Source of the DNA: Vreelandella aquamarina
GTDB lineage: Bacteria > Pseudomonadota > Gammaproteobacteria > Pseudomonadales > Halomonadaceae
Direction: 5' to 3'
DNA length: 64,000 nt
NCBI RefSeq assembly: GCF_900110265.1
Contig: NZ_FODB01000011.1
Coordinates: forward strand, 1 to 64,000
Shown: positions 1 to 64,000 of the stretch, one piece after another
Layout: each line of letters starts with the position of its first letter
Numbering within the stretch: the stretch's first letter is position 1
The notes under the pieces: generated by a model
Told to the model about the DNA's origin: nothing
Seen by the model: only the letters and a program-made list of their open reading frames with translations
The model's database searches: none
Program-made: the position numbers and the translations under genes

Positions 1-335
1 ACCTTCTGGTAGGTCCGCGAGACGCCTTCCTTCTTCGAGTTGCTGTTGTCCATGACGAAGGTGTCGATGTCCAGGCAGACGTGCGTCGTCTCGGCGGTGA
101 TCGGTGCTTCGATCAGTGACAGCAGGGTCGTGGACCAGGTGGCGGTGCGCGCCTGCAGGTCGTTGGCGGCAAGTTTCTCCAGCCGCTGTCGCAGCGTCGC
201 CGCGCTCGGCACCTTCTGCAGGGTCAGCAGTTGTTGGAAGGGCTTGTCGCGGCGGAAGTTCTCGACAGCGTCATAGTCGCTCATGCCCAGACACAGCAGG
301 CCCAGGTAGCTCTTGATCACGTCACTGGTGCGCAT
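1..335 (-). pseudogene. IS1380-family transposase fragment (N-terminal part, cut by window edge)
   Basis: On the minus strand the frame reads through residues typical of the N-terminal half of IS1380-family (DDE group 1) transposases, including SYLGLLCLGMSDYDAVENF, PSAATLRQRLEKLA and DIDTFVMDNSNSKKEGVSRT; the last carries the first catalytic Asp region. There is no own start: the frame is continuous with the group II intron reverse transcriptase remnant upstream of it, and the normal first residues of the transposase are missing. The rest lies beyond position 1, so whether the downstream part is intact cannot be judged. The IS ends are not visible. Confidence 0.8.
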
Positions 336-845
336 GCCCAGCCGATCAAAGTAGGCCACCGTTAATACATGATGGACTCCCGACAGACTGTTGTGCCACC
401 AGCGACGACTCAACGCCGCCACCGATTGTGCTACCCTCGGCGTAGCGCCAAGACGCATCAGCTCACGATAAATCGTCTTACCCCGACGCCATTGCTTAAG
501 GTGCAAAGCTCTTAACCGTCGTCGTATCCACCCGTCCAGCGACCGCCAGATACGAGGTGTTTGCGACAGCTTAAAGTAGCCTTGCCAGCCTAAAAGGTAG
601 CGTCGTAGATAGGCGACGACCTGTGAGATACTGCGTCCGCCATTTCGGCGTGTCAGTTGCCTAATCCGCTGTTTAAATGCCCCCAACGCTTTTGCTGATA
701 TACCACGTCGGACATCTCCACCCTTAGCTTCCCATAGGGCGTAGCCCAGGAACTTGCGGCCAAACACGCTGGTGACCGCACTTTTGGACTCATTGATCGT
801 CAAGCGCAGCTTACTGTAACAGCGACGCTCTACCCAATACAAACC
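336..845 (-). pseudogene. Group II intron reverse transcriptase/maturase, C-terminal remnant
   Basis: The minus-strand frame, open from a TAG at 846-848 onward, encodes the C-terminal part of an LtrA-type protein: the end of the RT domain (LTINESKSAV, RKFLGYALW) followed by the maturase/GIIM domain (YFKLSQTPRIW, LKQWRRGKTIYREL, SRRWWHNS) and the usual near-terminal YFDRLG. The N-terminal RT domain with its catalytic YADD box is absent, so this is a broken copy. At about 333-345, where such proteins normally end a few residues later, the frame passes into IS1380 transposase sequence. I saw no intron domain V/VI, as expected for a rearranged remnant. Confidence 0.8.
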
Positions 846-1505
846 CTAGGCAGTTAACGCTATCTCGCGCTGAAGACGCAGATACAGCAACGCGCTGGCG
901 GTGGCTTCGCTGACCACGCTGGGCCAGGTTAATGGGGGCAGTTTCCATCGGGTAAGCGCATCACCAAGGCGGCTGCTGGCTTCGATATGAGGATGCAGCC
1001 GCCGTAGCTGACGCCCGTGCAGTTTAGCAATATCCACCTGCGCGTTAGGCAGCCCGAATCCCAGCACGTTTCGAAACAGCCCATTAAGCGGCTCAATGGT
1101 GTTCTCTAATTGCCACCCGACTAGCGGCCGATTGCCAATAAACTCCGCCAGCTCACTCAGACACTCAGCATCGGGAGAACGGGGCGAGTGCGTGGCATGC
1201 AACTGATGATGGCGTCGCAGAGTAGCAGGCGCCAGCGCCGATGATGCGACTAAGGTGGCCACCCACGTACGGCTGGTGTGCACTTGGCGCGGGCTTAGCA
1301 CCACCGCCGCCACACTCATTACAGCGGGCTGAACGGCGCTTACCTGGCACGCCATGGCCACGGCCTCTTCCCCCATATAAGGCTGAAACAGCCAGGCATA
1401 GGGCGAGTCCGCCCAGCGACGGCGGTCGCTCTCACGCTGAAGCAGAGTGCGCAGTGAACCGCTGAACAGGGTCATATGTCGATCTAACAAGCGCATTCCG
1501 CTCAC
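846..1505 (-). CDS. DnaQ/exonuclease-fold protein with degenerate active site
   Basis: A 219-residue protein whose GTG start overlaps the stop of the DUF294 gene (GTGA), so the two are probably co-translated. The fold is recognisable from FIGNRPLVGW (about 122-131) and EATASALLYLRLQRE (200-214), which match the 3'-5' exonucleases usually found beside DUF294 genes. The DEDDh catalytic residues are all replaced: the Exo I box reads AMACQ (Ala52, Gln54 for Asp, Glu), Exo II has Thr136 for Asp, and Exo III has Pro195 and Glu200 for His and Asp. This suggests a non-catalytic partner or regulatory protein. Its stop codon lies directly at the edge of the group II intron remnant, so a small C-terminal loss is possible. 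Confidence 0.7.
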   Translation of the reverse strand: MSGMRLLDRHMTLFSGSLRTLLQRESDRRRWADSPYAWLFQPYMGEEAVAMACQVSAVQPAVMSVAAVVLSPRQVHTSRTWVATLVASSALAPATLRRHHQLHATHSPRSPDAECLSELAEFIGNRPLVGWQLENTIEPLNGLFRNVLGFGLPNAQVDIAKLHGRQLRRLHPHIEASSRLGDALTRWKLPPLTWPSVVSEATASALLYLRLQREIALTA

Positions 1506-3319
1506 GAATACTCCAAATGGTAACGATGGGAAAGACGCTGCTTAAAGTCTTTCACGATGCGTAGGGCTTCACGCAACAAGTCCCGTTCTAGCGAAGAGAG
1601 TTCCTGAACGACCACTCGATTGGTGCGTTTAGGGTTGACGTTATCCAACTCCTGAAGCTGCTGACGAAGGCGTAGCTCGGTAAACAGCGCCAGCGCCTCG
1701 CCTAGATCATCAGCAAAGCGGCGGTCAAGCCGCCCATCGGCGGCCAAGGCATCTAAGCGGTCCAAGGTAGAGGTCGCATTAATGCGCCGCTCAAGGGCCA
1801 TCGTACGCACACCGTGGACTATCGGAAAAATACCGCCTTTTTTGATATCAATACCGTGCTGGGGCTTTTTCAGCGAGCCAAATAGCGTCAGAGGCGTCGA
1901 GAAGCGCAGTGCCGCCCGGGCAAAGTAAGAGAGCAGCAGTTCATCGTGGGAGCAGCGCTCAAACAGCGCTTCACGCACCTGATCCAGTAGCGCCGGATTA
2001 CCCGCCACGCCGTGGGAGTCCAATAGAATCGCTAGTTTCATCAGGCTATCGCCATCTCGGGCATTGACCCACTTAGTGATATTGTTTTTCCACTGGGAAA
2101 CCGTACCCACCCACTCTGGGTTAGACACCATGATATTGCCGGGGCAAGGTGGATAGCCTAGCTGGATTAGCGTTTCCGTTAGAGTGTTCATCTCCTCAGC
2201 CACCGTGGGCCACTGGCAATCATCAGCTAAGATCAACCCATTATCTTGATCGGTTTTGAGGATCTGCTCGCCGCGTCCTTCGCTGCCCATCACCATTAAG
2301 CAGCTTTGGGTGTGGTACTGCTCAGGCACTGTGAAGCTCCACGCTTTGCTCATAATGCGCCCGTTCAGCGCCGCCAACAGATCCATGGCAAAACGCAGCT
2401 TTACGCCCTGCGCCATCAGCGCATTCACTAATTCCGGCGTACGCTGGCTAGCCGCCGCCAGCGCTTCCAGACTGCTAGCCTGCTCCACCTGCAGGCTGAC
2501 CACGTAGCTACGGCTAGAGAAGAAGCTCAACACGTCCATTAGCTCAACGACGCCTTTAACACTCTCCCCTTCCATTACCACCACCCGCGCCACTTTATGG
2601 CGGGTCATTAAAATCAGCGCTTCAAACAGGTACTGCTCGGGAGCTACCGTGACCAAGGAGACGTTGGCCAGCGCTTCAACCGGTGTTGCCTGGGTGCAGT
2701 TACCCAATACCAACCCATTGAGCAGATCGGTTTTGGTCACCATGCCCAGGGCGCCTGCAGTAGCGACCAGTAGACTGTCCGCATGACTATCATGTAGCTG
2801 TCGAACAGCGTCATGAATACTCTTTGAGGCATCAATGAGCAGCGGCTCGCGCATACACTCATTCACTTTGGCCAGCATAAAGCCCGCCATGGTGACGCCG
2901 CCTTCAGCGCGTTTTTCGGTGAGCAGGCGCGCTTTGTGTGAGAGCGACTGCTTAAAGAACTGCTCAAACGGTGGATAGTGACGGCACAGTTGAGTAAACA
3001 GCGCTTTAGGCATCACATAGCACAGGCACTCTTGTTCAGCTTGGAAGCGGTAGCGGCTTTTGCCGTTGAGAATACTGATGGCGCCAAACAAATCGCCTGC
3101 GGTGTAGTGGCCAATGCGCGCACTAGCAGCAGGCAGGGTGGGATCAAGCTCGGCGACTTCTCCTTTATGTATCAAAAAAACCGACTCACCCGGCTGGCCC
3201 ATCTCCAGAATAATTTCATCGCGGTCAAAGTAGGCAAGATCCATCCCGCGACGAACATGATCGCGCCCCGCCTCATCCATCAGCGTAAACGGTAGCTGGG
3301 AGAGATCCACTTCTACCAT
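1502..3319 (-). CDS. cNMP-binding/CBS/DUF294 nucleotidyltransferase-like protein
   Basis: A 605-residue multidomain cytosolic protein: cyclic-nucleotide-binding domain (about 10-125), a CBS pair (about 150-270), a GlnD-like nucleotidyltransferase domain (about 300-440) with the motif GSEGRG at 345-350 and an acidic pair Asp357/Asp359, and a C-terminal DUF294_C region. The N-terminal fold and CBS pair suggest that it senses a nucleotide ligand. This family commonly sits beside acetate-type sodium symporters; here it is divergent from the DUF4212/SSS pair across a 607-bp gap. The ligand and the target of the transferase domain are not known from sequence. It is translationally coupled to the degenerate exonuclease-like gene. 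Confidence 0.85.
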   Translation of the reverse strand: MVEVDLSQLPFTLMDEAGRDHVRRGMDLAYFDRDEIILEMGQPGESVFLIHKGEVAELDPTLPAASARIGHYTAGDLFGAISILNGKSRYRFQAEQECLCYVMPKALFTQLCRHYPPFEQFFKQSLSHKARLLTEKRAEGGVTMAGFMLAKVNECMREPLLIDASKSIHDAVRQLHDSHADSLLVATAGALGMVTKTDLLNGLVLGNCTQATPVEALANVSLVTVAPEQYLFEALILMTRHKVARVVVMEGESVKGVVELMDVLSFFSSRSYVVSLQVEQASSLEALAAASQRTPELVNALMAQGVKLRFAMDLLAALNGRIMSKAWSFTVPEQYHTQSCLMVMGSEGRGEQILKTDQDNGLILADDCQWPTVAEEMNTLTETLIQLGYPPCPGNIMVSNPEWVGTVSQWKNNITKWVNARDGDSLMKLAILLDSHGVAGNPALLDQVREALFERCSHDELLLSYFARAALRFSTPLTLFGSLKKPQHGIDIKKGGIFPIVHGVRTMALERRINATSTLDRLDALAADGRLDRRFADDLGEALALFTELRLRQQLQELDNVNPKRTNRVVVQELSSLERDLLREALRIVKDFKQRLSHRYHLEYS

Positions 3320-3926
3320 GGGCGACCTCGCTTAAGGGCAGGGGTTGGGAAGTAAAGCGAACGGTTTGACTACTTTTCAACTCATTCACTTATTATACTT
3401 TAAGCTATAGCGCTAACGTCTTAACGACGTTCGTTTAGCGACTAAAGTAGTGTCTTTTTTAAACTCTCTTAAAACGATTAAACATCACTCATTAAGGTAG
3501 CAAACATTACTTTTAACCGAGCCATAGACTATTGTCCTATCACTTCTCAGACGGCGTTTAAATATCGATGAAAAATCAATAAAAATAATGCTTTATATTC
3601 AAAACAGCCAATTTCACTGCCTTGCAAAGAGCACCTGATACCAAAGTCTGGGATTTATTTTTTGCAATTATTGCCCAGTATTATCAACGAGTCATACAGG
3701 GTAATCGCACGACACCTATCTAACGCACTTCAAGCCGCTGACGATAACTTGCCGATCACCCAATAACGACACAAGACGGCTTAACAATAAGAAGGTGACG
3801 TGCCTGGCAACGCTGTCTTACCGCCCAACACCCAGCGCGGTTTTCTATGCGGGGTCGCCCTGATGAACCAAACACTATCTTGAGTTCACTTTCCAACCCT
3901 AAAAATCACAACTGGAGAGCAACACA
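3320..3926. promoter_or_regulatory. Divergent, AT-rich regulatory region of the symporter and DUF294 genes
   Basis: A 607-bp gap with no credible gene between divergent operons. For the minus-strand gene there is a good -10 (TATAAT on the minus strand, 3392-3397), with no good -35; the -35 zone is instead occupied by a nested inverted repeat at 3411-3440 (AACGTC/GACGTT within CGCTAA/TTAGCG), as expected for an activator or repressor site. On the plus side a ribosome site (ctggagag) precedes the ATG at 3927. I could not identify a sigma-54 -24/-12 element. Confidence 0.5.
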
Positions 3927-4187
3927 ATGGCAGACGATAAATCCAATGCTGCTGAATACTGGAAGGCCAACGTCCGTCTGATCTTAGGATGCCTGGCGGT
4001 TTGGGCATTTGTCTCTTATGGATGCGCCATCCTCTTTCGTCCGCTTCTCGCGGGCATTCCCGTTGGCGGTACGGACCTGGGCTTCTGGTTTGCTCAGCAA
4101 GGCTCCATTCTTACCTTCATCGTGCTGATCTTCTTCTACGCCTGGAGAATGAACGCGCTCGACAAAAAATACGGCCTGGGGGAGTAA
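3927..4187 (+). CDS. DUF4212 small subunit of sodium:solute symporter
   Basis: An 86-residue membrane protein with two hydrophobic segments (about 18-40 and 52-74), matching the DUF4212 (TIGR03647-type) small subunit that always accompanies one subclass of SSS symporters. It lies 6 bp ahead of the large subunit and is surely co-transcribed. The family is thought to form a two-component transporter for short carboxylates such as acetate; the acetate assignment here rests on the neighbours (acs, CrbS/R-like genes). Confidence 0.88.
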   Translation: MADDKSNAAEYWKANVRLILGCLAVWAFVSYGCAILFRPLLAGIPVGGTDLGFWFAQQGSILTFIVLIFFYAWRMNALDKKYGLGE

Positions 4188-4193
4188 GCCAGC

Positions 4194-5975
4194 ATGAGCC
4201 AGTTTGCAATTAACTTACTGTTTGTTGGCGCCTCGTTTGCCCTCTATATCGGGATTGCGATATGGGCGCGAGCGGGCTCCACCAAAGACTTCTATGTCGC
4301 CGGTGGCGGCGTACACCCGATTACCAACGGCATGGCGACAGCAGCCGACTGGATGTCGGCGGCATCCTTTATCTCTATGGCGGGCTTGCTCGCTTCTGGC
4401 GGCTACGCTAACTCCACCTTCCTGATGGGCTGGACCGGGGGCTACGTTATCCTGGCGATGCTACTTGCCCCTTACCTGCGTAAGTTCGGCAAGTTCACCG
4501 TTCCAGATTTCATCGGCGACCGCTTCTACAGTAACACCGCGCGTTTAGTGGCGATTGTGTGTTTGATCGTAGCCTCGGTGACCTACGTTATCGGCCAGAT
4601 GACCGGTGCAGGCGTTGCGTTCTCCCGCTTCCTAGAAGTGAGCAACACCTGGGGTATCTGGATCGCCGCGTTTATCGTCTTCCTTTACGCTGTTTTCGGC
4701 GGTATGAAAGGCATCACGTATACGCAGGTTGCTCAGTACGTGGTACTGATCATCGCCTACACTATCCCGGCGGTGTTTATCGCCATGCAGCTTACCGGCA
4801 ACCCAATCCCGATGTTCGGCATGTTCAGCACACATACAGAGTCCGGCATTCCGTTACTCACGAAGCTTGACGATGTGGTCAATGCACTGGGTTTCCAAGA
4901 CTACACCGCAGACGTTGATAACAAGCTGAACATGGTGTTGTTCACTCTATCGCTGATGGTCGGTACTGCCGGTCTGCCCCACGTTATTATCCGCTTCTTT
5001 ACTGTACCGAAAGTAGCCGATGCACGTTGGTCAGCGGGCTGGGCACTTGTCTTCATCGCACTGCTGTATTTAACCGCTCCTGCGGTTGGCTCAATGGCAC
5101 GTCTCAACCTGGCTACAACCGTCTATCCAGATATGGCTGGGCAGGTGGAAAACTATGAAGAAGCCACTCTTAACCCCATCCTCTATGAAGATCGCCCTGA
5201 CTGGTTCCGCACCTGGGAAGAGACTGGCCTGATTACCCATACTGACCTGAACAACGATGGTCGTATCCAGATGTACAACAATGCGGCTGATTTTTCTGAT
5301 CGCGGCTGGGAAGGTAACGAGCTAGAAGTAAACAACGACATCCTAGTATTGGCGAACCCTGAAATTGCCAATCTCCCAAGCTGGGTAGTGGGCTTGATCG
5401 CAGCGGGCGGTATCGCAGCGGCACTCTCTACCGCAGCGGGTCTGCTCTTGGCAATCTCGTCAGCGATCAGTCATGACTTGATCAAAACCATGATCAACCC
5501 GAAAATCTCCGAAAAAGGCGAAATGCTGGCAGCACGTATCTCCATGGCCGGTGCGATCCTGCTAGCAACTTACTTGGGCCTTAACCCACCTGGGTTTGCC
5601 GCTCAAACGGTAGCACTTGCCTTCGGTATTGCCGGTGCCTCGCTGTTCCCTGCGCTAATGATGGGTATCTTCTCTAAGCGCATGAACAACAAAGGCGCAA
5701 TTGCCGGTATGCTGGCAGGTCTGATCTGCACCCTGCTCTACATCTTCACCTACCTGGGCTGGTTCTTTATTCCGGGCACCAACATGCTGGCCAATACGCC
5801 GGATAACTGGATACTGGGCATTTCACCGCTCTCGTTTGGTGCTGTAGGCGCGCTGATCAACTTCGCTGTGGCCTTCGTTGTCTCTAACGCCACCGATGCG
5901 CCGCCGCAAGAAATTCAGGACCTGGTGGAAAGCGTACGCTATCCGAAAGGTGCTGGTGCAGCGGTTGATCACTAA
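4194..5975 (+). CDS. Sodium:solute symporter, ActP-like (VC_2705 subfamily type), probable acetate permease
   Basis: A 593-residue SSS-family inner-membrane carrier with about 13 hydrophobic segments and the characteristic N-terminal FYVAGGGVHPITNGMATAAD region. It would import acetate or a similar monocarboxylate with Na+. Compared with E. coli ActP it carries a long hydrophilic insertion (about residues 303-392) containing a calcium-loop-like motif DLNNDGRI at 351-358. It follows the DUF4212 small subunit and ends at a strong terminator (6031-6060). The nearby sensor kinase, its regulator and acs support a role in acetate scavenging. The substrate is inferred, not shown. Confidence 0.87.
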   Translation: MSQFAINLLFVGASFALYIGIAIWARAGSTKDFYVAGGGVHPITNGMATAADWMSAASFISMAGLLASGGYANSTFLMGWTGGYVILAMLLAPYLRKFGKFTVPDFIGDRFYSNTARLVAIVCLIVASVTYVIGQMTGAGVAFSRFLEVSNTWGIWIAAFIVFLYAVFGGMKGITYTQVAQYVVLIIAYTIPAVFIAMQLTGNPIPMFGMFSTHTESGIPLLTKLDDVVNALGFQDYTADVDNKLNMVLFTLSLMVGTAGLPHVIIRFFTVPKVADARWSAGWALVFIALLYLTAPAVGSMARLNLATTVYPDMAGQVENYEEATLNPILYEDRPDWFRTWEETGLITHTDLNNDGRIQMYNNAADFSDRGWEGNELEVNNDILVLANPEIANLPSWVVGLIAAGGIAAALSTAAGLLLAISSAISHDLIKTMINPKISEKGEMLAARISMAGAILLATYLGLNPPGFAAQTVALAFGIAGASLFPALMMGIFSKRMNNKGAIAGMLAGLICTLLYIFTYLGWFFIPGTNMLANTPDNWILGISPLSFGAVGALINFAVAFVVSNATDAPPQEIQDLVESVRYPKGAGAAVDH

Positions 5976-6030
5976 GTCATAATCGTTCCACCTTATTGCG
6001 CCGTCGGCCAATAGCGAACGGAACCACCTT

Positions 6031-6060
6031 CCATCGGGCTTCCTTAGGGAAGCCCGATGG
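6031..6060 (+). terminator. Terminator of the symporter operon
   Basis: A perfect 13-bp stem (ccatcgggcttcc / ggaagcccgatgg) with a 4-nt loop, followed by cttttc, 55 bp after the symporter stop. Its position argues against any start of the next gene upstream of it. Confidence 0.75.
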
Positions 6061-6079
6061 CTTTTCAGAAGGAAATAGT

Positions 6080-6610
6080 ATGATTTGGCACTTAGTGGCC
6101 GCTGTGTTTGCAGGCCTTGCCGCGGCAGGTATCGGCCTATTGCTTCGAACAATCAGCCGTAAGCGGCTACCCAAATGGATCGTGCCGGTGTTTGGTGGGC
6201 TGGGCATGCTGGGTTATCAGGTTCAATTTGAGTATGACTGGTTCGAGCATAAGCAGCTGCAGCTGCCGGAAACGGCCCAAGTGATTTCCAGCGACACGTC
6301 CAGCAACATGTGGCGACCCTGGACGTTTATTTTCCCGATCACCACCACTTTTAGTGTGGTGGATAGCGAGAATGTACGCGCCCAAACCGTCGATGGCGAT
6401 CTGGTGGCCGAGTTTATTCTTTACCAGTTTGAGCGCCGCCATACGGACCTGATCACCACGCAGCCCTACATCCTCAACTGCTCAAGCCGAGAGCTGATTC
6501 CGCTAAACCCAGAGACCGGGGACGCGGATCTCAATGAGCTACGCACACTCCGCGACACCTCACCGCTGCTGACCACCGTTTGCCAACTGGCCAACGAACG
6601 GCAGACGTAG
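6080..6610 (+). CDS. Conserved-looking small membrane protein of unknown function
   Basis: A 176-residue protein. The ATG at 6080 is chosen because it follows an aaggaa ribosome site (6069-6074) and lies downstream of the symporter terminator; an in-frame extension to 5996 would have to read through that hairpin. The N-terminus has two hydrophobic stretches (about 2-23 and 32-48), followed by a soluble domain of about 125 residues probably outside the membrane. It contains no motif I recognise. Its place between the symporter and the CrbS-like kinase may hint at a role in the same module, but no function can be assigned. Confidence 0.75.
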   Translation: MIWHLVAAVFAGLAAAGIGLLLRTISRKRLPKWIVPVFGGLGMLGYQVQFEYDWFEHKQLQLPETAQVISSDTSSNMWRPWTFIFPITTTFSVVDSENVRAQTVDGDLVAEFILYQFERRHTDLITTQPYILNCSSRELIPLNPETGDADLNELRTLRDTSPLLTTVCQLANERQT

Positions 6611-6657
6611 CGCCTCCCCTTCGCCTAGAATGGAGCCCTTTGCTGGGCGAAGGTCGG

Positions 6658-6692
6658 TTTAGACGTGCTGTTTAGACGTACTGCTCAGTACG
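6658..6692 (+). promoter_or_regulatory. Tandem repeats and palindrome before the hybrid kinase gene
   Basis: Two adjacent 13-bp direct repeats TTTAGACGTNCTG (6658-6670, 6671-6683; one mismatch) run into a 16-bp palindrome, CGTACTG-ct-CAGTACG (6677-6692), 47 bp before the start codon. Repeats of this kind at this distance are typical of a regulator binding site. Confidence 0.45.
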
Positions 6693-6738
6693 CGCTATTT
6701 AAAGGTACAGTTAAAAGTACGATTGGTGAGGAGACACT

Positions 6739-9700
6739 ATGTTTCATGGCGGGCTGCTGGTCGCGGTGTCACTGCTCTATATTGCAGTGCTGTTTGGTAT
6801 TGCCTGGTTTGGCGACCGGCGTGCACGCACTCACGGCGCTAGCCAGCGCCGCCCGATTATTTATAGCTTGGCGCTCGCTATCTACTGCACGTCATGGACC
6901 TTCTACGGCGCGGTGGGTCAAGCTGCCACCGCGGGCTGGTCGTTTGCCAGCATCTTCGTGGGGCCTATTCTGACGTTTTTGCTCTTCTGGCCTGTGCTGG
7001 CGAAGATGATCCGCGTTGCCAAGCACCAAAACGTCACCTCCATTGCCGACTTCATTGCCTCCCGTTACGGTAAAACCCAATCTCTGGCCGCTTTTGCTAG
7101 CCTGGTCGCCCTTGTCGGCACCCTGCCCTACATCGCGCTACAGCTAAAAGCGGTCTCCACCACGTTCAGCGTGCTCACCGACGCTTCCGATGTTACTCAT
7201 ACGCCACTGTTTGGCGATACGGCCTTTTATGTGGCAGTAGTGATGGCCATTTTTGCCATTCTATTCGGCACGCGGCATACCGATGCCACTGAACATCATG
7301 AAGGTTTAATCCACGCCGTCGCGTTTGAGTCATTGGTCAAGCTGCTGGCCTTTGTCGTGCTCGGCGCTTTTGTTACCTGGGGCATGTTCGATGGCCTGGG
7401 TGAGCTGATGGGGCACGCAGAGAGTCAGCTTGAACTTCAGCGCCAGCTCGCTAATCAGGATTTTGGCCAGAGCTTCTGGGCGCAGACCCTGCTCGCCATG
7501 CTGGCAATCCTGTGTCTACCCCGCCAGTTTCATGTGGCGGTGGTCGAGAACATTCACCCTAACGACGCCACTAAAGCACGCTGGCTGTTTCCGCTTTACT
7601 TGCTGGCGATTGCCTTTTTCGTAGTTCCCCTGGCCGCCGCTGGTCTGCTGCTGTTTTCAGAAAGCGGTGTGGAGCCCGACACCTATGCGCTCGCCCTTTC
7701 CATGGCCTCCGGCCAGCAGTGGCTCACGCTGCTCACGTTTATCGGCGGATTCTCTGCCGCAACGGGCATGGTGATTGTGGCGGCGGTGGCGGTCTCCATC
7801 ATGATCTCGAACGAAATTGTGATCCCGGCGCTCTTCAGGCTGCGCTGGTTCGACACCAAAGCCAGAGACTATGGCCGTTTGGTGCTGCGCGCTCGCCGCC
7901 TCACTATCGTGGCCGTGCTGGCCATGGCGTACGGCTTTTATCAGCTGATTGGCGAATTCACCTCGCTGGCCTCCATCGGCATGCTCTCGTTTGCAGCGGC
8001 GGCCCAGTTTGCTCCGGCGCTGATTGGCGGGCTGTACTGGAAGCGCGGCAACCGCTTAGGCGTCATTGTGGGCATGAACGTGGGCTTTGCTATTTGGGCG
8101 TATAGCCTGCTCATGCCCGCCATGATTAACGCTGGTGTACTGCCTCAAGCGTGGCTTGCCGGTGGCCCGCTGGGGCTTAACTGGCTGTCGCCGACGGCGC
8201 TGTTTGGCCTGAACATGGGCGATGCCTTTACCCATGGCGTGATGCTTTCGCTAGGGGTCAATCTGTTCTGCTATATCTTTGTCTCACAGATCACCTCCCA
8301 GCGGGTAGTCGAACGCATTCAGGCGTCGCTGTTTGTGGATAGCGTCGAAACTCGCCAAACCTCCGTTAATCGCCCCTGGACAGGGGCCACAACGGTGGGC
8401 GATTTGAAAGTGCTGTGTGAGCGCTTCTTAGGCGCGGGCCAAGTCGACCGTGCCTTCGATGATTACGCACGCCGAGCGGGCAAGCCGCTGGACGATGGCA
8501 CCCGCGCCTCCATCGACGTGATCCAATTCACCGAGCGGTTTCTCGCCTCTGTCTTGGGGGCATCGTCGGCGCGGATCGTGGTGAACTCTGCCCTTCAAGG
8601 GCGAGGCATCGGTATTTCCGATGTGATCTCCATCGTGGATGAGGCCTCCCAGGTGCTGGAGTTCAACCGTGCCCTGCTACAAGCCACCATCGAGAACATC
8701 AACCAAGGCATCAGTGTGGTCGACCAGAACCTGCGCCTAGTGGTGTGGAACCAGCGCTATTTAGAGCTGTTCCGCTTCCCCGACCACATCATTCGCGTCG
8801 GCGCACCGATGGATCGCATCTTCCGCTACAACGCCCACAACGGCGAGTACGGCCCCGGCGACCCGGAAGAGCACGTGCAGCTACTGCTGGATAACATTCG
8901 CGATGGCCAACCCCACCGCTACGTGCGCTACCGCCAGGACGGCAGCGTGCTGGAAGTACAGGGCAACCCGATGCCCGGCGGCGGCTTTGTCTACACCTAT
9001 CAGGATATTACCCAGCAAAAGCGTATCGAAGAGGCGCTGATCCGCTCAGAAAACAATATCCGCATCTATACCGATAACGTCCCGGCGCTCATTGCCTACT
9101 TCGATAAAGAGAGCCGCTATCTCTTTACCAACCGCGCCTACGAGCAGGCGTTCAACATCGACCGCAACGCGGTGATTGGGCGGCGCTACGAAGACGTGCT
9201 GCCGGTGAAACAGGCCGAAGAACGGGTGCCCTGGGTACAGCGCACCCTGGCCGGTGAGCGGGTCAGTTTTGAAGTCTCCATGCAGGTCAACGACGCCATG
9301 CGCTATATGCTGGTGACCTACACCCCGCACTTTGGTGACAGCCAGTCGATTTTGGGTTTCTTCGCGCTGTATCAAGATATTACCGAGCGCCGCCAAGCAG
9401 AAATTGCCCTCAAAGAGACCAACGAAACCCTGGAAGAGCGGGTGCGCGAGCGTACCCAGGCGCTCTCCGAAGCCAACGCTGCTCTACGCCAAGAGAACCG
9501 CGTGCGTGCCGAAGCGGAGCAGGCATTGCGCCAGGCCAAACAGCTCGCTGAAGACGCCAACGCTTCGAAAACCCGCTTCTTGGCCGCCGCCAGCCACGAC
9601 CTGCTGCAGCCTTTGAACGCCGCGCGGCTGTTCACCTCGGCGCTAATGCAGAACGTCACCGCCAGCGACACCCAGCGCACCATTGGCCATATCGATAACT

Positions 9701-10683
9701 CTCTTCAGGCCGCCGAAGAGCTTCTCGGCACATTGCTGGATATCTCCAAGCTGGATGCCGGTGCGCTGACGCCACGGCGCAGCCACTTTGCCCTGGCCGA
9801 TATTTTCCGCCCACTACGCGCTGAGTTTGAGGTGATGGCCGATGATCGCGGCTTGGATCTTGACGTTGTGCCCACTCAGCAGTGGGTGGATTCCGACCCG
9901 CAGATGCTGCGCCGGATCGTGCAGAACTTCCTCTCCAACGCGATTCGCTACACTCAAGAGGGGCGCGTGCTGCTTGGCTGCCGCCGCCAAGGAGGGCGAC
10001 TGCTGATCGAAGTATGGGACAGCGGGCCAGGGATTCCCGAATCCAAATTGACGGAGATATTTCAAGAGTTCCGACGCCTCGATCAGGTTTCCCGTCATAA
10101 AGAGAGTGAAAAAGGCCTGGGGCTGGGACTCTCCATCGCCGACCGTATGAGCCGCGTGCTGGATCACCCCATCAAGGTGCGCTCCTGGGAGGGTGTAGGT
10201 ACGGTGTTCTCGGTCAGCGTGCCCATCGTTGCGGCACGGGAAGCGACGATAACTGATCATCAAGAACCCCACAGCCGCCGCAGCGGCAACAAGCTGGCAG
10301 GCACTCGGATCGTGTGTATCGACAACGAAACACTGATTCTAGAAGGCATGACTGCGATGCTCAGCGGCTGGGGCTGCGAAGTGTTTACCGCCACCAGCAT
10401 CGGTGGGGCAAAGTCGATTCTACGCAATATGGACGGTGATCCTGACGCCATCCTGGCAGATTATCACCTGGATAACGAGATCACCGGCCTGATGGCGCTA
10501 GAAGCACTTAGTGAGCGCTTTGCAGGGGCCGTTCCCGGCATTGTCATCACCGCCGACCGTACCGAAGCCGTCGCAGAAGAGATCAAGCGGGCAGGCTACC
10601 AGCTCCTGCTCAAGCCGGTGAAACCAGCCGCCCTACGCGCACTACTCACTCGTACTCTCCAGGCCAGCCGCGCCAAACCCTAA
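6739..10683 (+). CDS. crbS: Symporter-fused hybrid sensor histidine kinase, CrbS-like
   Basis: A 1314-residue inner-membrane protein. Residues 1 to about 500 form an SSS-type transporter domain; two PAS domains follow (about 647-760 and 775-890), then a coiled coil, a HisKA domain with the phospho-accepting His953 (AASHDLLQPLN), a HATPase domain (N box near 1060, GLGLGLSIADR near 1130) and a C-terminal receiver with Asp1241 (ILADYHLD). This architecture matches CrbS of Vibrio and Pseudomonas, which with CrbR activates acs and acetate uptake genes. A gaggag ribosome site sits before ATG 6739. The regulator gene lies convergently downstream and acs behind it. Whether the transporter domain carries or only senses substrate cannot be told from sequence. 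Confidence 0.88.
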   Translation: MFHGGLLVAVSLLYIAVLFGIAWFGDRRARTHGASQRRPIIYSLALAIYCTSWTFYGAVGQAATAGWSFASIFVGPILTFLLFWPVLAKMIRVAKHQNVTSIADFIASRYGKTQSLAAFASLVALVGTLPYIALQLKAVSTTFSVLTDASDVTHTPLFGDTAFYVAVVMAIFAILFGTRHTDATEHHEGLIHAVAFESLVKLLAFVVLGAFVTWGMFDGLGELMGHAESQLELQRQLANQDFGQSFWAQTLLAMLAILCLPRQFHVAVVENIHPNDATKARWLFPLYLLAIAFFVVPLAAAGLLLFSESGVEPDTYALALSMASGQQWLTLLTFIGGFSAATGMVIVAAVAVSIMISNEIVIPALFRLRWFDTKARDYGRLVLRARRLTIVAVLAMAYGFYQLIGEFTSLASIGMLSFAAAAQFAPALIGGLYWKRGNRLGVIVGMNVGFAIWAYSLLMPAMINAGVLPQAWLAGGPLGLNWLSPTALFGLNMGDAFTHGVMLSLGVNLFCYIFVSQITSQRVVERIQASLFVDSVETRQTSVNRPWTGATTVGDLKVLCERFLGAGQVDRAFDDYARRAGKPLDDGTRASIDVIQFTERFLASVLGASSARIVVNSALQGRGIGISDVISIVDEASQVLEFNRALLQATIENINQGISVVDQNLRLVVWNQRYLELFRFPDHIIRVGAPMDRIFRYNAHNGEYGPGDPEEHVQLLLDNIRDGQPHRYVRYRQDGSVLEVQGNPMPGGGFVYTYQDITQQKRIEEALIRSENNIRIYTDNVPALIAYFDKESRYLFTNRAYEQAFNIDRNAVIGRRYEDVLPVKQAEERVPWVQRTLAGERVSFEVSMQVNDAMRYMLVTYTPHFGDSQSILGFFALYQDITERRQAEIALKETNETLEERVRERTQALSEANAALRQENRVRAEAEQALRQAKQLAEDANASKTRFLAAASHDLLQPLNAARLFTSALMQNVTASDTQRTIGHIDNSLQAAEELLGTLLDISKLDAGALTPRRSHFALADIFRPLRAEFEVMADDRGLDLDVVPTQQWVDSDPQMLRRIVQNFLSNAIRYTQEGRVLLGCRRQGGRLLIEVWDSGPGIPESKLTEIFQEFRRLDQVSRHKESEKGLGLGLSIADRMSRVLDHPIKVRSWEGVGTVFSVSVPIVAAREATITDHQEPHSRRSGNKLAGTRIVCIDNETLILEGMTAMLSGWGCEVFTATSIGGAKSILRNMDGDPDAILADYHLDNEITGLMALEALSERFAGAVPGIVITADRTEAVAEEIKRAGYQLLLKPVKPAALRALLTRTLQASRAKP

Positions 10684-10696
10684 TACTAAAAAACAG

Positions 10697-10732
10697 CAGC
10701 GCCGCGCTTAGAAAAATCTAAGCGCGGCGCTG
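10697..10732. terminator. Bidirectional terminator between crbS-like and crbR-like genes
   Basis: A 16-bp perfect stem (cagcgccgcgcttaga / tctaagcgcggcgctg) with an AAAA loop, placed between two convergent stops. The flanking A-rich DNA upstream gives a T-rich tail for transcripts from the minus strand. Confidence 0.75.
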
Positions 10733-10750
10733 TTCACCTGCCGTTAGCCG

Positions 10751-11413
10751 TTACGACTCGACTTTTGGCGGCTCCACTTCCAGTTTCTGCGCGGCAATAA
10801 CTGCCTGAGTGCGCGAGTGCACGCCCAGCTTGCGCAGAATGGCCGTCACATGGGCTTTAATAGTCGCTTCTGACACATTCAGCTCGTAGGCAATTTGCTT
10901 ATTCAGCAGGCCTTCGGTCAGCATGTTCAGCACGCGAAACTGCTGGGGTGTTAGCGAGGCAATCGCCTCAGCAAAGCGCGACTCCTCTTCACTGGTCTCT
11001 TCCAGTACGTTGGCTAGTGCTTCCGGTAACCACACCTCACCCTGCAGAATCTCACCGACCGCTTCCGCGATCAGTTGCAGCGACGATGATTTAGGAATAA
11101 AACCAGAGGCACCGTAGTCGATAGCACGACGCACCACGTAGGGCTCATCGCTGCCGGATACGACGGCTACCGGAATATCCGGCATCTGCCCGCGCAGTTG
11201 GATGAGACCCGAAAAGCCGTGGGCACCAGGCATATGAAGATCCAGCAGAATTAAATCCGCATCGGGGTGTCGATTAACGACCTCAGTGGTGGCTTCCATG
11301 GTGTCGGCTTCGACAATCTCAGCCTGGGGGGCCAACTGGCGCAACGCCTGGGTGAGCGCTGCACGAAACAGCGGATGGTCGTCAGCGACGATAAACTTAT
11401 GGGCTACTGCCAT
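10751..11413 (-). CDS. crbR: LuxR-family response regulator, CrbR-like
   Basis: A 220-residue NarL/LuxR-type regulator: receiver domain (about 5-120) with the acidic pair Asp11/Asp12 and phospho-acceptor Asp58 (LILLDLHMPG), then a LuxR helix-turn-helix (about 145-205, LTPQQFRVLNMLTEGLLNKQ). The ATG at 11413 is chosen because it follows a perfect GGAGG 7 nt upstream; a longer in-frame reading to 11485 lacks such a site. It lies downstream of acs on the same strand, separated by a terminator-like hairpin, and opposite the CrbS-like kinase, its likely partner. Expected target: acs and the symporter operon. Confidence 0.88.
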   Translation of the reverse strand: MAVAHKFIVADDHPLFRAALTQALRQLAPQAEIVEADTMEATTEVVNRHPDADLILLDLHMPGAHGFSGLIQLRGQMPDIPVAVVSGSDEPYVVRRAIDYGASGFIPKSSSLQLIAEAVGEILQGEVWLPEALANVLEETSEEESRFAEAIASLTPQQFRVLNMLTEGLLNKQIAYELNVSEATIKAHVTAILRKLGVHSRTQAVIAAQKLEVEPPKVES

Positions 11414-11560
11414 GGATATTCCTCCGGTTCCTCGAGCAGCGGGGTTGCCTGCCGCCGCGACGCTAGGCTCATACGGTTGAAGCATGGTACCCCATGGGCT
11501 TCATCATGCCCAAGCATCACATGCACAATTTGTTATTGGAACGTCATTCAAACAGAAACA

Positions 11561-11587
11561 GCGGTGCCGGCTCATGGCCGGCACCGC
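11561..11587 (-). terminator. Terminator after acs
   Basis: An 11-bp perfect stem (gcggtgccggc / gccggcaccgc) with a 5-nt loop; on the minus strand it is followed by tgtttctgttt. It would separate acs from the downstream regulator gene. A weaker hairpin (cccca/tgggg) lies just before it near 11652-11674. Confidence 0.65.
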
Positions 11588-11683
11588 AACAGACTAACGC
11601 AGTTTTCCCTGATTCAATAAATCCAGGCGTGACGCTGGTCATTGAAAACAGCCCCCACAAGACGATTCATGGGGGTGCTTCCC

Positions 11684-13633
11684 TTACTGGTTGGCACGAT
11701 GTTCGATCAGGTCATCGACCACCGACGGGTCTGCCAGCGTGCTGGTATCGCCCAGACCATCGCACTCGTTGGCGGCAATTTTGCGCAGAATGCGGCGCAT
11801 AATTTTACCTGAACGCGTTTTCGGCAGCCCCGGCGCCCACTGGATAACATCCGGCGACGCAATCGGCCCGATATCCTTACGCACCCACTGGGTCAACTCT
11901 TTCTTTAGCTCGTCCGTGGGATCGATACCGTCGTTCAGGGTCACGTAGATGTAGATGCCCTGGCCTTTGATATCGTGGGGGAAGCCCACTACAGCCGCTT
12001 CGGCCACGGCAGAGTGCGCCACCAGCGACGACTCGATCTCGGCGGTGCCCATGCGGTGGCCGGAGACGTTCAGCACGTCGTCCACCCGGCCGGTGACCCA
12101 GTAGTAGCCATCCTCATCACGACGGCAGCCGTCGCCCGTGAAGTACATGCCGTCGTAGGTAGAGAAATAGGTCTGAACGAAGCGCTCATGATCGCCCCAA
12201 ATAGAGCGCGCTTGCCCCGGCCAGGAGTCCAGAATCACCAGGTTGCCCTCGGTGGCTCCTTCGAGTTGGTGGCCTTCGTTATCGACCAGGGCAGGTTTGA
12301 CGCCAAAGAAAGGCGTGGTCGCCGAGCCTGGTTTCAGGTCGGTGGCCCCTGGCAGCGGCGCAATCATGATGCCGCCGGTTTCTGTCTGCCACCAAGTATC
12401 CACAATCGGACACTTCTCGTTGCCGATCACGCGGTAGAACCACTCCCACGCTTCGGGGTTAATCGGCTCACCCACCGAGCCCAGTAAGCGCAGCGAATCA
12501 CGCTTGCTGGAATCCATCACGTTGTCGCCATGAGCCATCAGCGCACGCACGGCTGTGGGCGCGGTGTAGAGGATATTGACCTGATGCTTATCGACGATTT
12601 CACCCATGCGGCCGTGGGTCGGATAGCTCGGCACGCCTTCAAACATCAGCGTAGTGGCACCGTTCGCCAGCGGGCCGTAAACGATATAGCTATGCCCGGT
12701 CACCCAGCCCACATCTGCCGTACACCAGTAGATTTCGCCCTCTTGATAGTCGAACACGTACTGATGCGTCATGGCGGCGTAGGTCAGGTAACCACCGGTA
12801 GTGTGCTTCAAGCCTTTCGGCGCGCCGGTGGAGCCTGAGGTGTAGAGAATGAACAGCGGATCTTCCGCATTCATCGCCTCAGCTGGGCACTCGCTGGACT
12901 GTTTGTCGACCAGCTCGTCAAACCAGATATCGCGGCCTTCCTGCCAGTCGATCTCACCGCCGGTACGCTTCACAACCAGCACGTTTTTGCACACATCGGT
13001 GCCGTCACGCTTGAGCGCAGAGTCGACGTTCTCTTTCAGCGGCACATGCTTGCCACCGCGAACCGACTCATCGGCAGTGATCACCAGTTTGGAATCTGCG
13101 CCGATGACCCGCTGGGCCACAGCGTCTGGCGAGAAGCCGCCAAATACCACCGAGTGCACCGCACCGATACGGGCGCAGGCCAACATGGCCATGGCCGCTT
13201 CGGGAATCATCGGCATATACAGCGTTACTGTATCGCCTTTCTGAACACCCAGCGATTTCAAGCCGTTTGCTAGCTGATTGGTGCGCTCGTAAAGTTCGCG
13301 ATAACTAATATGTTTGGATTCGTTGGGGTTATCGCCTTCCCAAATAATCGCCGTTTGGTCGCCGCGCTTCTCTAGGTGGCGATCTAAGCAGTTCGCCGCG
13401 ACGTTAAGTTCGCCGTCTTCAAACCAGCGGATATCGACGTTATCTCGGGCGAACGAGGTGTTTTTGATTTTGCTGGGGGTTTTAATCCAGTCGAGGCGTT
13501 TTGCTTGCTCGTCCCAGAAACCTTCTGGGTCGTCCATGGACTGCTGATACATTGCCGCATATTTATCTTTATCGGCCCATGCCTTGGCAGCGATGCTATC
13601 GCGCACTGGATAGACGTTTTTATGCTCGCTCAT
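11684..13633 (-). CDS. acs: Acetyl-CoA synthetase
   Basis: A 649-residue cytosolic AMP-forming enzyme of standard length (E. coli Acs is 652) that makes acetyl-CoA from acetate, ATP and CoA. Visible motifs: the adenylate P-loop [12 protein letters not shown] (about 264-275), [24 protein letters not shown] and the C-terminal [14 protein letters not shown], whose Lys is the acetylation-controlled residue in this family. An aaagg ribosome site precedes ATG 13633. With the symporter and the CrbS/R-like system nearby, it completes an acetate-scavenging module. Confidence 0.97.
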
Positions 13634-13802
13634 GAAATTGCCTTTGTCCGTGAAGTTGCACTCTCTAGAAAATGGTGTCGGCCTTATTATTGACTACACC
13701 GACGCGCGTAATCTTCACCTAGCATAAACCTGTCCTGAACGGCTTCCCTTTAGACATTGGTATTATCATTTTTTATTTTAAAAACAATGATTTAAAATAG
13801 CA

Positions 13803-14369
13803 TCACAGGTTTTTAAATGCGCTGTAGACCAAGGTCTGATCACAATGGCGGCAACGATAACGACGCCCCTTTACCACCAAGGCATGACGTCTGGCGGTAA
13901 AATGATGGACCTGGCAGCCACACTCATACCGATAAGGACGCGGTTGGGAACGCTGAATATCAAAGCGGTGAGTCACCCGTGGCACCAAGCCAAACAGATT
14001 TCGCATCACCGACTGCCACTCGCGGCCGTGGGGCTTTAAGCGCGTGCCGTTGGCCAGATGAAAGACCAGCCAGTGGGCCATCTCGTGGGGAATCACTTCA
14101 TCGAAGAAGGCCTGTCGATTGTCTTTCAACAGCACTGGGTTAAAGCGTAGTCCACCCCGCCCAAGATGCGCCTGCCCTGCTGAAGCACCTTTCAAATCAA
14201 ACCATACCTTTGGGGCAGGCAGCGCTGGGTAGACTTCTCGGCAGCGTGCCAGGGCCTGCGCCACGCGCTCTTGAGCCGCCTGAAGCAGCGCGTCATGAGA
14301 ACGCGACATGAGCTCATCGCGCGGCCAAGGGGGCAGTGGTGACGTCTTCATTAGTGATAAACTAGCCAT
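13803..14369 (-). CDS. SprT-like zinc metallopeptidase family protein
   Basis: A 188-residue protein with the HEMAH zinc motif at 95-99 and a C-terminal zinc-ribbon (CGC...CRHC, about 150-179), the layout of bacterial SprT/YcgS-type proteins related to eukaryotic Spartan. The biological role of bacterial SprT is poorly known. The first Met at 14369 is used; a second Met at residue 7 is possible. It is divergent from the UPF0149 gene with only 69 bp between the start codons. Confidence 0.87.
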   Translation of the reverse strand: MASLSLMKTSPLPPWPRDELMSRSHDALLQAAQERVAQALARCREVYPALPAPKVWFDLKGASAGQAHLGRGGLRFNPVLLKDNRQAFFDEVIPHEMAHWLVFHLANGTRLKPHGREWQSVMRNLFGLVPRVTHRFDIQRSQPRPYRYECGCQVHHFTARRHALVVKGRRYRCRHCDQTLVYSAFKNL

Positions 14370-14438
14370 TAGTAACGTTGCTCGATTGTGACGGATCGAC
14401 AGCGGTTTTCAAAGATGACGTTGACCACGAGGCTCCCC

Positions 14439-15113
14439 ATGGCAGAGCGCAATACCGTGACCGAAGCAAACTCGCCCGACAATGCCCCGCCTCAGCCGCT
14501 GCTTGATGATGAACAGCTCGACAGGCTGGATGATTTTCTCGATTCAGAGCAAGTGGGCGAAGATGCCCTCGATCTGATTTCAGCCCACGGCTTTCTAGTC
14601 GCCTTGGCGGTTGCCCCTAGCGAGCAGCCCACCGAGCAGTGGCTAGAGGAGCTATTCCAAGGCGAACCCAACTACCGCGACGCCGCCGAGCGCGAAGAGA
14701 TCATCCAGCTGCTGACGCTACTGCGCGACAACACCATGGCGGTACTGGAGCAAGGTGGCCTACCGGAGCTGCCCTTCGAGCTAACGCTGGATGGCCTGCC
14801 CGCCGAGGAAACCCCTATTGGCGACTGGTGTGCAGGCTTTATGGAGGGCGTATTCAGCGACGAGAGCGCCTGGTTCCAGGAAGACGAAGAGGCTGCGGCC
14901 ACCCTGCTGCTGCCCTTCATGCTGCTCTCGGGTCTGTTTGACGACGAACCCGACATGGCCGAGATGGCCAGCGACCAGGCCAATCAGGAAGCGCTGGTGG
15001 CCCAGCTGCCCGAACTGGTGCTCGACCTGTACCTGCACTACCGCGTACCCCCCGAGACGCCCAAACCCAAGCCCCGCAAGAAAACCCCTGCCAAGGGCAA
15101 AAAGCGCAAGTAG
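14439..15113 (+). CDS. UPF0149 (YecA/YgfB-like) family protein
   Basis: A strongly acidic protein of 224 residues from ATG 14439, chosen for the gagg site 7 nt upstream; ATG 14415 and GTG 14388 are in frame and less likely. It matches the UPF0149 family: all-helical, with the conserved LDDFLDSE start, an AHGFLVALAVAP segment and a CAGFMEGV core. The C-terminal tail is rich in Lys and Pro instead of the SEC-C zinc motif that some members carry. Molecular function is unknown. Confidence 0.82.
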   Translation: MAERNTVTEANSPDNAPPQPLLDDEQLDRLDDFLDSEQVGEDALDLISAHGFLVALAVAPSEQPTEQWLEELFQGEPNYRDAAEREEIIQLLTLLRDNTMAVLEQGGLPELPFELTLDGLPAEETPIGDWCAGFMEGVFSDESAWFQEDEEAAATLLLPFMLLSGLFDDEPDMAEMASDQANQEALVAQLPELVLDLYLHYRVPPETPKPKPRKKTPAKGKKRK

Positions 15114-15116
15114 CCG

Positions 15117-16238
15117 CTACTTGAGCCGCGTCACCAGGCCATCCAGCGCGCCATATACCCACTCCCGGGCGCGCTGCCACCAGGGCCGCGCGGCCCAGGC
15201 ATGGGCATCCACCTCTTGGCTGGCGGCAAAGTTACGCTCGAAAAGCGCCTGCACTTCGCAGGCAAACGCCGAGTCCTCGATCTCCTGATTGGCCTCTAGG
15301 TTCCAGTGTAAGTTCCAGTGGTCAAAGTTACAGGAGCCGAGGCTAACCCACTCATCGGCCAGGACGAACTTGGCGTGTATAAAAGTCGGCTGGAACTCGA
15401 AAATACGCACGCCCGCTCTCAGCAGCCCTTGATAAAAACGCTGACCCGCATAGCGCACGCCGGGGTGGTCGTGCTTGGCACCGGGCAGTAGCAGACGAAC
15501 GTCGACGCCTCGCTGGGCGGCTCGAATCAGGCGACGACGCAGCGCAAATGTTGGCACAAAATAGGGCGTACATAGCCACAGTCGTTGGCGAGACTGGTGG
15601 ACTCGCGCGTAGAGTGAGTGCCGAATGGCCTGGTAGCGATAGCCACGCCCCGAGATGACCCTGCCCCTGACACCCTCTTCGTGCGGCTCGGCTACCCGCG
15701 CCTCCGGCAGTGCCAGACGCGGCCCTTGCGGGGACGCATAGCGGGTCAGCCGCGAACGCCACAAGCGACGAAACAGCGCCTCCCAGTCGGCCACCACGGG
15801 CCCTTCGACCCGGGCGGCGATTTCGTACCAGGCCTCCAGGAATTCATCCACCGCGCCAAACCCGCCCGTGAAGGCTACCTCGCCATCCACCACCACGATC
15901 TTGCGGTGGTCACGGCTCAGGTTGCGTGCCAGCGAGTGGAAGCCAATCGGGTTGAACAGCTGCAAGGCCACGCCCGCTGCCTGCAAACGTTCACGGTCGC
16001 TTCGCTCCAACCCCATGGCGCCATAGCCATCTAGCAATAGATAGGTTTTCACCCCTCGCCGCGTTGCGGCTGCTAACGCGTCAATGACTTGGTTTGCGAG
16101 CTCGCCGGACTCCATCAAATAGAGTTCCACCAGCACGTAGTGCTGCGCCTGACTCACCGCCTCAAACATCGCCGGTAAAAAGCGCGATGCTTCCGGCAGC
16201 AGAATCACACGATTTCCTTCTCGCCACTCGTGCTGCAT
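15117..16238 (-). CDS. Cardiolipin synthase-like phospholipase D family enzyme
   Basis: A 373-residue protein with two HKD motifs: His111/Lys113/Asp118 (DHRKIVVVDG) and His288/Lys290/Asp295 (HAKFVLAD), which together form the active site of the PLD superfamily. There are no N-terminal membrane segments, and the length fits ClsB/YbhO-type cardiolipin synthases better than ClsA. It would condense phosphatidylglycerol with a second lipid at the inner membrane. An aaggag ribosome site lies before ATG 16238. The exact substrate is uncertain. Confidence 0.85.
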   Translation of the reverse strand: MQHEWREGNRVILLPEASRFLPAMFEAVSQAQHYVLVELYLMESGELANQVIDALAAATRRGVKTYLLLDGYGAMGLERSDRERLQAAGVALQLFNPIGFHSLARNLSRDHRKIVVVDGEVAFTGGFGAVDEFLEAWYEIAARVEGPVVADWEALFRRLWRSRLTRYASPQGPRLALPEARVAEPHEEGVRGRVISGRGYRYQAIRHSLYARVHQSRQRLWLCTPYFVPTFALRRRLIRAAQRGVDVRLLLPGAKHDHPGVRYAGQRFYQGLLRAGVRIFEFQPTFIHAKFVLADEWVSLGSCNFDHWNLHWNLEANQEIEDSAFACEVQALFERNFAASQEVDAHAWAARPWWQRAREWVYGALDGLVTRLK

Positions 16239-16275
16239 AGAGACTCCTTCTCTTGCTACGCTGCTTCATCCACGC

Positions 16276-16986
16276 TCAGCGGCTGAGTGAACGATGAACG
16301 TACAGATCGTAGCGGCTCGTTTTGCCTTCCAGCGTGTGCTGCGGCGCAGGCCCAGCAATGGGCGGCGCCTTACGCGGGCGTTTCACCACCACGCGGTGGG
16401 TTGCCACCTCCAGCGCCGCTGCTAATAAGCGCGGGGCATCGTCATCATCCCCGGCCAGCTCACGAAACACGCGCATCTCTTTTTTCACCAGCGCGGACTT
16501 TTCGCGATGGGGGAACATGGGGTCCAGATGAATGACCTGAGGCGCAAACTCAGCATCAGCGATGAGAGCTGCCAACTGTTCCGCGGCGTCGCCATGGCGA
16601 AGTGCCATTCGCCCGGCAATCAATGCCGTTTCATCTGCGCTAGCGGCACGTTCAAGGCCATCTTGCAGCAGCGCCGCAATGGCTTCGACCCGCTCAATCA
16701 TTAGCACCTGCGCGCCTAGGCTTGCCAACACAAAGGCGTCGCGGCCAAGGCCTGCTGTGGCATCAACCACGCTCGGCGTGATGCCCTTGGTAAGCCCGCA
16801 GGCTTTGGCCACCAATTGCCCACGGCCGCCGCCGAACTGACGGCGGTGCGCGGCCTTGCCCGAGACAAAATCAACGCTGAGCGGCTTGCCGTACTGGCGC
16901 TCATCCCCCGCTAAGGCAAGCTGACCATTCACATACCCCAGGGTTAGCCCTGGCGGCAGGGCCACCTGTGGCACCGGCTGGCTCAT
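16276..16986 (-). CDS. rsmJ: 16S rRNA (guanine1516-N2)-methyltransferase
   Basis: A 236-residue SAM-dependent methyltransferase of the RsmJ/YhiQ family. Diagnostic segments are [19 protein letters not shown] (SAM loop), [18 protein letters not shown] near the N-terminus and [19 protein letters not shown], which carries the DPM/PF catalytic-type motif. It methylates G1516 of small-subunit rRNA. Its start overlaps the stop of tsaB by 4 bp, so the two form an operon. Confidence 0.94.
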
Positions 16987-17684
16987 GCCGGTTTTTTCCA
17001 GGCAACATTATTGCGCAAGTACACCGGCTGCGCTTCATGGGCCGCCCGGCCTAAGCCTGCGTCCAAGTCGCGGGCGGCCAGCCAGGCCATCTCCTCTGCG
17101 CGCGGTTCTAAGTCCGTGAGATGTTGCGACATACTGGCCTGCACGCCGACAGCAAACTCATCCCACAGGCTAAAGCCCGAGCCTACGCCCACCCAATCGG
17201 TCTCGTCGGCCGGCAAGCGGAATGCACCGGGCGCGATGACGACCTCGTCACTTTGTAAGCTTAGGGTATCGTTCAAGCAGTGCCAGGTGGCCGCATACAC
17301 TTCGCCCATGCGCGCATCCAACGCGGTGACTACATGGCGAAAGTGATAACGCCGATGCGCTTGTAGCGCGAGCGCCTCCAAGGTCGAAATGCCGAGCAGC
17401 GGGCAGTCCAAGCCAAACGCCAGGCCTTGGGCAGCACCGGCCGCAATGCGCAGGCCGGTAAACGAACCGGGACCACGCCCGAACGCAATGGCGTTCAGCG
17501 CTTGAGGGGCAATGCCCGCATCAGCGAGCAGCTCATCCACCATCGGCATCAAGCGCTTGGTGTGCGCGCGTGGCGTCATTTCATAGCGCGCCAAACAGTC
17601 ATGCTGACCGCTTGCTTGGCGGAGCAAAGCCGCAGAACAGGCGCTGGAGGAGGCATCCAGTGCCAGAAGGTATAACGACGACAT
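16983..17684 (-). CDS. tsaB: tRNA threonylcarbamoyladenosine biosynthesis protein TsaB
   Basis: A 233-residue protein of the ASKHA-fold TsaB family, the non-catalytic partner of TsaD and TsaE in making t6A37 on ANN-decoding tRNAs. It starts [16 protein letters not shown] and has the conserved [15 protein letters not shown] segment. It overlaps rsmJ by 4 bp. Confidence 0.95.
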
Positions 17685-17741
17685 AGCGGTGTTGCACTCC
17701 GTAAAAATAGGCCTCTAGTATACCGTCACACGCCTGAAACG

Positions 17742-17774
17742 ACGATGGCCCGCAGGAAGCCTGCGGGCCATCGT
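17742..17774 (-). terminator. Terminator after adk
   Basis: A 15-bp perfect stem (acgatggcccgcagg / cctgcgggccatcgt) with an AAG loop between adk and tsaB; on the minus strand the tail reads ttcagg, so the U-tract is weak but the stem is very stable. Confidence 0.65.
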
Positions 17775-17796
17775 GACACGTGACGCTGCGGCGCGC

Positions 17797-18561
<765 letters not shown>

Positions 18562-18666
18562 TTATTTTGTGTTTTTTTGAGCAAAAACAGCAAAGTGGCC
18601 AGCGTTAGTACTTTGGTCACCCTGTTTGCGCCAAGCCACCGTTTACGCGGCTAAGCCGTTATAAAC

Positions 18667-18696
18667 ACAAGCGGCGCCCGAAAGGGCGCCGCTTGT
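18667..18696 (-). terminator. Terminator after aceF
   Basis: A 13-bp stem (acaagcggcgccc / gggcgccgcttgt) with a GAAA loop, 20 bp after the aceF stop; on the minus strand it continues tttataacgg. Confidence 0.75.
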
Positions 18697-18715
18697 GGCT
18701 TGCTCTTATGTCCGC

Positions 18716-20728
18716 TTACAACAGTAAGCGACGGATATCGGTGAGCACGTCCGCCAGGAAGGCGGTGAAGCGCGCTGCATCCGCACCGTTGATCGCGCGG
18801 TGATCGTAGGAGAGCGACAGCGGCATCATCAAGCGCGGCTGGAAAGCACTGCCATCCCATACCGGCTTCATCTGCGCTTTCGATACACCCAAGATCGCGA
18901 CCTCAGGGGCGTTGACGATCGGCGTGAAGGCCGTGCCACCAATCGAACCCAGGCTCGAAATGGTGAAGCAGCCACCGGTCATCTCTTCCCGCTTGAGCTT
19001 CTTGGTTTGCGCTTTCTTGCCCAGCTCCGCCATCTCCTTGGCAATCTCAATCAAGGACTTCTTATCGGCGTCGCGCAGCACGGGCACCATCAGACCGTCC
19101 GGCGTATCCACCGCGATACCGATATGGACGTACTTCTTCCACACCAGCGTATCGCCGTCGCCTTTCAAGCTGACGTTGAACTGCGGGAACTTGCGCAGTG
19201 CAAAGGCACAGGCCTTGACCAGGAAGGGCAGCGGCGTGAGCTTGGCTCCCTGGGCTTCGGCTTCCGCCTTCATAGCTTTACGGAAGTTCTCAAGCTCGGT
19301 GATGTCGGCTTCATCGAACTGAGTCACATGGGGTACGTTGAGCCAGCTGCGGTGCAGGTTCGTTGCGCCCATCTTGAGCAGGCGACCCATCGGCTTCTCT
19401 TCCACTTCACCAAACTGGCTGAAGTCGACTTCCGGCACGGCGGGGATACCTGCACCACCGCTGGCAGCAGGAGCGGCTGCCTGGGCTTTGCCCTGGTTCG
19501 CAATGGCTTGCTTAACGTACGCTTGTACGTCCTCTTTCAGCACGCGGTCTTTCGGGCCGCTGGGCTTCACGAGGCCAAGGTCGACACCTAGCTCACGGGC
19601 CAGCATGCGTACTGCGGGTCCTGCGTGAACCAGCTTGCCGTCACGCGGCTTATGCGCGGCCATTTGCGCTTCGGGGCTGGGAGAACCCGCCGGAGAAGCC
19701 TGCTTGGCGCTGGGTGCGCTCTGCGGCTTGCTATCCGCCTTTTCAGGAGCTGCTTTTTTGGGTGCGGCTTTCTTGGCACCCGCGACTTCCATATAGCCGA
19801 TCACGTCACCTTCGGAGACCGTATCACCCTCTTTGACGGTGAGCTCCAGAATCTTGCCCTTGAAGGGGCTTGGCACGTCCATGGAGGCCTTGTCAGACTC
19901 CAGAGTGATCAGCGGGTCTTCGATGTCAACTTCATCGCCAGCGGCAACACCAATTTCGATAATCGGCACGTCAGAAGAGCCCGACAGATCCGGCACGCGA
20001 ATCTCTTTGCGTTCGGGCTCGCCGCTGCCGCCCTCTTCTTCGGCCGCATCGTCTTCGGCGTCGGCAGATTGGTTAGCGGTGGCAGACTCGTCAGCCTGCT
20101 CAGGCGCGTCCGCGTCGTCGGTATCGTCACCTTCGCCCGCGATCTCCATCTGGCCAATCACGTCGCCTTCGGAAACGGTGTCGCCCTCTTTCACCGTTAG
20201 CGACACGATCTTACCGCTGTGCGGGCTAGGCACGTCCATGGAAGCCTTGTCAGACTCCAGGGTGATCAACGGGTCTTCAGCGTTGACGTCATCGCCTTCG
20301 CTCACGGCGACTTCGATGATCTCGACGTTATCGGAGCCGCCAAGGTCAGGCACCTTGATGTCGACGGTCTGCTTGCCACCGCTGGCTTTCTTCGGCGCAG
20401 GGGCCGCTTCTGGCTGCTTGGCGGGCGCGTCGGCTTCGGGCTGGCTGTCTTCTGCGGCGGCTTCTGGCTCGGCATCGCTCTCACCGCCACCTTCCACTTC
20501 CAGCTCAACGATATCGTCGCCTTCGGAGACTTTATCGCCCTCTTTCACCAACACTTTGACCACCTTGCCGCCTTTCGGGGCCGGTACATCCATGCTGGCT
20601 TTGTCGGATTCCAGAGTGATCAGGGTGTCTTCCGCTTCGATGACGTCGCCTTCTGACACCGCAATCTCGATGATTTCGACATCGGTATCCCCACCGATGT
20701 CGGGAACTTTGATGATTTCGCTACTCAA
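18716..20728 (-). CDS. aceF: Pyruvate dehydrogenase complex E2, dihydrolipoamide acetyltransferase
   Basis: A 670-residue E2 from a TTG start at 20728, picked because AAGGAG lies 7 nt upstream and the protein then begins SSEIIKVPDIGG as in other E2 chains; the longer ATG reading to 20767 has no ribosome site. It has three N-terminal lipoyl domains, each with the lipoyl-lysine motif ESDKASMDVP (first Lys near 43), joined by acidic Ala/Glu/Asp-rich linkers, then a peripheral-subunit-binding domain (GPAVRMLARELGVDL) and a catalytic domain ending in the DHRAINGAD active-site motif. The three lipoyl segments are also nearly identical in DNA. It is the downstream partner of aceE. Confidence 0.96.
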   Translation of the reverse strand: MSSEIIKVPDIGGDTDVEIIEIAVSEGDVIEAEDTLITLESDKASMDVPAPKGGKVVKVLVKEGDKVSEGDDIVELEVEGGGESDAEPEAAAEDSQPEADAPAKQPEAAPAPKKASGGKQTVDIKVPDLGGSDNVEIIEVAVSEGDDVNAEDPLITLESDKASMDVPSPHSGKIVSLTVKEGDTVSEGDVIGQMEIAGEGDDTDDADAPEQADESATANQSADAEDDAAEEEGGSGEPERKEIRVPDLSGSSDVPIIEIGVAAGDEVDIEDPLITLESDKASMDVPSPFKGKILELTVKEGDTVSEGDVIGYMEVAGAKKAAPKKAAPEKADSKPQSAPSAKQASPAGSPSPEAQMAAHKPRDGKLVHAGPAVRMLARELGVDLGLVKPSGPKDRVLKEDVQAYVKQAIANQGKAQAAAPAASGGAGIPAVPEVDFSQFGEVEEKPMGRLLKMGATNLHRSWLNVPHVTQFDEADITELENFRKAMKAEAEAQGAKLTPLPFLVKACAFALRKFPQFNVSLKGDGDTLVWKKYVHIGIAVDTPDGLMVPVLRDADKKSLIEIAKEMAELGKKAQTKKLKREEMTGGCFTISSLGSIGGTAFTPIVNAPEVAILGVSKAQMKPVWDGSAFQPRLMMPLSLSYDHRAINGADAARFTAFLADVLTDIRRLLL

Positions 20729-20786
20729 GGTCGCGCTCCTTCCAAATCGGATCGAGCCGGCGGACATCTGTCCGCCGGGCAGCGGT

Positions 20787-23459
20787 TTAGCTGGTCAGCG
20801 GGTTCGGCTTGTTGGCATCGATGCCATATTTCTTCAGCGCTTCGCCAACCTGCTTGCGATCAAGCTCACCACGGTCGGCCAGCGCACGCAGCGCAGCAAC
20901 GGTGACGAAGTAGCGGTCTACTTCGAAGAAGTAGCGCAGCTTCTCGCGGGTATCAGAACGACCAAAGCCGTCGGTACCCAACACGGTGTAATCACTGGGC
21001 ACCCAAGCACGTACTTGATCCGCGTAGAGCTTCATGTAGTCGGTAGACGCAATCACCGGACCATCACGACCTTCCAGGCACTTGGTAACGTGGGGCTTGT
21101 TGGCCTCGGCATCCGGGTTGAGGAACGCTTCACGCTCCAGCAGCAGCGCTTCACGACGCAGCTCGTTGAAGCTGGTCACGCTCCAGATGTCCGCCCCGAT
21201 GCCCCAGTCGTTGGCCAGCAGCTCAGCGGCAGCTTCCACTTCACGCAGAATGGTGCCGGAGCCCATCAGCTGAACGCGCCCTTTGTCACCCTTCGTCTCT
21301 TTGAGCAGGTACATGCCCTTGACAATGTCGTCGGCCGGTACGTTCTCAAGCTCAGGGTGCTCGTAGTTCTCGTTCATTACGGTCAGGTAGTAGAAGCAGT
21401 TCTCTTGATCCGTGAACATGCGCTTCAGACCGTCTTGCACGATAACCGCCACTTCGTGCGCATAGGTGGGGTCGTAGCTGCGGCAGTTGGGGATGGTGGA
21501 GGCCTGAATCAGGCTGTGGCCATCCTGGTGCTGCAGGCCTTCACCGTTGAGCGTGGTACGCCCGGCGGTGCCGCCAACCATAAAGCCACGCGCCTGCAGG
21601 TCGCCTGCGGCCCATGCCAAATCACCAATACGCTGGAAGCCGAACATCGAGTAGTAGATGTAGAACGGCAGCAAGGTGATGTTGTTGTTGCTGTAGGAAG
21701 TCGCGGCGGCGATCCACGCCGACATCGCGCCTGCCTCTGTAATGCCTTCCTCGAGTACCTGACCTTTCTGGTCCTCGCGGTAGTACATGATCTGGCCTTT
21801 ATCGACCGGCTCGTACTTCTGACCTTCGGCAGTGTAGATACCCAGCTGGCGGAACATGCCTTCCATACCGAAGGTACGGGCCTCATCGGGGACAATCGGC
21901 ACGACCTGCTTGCCCAGCTGCTTGTCTTTCACCAGGCCATTCAGGATACGCACGAAGGCCATGGTGGTTGAGATTTCGCGGCCTTTGGAACCGCCCATCT
22001 GGGAGGCAAACGTCTTGTCTTCCAGGCTGGGGATTTCCAGCGCTTCGAAATCGCTGCGGCGGCTCGGCAGGTAGCCGTTGAGACGCTCGCGCTGCAGGTG
22101 CATGTACTTGAGCTCGGGAGAGTCCTCTTCCGGCTTGTAGTACGGCACGTCTTTGAGCTGCTCGTCGGTGAGCGGAATGCCGAAGCGGTCGCGGAATTTC
22201 TTCAGCGCTTCGTACTCCATGCTCTTGACTTGGTGGGCTTCGTTGGCGGCTTCGCCATCGCCGCTACCCATGCCATACCCTTTGACGGTGTGCGCCAGGA
22301 TAACCGTGGGCTTGCCGTTGGTGGTGTTGACCGCTTCGTGGTACGCCGCGTAGACCTTGAACGGGTCGTGGCCACCCCGGTTGAGCTTCCAGATATCCTC
22401 GTCGGAGAGGTCTTTGACCATCGCTTCGGTTTCTGGGTACTTACCAAAGAAGTGCTCACGGGTGTAAGCACCGCCGTTCGCCTTGTAGTTCTGGTACTCG
22501 CCGTCGACCGCCTCGTCCATGCGCTTCTGAAGGATGCCTTTCTTATCCTTCTCGAACAGCGGATCCCAGAGACGACCCCAAACGACCTTGATCACGTTCC
22601 AACCGGCACCGCGGAAGACGCCTTCGAACTCGTCCATAACGCGGGAGTTGCCGCGTACCGGGCCGTCCAGGCGCTGCAGGTTACAGTTGATCACGAAGAT
22701 CAGGTTATCGAGGTTCTCACGGCCCGCCAGGGAGATCGCGCCTAGGGATTCCGGCTCGTCACACTCGCCGTCGCCCATGAAGCACCAGATCTTGCGGTCG
22801 TGCATGTCTTTCAGCTCACGGTGATGCAGGTACTTCATCACGTGGGCTTGGTAGATAGCCTGAATCGGGCCAAGACCCATGGAGACCGTGGGGAACTGCC
22901 AGTAGTCCGGCATCAGCCACGGGTGCGGGTAGGAAGAGAGGCCATCGCCGTCGACTTCACGACGGAACTTGTCCATCTGCTCTTCGGTCAGGCGGCCTTC
23001 CAGGAAGGAGCGCGCATAGATACCCGGTGCCACGTGGCCCTGAATGTAAATCAGGTCGCCTTCAAAGTCGCCTTTGGGGGCGCGGAAGAAGTGGTTGAAG
23101 CCCACGTCGTACAGCGTGGCGGACGACATGAAGCTTGCAATGTGGCCCCCCAGGCCCGGGTTGGCCCGGTTGTTACGAATCACCTGGGCAATCGCGTTGT
23201 AGCGAATCAGGGAGCGAATGCGACGCTCCATGAACAGGTCGCCCGGCATGGGCGCTTCGCGATGAACCGGGATCGTATTACGGTGGGGGGTTGTCACCGA
23301 GAAGGGCACCTTCATCCCGTCCCGGCGCAGGCGATCCGCCAGGCGGGTCATCAGGTAGCGGGCACGATCTTCGCCCTCACGATCCAGTACCGATTCCAGG
23401 GATTCCAGCCACTCCGTGGTTTCGACCGGATCGAGATCTTCTCTTGTCTCCAGACTCAT
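20787..23459 (-). CDS. aceE: Pyruvate dehydrogenase complex E1 (homodimeric)
   Basis: An 890-residue thiamine-diphosphate enzyme that decarboxylates pyruvate and acetylates the lipoyl groups of AceF. The length matches E. coli AceE (887). The ThDP-binding segment GDGECDEPESLGAI and the HTVKGYGMG segment are evident. ATG 23459 follows ggagag and gives MSLETREDLDPVETTEWLES; an in-frame extension to 23588 enters the promoter region and is not credible. No E3 gene is in the window. Confidence 0.97.
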   Translation of the reverse strand: MSLETREDLDPVETTEWLESLESVLDREGEDRARYLMTRLADRLRRDGMKVPFSVTTPHRNTIPVHREAPMPGDLFMERRIRSLIRYNAIAQVIRNNRANPGLGGHIASFMSSATLYDVGFNHFFRAPKGDFEGDLIYIQGHVAPGIYARSFLEGRLTEEQMDKFRREVDGDGLSSYPHPWLMPDYWQFPTVSMGLGPIQAIYQAHVMKYLHHRELKDMHDRKIWCFMGDGECDEPESLGAISLAGRENLDNLIFVINCNLQRLDGPVRGNSRVMDEFEGVFRGAGWNVIKVVWGRLWDPLFEKDKKGILQKRMDEAVDGEYQNYKANGGAYTREHFFGKYPETEAMVKDLSDEDIWKLNRGGHDPFKVYAAYHEAVNTTNGKPTVILAHTVKGYGMGSGDGEAANEAHQVKSMEYEALKKFRDRFGIPLTDEQLKDVPYYKPEEDSPELKYMHLQRERLNGYLPSRRSDFEALEIPSLEDKTFASQMGGSKGREISTTMAFVRILNGLVKDKQLGKQVVPIVPDEARTFGMEGMFRQLGIYTAEGQKYEPVDKGQIMYYREDQKGQVLEEGITEAGAMSAWIAAATSYSNNNITLLPFYIYYSMFGFQRIGDLAWAAGDLQARGFMVGGTAGRTTLNGEGLQHQDGHSLIQASTIPNCRSYDPTYAHEVAVIVQDGLKRMFTDQENCFYYLTVMNENYEHPELENVPADDIVKGMYLLKETKGDKGRVQLMGSGTILREVEAAAELLANDWGIGADIWSVTSFNELRREALLLEREAFLNPDAEANKPHVTKCLEGRDGPVIASTDYMKLYADQVRAWVPSDYTVLGTDGFGRSDTREKLRYFFEVDRYFVTVAALRALADRGELDRKQVGEALKKYGIDANKPNPLTS

Positions 23460-23589
23460 AGAGGTCTCTCCGAATGACGATAAATGACAATGAGCCCCGC
23501 CAACCCTTCGGGCCTGGGGCGGCTGCAGTGTTTGGCCACCACAGGCCTGTGAATAGCCGACGCGATGCATCGAGCAGGGGATTTTCACC

Positions 23590-23806
23590 CTACATTCAAT
23601 GAGCTACGCTTTCATGAATGTAGTTAAGCTACAGGTATTTGGTAAAAATTAGCCTTTTGTATATGCGAAGATACCGCAAAGTCGCCACGCTGCCAATTCC
23701 GGCACGCCGCAAAAAGCCATCGAAAACAAACTATTGCACTGCAACATAAGCGCTTTATAAGACCTTTGTCGCTGCGACTAACACCTTCTGAATGTAGTTA
23801 AACTAC
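23590..23806 (-). promoter_or_regulatory. Repeated operator-like motif upstream of aceEF
   Basis: The 400-bp gap upstream of aceE (23460-23859) has no gene. It contains TGAATGTAGTTAARCTAC twice in the same orientation (23615-23632 and 23789-23806, one difference) and an inverted TGAATGTAG copy (23591-23599 as TACATTCA with flanking c). The core GTAGTTAAACTAC of the second copy is a perfect 13-bp palindrome, the first has one mismatch. This resembles a dimeric regulator site controlling pyruvate dehydrogenase; the regulator is not identified. Confidence 0.5.
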
Positions 23807-23859
23807 CGTTTTATTACCTGCCTCAAGAACCACTTAACGCTACTTTTTAACCCACGCTT

Positions 23860-24441
23860 TTATCGTTTAAAGGCCGCCTGTGACAATCGCTGGCGGAAAT
23901 ACGCCCAATCGAAGGCGGGCCCTGGATCGGTTTTACGCAGCGGCGCTACTTTGGCATGGCTGGTGATTCGCTGTGGCGTCAAAGCCGGGTAGCGAGCCAT
24001 CAGCCACCCCACCGCGTCGACGAGGGAAGTGTACTGCGCTTGGGTAAAGGGAGTGTCATCATCGCCCTCAAGTTCGATGCCCACAGAAAAATCGTTGAGC
24101 CTGGATCGCCATACGCCCAGCGCAGGGTCCCACCAGCAGGAGCGACCGGCATGCCAGGCACGCTGGTCGGTATCGACGAACTGAACGCACTCGCCGTCGC
24201 GACGGATCAACAGATGGGCCGATACCCGCAGGTGGGCGATCTCGGCAAAGAAAGGGTGTCCGTCCGGGGGCAGTCGATTGGTGAATAGCGCCTCGATGGC
24301 ATCGCCCGAGAACTGCCCTGGCGGCAGGCTAATGGCGTGCAAGAGCAGCAGCGATACCTCGCCGTGAGGGCGTGCATCCTGGTTAGGCGACGCTACCTGC
24401 CGTGCCCTGGACCACTGCCCTGCCCTGTTTTCTTGGTTCAT
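23860..24441 (-). CDS. ampD: 1,6-anhydro-N-acetylmuramyl-L-alanine amidase AmpD
   Basis: A 193-residue cytoplasmic zinc amidase that removes the peptide from anhydro-muropeptides in wall recycling. Zinc/catalytic positions are visible: the early LLLLHAISLP His, HAGRSCWW, the NDFSVGIELEGDDDTPFT segment and SHAKVAPLRKTDPGPAFDW near the C-terminus with the His and Asp ligands. Length and lack of a signal peptide fit AmpD, not periplasmic AmiD. Confidence 0.95.
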   Translation of the reverse strand: MNQENRAGQWSRARQVASPNQDARPHGEVSLLLLHAISLPPGQFSGDAIEALFTNRLPPDGHPFFAEIAHLRVSAHLLIRRDGECVQFVDTDQRAWHAGRSCWWDPALGVWRSRLNDFSVGIELEGDDDTPFTQAQYTSLVDAVGWLMARYPALTPQRITSHAKVAPLRKTDPGPAFDWAYFRQRLSQAAFKR

Positions 24442-24523
24442 GATCGCACTCGCTCCTCTACGTTAGCGTTCTGTTTCACTATAATGCCCGTCATCGAAGA
24501 CGACGCCCAGAGACCCCACCGCT

Positions 24524-25378
24524 ATGGATTATCAAACTGCTCTTGCTGAAGAGATTCGCGCCTGTGCTGCCCGCCTGTTAGCGGAAGACGTTGGTACGGG
24601 AGATATCACGGCTCAGCTGATTCCTGAGAACCAGTGGGCAACCGCTAAGGTGATCACCCGTGAACCTGCCGTGCTGTGTGGCGTTGCCTGGGTTGATGAA
24701 ATTTTTCGTCGTTTGGATAGCCGCGTGACATTACGCTGGCAGGCTGCTGACGGCGATGTTTTAGATGCGGAGCAGTGTTTTTTAGAGATTGAAGGCCCGG
24801 CCCGTAGCCTGCTGACCGGTGAACGCGCAGCGCTGAACATTCTGCAGACGCTGTCTGCCACGGCCACCGCCACTCGCCGCTATGTAGACCTGATCGAAGG
24901 CACCGGCGTACGCCTGCTGGACACCCGCAAAACGCTACCGGGGCTACGCTTGGCACAAAAGTACGCAGTCACCTGTGGCGGTGGCCATAATCACCGCCTG
25001 GGCCTGTGGGATGCCTTCTTGATCAAGGAGAATCACATCGCGGCCTGTGGTGGCATTCAGGCCGCCGTGGCGCAGGCCCGCAAACTAGCCAGCGACCTGC
25101 CGGTAGAAGTGGAAGTCGAAACCTTCGAGGAGTTGGACCAAGCGCTGGCGGCAGGTGCCGACATCGTGATGCTGGATAACTTCGCCATTGAAGACCTGCA
25201 CGTGGCGGTGGAAATCAATGGCGGACGCGCCACTCTGGAAGCCTCCGGCAATGTGGATGACACCACGCTAAAAGCGATTGCCGACACCGGCGTAGACTGC
25301 ATTTCTAGCGGCGTGCTGACAAAAGATGTGAAGTCCATCGACCTGTCGATGCGCATCACCCAAACCTTTAACGTCTGA
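24524..25378 (+). CDS. nadC: Nicotinate-nucleotide pyrophosphorylase (carboxylating)
   Basis: A 284-residue quinolinate phosphoribosyltransferase that turns quinolinate and PRPP into nicotinate mononucleotide, the step after NadA. Family segments: [63 protein letters not shown] and DIVMLDNF. It is divergent from ampD, as in Pseudomonas and E. coli, and convergent with the GNAT gene. Confidence 0.97.
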
Positions 25379-25382
25379 GCGG

Positions 25383-25913
25383 CTAGGTTTCCACTGCGTT
25401 TAGCTGCTTGACGAGCCGGTAGCGCTGTAGCATCTCGCCGCTGCGCTCTACCCACTGCTCGCCGTGGTTCACGAAGCCTCGGCGTAGCAAGCGCTCGTAG
25501 AGTACCAGGCTCGCCTCGATCTCCACCTGAGACACGCCATGTTCCAGCAGAATACGCTCGGCATGGATCAGTAGCGTGGTGCCTATGCCGCGTCCCGCTA
25601 ATGACGGCCACACGTAGAGGGTCTCAATACGTCCAGCGCTGATATTAAGCTCTAAAAAACCGACGCACCGGCCATCGCAGGCGGCGACCAGCGTGGTGTA
25701 GAGTGCTTGGCGCGCCGCCCAGGCGCTCGCCTCCCGGGGTAGCGCATTGGCCCAGGCGCGGCGCTCATCCAACCCGTAATGGGTGGCCGCCCCCTGCATG
25801 ACGGCATGGTAAAATACTTCCGCCTGATCAGCGGCATCCTTGGCTAACGCCGCGCGATAGGTAACGCGGGCGGTGGGCGCAGGGGATGGTGCGCGTTCGT
25901 TCGTTTTCAACAT
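25383..25913 (-). CDS. GNAT-family N-acetyltransferase
   Basis: A 176-residue protein with the GNAT acetyl-CoA-binding motif VWPSLAGRGIGTTLL (about 112-126) preceded by a beta-strand GRIETLYV and followed by SLVLYERLLRRGF, the usual C-terminal part. ATG 25913 is chosen because gagg lies 6 nt upstream; a TTG four codons earlier is possible. The substrate is unknown and the convergent nadC neighbour gives no hint. Confidence 0.85.
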   Translation of the reverse strand: MLKTNERAPSPAPTARVTYRAALAKDAADQAEVFYHAVMQGAATHYGLDERRAWANALPREASAWAARQALYTTLVAACDGRCVGFLELNISAGRIETLYVWPSLAGRGIGTTLLIHAERILLEHGVSQVEIEASLVLYERLLRRGFVNHGEQWVERSGEMLQRYRLVKQLNAVET

Positions 25914-26059
25914 GCTTCGCCTCAATGCGATTTAGCGGCTGGCAACGGACAACTCACTGTCTGCCGCCAGTTGGCTATTTTATACTCATCGCTACATTAC
26001 TAAATACCCACGACTTCGTTGACCACGTTGGCACCGACCAACCTTCAAAAGGCAGTGCT

Positions 26060-26812
26060 ATGCACGATCGTTCAGATAGCGCGTCATTTGCGCTGACGCC
26101 CATTGGTCATATTATCAGCGACTATCCGGATAAATTCGGCGTCCCCCGCCAGCCTGGGTTAGCGCCAGCGGCCAATGCACGTCTAGTACTCACAGCGCCG
26201 TTTGATGATCCTCTCACCGTACGGGGCTTGGAAGACTTTAGCCACCTATGGATATCATTCATCTTTCATCAAAGCCCAACCCGGTGGACGCCCTTAGTGC
26301 GCCCGCCGCGCCTGGGTGGCAACCGTAAAGTCGGCGTCTTTGCCAGCCGCAGCACCCATCGCCCTAACCGGTTGGGGCTTTCGCTGATTGAGCTATCGCA
26401 CATTGATACTCAGCAAGGGGTGAGTTTGCACTTGGCAGGCTGTGACTTGGTCAGCGGCACGCCAGTGGTCGATATTAAACCCTACCTGCCCTGGGCCGAA
26501 GCGAAGCCCGAGGCGCGGGCGGGATTTGCCCCCAGCGCCCCGTCACTGCTGCCCGTGAGCTTTAGCCAGGCCGCCCAGGCCAGCCTTGCCGCCCGCGCCG
26601 ACGGAGCGTCGCTCTACGCGCTAATTGAGCAGGTGTTAGGCCAAGACCCACGCCCGGCTTACCAGCGTGAGGAGCAGAGTGGGCGCATTTATGGGGTACG
26701 ACTGCGGGATATAGATGTGAAATTCCAAGCGGTAAAAGAAACACCCCTTGAAAACGACGCCACCACCCTGAAGGTGGTGGCGATCGATACGCTGACTAAC
26801 GAAACACGTTAG
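26060..26812 (+). CDS. trmO: tRNA (N6-methyladenosine37) methyltransferase TrmO (TsaA/YaeB family)
   Basis: A 250-residue protein whose ATG 26060 follows aaaagg. N-terminal segments [22 protein letters not shown] and [14 protein letters not shown] are characteristic of the TsaA/UPF0066 fold that binds [13 protein letters not shown] and the C-terminal [12 protein letters not shown] agree. TrmO methylates t6A37 of tRNA-Thr, complementing TsaB elsewhere in the window. Its last four bases overlap the 3' end of convergent purC, and its 3' part hosts the likely purC terminator. Confidence 0.92.
26759..26781 (-). terminator. Putative purC terminator embedded in trmO
   Basis: A perfect 9-bp inverted repeat (gccaccacc / ggtggtggc) with a 5-nt loop inside the last codons of trmO. 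Read from the minus strand it lies 28 bp after the purC stop and is followed by gtcgttttc, which fits an intrinsic terminator. Confidence 0.5.
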
Positions 26813-27525
26813 GCGGGAAAGGTAATCCCTAGACGACGGCCGACTTCTTCGTAGGCTTCAATGACGCCACCCAACCCCTGACGGAAGCGGTCCTTATCCA
26901 GCTTCTCGCGGGTGTTGGCATCCCATAAACGGCAGCCATCCGGGGAGAACTCATCACCCAGTACCACCTCGCCTTTGAACACGCCGAACTCCAGTTTGTA
27001 ATCCACTAACAGCATATCGCCTTCGGCAAACAGCTGCTTGAGGATATGATTCACCTTAAACGTCAACGTCTTCATTTTGGCGAGCTGCTCGGGGGTTGCC
27101 CAGCCAAAGGTTTCCGCCAGCGACTCATTGATCATCGGGTCGCCCTTCTCGTCGTTCTTTAAGAACAGCTCAAAGGTCGGCGGGTTAAGGGCAATCCCCT
27201 CTTCCACGCCCAGTCGCTTCACCAAACCACCTGCGGCAATGTTGCGCACCACGCACTCGACCGGAATCATCTGCATTTTTTTGACCAGACTTTCGTTGTC
27301 GGAAAGCTGCTTCTCAAAATGCGTCGGGATACCGCCCTCTTCTAAACGCTCCATGATGAAAGCGTTAAAAATGTTGTTCACCATCCCCTTACGGGCCAGC
27401 GCCTCTTTCTTTTTACCATCGAAAGCGCTGGTGTCATCACGAAATTGCAGTACCAGCAGGTCAGGATCGTCAGTGGTGTAGACAGATTTTGCCTTGCCGG
27501 CATAGAGTTCTTGGCGCTTTTCCAT
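26809..27525 (-). CDS. purC: Phosphoribosylaminoimidazole-succinocarboxamide synthase
   Basis: A 238-residue SAICAR synthase of the de novo purine pathway, ligating aspartate to CAIR with ATP. It begins [19 protein letters not shown] and carries [17 protein letters not shown] and LVDYKLEFG. It is last in the dapA-bamC-purC cluster, the same order as in E. coli. Confidence 0.97.
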
Positions 27526-27557
27526 GGAGGCTCCGTGAGAAAGTGAGAGTCAAAGGG

Positions 27558-28526
27558 TTAACGTAAGTAGCCGGAGACGCGCTCAAGCAACTCGCGCTGA
27601 TCATCAGCGCTAAAACTACGCTCGCTGGCGTTGATAGCCCGCAGCACGGTCTGGTCACCGTTGGGCTCAAGCGCTAGTCGAATCTGCTTAACATCAGGGC
27701 CAAAGACGATCTGCAGCGGGTTGCGCCCACGCTCAGTTTCCGTCATGTACTCCACCAAGAACTCATAGTCATCGGCGGAGGTCGCGAGCAGATTACGCTG
27801 CCCCTCTTGGGTGAAATCAAGAGAGAGGTAGTGGTTCAGCTCCGCCCAAACGCGGTCGATGGGTTGCGGAATCAGCACTTCCCACTCATCGCCCTGTTGA
27901 CGCAGTTGCAGCGTTTGCTCGCTAGCCAAGCGCTGAGCGGTCCAGGAAGAGGAGCTAGCCGTTGCGCTACGCGCGCCCAGATACTGCTCTAGTGCCGTTA
28001 AGCAGCTCTCAGCACTTTGCCCACTCTGGTCACAGCGCACTTCGCTGCTACCAGCGCGCAGGGCACTCTGCAGGCTTAGTGTGGCTTGCGGGGTCACGAT
28101 CACGCCTTGGGTGGCGCTGCTCTCTTGAACAGGAAGCTGGCGGCTGCGTACAAACGCTTCCAGTTGTGGCCAAACGGTACCAGGGTCGGCGGCCACTACT
28201 AACCAACTTTGATCGCCCACCTGACGGCGCTCAACGTACTCAGGCTCTAATCCACCACCAATGGCCAACGGCTGCGGCGGTTCAATCTCTGCCGGTTCGT
28301 CAAGCTGTGAGCCCTGCAACGCTATCTGGGGAACGGGCATGGCATCTTGGTAACGCTGCGTATTACGGGTTTCAGGCAGCACGAGGGGCGGCGCAGGAGC
28401 CGCTTCGGTGTAGTCCAAGTTGCGGTCGTGGTAATAACCATCGCGCGCGCAACCTGCCAGTGTGACAGCAGCTGCGAGTGCCAGCGGTATCCATTTAAGC
28501 GCACGTTGTTCAAGCACAGAGCTCAT
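27558..28526 (-). CDS. bamC: Outer membrane assembly lipoprotein BamC
   Basis: A 322-residue lipoprotein of the NlpB/DapX family: a lipoprotein signal with lipobox LAGC, then an unstructured Pro-rich N-terminal region and two helix-grip-type domains. It is a non-essential part of the BAM machinery that inserts beta-barrels in the outer membrane. ATG 28526 follows aaggtgg; a TTG codon directly before it is in frame. It lies between dapA and purC. Confidence 0.92.
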   Translation of the reverse strand: MSSVLEQRALKWIPLALAAAVTLAGCARDGYYHDRNLDYTEAAPAPPLVLPETRNTQRYQDAMPVPQIALQGSQLDEPAEIEPPQPLAIGGGLEPEYVERRQVGDQSWLVVAADPGTVWPQLEAFVRSRQLPVQESSATQGVIVTPQATLSLQSALRAGSSEVRCDQSGQSAESCLTALEQYLGARSATASSSSWTAQRLASEQTLQLRQQGDEWEVLIPQPIDRVWAELNHYLSLDFTQEGQRNLLATSADDYEFLVEYMTETERGRNPLQIVFGPDVKQIRLALEPNGDQTVLRAINASERSFSADDQRELLERVSGYLR

Positions 28527-28607
28527 CAAGCCACCTTAACAGTCAACAGATCAGTTACCCGGAAGGCCATGCCATCACCGGGTAGCAAAAGGGTTTCGAG
28601 CGCCGGG

Positions 28608-29492
28608 TTACTCCTCTACGACGCCCGCCAGCTGCAGTGCTTCGCTTACCGTGCCGTGGTACTTCTCCGACAGCCACGTCAGCGGCAGACGTATACCTGC
28701 TTCCATGTAACCCATGCGGTGCAGCGCCCACTTTACGGGAATGGGATTAGATTCAATGCCTAGGTTAGTGTGCAGCGGCATCAAGCGCGTATTAATTTGG
28801 TGAGCCTTATCGGCATCGCCCGCCACAGCAGCCGCGCACAGGTCATGCATGGCTTTGGGGGCAACGTTCGCGGTCACGGAGATATCACCATGCCCACCCA
28901 TTAGCATGAAATCGCAGGCCGTTGCGTCATCACCCGAGTAGAGCATGAAATCGCTGCCTTTCAGGCGTGAGATTAGATCCTCAGCGCGCTCAAGGTTCCC
29001 GGTGGCATCTTTCAGGCCGATAATGTTGTTCACTTCCGCTAAGCGCACCACCGTCTCGTTGTAGAGATCGGAGCAAGTGCGGCCAGGAACGTTGTACATA
29101 ATGACCGGAAGTTTGCTACCTTCAGCGACCGCTTTAAAGTGCTGGTACAGGCCTTCCTGGGTAGGCTTATTGTAGTAGGGGCAGACGGATAGGCAGTAGT
29201 CCGCGCCCACTTCACTGGCGTAGCGCGCCAGCTCAACGGCTTCCGAGGTAGCGTTCGCCCCGGTACCGGCAATGACAGGAATGCGACCATTGACTTCTTC
29301 AACCACGCTGCGGATCACATCAAAGTGCTCAGCAAAGGACATGGTCGTGGGTTCACCCGTGGTGCCCGCAGCGACGATGGCATCAGTGCCATTATCGAGG
29401 TGGAAGTTCACCAGACGACGAAGCGCCTCCCAGTCGATGTCGCCATTGACTTTCATCGGCGTCGCCAGGGCGACAATGCTGCCTGTGATCAT
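28608..29492 (-). CDS. dapA: 4-hydroxy-tetrahydrodipicolinate synthase
   Basis: A 294-residue aldolase-fold enzyme condensing pyruvate with aspartate semialdehyde at the entry to lysine and diaminopimelate synthesis. [12 protein letters not shown], the YNVPGRT tyrosine and GLKDATG with the Schiff-base Lys are present. ATG 29492 follows gaggaaaa; an in-frame extension to 29618 is unsupported. Confidence 0.97.
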
Positions 29493-29677
29493 CCGTATTT
29501 TCCTCACCTGCAAAAAGTTGAAATCAAGCTGCCACGTAGGGTGCAATGACGTACATTGAGTTAAGACGCGGCGTTGATACTTTGAAGGAGCGCGATCACC
29601 CCTGCCCACAAACAGCAAATGGTACTCAGGCGATTCGAGCCTGTACAGCGTAAAGCGCTGCGAGTTTACTTAACGCT

Positions 29678-29706
29678 TTGACAGCAGCGCAGCGCTTGCG
29701 TGTAAT
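29678..29706 (+). promoter_or_regulatory. Sigma-70 promoter of bcp
   Basis: A consensus -35 TTGACA (29678-29683), a 17-bp spacer and -10 TGTAAT (29701-29706), ending 33 bp before the bcp start codon. Confidence 0.75.
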
Positions 29707-29739
29707 TTTCTATGAAAGTCACCCCCATAAGGAGCCTTT

Positions 29740-30213
29740 ATGGCGATTGAACTCGGCCAGCCCGTCCCTGATTTTTCCGCCCCAGCCACCGGCGGCGACA
29801 CCATCACGCTGTCGGAACTGCGTGGCAAGCAGGTAGTCATCTACTTCTATCCGAAAGCCAGCACGCCAGGCTGCACCACCGAGGGCGGCGACTTCCGTGA
29901 TCGCAAAACTGCCTTCGATGCTGCCAACACCGTGGTCATCGGTGTCTCCCGGGACGGTCTGCGCGCCCAGGAAAACTTCAAAGCCAAGCAGGATTTCAAC
30001 TTTGCGCTGATTTCCGACAAAGACGAAACCGTTTGTCAGCTGTTTGATGTGATCAAACTCAAGAAAATGTACGGCAAAGAGCACCTGGGCATCGAGCGTA
30101 GCACCTTCTTGATCGACCAGGATGGCAAGCTTGCCCAAGAGTGGCGCGGCGTTAAAGTTCCTGGCCACGTAGATGAGGTACTAAGCGCGGCGCAGGCACT
30201 GAATAGCCAGTAA
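29740..30213 (+). CDS. bcp: Bcp/PrxQ-type peroxiredoxin lacking the usual resolving cysteines
   Basis: A 157-residue thioredoxin-fold peroxidase that reduces hydroperoxides. The peroxidatic cysteine is Cys45 in YPKASTPGCTTEGGDFRD. The resolving cysteine found five residues later in E. coli Bcp (Cys50) is Gly here, and the alternative position in other PrxQ proteins (NFCAKQ) is Lys80 (NFKAKQ). The only other cysteine is Cys99. It probably works as a one-Cys enzyme or uses Cys99. A strong promoter stands upstream and a shared terminator follows. Confidence 0.93.
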   Translation: MAIELGQPVPDFSAPATGGDTITLSELRGKQVVIYFYPKASTPGCTTEGGDFRDRKTAFDAANTVVIGVSRDGLRAQENFKAKQDFNFALISDKDETVCQLFDVIKLKKMYGKEHLGIERSTFLIDQDGKLAQEWRGVKVPGHVDEVLSAAQALNSQ

Positions 30214-30224
30214 TAATGCACCGC

Positions 30225-30252
30225 TGGCTGTGCCCATATCGGGGCACAGCCA
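30225..30252. terminator. Bidirectional terminator, bcp / PerM-like gene
   Basis: An 11-bp perfect stem (tggctgtgccc / gggcacagcca) with a 6-nt loop between two convergent stops; there is no U-tract worth the name on either side. Confidence 0.6.
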
Positions 30253-30261
30253 TGCTCACGG

Positions 30262-31359
30262 CTAATCCTGCTTCAGCGGTGGCACCTGCGATGTTTGTCG
30301 GCCTTCAAGCCCTCTTGGCCATGCATACACCAGCGCTTTCAGCAGCGTGGCAAGCGGGATGGCAAAAAACACCCCCCAGAACCCCCAAATACCGCCAAAG
30401 AACAGCACCGCCACGATAATCGAGACCGGGTGGATATTGTTGGTTTCTGAGAACAGTACAGGGGCCAGTACGTTGCCATCCAGCGCCTGCAGCACGCCGT
30501 AGGCCACTAAAACGTAGACAAACTGCTCGCTAATACCGAAATGGAAGCCCGCTACCGCCGCCACGGGGATGGTTGCCACCGCCGCGCCAATGTAGGGCAC
30601 CAATACGGAAAAACCGACCAGCACGGCCAGTAGCGCCGTATAGGGCAAGCCAAAAAAGGCAAAGGTGATATACGCCACCGTGCCGACGATGACGATCTCA
30701 ATGGACTTACCGCGGATATAGTTGGCGATTTGGCGATCCATTTCATGCCAGATGCGCGTCAGCAGCGTACGCTTCTGCGGCAGCAGCGAGAGCGTAAAGC
30801 CCACCAGCGCCTCACGATCTTTCAGCATAAAAAAGACCAAAATCGGCACTAACACCAAATAGATGATCAACGACATGACATTGCCAAGCGAGGTCAACGA
30901 GAGCGTCAAGGCGCGCTGACCTAGCTGGCTAATTTCCCGCCCGGCGACGCCAATCCAGCTCTGCATCTGATCAGGCGTCACGATATTAGGGAAGCGCTCC
31001 TGCAACTGATCTAGCCAGCCCTGGCCGCTGGCAAACATGCGCGGCGTCTCTTGAACGAGCCCGACCAGCTGATTCCAGATCAGCGGCATCAAGATAAACG
31101 CTAGCGTGAGCAGCACGCTGACAAATGCCAAAAACACCATAATGACAGCCAGCAAATGCGGCACTCGACGTCGCGTGAGCGCGCTAACCACGCCTTGCAG
31201 TAAAAACGCCAGCACCAACGCGGTAAAGAACGGTGCCAACATGCGGCCAAACCAAATAATGGCGGCAAACCCTGCCACCAGCACCACCAGAAGAATTAAC
31301 GCCTCTTCGTCTGAAAAGTAGCGCTCTACCCAACTTTTCAGAATACTGCGCATGGTCAT
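30262..31359 (-). CDS. AI-2E/PerM-family membrane permease
   Basis: A 365-residue inner-membrane protein with about eight hydrophobic segments and the AI-2E/PerM (UPF0118) pattern: a pair near the N-terminus, a long periplasmic or coiled region (about 100-150), then the conserved VPYIGAAVATIPVA and ALDGNVLAPVLF motifs. Members have been linked to efflux of signals, Na+(Li+)/H+ exchange and other substrates; nothing here decides which. Its start overlaps the stop of the TusA-like gene (ATGA). Confidence 0.87.
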   Translation of the reverse strand: MTMRSILKSWVERYFSDEEALILLVVLVAGFAAIIWFGRMLAPFFTALVLAFLLQGVVSALTRRRVPHLLAVIMVFLAFVSVLLTLAFILMPLIWNQLVGLVQETPRMFASGQGWLDQLQERFPNIVTPDQMQSWIGVAGREISQLGQRALTLSLTSLGNVMSLIIYLVLVPILVFFMLKDREALVGFTLSLLPQKRTLLTRIWHEMDRQIANYIRGKSIEIVIVGTVAYITFAFFGLPYTALLAVLVGFSVLVPYIGAAVATIPVAAVAGFHFGISEQFVYVLVAYGVLQALDGNVLAPVLFSETNNIHPVSIIVAVLFFGGIWGFWGVFFAIPLATLLKALVYAWPRGLEGRQTSQVPPLKQD

Positions 31360-31634
31360 GAGTGGGTGTTCCCTGCTTTACGAATCCAAAATACATACAC
31401 GTCGCCGCGCTGCACCCGCGCTTCCATCACATGGTCGCTTAGCTCAGTAAATGCCGCCATATCCCGCCACGAGCCCGCATCGGTCGCACTTACTTCCAGC
31501 AGTTGGCCTGGCGCAAGGCCTGCCAGTGCCTGCTTCGCCTTTAGCAGCGGTAGCGGGCAGTGCAATCCGGTGGCGTCCAACACTTGATCGGGCTTAAGCC
31601 CTTCGGCTAACCCTGACGCTGTTTGCTCAGACAT
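31356..31634 (-). CDS. TusA/SirA-like sulfur-carrier family protein
   Basis: A 92-residue cytosolic protein with the CPLP motif (Cys26) in LDATGLHCPLPLLKAKQAL, the hallmark of TusA-fold persulfide carriers. The start at 31634 is favoured by a ggggagagt site; an in-frame ATG at 31676 has none. It overlaps the PerM-like gene by 4 bp, an arrangement common in this clade. It may be TusA itself or a paralogue with another sulfur-transfer partner. Confidence 0.83.
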   Translation of the reverse strand: MSEQTASGLAEGLKPDQVLDATGLHCPLPLLKAKQALAGLAPGQLLEVSATDAGSWRDMAAFTELSDHVMEARVQRGDVYVFWIRKAGNTHS

Positions 31635-31816
31635 ACTCTCCCCCAAAGGCAGCTTCCATGATGCTAAATCGTTCAATGGCTACATAACCATCGCATTGTT
31701 GCATAAACTGTTTTTTTGCGATGCCCACTGCGATATTGATTTAACGGCACTTCCCTGCCTGAATCAATGTCACACCGTTGTTAGCCGTGCCTATTATTCG
31801 AACGAATGGGGATGTC

Positions 31817-33277
31817 ATGCTGCATTTTAGACCCGCCTACTCTCGCTGGGCCTGCACGCTCGCGCTCTCGCTCAGCGCTTTGTGCGTTAGCTTGCCCAGC
31901 CACAGCTATGACGACTACCAACTGCCCAGTTTAGGGGGCGCATCGGCATCGGTAAGCAATGAGGAGTTTCGCCTTGGCCGCGCATGGCTGCGCCAGTTCC
32001 GCGCTCAGGCCCCCCAGTGGCAGGACCCCATAGTCAGCGATTATTTAGAGAGTTTAGTGGCACGTTTGGCACCCTACAGCCAGCTGGGTAGCCTGCAAAC
32101 CACCACGGTGATGGTGGATAACCGTTCGCTCAACGCCTTTGCGGTGCCCGGCGGCGTGGTGGGCATTAATTCAGGGCTGTTTGCCTTTGCTGAAGATGAA
32201 GGCGCTTTTGTATCGGTGATTGCCCACGAGCTTGGCCACCTTTCCCAACGCCACTACGCCCGTCGCAGCGCCCGTGCAGAACAGACCCAGCTGCCCGCCA
32301 TGGCGGCTATGCTAGCGGGTATGCTGATTGCTGCCAGCGGCGGCGGCGATGCAGGCATTGCCACCGCCATAGGCTCTCAGGCGGCGCTTATTCAGGACCA
32401 GCTCACCTACTCCAGACGTTTTGAACAGGAGGCTGACCGTATTGGCCTACAGGCCATGGCAGAGGCAGGCTACGACCCAGAGGCCATGGTGCGTATGTTC
32501 GATACCATGCAGCGCCTGTCGCGGCTTCAAGGCGGCACGCCGCCTGAATTTCTATTGACCCACCCTGTGTCAGATAGCCGCCTGAGCGACGCCCAAGCGC
32601 GGGTTTCTCAGCTTAGCGTGGCCAGCCGCTACACCAGCGATACGCTCTATGACATGATGCGCGCTCGCGCTTTGCTGAGCATTTACCGCAATTCACCCCA
32701 GCAAGCGGCTTCGCGGCTGGCTCAGGAGGATGCCGAGGAGCCTGCGCTGCGTTATATCAACGCACTTATTGATGCGCACAATGGTCAAACCGACCGCGCG
32801 CTGCAAACCCTCGATCAGCTTGCCAACGAGCTTCCTGATTACGGCATGCTGCCCGCCTCCGCGGCGAACGTAGCCCTGGAAGCCCAACGCTACGATGAGG
32901 CCATTTCCCGCAGCCAGCGGCTGCTGCGGCTGATGCCTAACTATCTGCCTGCTCAGTTGACCCTAGCGGAGGCGCAGCTACAGCGCGATCCAGAAGCGGC
33001 TTACGAACTGCTTCGAGATATCACCACGCAGCACCCGGAAAGCCCCCAGGGCTTCAACCTGCTGGCAGAGGCCGCCGGGCGCAGCGGGTTTAACGGCTGG
33101 GGTCACCTGGCCCGTGCCGAGCACCTGCAGCTCACCGGGCGCGTTGACCGAGGCATTCGTCAACTGAGTATCGCCAAGGATGCCGCCCAACAGGAGAACG
33201 ACCAGCAGGCATTGGCGCGCATCGAGCAGCGTCGGGAAGCGTTTATGGAGTACCGCGAGGCGCTGGAAAAATTTTAG
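31817..33277 (+). CDS. bepA: BepA-like periplasmic metalloprotease/chaperone (M48)
   Basis: A 486-residue secreted protein with a signal peptide (about 1-31), an M48 peptidase domain with HELGH (137-141) and the third ligand region EADRIGLQAM, and a C-terminal TPR region (about 290-480). BepA assists LptD and BAM-dependent outer-membrane assembly and degrades stalled products. ATG 31817 with gggga ahead is chosen over a TTG 13 codons upstream, because it gives a proper signal peptide. Confidence 0.93.
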   Translation: MLHFRPAYSRWACTLALSLSALCVSLPSHSYDDYQLPSLGGASASVSNEEFRLGRAWLRQFRAQAPQWQDPIVSDYLESLVARLAPYSQLGSLQTTTVMVDNRSLNAFAVPGGVVGINSGLFAFAEDEGAFVSVIAHELGHLSQRHYARRSARAEQTQLPAMAAMLAGMLIAASGGGDAGIATAIGSQAALIQDQLTYSRRFEQEADRIGLQAMAEAGYDPEAMVRMFDTMQRLSRLQGGTPPEFLLTHPVSDSRLSDAQARVSQLSVASRYTSDTLYDMMRARALLSIYRNSPQQAASRLAQEDAEEPALRYINALIDAHNGQTDRALQTLDQLANELPDYGMLPASAANVALEAQRYDEAISRSQRLLRLMPNYLPAQLTLAEAQLQRDPEAAYELLRDITTQHPESPQGFNLLAEAAGRSGFNGWGHLARAEHLQLTGRVDRGIRQLSIAKDAAQQENDQQALARIEQRREAFMEYREALEKF

Positions 33278-33291
33278 CCGTTTAGAAACAC

Positions 33292-33321
33292 AACGCCCGA
33301 ATGCAGCGGCATCCGGGCGTT
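33292..33321. terminator. Bidirectional terminator, bepA / nadA
   Basis: Stem aacgcccg-a-atgc / gcat-c-cgggcgtt (8 + 4 bp around one mismatch, AGCG loop) between convergent stops. Confidence 0.65.
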
Positions 33322-33355
33322 ATCTAGGGCCTGGCGTTCAGCCTTAGCGTTTGGC

Positions 33356-34384
33356 TTAAGCGTTAAAGTTCAGCATACGCTCCAGGGGCTTTAACGCCTG
33401 CTGACGCAAGGCATCATCAACAAAGATCTCGCCGCTGCCTTCACGCAGCGCGCCTGCCAAATTATCCAGCGCGTTCATCGCCATCCAGGGGCAATGGGCA
33501 CAGCTGCGGCACGTCGCACCGTTTCCGGCGGTGGGCGCTTCAAAGAGCGTTTTCTCAGGCACGGCCTGCTGCATCTTGAAGAAAATGCCCCGGTCAGTGG
33601 CCACAATCAGCTTTTCATTGGGCAGCGTTTGCGCTGCTTTGATGAGCTGGGAGGTAGAGCCAGCCACATCGGCCAGCTGCACAACAGCCTCCGGCGACTC
33701 CGGGTGGACAAGCACGGCGGCATCCGGATACAGACGCTTCAAGTCTTGAATGCCTTTCGCCTTGAACTCCTCGTGCACGATGCAGGCACCGTCCCACATC
33801 AGCATGTCGGCACCGGTTTTTTTCTGAATATAGCCACCCAGATGCTTATCCGGTGCCCACAAAATCTTTTCACCCTTCTCCTGCAGGTGCTCAATGACCT
33901 CCACGGCAATCGAAGAGGTCACGACCCAATCGGCACGCGCTTTTACCGCCGCCGAGGTATTGGCGTACACCACCACCGTACGGTCCGGATGGGCATCGCA
34001 GAACGCGCTGAACTCGTCAATCGGGCAGCCAATATCGAGCGAGCAGGTCGCTTCGAGCGTAGGCATCAACACACGCTTTTCTGGGGAAAGGATCTTGGCC
34101 GTTTCGCCCATAAAGCGCACGCCTGCAACCACCAGCGTGGTGGCATCGTGACGGGCACCGAAGCGGGCCATTTCCAGGGAGTCCGCCACACAGCCGCCAG
34201 TCTCTTCAGCAAGCTGCTGAATGGCATCGTCGGTATAGTAATGCGCTACCAAAACGGCGTTGTTCGCCTTGAGTAACTGCTTGATCTCAGCCACTCGCGC
34301 TTCGTCTTCCGCAGGGATACGGGTAGGACAGTATGGGCTTGGTAGCGGAGCGTCTAGCTCAGCTTGAGAGGTCATCATAGTCAT
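33356..34384 (-). CDS. nadA: Quinolinate synthase
   Basis: A 342-residue 4Fe-4S enzyme condensing iminoaspartate with dihydroxyacetone phosphate to quinolinate, the substrate of NadC. Cluster ligands are visible: [21 protein letters not shown] and the C-terminal CRSCAHCPW. The start is uncertain: ATG 34384, 34378 or 34375, or GTG 34396, none with a clear ribosome site. The upstream DNA is rich in inverted repeats (34404-34539), which may regulate it. Confidence 0.96.
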
Positions 34385-34403
34385 TGTGTCTACCACTGTG
34401 ACG

Positions 34404-34539
34404 AACAGGGAATCCCCCTGTTAAACACCAGTCACGGCGTATGCGCTCCGCATGCGCCGCACTCGGGGGCAACGGCCGCTGCGTCTCTCGCGGTGGCACG
34501 TCACCAGCCTGGCTTGCTTAGAGCCAGGGCTGCCGTGAC
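34404..34539 (-). promoter_or_regulatory. Structured leader of nadA
   Basis: The 379-bp gap between nadA and the tRNA genes has no gene. It holds three inverted repeats: AACAGGG/CCCTGTT (34404-34422, 8 bp before GTG 34396), cggcg-t-atgcg / cgcat-g-cgccg (34435-34459), and CCTGGCT/AGCCAGG (34508-34528) inside GTCAC/GTGAC (34500-34539). It could be a regulator site plus a folded leader RNA. Confidence 0.4.
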
Positions 34540-34738
34540 ATCTTCGGCAGCCAAACGATCTATCGATTATGCGTTAACCAATACGTTTTTCACTATTCTT
34601 CTAACTATGCTTCTCACCACGCGTCTCACCACTGGACCACCGTGGCAATCACGTTATTGTCATCATATTGTGGTGGACAATCGTTGCCCGCTGCAAGCAG
34701 AAAGTCACGTTGCAGCGCGGCAAAACGTGCATAGCAAA

Positions 34739-34768
34739 ACGCCCCTGGCAGCAAGCTACCAAGGGCGT
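34739..34768 (-). terminator. Terminator of the tRNA-Lys operon
   Basis: On the minus strand a 10-bp stem with one mismatch (acgcccttgg / ccaggggcgt) and a 10-nt loop is followed by ttttgc, 8 bp after the CCA end of the promoter-distal tRNA. Confidence 0.7.
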
Positions 34769-34775
34769 CGGAATT

Positions 34776-34851
34776 TGGTGGGTCGTGTAGGATTCGAACC
34801 TACGACCAATTGATTAAAAGTCAACTGCTCTACCAACTGAGCTAACGACCC
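34776..34851 (-). tRNA. tRNA-Lys (anticodon UUU)
   Basis: A 76-nt tRNA with acceptor stem GGGTCGT/ACGACCC, D-arm AGCTCAGTTGGTAGAGC, anticodon loop CTTTTAA with TTT at 34816-34818, T-arm GTTCGAATC and an encoded CCA. It is identical to the copy at 34969-35044 and downstream in the same transcript. Confidence 0.97.
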
Positions 34852-34968
34852 AAATTTTGCTGCGCTAATCAAAAACGACTAGCAAATACTACACTAACTC
34901 ACATCGAAACACATATTGAAAACAAAGCATTGGTGAAACTATTACCTGATGCGTTTGCTTATTTCGGA

Positions 34969-35044
34969 TGGTGGGTCGTGTAGGATTCGAACCTACGACC
35001 AATTGATTAAAAGTCAACTGCTCTACCAACTGAGCTAACGACCC
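34969..35044 (-). tRNA. tRNA-Lys (anticodon UUU), first copy
   Basis: A 76-nt sequence identical to the second copy 117 bp downstream, with an encoded CCA; the anticodon TTT is at 35009-35011. A promoter lies 17 bp upstream of its 5' end. The spacer between the two genes is AT-rich and has no gene. Confidence 0.97.
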
Positions 35045-35060
35045 GTCCGAACGGATGCAT

Positions 35061-35089
35061 ATAGTACGGATACGGCTTGTGAATAGCAA
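35061..35089 (-). promoter_or_regulatory. Promoter of the tRNA-Lys pair
   Basis: On the minus strand: -35 TTGCTA (35084-35089), a 17-bp spacer and -10 TACTAT (35061-35066), with a GC-rich stretch before the mature 5' end, as in stable-RNA promoters. Confidence 0.7.
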
Positions 35090-35119
35090 GCCCTTTTTTA
35101 TCTTTCGTCTATATCTACT

Positions 35120-35158
35120 GCTCTGCACGGTGCCAAAAAGCCTTACCCCGTGCAGAGC
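35120..35158 (-). terminator. Putative rluB operon terminator
   Basis: Perfect 11-bp arms gctctgcacgg / ccgtgcagagc with a 17-nt loop, 24 bp after the rluB stop and just ahead of the tRNA promoter. It lacks a U-tract, so termination here is only likely. Confidence 0.45.
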
Positions 35159-35181
35159 GCACTGCTTGAACCGCGCCTAGC

Positions 35182-36057
35182 CTAACCGCGCTTGGGTTTC
35201 GGCTTGCGCATCGCCTGCACCGGACGACGCTTATGCTTGTCGCGGCTCCAGCGGTTCTTCTCGTCTGGCGTCAGCTCAGGCACTTTGCGGGTTTCCAGGT
35301 TGGCCAGCGTCGCTAAGTCATCCACCTCATCCTGAGAGAGTTCGACCCACTCACCGGCTTTCGCCCGCTTGTCGAGGAAGATATTGCCGTAGCGCACACG
35401 CTTCAGGCGGCTAACGGTAAGCCCCTGGGACTCCCACAGGCGGCGCACTTCACGGTTGCGGCCTTCCAGAATCACCACGTGGAACCAGGTGTTAATGCCT
35501 TCGCCACCAAACTCCTGCACGTCGGTAAAGCGCGCTGGGCCATCTTCCAGCATCACACCGTCGACCATGGCGACGATATGCTCGCGCTTGACGTCGCCCA
35601 TGACCCGCACCGCGTACTCACGCTCCACCTGGGTGGAGGGGTGCATCAAGCGGTTGGCAAGTTCACCGTCGGTGGTGAACAGCAGCAAGCCGCTGGTATT
35701 GATGTCCAAGCGGCCAATGGCAATCCAGCGCTCGCCTTTCAGGCGCGGTAGGCGCTCAAAGACCGTGCGACGGCCTTCCGGGTCTTTACGGGTGCACAGC
35801 TCGCCTTCCGGCTTGTTGTACATAATGACCCGGCGCGGCACTTCCTCTTCCGGACGCAGCGTCACCGGGCGGTCATCAAAGCTGACCTTATCCCGCGCTT
35901 CCACTCGGTCGCCCAGTTTGGCCACTTGGCTATTCACCTTCACCCGACCATCGGCAATGGCAGTTTCCATTTCACGGCGGGAGCCAAGGCCCGCGCGGGC
36001 CAGCACTTTCTGCAGTTTTTCGCTGGTAGGCGGCGTGGTGTTGTTACTTTCACTCAT
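35182..36057 (-). CDS. rluB: 23S rRNA pseudouridine-2605 synthase
   Basis: A 291-residue RsuA/RluB-type synthase: an N-terminal S4 RNA-binding domain (about 12-70) and a catalytic domain with the catalytic Asp in [13 protein letters not shown]. The C-terminal tail is short and basic. Length and its place behind scpAB favour RluB over RluE/RluF. It overlaps scpB by 8 bp. Confidence 0.93.
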
Positions 36058-36844
36058 GGTCGTCTGACCTCACATCGTTGGTCTGCGTGTCAGCGTCCTC
36101 ATGTTGACGCTGCGCACGTGCCGCTAGCCGCGCCTCTAAATCGGCAAAGCTGAGCGGCTGGGTTAACGCCGTCTCGGCGTGGTGGTCGGCACTCTCTGCC
36201 AACGTATTCTCATCTTGCTGGGGTGGCGCATCCTGCACGCTTTGCACCGTTTCGTCCAGTGCTAGCGGCGGGTTTTGTTCGGATGATGCCTCCTCCAGAG
36301 AAAGCGCTTCGCGATCGTCACCGTTGACCAGGGTATACATGGGCGGCAGCGCATCCAGGGTTTTCAGCCCGAAGTCATCCAAAAAGCTGCGCGTGGTGGC
36401 ATAGACCGCCGGACGGCCCGGCACGTCCCGGTGGCCCACCACGCGTATCCAGCCGCGCTCCATCAGCGTGCGAATAATCGAACTGCTGACGCTCACACCG
36501 CGCACATCTTCGATATCACCCCGAGTCACCGGTTGGCGGTAGGCAATTAGCGCCAGCGTTTCCAAGAGTGCTCGAGAGTAGCGCTGGGGGCGCTCGTCCC
36601 ACAGCCGCGAGACCCAGTGGGCCAAGCGTGGGCGAATGCGTAGCTGAAAGCCAGAGGCGGTCTCGACCAGTTCCAGCGCGCCGTTATCGTGGCGCAGCGC
36701 TAGCCGTGACAGCGCTTCCCTCAACGCTTTGCGGGAAGGGCACTCGTCGGCCAAAAATAGTGTTTCCAGGCGCTCAACCGGCAGCGGTTCACCCGCTGCT
36801 AGCAGCGCCGCTTCAATAATGTCATCTAACGTGGTGTCTCTCAC
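36050..36844 (-). CDS. scpB: Segregation and condensation protein B
   Basis: A 264-residue protein with the tandem winged helices of Scp[15 protein letters not shown] at the N-terminus, then [30 protein letters not shown] and [18 protein letters not shown]. The C-terminal 80 residues are a low-complexity acidic tail. With ScpA and SMC it forms the chromosome-condensing complex. It overlaps scpA by 4 bp. Confidence 0.94.
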
Positions 36845-37800
36845 CGCGACTCCTCGTCAGGTTCAAACACAGACTCTTCGAATGCTGAGGCGGCATCGCC
36901 CTGCTCCTCTTCCAAACGCTCGAATGCGTCCTCTTCCCCATCGACCAGCGCCGCTTGGCGGGCACGCACATGAATGGGCGACAGCGGTGCATTTTGAACA
37001 ATCTCAATCATGGCTTCTTTGGCAAGCTCTAGAATGGCCATAAAGGTCACGACTACACCGGCACGTCCCTCTTCCAGGGTAAACAGCGCTTCAAACGGCG
37101 TATAACGGCCGCTCTCGCCATCCTGACTGAGCTGCTCCATGATTTTCAGCATGCGCTCGCGGGTGGAGAGCACTTCACGGCTGATCTGGTGGGCCTGGGC
37201 CAGCTCGGCGCGCTTGAGAATATCGGACAGTGCTCCCAGCAGCTCATCAAGCTCTACATCGGGATGGATCACCCGCGTTTCCAGCGGCGGTAAGCCCGCC
37301 TGCACGCTGAACCAGTCCCGGCCGACGCGGGGCAGCGTATCCAGCGCCTCAGCGGCCTCTTTTAGGCGCTCATACTCCTGCAGGCGGCGAATCAGCTCGG
37401 CGCGGGGATCCTCTTCCTCCTCGCCTTCCGCTTTGGGAGGGCGTGGCAGCAGCGTCCGGGATTTAATCTCCGCCAGCATGGCAGCCATTAGCAGGTACTC
37501 ACCCGCCAGCTCAATCTCCATGGCTTTCATCAGCTCCACGTATTCAATGTACTGGTGGGTGATGGTGGCCACGTTGATGGTCAGAATATCCAGGTTCTGC
37601 CGCCGAATTAAATACAGCAGCAGATCCAGCGGCCCCTCGAACGCTTCCAGGAAGACCCGGAGCGCCTCGGGGGGAATATAGAGATCTTCCGGCAGCTGCG
37701 TAATGGGCTCATCGAACAGGCGCCCAAGGGCCTCCACGGTGGGCTCCACCGCAGAGGGCATCGCGTCTTGATCCGGCACGGCGCTGGGCGTCTCGCTCAC
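36841..37800 (-). CDS. scpA: Segregation and condensation protein A
   Basis: A 319-residue kleisin. The conserved FEGPLDLLLYLIRRQNLDIL (about 54-73) and LLMAAMLAEIKSRTLLP segments are those of ScpA; the C-terminal winged helix binds SMC. It has extended acidic termini. It is first in the scpA-scpB-rluB operon. Use of ScpAB instead of MukBEF is typical of Pseudomonas and Halomonas. Confidence 0.94.
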   Translation of the reverse strand: MSETPSAVPDQDAMPSAVEPTVEALGRLFDEPITQLPEDLYIPPEALRVFLEAFEGPLDLLLYLIRRQNLDILTINVATITHQYIEYVELMKAMEIELAGEYLLMAAMLAEIKSRTLLPRPPKAEGEEEEDPRAELIRRLQEYERLKEAAEALDTLPRVGRDWFSVQAGLPPLETRVIHPDVELDELLGALSDILKRAELAQAHQISREVLSTRERMLKIMEQLSQDGESGRYTPFEALFTLEEGRAGVVVTFMAILELAKEAMIEIVQNAPLSPIHVRARQAALVDGEEDAFERLEEEQGDAASAFEESVFEPDEESR

Positions 37801-37848
37801 GCGGGTCGAGTCCTTGTCAGTTGAAAACGGCAGTGTAACAGCGCTCCA

Positions 37849-39669
37849 TCAATGCGGCATCTCGGCCGCCTCGGCGGCTTTACGATAGCGGCCCTGATAG
37901 TCGAACAGCTTGTCGCGGATTTGAAAGTGGCGGCCTACCTTTCTACCCACCACAAAGTCGGGATGGCGCAGGCGAGACTGGGCAGCCACCACGTCGTCTG
38001 GCGTTGCTGGCTGCCACGGCACGCCCGGCGCGCGCAGGTGGGCGCGCAAGAAGACCGCATAAAAGGCGCGGCTCTGGGCGGCGGTCTCCAGGGCAAACCA
38101 TTCGCTCAGGCTGGCACCGTCTTCGTCATGATAGGTCACTTTGAGACGCGGCAGGCCGCGCCCGTTGGTGGTCGCCTCCAGCTGCATGCCGCTCACCCGC
38201 AGTACTTTGGCGTCCTTGAGCCGCAGCGCCTCCTTGAGCTTGTCATCGGCATCCACCAGCAGCTTCTCGCAGCCATGGCAGCGCCGGGCAGCGATATCGT
38301 TCTCTGCCCCGCACGCATCGCAGACCTTGAAGCGAAAGCGAAAGGTGCACTGGCTACGGCGTCCGGTGTCGTCCTCCACCAGCCCCTGGCAGCGGCGGCC
38401 AAAATGCTCGATCACCAGCTCACCGTCGCGCTTGCCCCAGAACAGGTTCGCGTGACCGCAGTCCGGGCAGGGCACCTGCACCGGTTCGCTATCGCTATCC
38501 GGCTTGGGTTCGCCTACTTCCGGGGCGTAGAGATCCCACGGGTTGCCCGCATAGTCGAGAATCAAGCACTCCTCTTTACCCGGCGAGAGGCGCAGCCCGC
38601 GACCAACGATCTGCTGATACAGGCTGACCGACTCGGTGGGCCGCAGAATCGCGATCAGATCCACATGGGGGGCATCGAACCCGGTGGTTAATACCGCCAC
38701 GTTGACCAGATACTTGAGCTTGCGCGCCTTGAACGCATCGATCAGCGCGGTGCGCTCGGCGGAGACCGTCGCACCGGTGATCAGCGCGGATTGGTCGGCA
38801 GGCAGATACCCCATGATCTCTTCGGCGTGGGCGACCGTCGCGGCAAAAATCATCACCCCCTGGCAGTCGGCCGCCTGCTCGACCACTTGGGCAATGATGC
38901 CCGGCGTGGCGCGACTTCCGGCCACCACCCGATTAAGCTCTTCTTCCCGAAACAGCCCACTAGAGGAGGGAGCAAGCGCCGAGAAGTCGTACCCTTCAAT
39001 GGCCATATCCAGCCGTTTGGGTGCGGCCAAAAAGCCTTGCTTGACCATTAGGCGCAGCGGCTGCTCGAACACGCAGTCGGCAAAAAAGCTCTCTTCTGAA
39101 CCGCGCACCATCCCGTGGTGGTGGCGGTGGTAGATAAAACCCTGCCCCAAACGAAACGGGGTGGCGGTTAGGCCGAGGATTTTTAGCTGCGGGTTCTGGC
39201 TCCGCAGGTGCTCAATTACTTGGCGATAGCTGGAGTCCTCCTCCAGCGATACCCGATGGCACTCGTCGATTACCAGCAGAGTAAAGCTGGCGTCGTTGAA
39301 CTGCTCCAGGTTACGCACCACCGACTGCACCGAGCCAAACACCACTTGGCGGCTAGCCTCTTTGCGCTTTAACCCGGCGCTGAAGATATCCGCCTCCAAG
39401 CCGTAGGCTTGGTACTTGGCGTGGTTCTGCTCCACCAGCTCGCGTACGTGAGCCAACACCAGCACCCGCCCACGGGCGAGTCTCGCCAGTTCAGCGATCA
39501 CCAGCGACTTGCCGCTGCCTGTCGGCAGCACCACTACGGCGGGGGCGCTGGTGGCGCGAAAGTGGCTGACTACCCGCTTGACCGCCTCGGTTTGGTAGGG
39601 GCGCAGCGAAGGCGCTGCCCCGTTAGCCAAGAAAGGCGGCCCGGAGGCCGCCTTTTCAGGATGTGTCAT
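37849..39669 (-). CDS. radD: DEAD/DEAH-box helicase RadD (YejH)
   Basis: A 606-residue superfamily 2 ATPase nearly collinear with E. coli RadD: Walker A GSGKS (51-55), DECH box (135-138), [48 protein letters not shown] in motifs V/VI, a zinc-finger module ([26 protein letters not shown]) and a C-terminal domain. RadD takes part in recovery from DNA damage and binds RecA/SSB. It is not a restriction-enzyme subunit. Confidence 0.93.
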
Positions 39670-39698
39670 CCATCACCTTTCGGGTTGGTCACATGATG

Positions 39699-42600
39699 TT
39701 AGCCCAGCCATACCCGCGCATTGCGGAACAAGCGCAGCCACGCACCATCTTCGGTCCACTCCGCCGGACGCCAGGAGTTAGTGACCGCGCGGGTCACCCG
39801 CTCGGGGTGCGGCATCATGATCGTCACGCGGCCATCCGGCGTGGTCAGGCCGGTAATGCCCGACGGGGAGCCGTTGGGGTTGGCCGGGTAGCGCGTAGTG
39901 ACTTGACCGTAGTTATCGATATAGCGCAGGGCAATTTGGCTGCTCGACTGCATGCTGCGCAGGTGCGCCGTATCGCGGAACTCGGCGCGGCCTTCCCCGT
40001 GGGCCACAGCGATGGGCAGCTTGGAGCCTTCCATACCCGCCAGCAGAATCGAGGGGCTCTTCTCGACCCGAACCATGGAAACGCGGGCCTCGAACTGCTC
40101 GGACTCGTTGCGCACAAAGGCAGGCCAGTTTTCCGCACCGGGAATCAGCGTTTTGAGCTGCGAGAGCATCTGGCAGCCGTTACACACGCCCAGCGAGAAG
40201 CTGTCGTCTCGGTTGAAGAAAGCTTCAAACTGCTCGCGGGCGCGTTCATTGAATAGCACTGACTTCGCCCAGCCGCCGCCTGCTCCCAGCACGTCGCCGT
40301 AGGAGAAACCGCCACAGGCCACTAAGCCTTTGAACTCCTCCAGGGAGACACGGCCTTCCAGGATGTCGCTCATGTGCACGTCCACCGCATCGAAGCCCGC
40401 TTTGTGGAAGGCCCAGGCCATCTCTACCTGACCGTTGACGCCCTGCTCGCGCAGCACGGCCACCGCCGGCTTGGTGGTGTTGATATACGGCGCGCTGATA
40501 TCGTCGTTGATATCGAAAGTCGGTGCGGCGCTGAGGCCCGGGTCGCGAACGTCGAGCAGGTTGTCGAACTCGTTCTTCGCGCATTCCGGGTTATCCCGTA
40601 GCGCCTGCATGCGGTAGCTGGTCTCGGACCAGGTGCGTTGGGTTAGCTGACGGGTAGTCTCCAGCAGCGGCTCTTCGAACAGCGTGACACGCACTTGGTC
40701 GTCGTAACGCGGGCGAGCAATCACGCCGCAGGTTTCGATACCGGCCATGGCGAACTGCGTCAGCACCTCTTCGGTGTGCTCACGGCTTACCTGGATCACC
40801 GCCCCCAGCTCTTCAGAGAACAGCGCGTTGAAGGCTTCTACCGGCTCGTCGATCAGCCAGTCGAGCTTGATTTCGAGACCGGCGTGCGCGGCAAAAGCCA
40901 TCTCCAGCAGCGTCACCAACAGGCCACCGTCGCTGCGGTCGTGGTAAGCCAGCAGCTTACCGTCGCGGTTCAGACCTTGGATCACTTCGAAAAACGCTTT
41001 CAGATCTTCCGGGTCGTCCACATCGGGGCACTCATCGCCCACTTGGCCATAGACCTGCGCCAGCGCCGAGCCGCCAAGGCGATTCTGGCCATTACCCAGG
41101 TCGATCAAAATCAGATCAGACTCATCCTGCTCCAGGTTGATCTGCGGCGTCAGCGTCGCCAGCGCGTCGGTCACCGGTGCAAAGCCAGTCACCACCAGCG
41201 ACAGCGGCGAGGTAATGCTCTTCTCTTCGGCGTCATCGCCCTCTTGCCACGCGGTGCGCATGGACATGGAGTCCTTGCCCACCGGCACGGCAATCCCCAG
41301 CGCCGGGCACAGCTCCATGCCCACGGCATGCACGGCGTCGTACAGCGCCTGGTTTTCACCGGGGTGGTCGGCGGCGCTCATCCAGTTGGCAGAGAGTTTG
41401 ATATCCGACAGCTTGGCAATCGGCGCGGCGGCTAAGTTGGTAATTGCTTCTGCCACCGCTAAGCGCGCGCTGGCGGCGGGGTTGATGAGCGCCACCGGCG
41501 GGCGCTCGCCCATGGCCATGGCTTCACCGGCATGGGTATCGAAGCTGGCGGTGGTGACCGCTACGTCGGCCACCGGCACCTGCCAGGGGCCGACCATCTG
41601 ATCGCGAGCTACTTGGCCGGTGATGGAACGGTCGCCGATGGTGATCAGGAAGCTTTTCGAGGCCACCGTGGGCAGGCGCAGCACCCGATCCATCGCTTCG
41701 CGCAGGTCCAGGTTATCCAGCATGACGCCCGAGAGCTCAGGGGTTTGGCGCTCAAACGAACGGGTCATCTTCGGCGGCTTGCCAAACAGCACGCTCATGG
41801 GCAGATCGACCGGTTTGGTCTCGAAGTGGCCGTCGCGCACTTCCAGGTGGTGCTCCGCCTGGGCTTCGCCCACTACCGCGTAAGGGCAGCGCTCGCGCTT
41901 GCACAGCGCGTCGAAGGTATCCAAGTCTTCAGGGGCTACTGCCAGTACGTAGCGCTCCTGGGCTTCGTTACACCAGATTTCCAGCGGGCTCATGCCCGGC
42001 TCGGCATTGGGCACCGCACGCAGGTCGAACAGACCGCCACGGTTGCCGTCTTTTACCAGCTCCGGCAGGGCGTTAGACAGCCCGCCCGCGCCTACGTCGT
42101 GAATGAAGCGAATCGGGTTTTTCTCACCCAGCGCCCAGCAGCGATCGATGACTTCTTGGGCACGGCGCTCAATTTCCGGGTTTTCCCGCTGCACAGAGGC
42201 GAAGTCCAGGTCCGCGCTGGACTCACCGGAGGCCATGCTGGAGGCCGCACCACCGCCCAGGCCGATCAGCATCGCCGGGCCGCCCATGACGATCAGCTTG
42301 CCGCCGACCGGGATCTCGCCTTTTTGCACGTGTTGTGCGCGAATGTTGCCGTAGCCACCGGCAATCATGATCGGCTTGTGGTAGCCGCGACGCGCAATGC
42401 CGCCTTCGCCGAGCGCATCCTGCTCGTAGGTGCGGAAGTAGCCGGTCAGGTTGGGGCGGCCAAACTCGTTATTGAACGCGGCACCGCCAATCGGGCCGTC
42501 CAGCATGATATTGAGTGCGGACTGCATGCGCTCGGGCTTGCCGTAGTCGAAGGCTTCCCAGGGCTGAACAAATTCAGGAATGCGCAGGTTAGAGACGGTA

Positions 42601-43625
42601 AAGCCGGACAAACCTGCTTTCGGCTTGCCGCCGATGCCGGTCGCGCCTTCGTCCCGAATCTCACCGCCAGAGCCGGTGGCCGCACCGGGGAACGGCGCAA
42701 TGGCCGTGGGGTGGTTGTGGGTCTCCACCTTCATCAGAATGTGGATCGGCTCTTGATGGGCATCGTAGCTGGCACGCTCGCCCTCGGCACCGGTGAGCGG
42801 CGTGGGGAAGAAGCGTCCGCCGTGGCTGCCTTTGATCACCGCCGCGTTATCGCTGTACGCAGAGAGCACGTTATCCGGTGACGTGGCGAAGGTGTTCTTG
42901 ATCATCTTAAACAGCGAGTGGCTCTGGGCTTCGCCGTCGATGACCCAATCTGCATTGAAGATTTTGTGGCGGCAGTGCTCAGAGTTCGCCTGGGCGAACA
43001 TCATCAGCTCAACATCGCTGGGGTTGCGGCCTAGCTCGATAAAGGCGGCTACCAGGTAGTCGATCTCATCGTCTGCCAGCGCAAGGCCAAGTTCGCGGTT
43101 AGCCGTGACAAGAGCGTCGCGACCGCCTTCCAGAATATCCACGCTGCCAAGGGGCGCAGGCGAGTGGTGGGCAAACAGTTTGCCCGCCTCGGCTACGTCG
43201 GCCAGTACGTGTTCGGTCATGCGGTCATGGAGCAGCGCGCTAATCGCTTCCAGCTGTTCTGTGCTGGGTGCGCCGCGCAGCTCTACGCGGTAATCAATGC
43301 CGCGTTCAATGCGGCTGATCTGGCTAAGCCCGCAGTTGTGGGCAATGTCGGTTGCTTTAGAGGACCACGGTGACTGGGTGCCTAAACGCGGGACGACCAA
43401 AAAGCGCTGGGCGTTGTCGGGAATCTCTTGGCTGTCTCGGCTGCCGTACTCCAGCAGTTTCGCCAACCGCGCCTCGGCGGCATGATCGAGCTCTTCGTGG
43501 TGGTCAATGAAGTGGACGTAATGGGCAGACAGTGCCTCCACCTCCGGAACACGGTCACGCAACACCGTTAACAGCCGTTCATGGCGGAAGGCAGAAAGGG
43601 CGGGTGCGCCTCGCAGTTCGAGCAT
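39699..43625 (-). CDS. purL: Phosphoribosylformylglycinamidine synthase (large, single-chain)
   Basis: A 1308-residue fused enzyme (E. coli 1295) converting FGAR, glutamine and ATP to FGAM in purine synthesis. An N-terminal linker region, two AIRS-like ATP-binding halves and a C-terminal class I glutaminase domain are seen; the nucleophile is the first Cys of GVCNGCQ near residue 1150, and HPERV with the partner His near the end. It is convergent with none and divergent from mltF across 165 bp. Confidence 0.98.
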
Positions 43626-43790
43626 ATCTGGGAGCCTCTAAAGCAGGGAGAGTTCGAGCAGGAAATCACCGGGCCGCAAAGCGGCAATCCCACTATGATA
43701 CTGGAAAGCGACGGCCACACGAAATCAACAAGGTGACAGCGTCTATCAGGCTGGGTATCGTGGCAGACTGTTCCATGTTGACAAGACATC

Positions 43791-45257
43791 ATGCCGACAT
43801 TGATTTACCAACACTTTATCGCCTATTACCGGGCGTATTTCGCGATGATCGCGACACTTTTGCTTATTTTGGTGCCGCACAGTTCGTCGGTACCAAGCGG
43901 TGAACATTTAGCGCAAATTAATGCAAAAGAGTTCATCACTATTCACACTCGCAACACACCTACCACCTATTACGAAGGCCGCCAGGGGCCGACTGGCTTT
44001 GAGTATGAGTTGATGCACCGCTTTGCGGACTACCTGGGAGTTAGCCTCAACCTGAACGCAAGCCACCACCCGGAGAGCGTGCTCCCCGCCGTGCGCGAGC
44101 AGGGCGACTTAGGTGCCGCGGCCCTCCCCCTGCTGGCGGATTCACCAGGCATTCACTACACCCGCTCCATCATTCAGATGCAGCCGCTGGTGGTGTATCG
44201 CCGCGGGCTCAACGGCATTGATGAACCGGCAGATCTTGTCGACCTGGAACTTGGCACGCTAAGCGAAGCGGGCACCAGTCAGGCACTGCTATCACTGCAG
44301 CGTGACTACCCCAGCCTTACTTGGAAAGAGTCTCACGAGCTTGAAGTGGCCGAACTACTGGCGCGGGTAGAGAGCGGCACCCTGGATGCGGCGATTATTT
44401 TTGATCATCAGTTTCGTTTGAACCGGCTGTTTTTCCCTAACGTCGAACGCGGCTTCTTTTTAGGCGAGCCGCTCTCTCTGGCCTGGGCGGTTCCTAGCGG
44501 CCGCGGACTTGGATTATTAGAAGCCGCCAATCAATTTCTCCAGGAGCTGCAAGAGAACGGCACCCTGGAGCAGTTGGTAAGTCGCTATTTTGGCCACGAT
44601 GACTATCTTGAGTACGTGGGCACTCGAACGTTTCTCGCCCACCTTGACGAACGTCTGCCCAACTACACCGAGCTATTCAAGCAAGCGGCCCGCGATACCG
44701 GCTTTGATTGGAAGCTACTGGCCGCCGTCGGGTATCAAGAGTCGCACTGGGACCCGACCGCTGTATCCCCCACCGGGGTTCGCGGCCTGATGATGCTGAC
44801 CAACCCCACGGCCAGCGAAATGGGCGTAGCCGACCGCACCGATGCTGCACAGAGTATTGATGGCGGCGCGCGCTACCTGCGCAGTATTAAAGACCGGCTT
44901 CCAGACAGCATTACCGGGGATGACCGGCTCTACATGGCCATGGCAGCCTACAATGTAGGCCTTGGCCACCTTTACGATGCGCGTAAGATTGCCGAGATGC
45001 GCGGCGGCGATCCGGATCGCTGGCAGGACGTTCGTGCGGCGCTCCCGCTCTTACAGGAACGAGAGTGGCATAGCCAAACCCGCCACGGCTATGCCCGTGG
45101 CGGCGAGCCGGTCATCTATGTGCGCAACATCCGCCGCTACTACGAGATGATTGAGTATGTGGAGCGCAGCCGACAACAGTTTTTCCAGCTAGAGCAAACG
45201 CCAGCCAGTGAAGAACCATTATTGCTGTTCGATATTATTCCGCCGGTTGAGCAGTAA
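43791..45257 (+). CDS. mltF: Membrane-bound lytic transglycosylase F
   Basis: A 488-residue envelope protein: an N-terminal hydrophobic anchor (about 12-29), a periplasmic-binding-protein-like (SBP_bac_3) regulatory domain (about 40-265) and a C-terminal SLT domain with catalytic Glu317 in GYQESHWDPTAVSP. It cleaves peptidoglycan glycan strands, leaving anhydro-muropeptides of the type AmpD handles. ATG 43791 has no good ribosome site, so the start is tentative. It lies divergent from purL, as in other gammaproteobacteria. Confidence 0.94.
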   Translation: MPTLIYQHFIAYYRAYFAMIATLLLILVPHSSSVPSGEHLAQINAKEFITIHTRNTPTTYYEGRQGPTGFEYELMHRFADYLGVSLNLNASHHPESVLPAVREQGDLGAAALPLLADSPGIHYTRSIIQMQPLVVYRRGLNGIDEPADLVDLELGTLSEAGTSQALLSLQRDYPSLTWKESHELEVAELLARVESGTLDAAIIFDHQFRLNRLFFPNVERGFFLGEPLSLAWAVPSGRGLGLLEAANQFLQELQENGTLEQLVSRYFGHDDYLEYVGTRTFLAHLDERLPNYTELFKQAARDTGFDWKLLAAVGYQESHWDPTAVSPTGVRGLMMLTNPTASEMGVADRTDAAQSIDGGARYLRSIKDRLPDSITGDDRLYMAMAAYNVGLGHLYDARKIAEMRGGDPDRWQDVRAALPLLQEREWHSQTRHGYARGGEPVIYVRNIRRYYEMIEYVERSRQQFFQLEQTPASEEPLLLFDIIPPVEQ

Positions 45258-45264
45258 TCGCGCG

Positions 45265-45720
45265 CTAACGTTTTTCAGCGAAAAACTGCTTGAGCAGCCT
45301 TTTGGCCGGCACTGCTAGCACGCCGCCCGTAATCTCTATCTGATGATTAAACCAGGGCTGAGCAAGCAGGTTGGCCTTTGACTCCACCATGCCCGTGCGT
45401 GGCTCGGGCGCGCCGTATACCAAACGGGCAATGCGCGCATGCACCATAGTGCCTGCGCACATCATGCAGGGCTCTAGCGTTACAAACAGCGTACAGCCCT
45501 CTAAACGGTAGTTGCCCAGCCGCTGCCCCGCCTCGCGTAGCGCACGCACCTCGGCGTGGCCGCTGGGGTCGCAGCTTGCCAGCGGTGCATTGTGGCCAGC
45601 ACCAATAATCTCCCCCTGGGTATCCACCACCACCGCGCCCACCGGCACTTCTCCGTTGGTAAACGCCAGGTGCGCTTGGTCCATAGCGCGGTGCATGTAA
45701 AATTCATCGCTGCGTATCAA
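45265..45720 (-). CDS. tadA: tRNA(Arg) adenosine-34 deaminase
   Basis: A 151-residue zinc deaminase making inosine at the wobble position of tRNA-Arg(ACG). The zinc ligands and proton shuttle are seen: His55 and Glu57 in GHAEVRA, Cys85 and Cys88 in PCMMC. It is convergent with mltF by 7 bp. The start codon is 21 bp from a 14-bp palindrome shared with the tesB promoter. Confidence 0.96.
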   Translation of the reverse strand: MIRSDEFYMHRAMDQAHLAFTNGEVPVGAVVVDTQGEIIGAGHNAPLASCDPSGHAEVRALREAGQRLGNYRLEGCTLFVTLEPCMMCAGTMVHARIARLVYGAPEPRTGMVESKANLLAQPWFNHQIEITGGVLAVPAKRLLKQFFAEKR

Positions 45721-45741
45721 GGCAAACTCCGCTAAGGTAGC

Positions 45742-45755
45742 AAAACGATCGTTTT
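45742..45755. promoter_or_regulatory. 14-bp palindrome AAAACGATCGTTTT between tadA and tesB
   Basis: A perfect palindrome in the divergent region, 21 bp before tadA and 73 bp before tesB. The inner 12 bp recur at 48241-48252 before maeB. The spacing AAAC-N4-GTTT is that described for the fatty-acid-responsive TetR regulator PsrA of Pseudomonas, although the outer G/C positions are missing here. Confidence 0.5.
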
Positions 45756-45828
45756 AATAGCGTGATGGCCGCACTGGGTATACTTGCAATCATCGGCGGG
45801 AAAACAGACAGCACCAAGGATACAGAGA

Positions 45829-46650
45829 ATGAACGACGCGCTGAAGTCACTGGTCAACTTGTTAGAGCTTGAAACCCTTGAAGAGACGCTATTTCGAGGC
45901 CAGAGCCAAGATTTAGGCTTTCCCCAACTGTATGGCGGCCAAGTGTTGGGCCAGGCACTGGCCGCAGCGGCGCGCACGGTGCCGGATGAACGCCGCCCGC
46001 ACTCCCAGCACGGCTATTTTTTGCGCCCAGGCGACCCGCACCGCCCGGTGGTGTATCAGGTCGATACCATTCGCGACGGCGGCAGCTTTACCACACGGCG
46101 GGTGACGGCTATTCAGAAAGGGCGACCGATCTTTTTCTGCAGCGCCTCTTTTCAGAGCGCTGAAGAGAGCATCAATCATCAGCGGGCCATGCCAGAAGTG
46201 CCCACGCCGGAAGCGCTTATAGAGAGCGGCGATGCCAAACACGCGCGCTTCCCCGGCCACCCTATCGAGTTTTTGCACTTGAAGGATAAGCCGGACAGCG
46301 CGTCACCGGCCGGTCAGTGCCTGTGGTTCCGCTTTGCAGGTGGACCGCTCCCGGATGACCCGACACTGCATCGTCATCTGCTCTCTTATGCGTCAGATTT
46401 CAACCTGCTGACCACCGGACTGATTCCTCATGGCATCAAGTACACCGACCCGAAACTGCGCATTGCCAGTCTCGACCATGCGATTTGGTTGCACGAAGAT
46501 ACGCGGCTAGATGAGTGGCTGCTGTACGCCATCGACTCCCCCTGGAGTGGTGGCGCACGGGGCTTGGCGAGGGGCCATATTTATCGCCGCGATGGGCGTT
46601 TAGTCGCCACGACGGCGCAGGAGGGGTTGGTGCGCTATCCGCAGTCTTGA
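45829..46650 (+). CDS. tesB: Acyl-CoA thioesterase II
   Basis: A 273-residue double hot-dog thioesterase (E. coli TesB 286) hydrolysing acyl-CoA to free fatty acid and CoA. Diagnostic segments: YGGQVLGQALAAA, HGYFLRPGD, RDGGSFTTRRVTA, and the C-terminal SLDHAIWLH with the catalytic Asp, followed by DSPWSGGARGLARG. ATG 45829 follows aagga. It is followed by a terminator at 46681-46703. Confidence 0.95.
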   Translation: MNDALKSLVNLLELETLEETLFRGQSQDLGFPQLYGGQVLGQALAAAARTVPDERRPHSQHGYFLRPGDPHRPVVYQVDTIRDGGSFTTRRVTAIQKGRPIFFCSASFQSAEESINHQRAMPEVPTPEALIESGDAKHARFPGHPIEFLHLKDKPDSASPAGQCLWFRFAGGPLPDDPTLHRHLLSYASDFNLLTTGLIPHGIKYTDPKLRIASLDHAIWLHEDTRLDEWLLYAIDSPWSGGARGLARGHIYRRDGRLVATTAQEGLVRYPQS

Positions 46651-46680
46651 ACCTCTGCTCTAAACACCTCTAAAAACAGC

Positions 46681-46703
46681 AACGCCCGCAGTGTGCGGGC
46701 GTT
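46681..46703. terminator. Terminator between tesB and maeB
   Basis: A perfect 10-bp stem (aacgcccgca / tgcgggcgtt) with a GTG loop. On the minus strand it is followed by gctgtttttag; on the plus strand the tail is weak. It can serve both convergent genes. Confidence 0.7.
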
Positions 46704-46730
46704 GTAAAATACCGGTCAGCACAACCCTAG

Positions 46731-46845
46731 ACGGGGGGCGCTGTAAACCCGTCCTTGGGCGCTACTTTCGCCATCTGACCGCCATGGATGGTGGAAATAC
46801 CGAAATTGCAGGGAGCATTTTTCGGCCATGGCGAAAGACCCCCGT
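46731..46845. repeat. Nested inverted-repeat element of 115 bp
   Basis: Outer arms ACGGGGG/CCCCCGT (46731-46737, 46839-46845) enclose inner arms CTTTCGCCAT/ATGGCGAAAG (46765-46774, 46828-46837) around a centre with ccgccatggatggtgg. The size and structure resemble a REP/MITE-like intergenic element. Only one copy is visible in this window, so its dispersed nature is inferred. Confidence 0.45.
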
Positions 46846-46878
46846 TACGGGCTGCCCTGACCTAAGTGGCCTTGTTAA

Positions 46879-48150
46879 TTACCCACCATACACGTCATTA
46901 ATGGTTTTCAGCGGGTAGTGAGCCGGGTACGGCTTGCGGGCCACGCCAGAGTCGACCGCTGCCTGGGCCACTGCAGATGACACGCGCGCCAGCAGACGGA
47001 TATCCACCGGCGTGGGGATGATGTAATCACGCCCGAAGCTCATCTCGGTACGCTCGTAGGCGTTCAGCACTTCCTGGGGAACCGGCTCGCGGGCCAGGTC
47101 TTTCAGTGCATGCACCGCCGCCAGCTTCATGGCTTCGTTGATACGCGTGGCGCGCACATCCAGCGCGCCGCGGAAGATGAACGGGAAGCCCAGCACGTTG
47201 TTCACCTGGTTCGGGAAGTCCGAACGGCCGGTGGCCATGATCACATCCGGGCGCGCTTCGCGGGCTACGTCCGGGTGAATTTCCGGGTCGGGGTTGGTGC
47301 AGGCGAAAATCACCGGGTCAGCGGCCATTTTCTTCACCTGATCTGCAGAGAGCAGGCCCGGGCCAGAGAGGCCGATAAACACGTCCGCGCCGTCGATGGC
47401 ATCGTCCAGCGTGCGCATGTCGGTATCGCGGGCGAACTCCGCTTTGTACTCGTTGATGCCGTCACGCTCAGTGTGAATGACGCCACGACGATCCAGCATC
47501 ACTAAGTTCTCTTTCTTAGCACCGCAGGAGATCAGCAGGCGCATACAAGCAATAGCAGCCGCCCCGGCGCCCATGCAGACGATTTTCACGTCTTCAATCC
47601 GCTTGCCCGCGATATCCAGCGCGTTGAGCATGCCCGCAGCGGTCACAATTGCCGTGCCGTGCTGGTCATCGTGGAATACAGGGATGTTGCAGCGTTCAAC
47701 TAACGTCTTTTCGATCTCAAAGCACTCAGGCGCTTTGATATCTTCCAGGTTAATACCGCCCCAGGTGTCGGCAATGCGGGCAACGGTGTCGATAAACGCC
47801 TGCGGGCTTTCAGCGTCTACTTCGATATCAACGGAGTTAATGCCCGCAAAGCACTTGAACAGCACGCCTTTACCTTCCATCACCGGCTTACTAGCCAGCG
47901 GGCCAAGGTTGCCCAAACCCAGAATCGCACTGCCATCTGAAATAACCGCGACTAGGTTACCTTTGCCGGTATAACGGTACGCATTTTCCGCTTCGCGAGC
48001 GATTTCGCGAACCGGCTCAGCAACGCCTGGGCTATACGCTAGCGCCAAATCCCGAGCTGTCGCGGTGGGCTTGGTCAACTCCACGGAAAGCTTACCGGGG
48101 ATCGGCTTAGCGTGATAATCCAAAGCTGCCTGCTTATTTGCATCCGTCAT
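46879..48150 (-). CDS. maeB: Malic enzyme, short form without phosphotransacetylase domain
   Basis: A 423-residue cytosolic enzyme that decarboxylates malate to pyruvate. The malic domain (about 15-160) and NAD(P)-binding domain (about 165-400) are complete: SPGVAEPVREIA, the FHDDQHGTAIV catalytic/metal motif, and the GAGAAAIACMRLL dinucleotide loop. E. coli MaeB carries an extra C-terminal PTA-like domain; its absence here is as in the Pseudomonas MaeB, so this is not a truncation. Coenzyme preference cannot be settled from sequence. Upstream lies a palindrome (48241-48252) and a DnaA-box cluster. Confidence 0.94.
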   Translation of the reverse strand: MTDANKQAALDYHAKPIPGKLSVELTKPTATARDLALAYSPGVAEPVREIAREAENAYRYTGKGNLVAVISDGSAILGLGNLGPLASKPVMEGKGVLFKCFAGINSVDIEVDAESPQAFIDTVARIADTWGGINLEDIKAPECFEIEKTLVERCNIPVFHDDQHGTAIVTAAGMLNALDIAGKRIEDVKIVCMGAGAAAIACMRLLISCGAKKENLVMLDRRGVIHTERDGINEYKAEFARDTDMRTLDDAIDGADVFIGLSGPGLLSADQVKKMAADPVIFACTNPDPEIHPDVAREARPDVIMATGRSDFPNQVNNVLGFPFIFRGALDVRATRINEAMKLAAVHALKDLAREPVPQEVLNAYERTEMSFGRDYIIPTPVDIRLLARVSSAVAQAAVDSGVARKPYPAHYPLKTINDVYGG

Positions 48151-48553
48151 AGTAAAGGTCTCATCAGCCTAAAGTAGAAAAGTTGTATCAGAATATAGAA
48201 AAAACCTAGGCGCCTCAAGCACGTAGTAAACTTACCTACGAAACGATCGTTTTAGCCACATTCCCTTCCATTTCGGAACTTTTCCACGTTATTTGCTGCA
48301 ACTTATGCATCCAGCCATCAGCTATAAAGGTTTCCTTATTGATGCAGCGCAGTATTTTTGGAAATAAATTCCAATAAGAGCAACACATAGTTATCCACAC
48401 CTGGTTGTCAAAACACCCTGTGGAAAAGATGACCAAGTAAGTAGAAAAAGAACCGCGTTAGGAGGGCAACACGTCAAGCAACGTGCCGTAAAGCAAGTGG
48501 CAACACATTCAGGCAGTAGGAACGCTAATAAAAAGGGTAGTCCCTTAGGGACA
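48151..48553 (-). promoter_or_regulatory. AT-rich intergenic region with palindrome and DnaA boxes
   Basis: The 476-bp gap between maeB and rpmE holds no credible gene. It contains the palindrome AAACGATCGTTT (48241-48252, 91 bp before maeB) and four DnaA-box-like 9-mers: TTAGCCACA (48252-48260), TTTTCCACG (48280-48288), TTATCCACA (48391-48399) and, on the minus strand, TTTTCCACA (48419-48427). The third and fourth match the consensus TTWTNCACA exactly and are 19 bp apart in opposite orientation. Confidence 0.5.
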
Positions 48554-48581
48554 AAAAGCCCACGCCGTGGCGTGGGCTTTT
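48554..48581. terminator. rpmE terminator
   Basis: Stem aaaagcccacg / cgtgggctttt with a 6-nt loop, 45 bp after the rpmE stop; on both strands the stem base gives a T-run. Confidence 0.8.
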
Positions 48582-48626
48582 GCACAGAGCACAATGCGTG
48601 CCTGCGATAGGCTTAATCCGTTAGGA

Positions 48627-48842
48627 TTAGCCGCGCTTGATAGCAGCGCCGAAACGCTTGTTGAAGCGCTCTACGCGGCCACCAGTGGTCGCTTGCTTCT
48701 GCTTGCCCGTGTAGAACGGGTGGCAGTTGGAGCATACGTCCAGAGAGAAGTCCTGACCAGAGGTAGAACCGACCTGGAAGCTTGCACCGCAAGAACAGTT
48801 GGCGGTGACCGTGTTGTAATTCGGGTGGATACCTTGTTTCAT
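48627..48842 (-). CDS. rpmE: Ribosomal protein L31, zinc-binding type
   Basis: A 71-residue ribosomal protein of the C+ type with zinc cysteines ([17 protein letters not shown]) and the start [13 protein letters not shown] 48842 follows gagg; the in-frame ATG four codons earlier is less likely. Type B L31 (YkgM) lacks these cysteines. It is divergent from priA. Confidence 0.96.
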
Positions 48843-48986
48843 CTTGAGCCTCATAAGCTATATGCCGCCACCTGATCCGTTGCCAGGCACCGCATACGGG
48901 TTTGAAAAACTGCTAACCGGTTAACCGCTCCATCCGATAGATTCAGAGCGGCCGCGCATTCTAGCAAACTAATCGCCGGAGGCCAA

Positions 48987-51242
48987 TTGTCCGATTCTGT
49001 TTCTGCCCAGCCATCGTCACCTGGGCTGCCTAAGGGCGCTTTTCAGGTGCTCAAGGTCGCGTTACCGTCGCCGCTAAGACGCCTGTTTGACTACTTACCC
49101 GCACCGAGGGCTCCCGCCTGTGGCTGGCAGCCTGGGCTGCGGGTAAGGGTGCCGTTTGGCCGCCGCGATGTCGTCGGAGTGGTGGTGTCTTTGGCTTCCG
49201 GCAGCGAATTACCGCGCTCGCAGCTGCGGGCCATCGGTGAAGCGCTGGATGAGGGCCCATTACCCAGCGACTGGCAGTGGCTGTGCCAGTTTGCAGCGCG
49301 TTACTACCAGCACAGCCTGGGCGATACCATGCAGCACGCTATGCCCGCCAGGCTACGCCAGGGCCACCCTATGGCAGGGCGCACCCAAACCCTGTGGCTT
49401 CCGCTACCCAACGATGAAACAGCGCTGGCACGCGCGCCTAAACAGGCGGAGCTTTATGCGCTTCTTCGCCAGCACCCTCACGGGCTGCCGGGCCGCGCCG
49501 TGAGCGCCCACGGCTTCACCCGAGACCAGCTATTAGCGCTGCAAAAAAAAGGCTTTACCCAACCCCAAGAGATTACCCTCACCGCCGCTCAACCCACCGG
49601 CGGAAGCTTACTCGCCTCCCCGTCGCTGCCGCTCAACCGTGAACAGGCCACTGCGCTATCCGTGCTGCATGAAAAACTCGACGGCTACCACCCCTGTTTA
49701 TTGGAAGGCGTGACCGGTAGCGGCAAAACCGAGATTTACCTACAGCTCATCGAAGCGCTCGCTGCCAAAGGAAAGCAGTCCCTGGTGCTCGTGCCCGAAA
49801 TTGGCCTCACACCACAAACGCTAGCGCGGTTCAAAAGCCGTTTTCGCGTGCCGGTGGTGGCGCTGCACTCCGGGCTTACCGACCCAGAGCGCTTAGATGT
49901 ATGGGAAGCCGCCGCCAACGGCCGCGCACTGGTGATTATCGGCACCCGTTCGGCCATTTTCACCCCGCTGGCAAACCCCGGCGCGATCATCGTCGATGAA
50001 GAGCACGACGGCTCCTATAAACAGCACGACGGGCTGCGCTACCACGCACGGGACCTTGCTGTTGCCAGGGCGCACTACCACGGCATTCCCCTATTACTGG
50101 GCAGCGCGACGCCCTCGTTTGAAAGCCTGCAGAAGGCGCTTACGGGCGCTTATCGACACCTGCGGCTAACTCAGCGGCCCAGCCGTCACCCGCCCGCTAA
50201 GTTAGAGCTAATCGACCTGCGTCATCAACGTCGCCAAGGCGGGCTGTTGCCGGGGGCCATCAAAGCCATCAAAAGCACCCTCGCGGCGGGCAAGCAGGCG
50301 CTCATTTTTATCAACCGGCGCGGCTTTGCGCCGAGCCTAGCCTGCCATAGCTGCGGCTGGATGGCCGAATGTGGCCAGTGCGATGCGCGTATGACGCTAC
50401 ACCGCCAGCCACCGCTGCTGGCCTGCCACCACTGCGACAGCCGCCGCGCCCTGCCGGATGCCTGCCCAGAGTGCGGCAGCGGCGATTTACGTGCGCTGGG
50501 TAGCGGCACGGAGCGCACCGAGGAGACGCTACAAGGGCTGTTCCCTGACACCACTGTTCACCGTATTGACCGCGACAGCACGCGCAAAAAAGAGAGCTTC
50601 GAGCAGGTGCTCAAAGAGATTCAGCGCGGCGAGCCCTGCCTGCTGGTGGGTACTCAAATGCTCGCCAAAGGCCACCACCTGCCCCACGTCACCTTGGTGG
50701 TGGTGGTCAACGCCGATGGCGGCCTCTACGCGGCGGATTTTCGCGCCCTAGAGCACAGCGCACAGCTATTGGAGCAAGTAGCGGGGCGCGCAGGCCGCGC
50801 CGCCCACCCTGGCCGGGTGCTGGTGCAAACTCTCCACCCGGATGACCCACACCTAGGCCAGCTGGCCGAACATGGCTACGGCGCGCTGGCCCGCAACCTG
50901 CTGGAAGAGCGCCGCATTGCCAAACTGCCACCGTTCAGCTTTATGGCCCTACTACGTGTCGAAAGCCCCCAAGAGCACGCCGCCCTAGCGCTGGCCCAGC
51001 AGGCCGCCCAGGCGCTACGCCAGTGGTTGAAGGACGCCAATGTGCCGGTACGCTGCCTGGGGCCCGTGCCCGCCCCCATGGAGCGTCGCCAAAACCGCTA
51101 CCACATTCATGTCATGATCACTGCTGACAAACGTAGCCACCGCCACGCCGCCGCTAACTGGCTGGTGCAGTGGCTAGAAGCCAACCGAGAGGCGCGCAAA
51201 GTGCGCTGGTCGATTGACATCGATCCACAAACCCTGGCCTAG
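48987..51242 (+). CDS. priA: Primosomal protein N' (PriA helicase)
   Basis: A 751-residue superfamily 2 3'-5' helicase that restarts collapsed forks. An N-terminal 3'BD is present (PSPLRRLFDYLP), then Walker A GVTGSGKT (about 238-245), DEEH box in VDEEHDGSYKQHDGLRYHAR, a zinc region with eight cysteines (CHSCGWMAECGQC ... CHHC ... CPEC) and helicase motifs V/VI. The start is TTG, with ggagg 6 nt upstream. Confidence 0.97.
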   Translation: MSDSVSAQPSSPGLPKGAFQVLKVALPSPLRRLFDYLPAPRAPACGWQPGLRVRVPFGRRDVVGVVVSLASGSELPRSQLRAIGEALDEGPLPSDWQWLCQFAARYYQHSLGDTMQHAMPARLRQGHPMAGRTQTLWLPLPNDETALARAPKQAELYALLRQHPHGLPGRAVSAHGFTRDQLLALQKKGFTQPQEITLTAAQPTGGSLLASPSLPLNREQATALSVLHEKLDGYHPCLLEGVTGSGKTEIYLQLIEALAAKGKQSLVLVPEIGLTPQTLARFKSRFRVPVVALHSGLTDPERLDVWEAAANGRALVIIGTRSAIFTPLANPGAIIVDEEHDGSYKQHDGLRYHARDLAVARAHYHGIPLLLGSATPSFESLQKALTGAYRHLRLTQRPSRHPPAKLELIDLRHQRRQGGLLPGAIKAIKSTLAAGKQALIFINRRGFAPSLACHSCGWMAECGQCDARMTLHRQPPLLACHHCDSRRALPDACPECGSGDLRALGSGTERTEETLQGLFPDTTVHRIDRDSTRKKESFEQVLKEIQRGEPCLLVGTQMLAKGHHLPHVTLVVVVNADGGLYAADFRALEHSAQLLEQVAGRAGRAAHPGRVLVQTLHPDDPHLGQLAEHGYGALARNLLEERRIAKLPPFSFMALLRVESPQEHAALALAQQAAQALRQWLKDANVPVRCLGPVPAPMERRQNRYHIHVMITADKRSHRHAAANWLVQWLEANREARKVRWSIDIDPQTLA

Positions 51243-51386
51243 CCGCCAGAGCTCGTATCCAACGCAAGTCCTATCCTAAGGGAATACGGCTTTGAAACTG
51301 CGCGCCAATTGCCGATAATGACCGCTTTGCCGCTGCATTACCTGGGCGCCTGCACACGCCGCCACCGACGACATCCGGATATTTAC

Positions 51387-53072
51387 ATGAAAGATACGAT
51401 TATTTCTCTGCTCGAAGGCGCGGTTGACGCGCTTAAGCACCAAGGCGTGCTGCCCAACGACTTAACGCCCACGATCAAAGTGGACCCTACCAAAGACAAG
51501 GCCCACGGCGACTACGCCACCAACCTCGCACTGATGTTGGCCAAGCCTTCCGGCATGAAGCCACGCGAGCTGGCCGACACCCTCGTCGCCGCCCTGCCCG
51601 CCAGCGATGCCATTCAAAAAACTGAGATTGCGGGTCCTGGGTTTATCAACTTCTTTGCCGCCACGGACGCCGCTGCACAAATCGTTGCTCAGGTGCTGGA
51701 TAGTGGCGATGCTTTTGGCCGCAGCCTAATCGGCAAAGGCGAGAAAGTGCAGGTGGAGTTTGTCTCTGCCAACCCCACTGGCCCGCTCCACGTAGGCCAC
51801 GGCCGAGGTGCGGCGATTGGCGACAGCCTTTGCCGCCTGCTGGAAGCCACGGGCTACGACGTGACCCGCGAGTTCTACTACAACGACGCGGGTGCTCAGA
51901 TTAAGAACTTAGCACTTTCCGTTCAGGCTCGTGCTAAAGGCCTCGGCCCCGACGATGCCAGCTGGCCGGAAGATGGCTATCGCGGCGAGTACATCGTGGA
52001 TGTCGCCAACGACTATATGGCGGGCAAAACGGTCACCGCCGATGACCGCGAAGTAACGGCTAAAGCGGATGCGGATGATTTAGATGCCATTCAAGCCTTT
52101 GCCGTTGCCTGGCTGCGCCGCGAGCAGGATCTAGACCTCAAAGCCTTTGGCGTCGAGTTTGACGTTTACTTCCTGGAGTCCTCGCTCTACGAAGATGGCA
52201 AGGTCGAGGCCACCGTCGAAAAACTGGTCGCCAACGGCCACACCTATGAAAAAGATGGCGCGATGTGGCTGCGCACCACCGACTTTGGCGATGACAAAGA
52301 CCGCGTAATGCGCAAGCGCGAAGGGGGTTACACCTACTTCCTGCCCGACGTCGCCTACCACCTGAACAAATGGCAGCGCGGTTTTAAAACCGTGATCAAT
52401 GAACAGGGTGCTGACCACCACTCCACCGTCACGCGCGTACGCGCAGGCCTGCAGGCGCTGGAAGTGGGCATCCCGACAGGCTGGCCCGACTACGTGCTGC
52501 ACCAGATGGTGATGGTCACCCGTTCTGGGGTCGAAGTGAAGCTCTCCAAGCGCGCAGGCAGCTACGTCACTATTCGCGATTTGATTGATGAAGTGGGCCG
52601 TGATGCAACGCGCTTCTTCCTGGCGGCACGGCGCGCGGACTCTCAGTTGACCTTTGACATCGACCTCGCCCGGTCGCAGTCCAACGACAACCCGGTGTAT
52701 TACATTCAGTATGCCCACGCGCGGGTGTGCAGCATGTTGCGCAAAGCCGAAGAGGCAGGCCAACCCTTCGATCACAGCATCGCCACGGCCCACTTGGCAC
52801 TGCTCGATAGCGATCAGGAGAAAGCGGTGCTGAACCGGTTGGCCCGCTATCCGGAGGTGGTCGAACACGCCGCCAAGAACCGCGAGCCGCAGCAAGTCGC
52901 CCAGTACCTGCTGGACTTGGCCGGTGACTTCCACACCTGCTACAACGCGGTCAAAGTGATGGTCGATGACGACACGCTGCGCAACACTCGCCTAGCCCTG
53001 GGCCTAGCAACCCGCCAAGTGCTGCGCAATGGTCTGGACCTTATGGGTGTTAGCGCACCCGAGGAGATGTAG
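51387..53072 (+). CDS. argS: Arginyl-tRNA synthetase
   Basis: A 561-residue class I synthetase. The HVGH (HIGH) signature sits near residue 137 in [20 protein letters not shown] and KLSKRAG (KMSKS) near 384. ATG 51387 gives the normal ArgS N-terminus ([16 protein letters not shown]); an in-frame extension to 51309 is not expected. It is followed 3 bp later by the SPOR-domain gene. Confidence 0.97.
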
Positions 53073-53075
53073 TTC

Positions 53076-53834
53076 ATGGCCAGCCCGCGCACTAAGCCCA
53101 CCCGCCGTGGAGCCACGTCGCAGCGTAAGTCCGCCCGCCGCTCTGGGGGCGGGCTACGCATTCCCGGCTGGCTGTGGGGGATTGTCGGGGTCGCCGCTGG
53201 TTTTTTCCTCGCCCAGCACCAGCACGGCACTGCTCCCTGGCAAGATCAGCAGGAGGTTCCTCAGGCGACGGTACTGCCAAAACCCGCGGGTAGCGATGAG
53301 CGCAGCGCAGCGCGGCAAACCGAAACGCCCACCGAGCCCTCCATGCCTACGTTCGAGTTCTACACGCTGCTGCCTGAAACCGAAGTCATCGCCCCCGGCG
53401 GAGCGATTCCCTCGACCGTCACGCCCCCGACCGTAACGGCCAGTGATGCAGACGCAAGCGATACGGCAACCGATAGCACAGAAACCGCCACCAGCACGCC
53501 TGCTGACGACCCCATTGCTCAGGTGATTGCCGCCAACACGCGCCCCAACGAGCAGGCCGCTGCCGCTCAGCAGGCACCCGCGGCCAGCAATAGCACGCCC
53601 AGCCGCTATATGCTGCAAGCCGCTTCGTTTCGTGAGATTGGCGATGCCGAACAGCTGCGCAGTCGTTTGCGTAACCTAAGCCTGCTAGCGCAGATCAGCG
53701 AAGTGCAGGCCAACGGTGATACCTGGCACCGGGTTCAGGTTGGCCCCTACGACGACACCCGCGAGCTCAACCGCGCTCAGGACTTAATGAGCACACAAGG
53801 CATTGAGCCGCTGCTGATACAGCTACAGAACTAA
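53076..53834 (+). CDS. SPOR-domain, FtsN-like cell-division-associated membrane protein
   Basis: A 252-residue bitopic protein: a short basic cytoplasmic N-terminus, one membrane segment (about 29-45, [18 protein letters not shown]), a long low-complexity Thr/Ala/Pro/Asp-rich periplasmic linker, and a C-terminal SPOR domain (about 176-250, [20 protein letters not shown]) that would bind denuded septal glycan. The organisation matches FtsN, but the argS-hslVU location is shared by several SPOR proteins, so no symbol is given. Confidence 0.88.
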
Positions 53835-53886
53835 CTAACAGCGTGCTGAGCTGCGCCAGGCACGCTTTATCTGATGGCTTTCGCTT

Positions 53887-53917
53887 GCGGGCGGTTGATT
53901 TTTTATCAGCCGCCCGC
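53887..53917 (+). terminator. Terminator after the SPOR gene
   Basis: A 13-bp stem (gcgggcggttgat / atcagccgcccgc, one G-U pair) with a T-rich loop, followed by attttg, 53 bp after the SPOR stop. A second hairpin (cggccgcc-ca-ggcggccg, 53943-53960) lies in the probable 5' leader of hslV. Confidence 0.65.
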
Positions 53918-54001
53918 ATTTTGTTGGGAATCGCTTTTTATACGGCCGCCCAGGCGGCCGATCAGTCATCGGGAGCGCGTCTCCCCCAAGGAGTTATCTC
54001 C

Positions 54002-54535
54002 ATGACCACAATTGTTTCCGTTCGCCGCGGTAACCAAGTAGCCCTCGCAGGCGATGGCCAAGTCTCGCTTGGCAACACCGTGATGAAAGGCAATGCCAGC
54101 AAAGTACGCCGCCTTTACCGTGGCAAAGTGCTGGCCGGTTTCGCCGGTGGCACCGCTGATGCGTTTACCCTATTTGAGCGTTTTGAAGCGCAGCTTGAAA
54201 AGTATCAGGGCCATTTAACCAAGGCAGCAGTTGAGCTTGCCAAAGATTGGCGCACCGACCGCGCGCTGCGCCGCTTAGAAGCCCTGTTGGCCGTGGCCGA
54301 CCACAGCGCCTCGCTGATTATTACCGGTAACGGCGATGTGGTTGAGCCAGAGCGCGGCATTATTGCGATTGGCTCAGGCGGCAACTTTGCCCAGGCCAGC
54401 GCCCGCGCGCTGCTCGAAAATACTGAGCTGTCTGCTCGCGAGATTACCGAAAAATCCCTCGCCATCGCTGGTGACATCTGCGTATTCACCAATCACCACG
54501 TGACGCTCGAAGAGCTGAACATCAACGAACGTTGA
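54002..54535 (+). CDS. hslV: ATP-dependent protease subunit HslV
   Basis: A 177-residue proteasome-like peptidase. After Met removal the N-terminal Thr of TTIVSVRR is the nucleophile; [21 protein letters not shown] and [14 protein letters not shown] are family hallmarks. ATG 54002 with an upstream aaggag fixes the start; an in-frame extension to 53843 would hide the catalytic Thr. It forms a 24-subunit complex with HslU. Confidence 0.97.
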
Positions 54536-54545
54536 GGCCACTTTA

Positions 54546-55868
54546 ATGACCCAGATGACACCCCGCGAAATCGTCCATGCGCTGGATCAGTACATTATCG
54601 GCCAGCAAGATGCCAAGCGCGCAGTGGCTATTGCCCTGCGTAACCGCTGGCGTCGTATGCAGCTCGACGACGAGCTGCGCCCGGAAGTTACGCCGAAAAA
54701 CATTCTGATGATTGGCCCCACCGGCGTGGGTAAAACCGAAATTGCCCGCCGGTTGGCGAAGCTGGCCCGTGCGCCGTTTATCAAGGTAGAAGCCACCAAG
54801 TTCACCGAAGTGGGCTACGTGGGCCGCGACGTCGAGTCGATTATCCGCGACCTGATGGAAGCGGCGATCAAGATGGTCCGCGAGTACGCCAAAGAAGAAG
54901 TTAGCCACCGCGCCGCAGACGCCGCTGAAGACCGTGTACTCGACGCCCTGCTGCCGCCGCCCCGAGGCCAGGAAGATAAGCCCCGCGAAGATAGCAGCAC
55001 CCGCCAGACCTTCCGCAAAAAGCTGCGTGAAGGCCAGTTGGACGATAAAGAGATCGATATTGAGATCTCCTCCCACGGCCAAGGCATCGACATCATGACC
55101 CCTCCGGGTATGGAAGAGATGACCAGCCAACTGCAGAGCCTGTTCTCCAACATGGGCCAGCAGAAGCGTGAGCAGCGCCGGGTGACCGTGAAAGAAGCGC
55201 TGGTGCTACTACGTGATGAAGAGGCCGGCAAACTGGTCAACGAAGAAGAGATCAAAGCCCGCGCCGTGGAAGCCGTCGAGCAGCACGGCATCGTGTTCCT
55301 GGACGAGATCGACAAGGTCGCCAAGGGCAGCGGCCAGTCAAGCGGCGGCGAAGTATCTCGGGAAGGTGTGCAGCGTGACCTGCTGCCGCTGATTGAAGGC
55401 TCGACGGTGTCGACCAAGTACGGCATGGTCAAAACCGACCACATTCTGTTCATCGCTTCCGGTGCTTTCCACCTGTCGCGCCCTTCAGACCTCATTCCGG
55501 AACTGCAGGGCCGCCTGCCGATTCGCGTTGAGCTGGATGCGCTAACGCCGGGCGACTTCAAGCGGATTCTCACCGAGCCTTCTGCCTCACTGACCAAGCA
55601 GTACCAAGCGCTGCTGGCAACTGAAGGGCTGGATCTTGAGTTCACCCCGGACGGTATTGAGCGTATTGCCGAAATCTCCTGGCAAGTGAACGAAGGCACC
55701 GAGAATATCGGTGCTCGCCGCCTGCACACTGTGCTAGAGCGCCTATTGGAAGAGGCATCGTTCAAGGGTGGTGATATGGATAGCCCCTTGGTCATCGACG
55801 CTGACTACGTCAACGCTCAGCTAGGCGAACTGGCGGTCGACGAAGACCTGTCGCGCTATATTCTGTAA
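54546..55868 (+). CDS. hslU: ATPase subunit HslU of the HslVU protease
   Basis: A 440-residue AAA+ unfoldase: Walker A GPTGVGKT (57-64), the I-domain (about 110-240), Walker [11 protein letters not shown], and the C-terminal tail ending SRYIL that docks HslV. It lies 10 bp after hslV and is followed by a terminator. Confidence 0.98.
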
Positions 55869-55892
55869 GCGCTAGTATCGGTATAGCCACCG

Positions 55893-55921
55893 GCAGCTTG
55901 TCCGCTTTGCGGGCAGGCTGC
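55893..55921 (+). terminator. hslVU terminator
   Basis: A 13-bp stem with two G-U pairs (gcagcttgtccgc / gcgggcaggctgc), a TTT loop and a TTTT tail, 24 bp after the hslU stop. Confidence 0.75.
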
Positions 55922-55955
55922 TTTTGCTACTTATCGTCACGAGGTTCCCGTATTT

Positions 55956-56339
55956 ATGAACGCCCCGACACCCACACGGGTTCACTACCATAAGCAGGCT
56001 CGCGAGCTGGAGCTTGGCTATGCCAACGGTGACACCTATCGACTACCCGTTGAATTTTTAAGGGTTTACTCCCCTTCAGCTGAAGTGCGCGGCCACGGCG
56101 GTGACACGGCCGTTCTGCAAGTCGGTAAAAAGGAAGTCGGCCTGCAAAATATTACCCAGGCCGGTAACTACGCGCTCAAACTGCACTTTGATGACGGTCA
56201 CGACAGCGGCTTGTTTAGCTGGAACTACCTGTTTGACCTTGCCACACATCAAGATGCCTATTGGCAGAACTATCTCAAACGCTTGGAAGAGGCAGGGGCC
56301 TCCCGCGAGCCTGCGGGCATTCAATTCAAGCAGCTGTGA
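55956..56339 (+). CDS. DUF971-domain protein
   Basis: A 127-residue protein consisting of one DUF971 domain (GBBH-like N-terminal fold), with LELGYANGDTYRLPVEFLRVYSPSAEVRGH and a C-terminal SWNYLFDLATHQDAYWQNYL typical of this group. It is encoded beside hslU and ubiE in many gammaproteobacteria. The isolated domain may assist Fe-S or iron handling by analogy to other members; function is not established. Confidence 0.88.
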   Translation: MNAPTPTRVHYHKQARELELGYANGDTYRLPVEFLRVYSPSAEVRGHGGDTAVLQVGKKEVGLQNITQAGNYALKLHFDDGHDSGLFSWNYLFDLATHQDAYWQNYLKRLEEAGASREPAGIQFKQL

Positions 56340-56460
56340 CGCGGTGCCCCAGGTGAAGCGCAGACAAGCCGGGGTCGGGAAGGCTACAATGTTGCCAACT
56401 ACTTATTGCGATGACCTAACGGTCGACAACTACCGCCTCGAACTCGGGAGCTAAAGCCCC

Positions 56461-57216
56461 ATGAGCCCCACCGAAAAACGCACTACCCATTTCGGCTACC
56501 AAGAAGTGCCGGTCGACGAGAAAGCCTCTCGCGTGGCCGATGTATTCCACTCAGTGGCCGCCCGCTATGACGTGATGAACGACCTGATGTCCATGGGCAT
56601 TCACCGGATCTGGAAACGACTCACCATTGAGCGTGCAGGCGTTCGCCCAGGGCACCATGTGCTGGACATCGCTGGCGGCACGGGCGATCTCACCCTAAAG
56701 TTCTCCCGCTTAGTTGGCCCGCGTGGCAAAGTCGTTTTGGCCGACATCAATGCCTCCATGTTACGCGTTGGCCGCGACAAGCTGATGGATAACGGCGTAG
56801 GTGGCAACGTGGAGTACGTTCAAGCCAACGCCGAGTGCCTACCCTTCCCGGATAACAGCTTCGACTGTATTACCATTGCCTTCGGCTTGCGTAACGTCAC
56901 CGATAAAGATGCCGCGCTGCGTTCTATGGCACGGGTACTCAAGCCAGGCGGCCGCCTGCTGGTGCTGGAGTTCTCCAAGCCCAACAACCCGCTGCTCTCC
57001 AAGGCCTACGATGAGTACTCTTTCCGCCTGCTGCCCAAAATGGGCGAGCTGGTGGCGGGTGACGGCGAAAGCTATCGCTACTTAGCCGAATCAATTCGCA
57101 TGCATCCGGATCAAGAAACCCTGAAAGGCATGATGGAAGCCGCGGGCCTTGAGCGGGTCGAGTACACCAACCTGACCGGCGGTATCGTCGCCCTTCACCG
57201 CGGCATCAAGTTATGA
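56461..57216 (+). CDS. ubiE: Ubiquinone/menaquinone biosynthesis methyltransferase UbiE
   Basis: A 251-residue SAM-dependent C-methyltransferase acting on the 2-polyprenyl-6-methoxy-benzoquinol ring. It has [20 protein letters not shown], the SAM motif [13 protein letters not shown] and the C-terminal [12 protein letters not shown]. It heads the ubiE-ubiJ-ubiB operon. Confidence 0.97.
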
Positions 57217-57259
57217 CACAGCAGCATCAAGCAATCATCCTCTGGCACCAGAGGTCAGC

Positions 57260-57922
57260 ATGCTAATCACCCCGACCCTGCTGCTGGCCGGATGTGAACG
57301 CACGTTAAATGCTCTACTTGCCCGCGATCCAGCCGCACCTGCGCGGCTGGCGGCGCTAGCGGGCAGTCGACTGCTGGTTCGGCTTGAGAAACCTCATTTG
57401 GCGCTTCTTCTGTGCTACCACGCGACAGGCGTTGATCTGCAACATGGCGATGAGGTGGAAGAGACCGACGTTGATGCCGTGGTGGAACTGACGCCTGAAA
57501 CGCTCTCCGAATGGCTGAGCGGCGCTTCCATTGAGCGGCTGATGTTCGACGGGAAACTGGCCGTACGCGGGCGTATCCACCTATTGGAAGCAACCCGCGA
57601 TCTGCTGTTCGATCTGGATATTGATTGGGAGAGCGAGCTGGCGCGCTGGCTAGGCGATATGCCTGCTCACTCACTGGCGGAAGGTATTCGACGTGCGGCC
57701 CGCTGGGGACTGCGTGCCAAAGACGAGCTGCTGCAGGACGTATCGGAGTACGTGTTTGAGGAAGCTCGCCTGCTTCCCGGCCGCCAACAGCGCGACGTGC
57801 TCCGCGACCACCTGACCGAGCTTGAGATCGCCACCGACCGTCTGGAAGCGCGACTTAACCGTCTCCATAAGCGACTCACGCAGCCAGCGGAACCATCAAC
57901 GCCTAAGGAGCAGCGCGGATGA
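57260..57922 (+). CDS. ubiJ: Ubiquinone biosynthesis accessory factor UbiJ
   Basis: A 220-residue protein with an N-terminal SCP2-like lipid-binding domain (about 15-110) and a C-terminal coiled region (about 180-215). UbiJ and UbiK assemble the soluble Ubi complex in E. coli and are needed for aerobic ubiquinone. It lies between ubiE and ubiB, overlapping ubiB by 4 bp, which makes the assignment firm although the sequence family is diverse. Confidence 0.9.
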
Positions 57923-59541
57923 GCCTGCGGCTGTTTAAAATTGTCTGGGTCGTCACGCGGCACCGTTTAGACACTTTGATTCCCGCTGAACGCCTACCGC
58001 TATGGATGCGCTTGCTGCTGAAGCTGTCGCCGCTGCAGCTAGTGCCCCTGGGCCAGCGTAGCCGCGGCGAGCGTTTGCGTTTGGCGCTAGAGGCGCTGGG
58101 GCCGATTTTTATTAAATTTGGTCAAATGCTCTCTACCCGCCGCGACCTGCTGCCCGAAGATATCGCCGACGAGCTGAAGCGCCTACAGGATCAGGTGCCG
58201 CCCTTCCCTGGCGAACTAGCCGCCGCGCGGGTAGAAAACGAGCTGGAGATGACGCTGGCAGAAGCCTTTGCCGCCTTTGATCGCGTGCCATTGGCATCGG
58301 CATCAATTGCCCAAGTCCACGCCGCTACACTTCACAGCGGCGAAGACGTGGTGGTCAAGATCATCCGCCCCAGCATTGACCGCATCATGCGTCAAGACAT
58401 GGGCTTGATGTATCAGGTCGCCAAACTGCTTTCCAAAGTGCCGGAAGCTAGGCGCTTACGGCCGGTCGAAGTAATCCGCGATTACGAGGCGACACTGTTC
58501 GACGAGCTGGACCTCTACAAGGAGGCCGCCAATACCTCGCAGCTCAAGCGTAATTTCAAAGACTCACCGCTGCTGTTTGTGCCGACCATTTACTGGCCCT
58601 ACACTCGACGCCACGTCATGGTGCAGGAGCGCATTCGCGGCGTGCCGGTCGCCGATTTGGACACCCTGATCGCACGGGGCACAAATTTGAAGAAGCTCGC
58701 CGAGCGCGGGGTGGAAATTTTCTTCACCCAGGTGTTCCGCGATAACTTCTTCCATGCGGATATGCACCCCGGCAACATCTTTGTGAACTGCGATGACCCG
58801 GAAGACCCGCAATATATTGCGATCGACTGCGGCATTGTCGGCAGCCTCACCCGGGAAGATCAGGACTACCTTGCCCGTAACCTGCTGGCATTTTTCCATC
58901 AGGATTACTACGAGGTCGCTGCGCTGCACATTGAATCGGGCTGGGTAGGTGAAAACACCCGCGCCAACGAATTTGCCGCCGCTATCCGCACAGTTTGCGA
59001 GCCCATTTTAGAGAAGCCGCTCAAGGACATCTCTTTTGGACAGGTGCTGCTCGGGCTTTTCCAGACCGCTCGGCGTTTTAATATGGAAGTGCAGCCCCAA
59101 TTGGTGCTGCTGCAAAAGACGCTACTCAATATTGAAGGCCTGGGCCGCCAGCTCTATCCAGAGCTGGACTTATGGAGCACCGCCAAGCCCTACCTAGAAA
59201 AGTGGATGAAAGAGCGGGCAGGCATTGGTGGGTTGTGGGAGTCCCTCAAGCGCCAAGCGCCGGCGCTTTCTCATCAACTGCCCGAGCTACCGGTGCTTGC
59301 CCATCAGGCGCTTAGCCGCATGGAGCATGAGCACCGTCAGCGCCATCAGCAAGTGACAGCGATCAGCCAGATGCGCCGTCAAATGAGTCAGCAAGGTAAG
59401 CGCCAGCATCGGCTGCGCATTGGCTTGGCCCTCGTCGCTATTGCGCTGGTTTGGCAGCCACTCAGTAGTTGGGCTGCCACTCAGGATTGGCCGATACTCG
59501 CGGCTGCCGGTGCCGGCTTAATACTGCTGCTCTGGCACTGA
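57919..59541 (+). CDS. ubiB: Ubiquinone biosynthesis atypical kinase UbiB
   Basis: A 540-residue member of the ABC1/ADCK family with the KxGQ motif ([17 protein letters not shown]), a kinase-like fold with HADMHPGN and DCGIVGSLT, and a C-terminal pair of membrane helices (about 494-512, 517-538). It is thought to aid access of lipid intermediates to the Ubi complex. Confidence 0.97.
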
Positions 59542-59593
59542 TACGATGCAATCACTTGACGAAACGACGCCGCCGATTGATAAAGAGAACACC

Positions 59594-59941
59594 ATGACCG
59601 ACGCTAACCATGTTCCTGTGCTTGACGCCCTTGCTGAGGTTTTAAAGCAGCGCCGCCACGCTAATCCAGAAGATTCTTATGTTGCCTCCTTGCATCATAA
59701 GGGTTTGAACACGATACTCGAAAAAGTCGGCGAAGAAGCCACCGAAACGCTGCTGGCAGCCAAAGACGCCGAGCACGGCAGCGAACAGGACCGTGAAGCG
59801 TTGATCGCCGAAACGGCCGACCTGTGGTTTCATAGCCTTGTCATGCTGTCGCATCTGGATCTTGACCATCAGCGAGTACTTGATGAACTCGCCCGGCGGT
59901 TCGGTATTTCTGGTCACGACGAAAAAGCGTCCCGATCATAA
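59594..59941 (+). CDS. hisE: Phosphoribosyl-ATP pyrophosphohydrolase
   Basis: A 115-residue standalone HisE of the MazG-like all-alpha fold, second step of histidine synthesis. Its acidic metal-binding residues lie in [14 protein letters not shown] and [11 protein letters not shown]. In E. coli HisE is fused to HisI; separate HisE next to tatA is the pattern of Pseudomonas and its relatives. ATG 59594 is chosen on family length; an in-frame ATG at 59546 exists 4 bp after ubiB. Confidence 0.92.
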
Positions 59942-59971
59942 CGTTAACCCTGCTCCAATGAGGAAATGCAT

Positions 59972-60244
59972 ATGTTAGGTGGTATCAGTATTTGGCAGTT
60001 GCTGATTGTTCTGGGCATTATCATCCTGATTTTCGGCACTAAAAAACTGCGTAACGTGGGCACCGACCTTGGCGGTGCAGTGAAGGGCTTTAAGAAAGCC
60101 ATGCACGAAGAGGAAAAAGAGGGCGATAAGAAAGACGCCGACCAGCCTCAAGCGAAAGTGAGCCACGAAGAAGCCGGCAATACCTACGACGTACAGGCGG
60201 AAGAGAAACGCGCTGCTGCTGACCGTAACGAAGAGCGCAAATAA
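59972..60244 (+). CDS. tatA: Sec-independent translocase subunit TatA
   Basis: A 90-residue membrane protein: a single N-terminal helix ([20 protein letters not shown] at 2-21), an amphipathic helix with the [10 protein letters not shown] hinge, and a charged tail. ATG 59972 is preferred over ATG 59966 because the gagga site is 8 nt from it, while only 2 nt from the other. Confidence 0.95.
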
Positions 60245-60247
60245 GCC

Positions 60248-60667
60248 ATGCTGGATATCGGCTTTCTTGAACTCATGCTCATTGGCATCGTGGCGCTACT
60301 GGTGCTCGGCCCTGAACGGCTGCCCAAAGCGGCACGCACGGCAGGGCTATGGATCGGCAAGATCAAGCGTACGGTATCCGGCATGCAGCGTGAGATCAGC
60401 GCCCAACTGGAAGCGGAAGAGCTGCGGCAAAAGCTGAACGAGCAGCAGAAGAAGCTCGACGATAGCTTGAAGAAAGCCAAGCAGGACGTGGAGAGCATTG
60501 CCGAGTCTCCCTCGCCCAGCAGCAATGCGACCGCTAATCAGCAAGCGACCGAGCAGCGAGTAGCAAGCGCCAGTGCCCGGCTAGACGACGCGCTGCAAAC
60601 GGTGCGTGAAGATACCCCAGCCCCCACTGACAAGGCCGATCATCAAAAGGATAGCAACCACCAATGA
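60248..60667 (+). CDS. tatB: Sec-independent translocase subunit TatB
   Basis: A 139-residue protein that begins MLDIGFLELMLIGIVALLVL followed by GPERLPKAARTAGLW, diagnostic for TatB; a long amphipathic helix and charged tail follow. It overlaps tatC by 4 bp. Confidence 0.95.
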   Translation: MLDIGFLELMLIGIVALLVLGPERLPKAARTAGLWIGKIKRTVSGMQREISAQLEAEELRQKLNEQQKKLDDSLKKAKQDVESIAESPSPSSNATANQQATEQRVASASARLDDALQTVREDTPAPTDKADHQKDSNHQ

Positions 60668-61446
60668 GTATGTCTGGCGATTCCCCGGAGCCGCATAACG
60701 ACCAAAGCCAAGCGCCTCTCATTGAGCATCTCATCGAACTGCGTTCGCGCTTGATGAAGGCCATTGTGGTAATTCTGGTGGTGTTTCTGGGGCTTTACGC
60801 GTTTGCGAACGACATCTACAGTTTTGTGGCCGACCCACTGATGTCGCTGCTCCCAGAAGGCTCACAGATGATTGCCACCGAGGTGGCTTCTCCCTTCTTA
60901 GCGCCGTTCAAGCTCACCCTGGTGGTGGCGGTCTTTATTGCTATCCCCTTTGTGCTGCATCAGGCCTGGGCCTTCGTCGCGCCAGGGCTTTACGACAACG
61001 AAAAAATGTTGGCCATACCGATTTTAGTATCCAGCGTGGCGTTGTTTTATGCCGGTGCGGCCTTTGCTTACTACGTGGTGTTTCCGTTGCTGTTTGAGTT
61101 TTTCACCCAAACCGGCCCGGAAAACGTTGCGGTAATGACCGACATCAACCAGTACCTCAACTTTGTACTGAAGCTGTTCTTTGCGTTTGGGGTGGCCTTT
61201 GAGATTCCCATTGCCACCTTCCTGCTGATTTTATCTGGTGCCACAACCGTTGAGAGTCTCTCCAAAAAGCGACCTTACATTGTTTTAGGCTGCTTTGTGG
61301 TGGGTATGCTACTGACACCGCCGGATGTCATATCCCAAAGCCTGCTAGCGATCCCTATGTATCTTTTATATGAGGTTGGTTTGCTCTTTGGCCGCTTGGT
61401 CCGCAAGCGCCGCGCAGAAGCAGACGCCGAAGATCAGGAGTCGTAA
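60664..61446 (+). CDS. tatC: Sec-independent translocase subunit TatC
   Basis: A 260-residue six-helix membrane protein that binds twin-arginine signal peptides. LIEHLIELRSRLMKAI and FEIPIATFLL are family segments, the latter with the conserved Glu. With TatA and TatB it moves folded proteins. A strong terminator follows at 61469-61504. Confidence 0.97.
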   Translation: MSMSGDSPEPHNDQSQAPLIEHLIELRSRLMKAIVVILVVFLGLYAFANDIYSFVADPLMSLLPEGSQMIATEVASPFLAPFKLTLVVAVFIAIPFVLHQAWAFVAPGLYDNEKMLAIPILVSSVALFYAGAAFAYYVVFPLLFEFFTQTGPENVAVMTDINQYLNFVLKLFFAFGVAFEIPIATFLLILSGATTVESLSKKRPYIVLGCFVVGMLLTPPDVISQSLLAIPMYLLYEVGLLFGRLVRKRRAEADAEDQES

Positions 61447-61468
61447 GCTCTCTGCGTGCCCGGTACTA

Positions 61469-61504
61469 AAAAGCCTCTGTCATCCCAGGATGACAGAGGC
61501 TTTT
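61469..61504. terminator. Bidirectional terminator, tatC / elbB
   Basis: A perfect 16-bp stem (aaaagcctctgtcatc / gatgacagaggctttt) with a CCAG loop between convergent stops, with T-runs on both strands. Confidence 0.85.
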
Positions 61505-61524
61505 CCCCTACTAAGCGCTGACAC

Positions 61525-62184
61525 TTAGCCCATCATTTCATCAATGCGGTCTACCAGCTTAAAAATACCGGTAGCGGCTTCACTGATACGCGTAGCGAGC
61601 ATATATGCTGGCGTTGTCACTACACGATGCTCATGATCCACCACAATCTCTTCTACGCCACAGCTGCGATGCAGGCCACCCATCGCGCTAATGGCCCCGG
61701 CGACGCCCGGATCATGCCCAATGGTGACCGCAATGCCATCGCCCAACAGGCGCGGAACCATCACCGGGGCAATGCACATTAAACCGATGGGCTTGGCATC
61801 CTCTTTAAATCCGGCTAACGCCTCTTTGACGCTCTCCAGCACCTGCATGCTGTCACTCTGCATGGCAAAATCAGAGAGATTTTTGGCCACGCCAAAGCCA
61901 CCCGGCACGATCACTGCATCGAACTCATCAGAATCGAGTTCGGTAATCGGGCTAATATCACCACGGGCCAAACGGGCAGACTCCTGCAGTACGTTGCGGG
62001 TTTCCCCCTCCACCGGCGATTGGTCCAGGTGATTGATCACATGGTGCTGAGCCACATCCGGGGCAAAGCAGCGATAACCGATCCCCAATTGATCAAGGCG
62101 TAACAGCGTCAGGGTGGTCTCGTAAATTTCCGAGCCATCAAACACGCCACAACCCGCCAATACGATTGCTACCTGCTTCGTCAT
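61525..62184 (-). CDS. elbB: DJ-1/PfpI-superfamily glyoxalase-like protein ElbB
   Basis: A 219-residue protein of the ElbB (enhancing lycopene biosynthesis) family: the glycine-rich start IVLAGCGVFDGSEIYE, IVPGGFGVAKNLSDFA and the nucleophile-elbow Cys in GLMCIAPVMVPR. E. coli ElbB shows weak glyoxalase activity in vitro. ATG 62184 has a perfect AAGGAGATAGGT spacing; an in-frame ATG at 62202 is less likely. Confidence 0.92.
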   Translation of the reverse strand: MTKQVAIVLAGCGVFDGSEIYETTLTLLRLDQLGIGYRCFAPDVAQHHVINHLDQSPVEGETRNVLQESARLARGDISPITELDSDEFDAVIVPGGFGVAKNLSDFAMQSDSMQVLESVKEALAGFKEDAKPIGLMCIAPVMVPRLLGDGIAVTIGHDPGVAGAISAMGGLHRSCGVEEIVVDHEHRVVTTPAYMLATRISEAATGIFKLVDRIDEMMG

Positions 62185-62233
62185 ACCTATCTCCTTGTCC
62201 AAGCCATCTCTGTGGCTGAATGGCTCACTTTAG

Positions 62234-63352
<1,119 letters not shown>

Positions 63353-63369
63353 CCGTCATTTATGCCATT

Positions 63370-63404
63370 AAGATGACAAATCGGTGACACCTATTTGTCA
63401 TCTT
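63370..63404. promoter_or_regulatory. Inverted repeat with Pho-box-like spacing before ppk
   Basis: Perfect 12-bp arms AAGATGACAAAT/ATTTGTCATCTT around an 11-nt loop, 17 bp after hemB. On the minus strand, two TGTCA elements (63374-63378 and 63385-63389) have the 11-bp period of a PhoB-binding site. It could be the hemB terminator, a PhoB site for ppk, or both. Confidence 0.4.
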
Positions 63405-63476
63405 CCCCCTGCATACTCACCCTAATAAACATTAAAACGCTATGATGAGTACGAGCCACTACCGCGGGGGGCAACC

Positions 63477-64000
63477 ATGGACGACAACGCTATAGATTCC
63501 ACGCCAGCATTACCAGTACCGCCCAATGAGCAAATGAGCGGCGAAGCCGATATTGCACCGCTGCGTATTAACCGCACACCCACCGGGGTTCAAGCAAAAG
63601 AGTCACATACTGAAGCTGACCTTGACGATCCGCAGCTCTACTTTAACCGCGAGCTTTCTCACCTACAGTTTAATATTCGTGTATTAGAGCAGGCGTTAGA
63701 CGATGCGCACCCACTGCTCAACCGGCTAATGTTCCTGCTGATTTTCTCCTCCAACATGGATGAGTTTTTCGAGATTCGTGTGGCGGGATTAAAACATCAA
63801 ATGGCCTTGGGCGATGACACCACCGCTGCTGATGGCCGCCTGCCCAAAGCCGTGCTGGCTGAGATTTCCGAGATTGCTCACCAACAGATTGCCCGTCAGT
63901 ACGAGATTCTCAACGACACGCTACTGCCTGCACTAGAAGCCCAAGGGCTGCGTTTCCGCCGCCGCGACCAGTGGACCGACGCTCAAAAAGCTTGGGTGCG
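63477..64000 (+). CDS. ppk: Polyphosphate kinase (N-terminal part, cut by window edge)
   Basis: The first 174 residues of Ppk1 run off the right edge. After a variable acidic N-terminal tail of about 50 residues comes the diagnostic LYFNRELSHLQFNIRVLEQA and LIFSSNMDEFFEIRVAGLKH of the Ppk N-terminal domain. ATG 63477 follows a g-rich stretch, which is not a classical ribosome site; the start is the only one giving a full N-terminal domain. The catalytic His domain is outside the window. Confidence 0.9.
   Translation, partial: MDDNAIDSTPALPVPPNEQMSGEADIAPLRINRTPTGVQAKESHTEADLDDPQLYFNRELSHLQFNIRVLEQALDDAHPLLNRLMFLLIFSSNMDEFFEIRVAGLKHQMALGDDTTAADGRLPKAVLAEISEIAHQQIARQYEILNDTLLPALEAQGLRFRRRDQWTDAQKAWV

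Follow-up and report, generated by a model that had tools for sequence, protein, structure and literature searches.

Enzymatically dead nucleases with a DnaQ fold are best known from eukaryotes, Maelstrom being the prime example. The MAEL domain of this protein is described as a DEDD-type fold that has lost the catalytic residues and has an active relative in a protist (PMC4408791). The fungal Ssd1/Dis3L2 pseudonucleases are described as having lost the active site at least four times while retaining another function (PMC8097288). A bacterial system with a bearing on the locus analyzed here is that of Pflu5625 from Pseudomonas fluorescens: according to passages of PMC5715377, this protein depends on CrbS, its promoter carries an ACTU inverted repeat, and the pflu5625 deletion mutant had no phenotype; the word "exonuclease" has no occurrences in the text of that paper.

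Results

Gene, fold, and catalytic positions

The gene under study lies at 846..1505 on the minus strand of the window, the 64,000-nucleotide stretch of Vreelandella aquamarina DNA analyzed here, and forms an open reading frame of 219 codons without internal stops that encodes a PRK09145-like DnaQ-fold protein of 219 aa, a predicted pseudonuclease (frame, NCBIfam match, model, and structure matches). It is located directly after a gene of the cNMP-CBS-DUF294 type (1502..3319, minus strand), the GTG start codon (1505-1503) overlapping the TGA stop codon (1504-1502) of the latter; the intact frame and the overlap described in the initial annotation agree with these coordinates. The partner protein (605 aa) consists of cNMP-binding, CBS, DUF294 nucleotidyltransferase, and DUF294_C domains, all above the Pfam cut-offs, and its GSEGRGEQ and TDQDN motifs are intact.

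At E-values up to 1, the only NCBIfam model to match the window protein was the PRK09145 (NF006601) 3'-5' exonuclease (E = 1.1e-29), with 103.4 bits vs the curated cut-off of 189, which places the protein outside the equivalog family; no Pfam family scored above its cut-off. The AlphaFold2 model (pLDDT 85, pTM 0.83, with residues 1-13 poorly modeled) retrieved DnaQ (8h2f, E = 3.4e-07) as the top Foldseek match and gave VIA Z values of 15.7 to 9qpc, a part of a DNA polymerase, and 15.4 to the E. coli epsilon chain 2gui (157 aligned residues, rmsd 3.2). The top structural matches of the model comprise DnaQ, polymerase, TREX, epsilon, and RNase T exonucleases, and the family profile matches the solved DnaQ/DEDDh chains 8h18, 2p1j, 8fyc, and 8fy9. 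As modeled, then, the window protein has a DnaQ-like exonuclease fold.

The enzyme motif of this fold (D-x-E in Exo I, D in Exo II, H-x4-D in Exo III) is not found in the window protein. The five DEDDh positions are occupied by Ala52 (codon at 1350..1352) and Gln54 (1344..1346), both within AMACQ and replacing the Exo I Asp and Glu; Thr136 (1098..1100), replacing the Exo II Asp; and Pro195 (921..923) and Glu200 (906..908), replacing the Exo III His and Asp, all read on the minus strand. The first two assignments come from alignment to both intact relatives and solved chains, and the other three from alignment to intact relatives (32-38% identity, with the motifs VAIDCETTG, GWRLDFDLA, and RHTALGDA); the register of the catalytic columns is further backed by profile alignments to 8h18, 2p1j, and 8fyc. 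An alignment shift that would give back the acidic residues, which had been considered a potential flaw of the assignment, is excluded by these alignments. The substitutions are those originally claimed; because Glu200 is a conservative substitution for the Exo III Asp, the statement that all five residues are replaced is true by letter, with one of the replacements being mild. Altogether, the loss of catalysis is strongly supported by the sequence.

The window begins at the contig start, close to a single minus-strand open frame (3-842) in which the C-terminal region of a group II intron maturase is fused to a portion of an IS1380 transposase. Beyond the stop codon of the pseudonuclease gene, the relatives share sequence for about 20 bases and then diverge; in V. 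lionensis (L031), the sequence that follows is different from that in the window. Truncation by the adjoining mobile element was considered and rejected because the C-terminus is the same as in the relatives and the common sequence extends about 20 bases past the stop. An Rfam search of window positions 1-4500 produced no match at the gathering score.

Distribution and selection

The exonuclease-like gene was detected in 32 of 37 genomes of the same genus and, in a wider set, in 67 of at least 75. Related loci were taken from the best 80 of 136 confirmed stretches, ranked by similarity, and 121 of the 218 family genomes among the matches listed were scored (61 of 67 from the same genus and 60 of 151 from other genera), plus one more genome (G031). 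All of the same-genus genomes scored (62 of 62) have lost two or more of the four acidic metal ligands, and no stop was listed within the matches in these genomes, at odds with a pseudogene decaying in one strain. Collapsing the 204 extracted sequences to distinct cores left 150, namely 148 from the family, the window included, and two order-level outgroups (L151 and L153), both intact, so that 44 of the 46 intact sequences are family members. Counting by letter (D200E is scored as a loss), five residues are lost in 47 of these sequences, four in 29, three in seven, two in two, one in 16, and none in 46; the remaining three have a gap at a catalytic column and were left unclassed. Because 20 of the 60 other-genus genomes were chosen from weak matches, the share of dead sequences outside the genus is not an estimate of their frequency.

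The median dN/dS in 26 disjoint pairs of dead sequences was 0.096 (range 0.021-0.286) by NG86, a crude method, whereas the DUF294 partners of these 26 pairs gave 0.060 and 13 disjoint pairs of intact exonucleases gave 0.125. When all pairs were used, dN/dS was 0.104 for dead sequences (215 usable pairs) and 0.301 for intact ones (255 pairs), but the disjoint pairs are preferred because all-pairs comparisons overlap and dS is near saturation. The dN/dS of about 0.1 in the dead pairs implies that the dead protein evolves under purifying selection, and 41 columns are invariant across 30 same-genus sequences. Of the checks proposed, the alignment of homologs with scoring of the catalytic columns and dN/dS returned dead columns in a gene under selection. 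A pseudogene or a sequencing error of a single strain is excluded by the conservation within the genus, the open frames, and dN/dS. Judged by its sequence alone, the window protein is a pseudonuclease, with the catalytic motif gone and the gene under purifying selection. Damaged relatives also exist: L083 is split into two frames, L189 consists of two frames and contains a stop, and L186 and L190 lack an inner stretch.

Recurrent loss in Halomonadaceae

Among other Halomonadaceae, some members retain DCETTG, DFD, and RHTALGDA. The rows of the DUF294 tree assigned to Modicisalibacter are all intact (3/3); those of Halomonas include 13 intact, three with one ligand or the His changed, and 22 dead; and in Billgrantia, six of the seven rows carry a single change. 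The broken residue sets differ, including GQEHV, AQDHT, DVDHD, KEDHD, HEDHD, DEIHD, DEDND, ADTGE, and others. The DEDND set, where only the Exo III His is changed, to Asn, occurs in L084, L086, L098, L106, L109, and L110, with Billgrantia among them. Single-residue changes may leave some activity and were excluded from the dead class.

In the exonuclease tree, built with the five columns masked from 149 rows (L083 was too short to be included), the intact/broken state changes 10 times, and 17 maximal clades are devoid of intact sequences, many of these consisting of a single row that has one change or gaps. The dead sequences of the window's genus (g1) and of a second group, g309, form one clade of 81 rows (support 74) in this tree, which is perhaps a case of long-branch attraction. 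The tree of the DUF294 partner (173 rows) is less exposed to bias from erosion; it implies 12 changes of the intact/broken state and five losses of two or more metal ligands, although two single-row clades and a 7-row g1 clade placed apart from the other g1 sequences make the number of heavy losses uncertain, with four or fewer possible. The five separate clades with a dead or absent exonuclease, two of them in the window's genus, are the main g1 clade (91 rows), the second g1 clade (7 rows), g309 (10 rows), and the single rows L230 and L243.

A paralogous pair provides a control. A second DUF294 gene is present in 37 of 37 genomes of the genus, with its exonuclease in 25 of 25 tested; this pair-2 exonuclease has the residue set DEEHD in 32/32 genus rows (about 27 distinct genes) and in 30/30 rows from other genera (two of the 32 genomes gave no locus). 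Pair 2 of the window genome is found at G000:C110:9432-12018 (L148, L251); the Exo II acid is Glu, and DEEHD is found in 62/62 rows. Redundancy with pair 2 is not supported as a sufficient cause of the loss: all 32 family genomes tested for the pair-2 exonuclease have it, and of these the pair-1 exonuclease is intact in 25, singly changed in one, and dead in six.

A further sample of 93 DUF294 loci (83 plus ten) comes from outside the Halomonadaceae, except for the window genome's own pair 2, and skips G000:C18, which is the window, and G056:C43, already in the set as L159. In this sample, the exonuclease is adjacent or fused in 64 loci and absent in 29, and the five residues are kept in 64/64 (25 DEDHD and 39 DEEHD). 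A detection bias that would hide dead exonucleases outside the family appears unlikely, given that an HMM built from intact seeds recovers 85 of 85 dead sequences. Within the sample taken, erosion appears to be particular to the pair-1 exonuclease of Halomonadaceae.

Coupling to the DUF294 partner

In 192 of 194 loci, several copies from one species included, the aligned part of the exonuclease starts between -30 and +119 nt from the DUF294 stop, always on the same strand, in support of the claim that selection acts on a DUF294-coupled gene (dead-pair dN/dS as above). The partner keeps its motifs, GSxxR in 210/210 and DQDN in 209/210 loci, pair-2 and outgroup loci included; 123 of these 210 loci adjoin a dead exonuclease. 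The sole DQDN exception, L151 (G037:C65:500-6000), is the reverse case, with an intact exonuclease (DEDHD) next to a DUF294 protein where GPLDYG replaces TDQDN; another DUF294 gene of this genome (L152) is unpaired. Two single-frame fusions, L350:825-2987 (plus strand) and L353:1528-3699 (minus strand), combine an RNase_T domain with intact DEDDh residues with CBS, DUF294, and DUF294_C.

Eight same-genus genomes (G009, G015, G017, G029, G034, G547, G614, and G632) keep the DUF294 gene (71-78% identity), and two HMMs (E up to 1) find no exonuclease near it, the flanks searched in the last three being at least 1.5 kb on each side; hence, DUF294 can do without the exonuclease subunit within the genus. 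Of the five exonuclease-less loci with longer flanks, four have ttcA next after DUF294, and in L141 a TtcA-like frame was recognized by eye at this place. Among the exonuclease-less loci (L141-L145 and L360-L362), L144 and L360 retain a GTGAG that resembles the lost start and may be due to chance. Nine family genomes from other genera that have no exonuclease also yielded no close DUF294 gene (the best that six of them offer is a pair-2-type match at 26-29%, and the other three gave no match), a joint absence that is expected of partners.

Kept and freed positions

Four of the five former catalytic columns are highly variable among 67 dead sequences of the Vreelandella type (variability percentiles 0.89 for column 54, 0.78 for 136, 0.91 for 195, and 0.66 for 200), so the old pocket gives no sign of a new conserved site; column 52 is Ala in 60 of the 67 (percentile 0.39). 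The framework outside the old pocket is, by alignment, conserved. Fixed in dead and intact sequences are R28, F40, P42, Y43, G45, E47, S64, A66, A67, V68, and H99, as well as F122, G124-P127, G130, F150, L152-N154, and R169, some of which may serve the fold only. Aligned relatives reveal three kept motifs, all encoded on the minus strand: PYAWLFQPYMGEE (residues 35-47; 1365..1403), largely conserved in dead and intact relatives, FIGNRPLVGW (residues 122-131; 1113..1142), and LGFGLPN (residues 148-154; 1044..1064). The net charge of the last 190 residues moves from -3.9 in the 46 intact sequences to +2.3 in the 67 dead ones, with part of the shift due to the lost acids themselves.

The acetate locus

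Divergently from the DUF294 gene, the window encodes a DUF4212 protein (3927..4187, plus strand), followed by a sodium/solute symporter of the VC_2705 family (4194..5975, plus strand) that scores above the cut-offs of the VC_2705 and sss models only; its identification as ActP was rejected because it falls short of the ActP model cut-offs. A small protein encoded between the symporter and kinase genes (5996-6610, plus strand; MIWHLVAA...) has no match in Pfam and has look-alikes, recognized by eye, in L156 and L159. The kinase (6739..10683, plus strand) is a hybrid histidine kinase with PAS, HisKA, HATPase, and receiver domains and a C-terminal part of the NahK/ErcS type above cut-off; Pfam detected no symporter domain in it. 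Next to it are a response regulator with a LuxR-type HTH (10751..11485, minus strand) and an acetyl-CoA synthetase with ACAS_N and AMP-binding domains (11684..13633, minus strand). We infer the names CrbS-like for the kinase and CrbR-like for the regulator.

Using an ACTU-like pattern derived from motif examples printed in passages of PMC5715377, we identified two candidate CrbR sites by pattern match, TACTTTAGTC (3440..3449, minus strand) upstream of the DUF294 gene and TACCAAAGTC (3639..3648, plus strand) in the divergent intergenic region. Of 78 DUF294 upstream regions (the window and 77 of the 80 best loci), which are related rather than independent, 72 contain the pattern, compared to 5.0% of mononucleotide shuffles; many of the sites lie at similar distances. 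Over the whole window, there are six matches vs 2.5 expected, and because eight of 100 shuffles reach six or more, the window by itself is not significant and the evidence is the conservation across regions. The presence of an ACTU-like sequence in the promoter region makes the gene pair a putative member of a CrbS/R (ACTU) regulon. A palindromic ACTU-like match also precedes the acetyl-CoA synthetase gene, at 13827-13836, some 190 bases before its start.

Discussion

That a gene stays intact beside a signaling gene despite repeated loss of its active site suggests a job without cutting. We give roughly even chances to the reading that the window protein is a dead DEDDh exonuclease serving as a scaffold or gate subunit of a DUF294 unit in a CrbS/CrbR-like acetate locus. 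Under this scenario, a cyclic nucleotide and a CBS ligand would serve as signals for the DUF294 protein, which would attach a nucleotide to some component of acetate metabolism, whereas the pseudonuclease would still fold against the nucleotidyltransferase and steady or gate it, presumably making contact via the conserved non-catalytic motifs PYxWLFxPYxGxE, FIGNRPLxGW, and LGFxLPN; cutting might have become dispensable in Halomonadaceae, with the active site then eroding and the gene being lost in some lineages. Support for a dead subunit comes from the fold, the five changes, the loss in 62/62 genomes, dN/dS, the coupling and kept motifs of DUF294, the fixed non-catalytic positions, the two fusions, the ACTU-like sites, Pflu5625, and the joint absence of both genes; against a scaffold stand the eight same-genus genomes with DUF294 alone, the lack of a phenotype in the pflu5625 mutant, and the positions that may be conserved for the fold only. 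A broader version, which we hold tentatively and with considerable doubt, is that the DUF294-exonuclease pair of many Gammaproteobacteria functions independently of nuclease activity, the exonuclease being a regulatory scaffold that gates a cNMP/CBS-controlled nucleotidyltransferase acting on acetate metabolism. If true, Halomonadaceae split scaffold from catalysis several times, in a natural experiment on an undescribed signaling unit.

Other explanations account for parts of the data. The initial annotation envisaged a nucleic-acid- or nucleotide-binding adaptor, in our wording one that would deliver RNA, DNA, or a nucleotide to its DUF294 partner. Precedents are the MAEL domain, which binds ssRNA after loss of the DEDD residues (PMC4408791), and the fungal RNase II pseudonucleases that act as RNA-binding proteins (PMC8097288); the rise in net charge from intact to dead proteins also speaks for this reading. 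With the charge shift partly consisting of lost acids and four former active-site columns at variability percentiles of 66-91 (39 for column 52), we consider such an adaptor unlikely; of the original proposal of a pseudonuclease recruited for binding, the pseudonuclease holds at the level of sequence, and the mostly variable former active-site columns speak against a new ligand site in the old pocket.

A relaxed remnant, that is, an exonuclease that lost its use and whose gene is on its way out, would fit the coexistence of all stages among the 150 distinct sequences (none lost in 46, one in 16, two to five in 85), the absence of the exonuclease beside a kept DUF294 in eight same-genus genomes, and the broken frames of L083 and L189 and inner gaps of L186 and L190; yet, dN/dS of dead pairs (about 0.1) is no higher than that of intact pairs, and 41 columns are invariant in 30 same-genus sequences, which leaves decay unlikely in our estimate. 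An active nuclease with relocated catalytic residues is highly improbable: in a 65-row alignment, E47 and D158 never vary and H99 hardly does, but the five original columns align clearly with intact relatives and solved chains, and since an alignment of dead together with intact relatives shows no variation at E47, H99, or D158, these are not replacement catalytic residues.

Whichever role the dead subunit of the DUF294 unit plays, one bacterial family displays an exonuclease in every state from intact through partly broken to dead or absent, beside a partner that keeps its motifs, with the paralogous pair 2 of the same genomes, intact in every scored row, as a built-in control. With this series, roles of DUF294-linked exonucleases other than cutting can be addressed, and it offers a way into the cNMP/CBS/DUF294 proteins; according to passages of PMC5715377, the Pseudomonas acetate regulon includes one such protein, to which no output has been assigned.

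Pseudonucleases as a kind are already known; for the DUF294-linked bacterial case, no published mention was found. In the open-licence PMC literature, DUF294 and an exonuclease were not found mentioned together, in line with the original impression of a new setting, and neither were combinations of CBS, cyclic nucleotide, nucleotidyltransferase, exonuclease, and acetate; COG2905 with exonuclease led to a Burkholderia genome paper, and DUF294 on its own is mentioned in 15 papers. Among the matches listed for inactive DnaQ/DEDDh proteins, titles and abstract openings contained no such case, and passages of a bacterial polymerase survey mention neither DUF294 nor Halomonas.

Compared with the described systems, Pflu5625, a cAMP-binding/CBS/nucleotidyltransferase protein, resembles the window partner at the level of its domain make-up and ACTU-type sites; it differs from the window locus in that the exonuclease is unmentioned in its paper (PMC5715377) and that the mutant has no phenotype. 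The NF006601 (PRK09145) family is similar in length, and members above the cut-off also adjoin DUF294 (for example, L341, L345, and L348), whereas the window protein reaches 103 bits vs 189 and has all five catalytic residues changed. The RNase II family is not known to have a DnaQ fold. Ssd1/Dis3L2 proteins differ from the window protein in belonging to that family and in keeping N-terminal cold-shock domains, and Maelstrom differs in having a structural zinc site, ssRNA binding, a place in the piRNA pathway, and no DUF294 partner; the window protein nevertheless shares with Maelstrom a DEDD-type nuclease fold from which the catalytic residues are gone, and with Ssd1/Dis3L2 the repeated loss of the active site in a gene that is retained.
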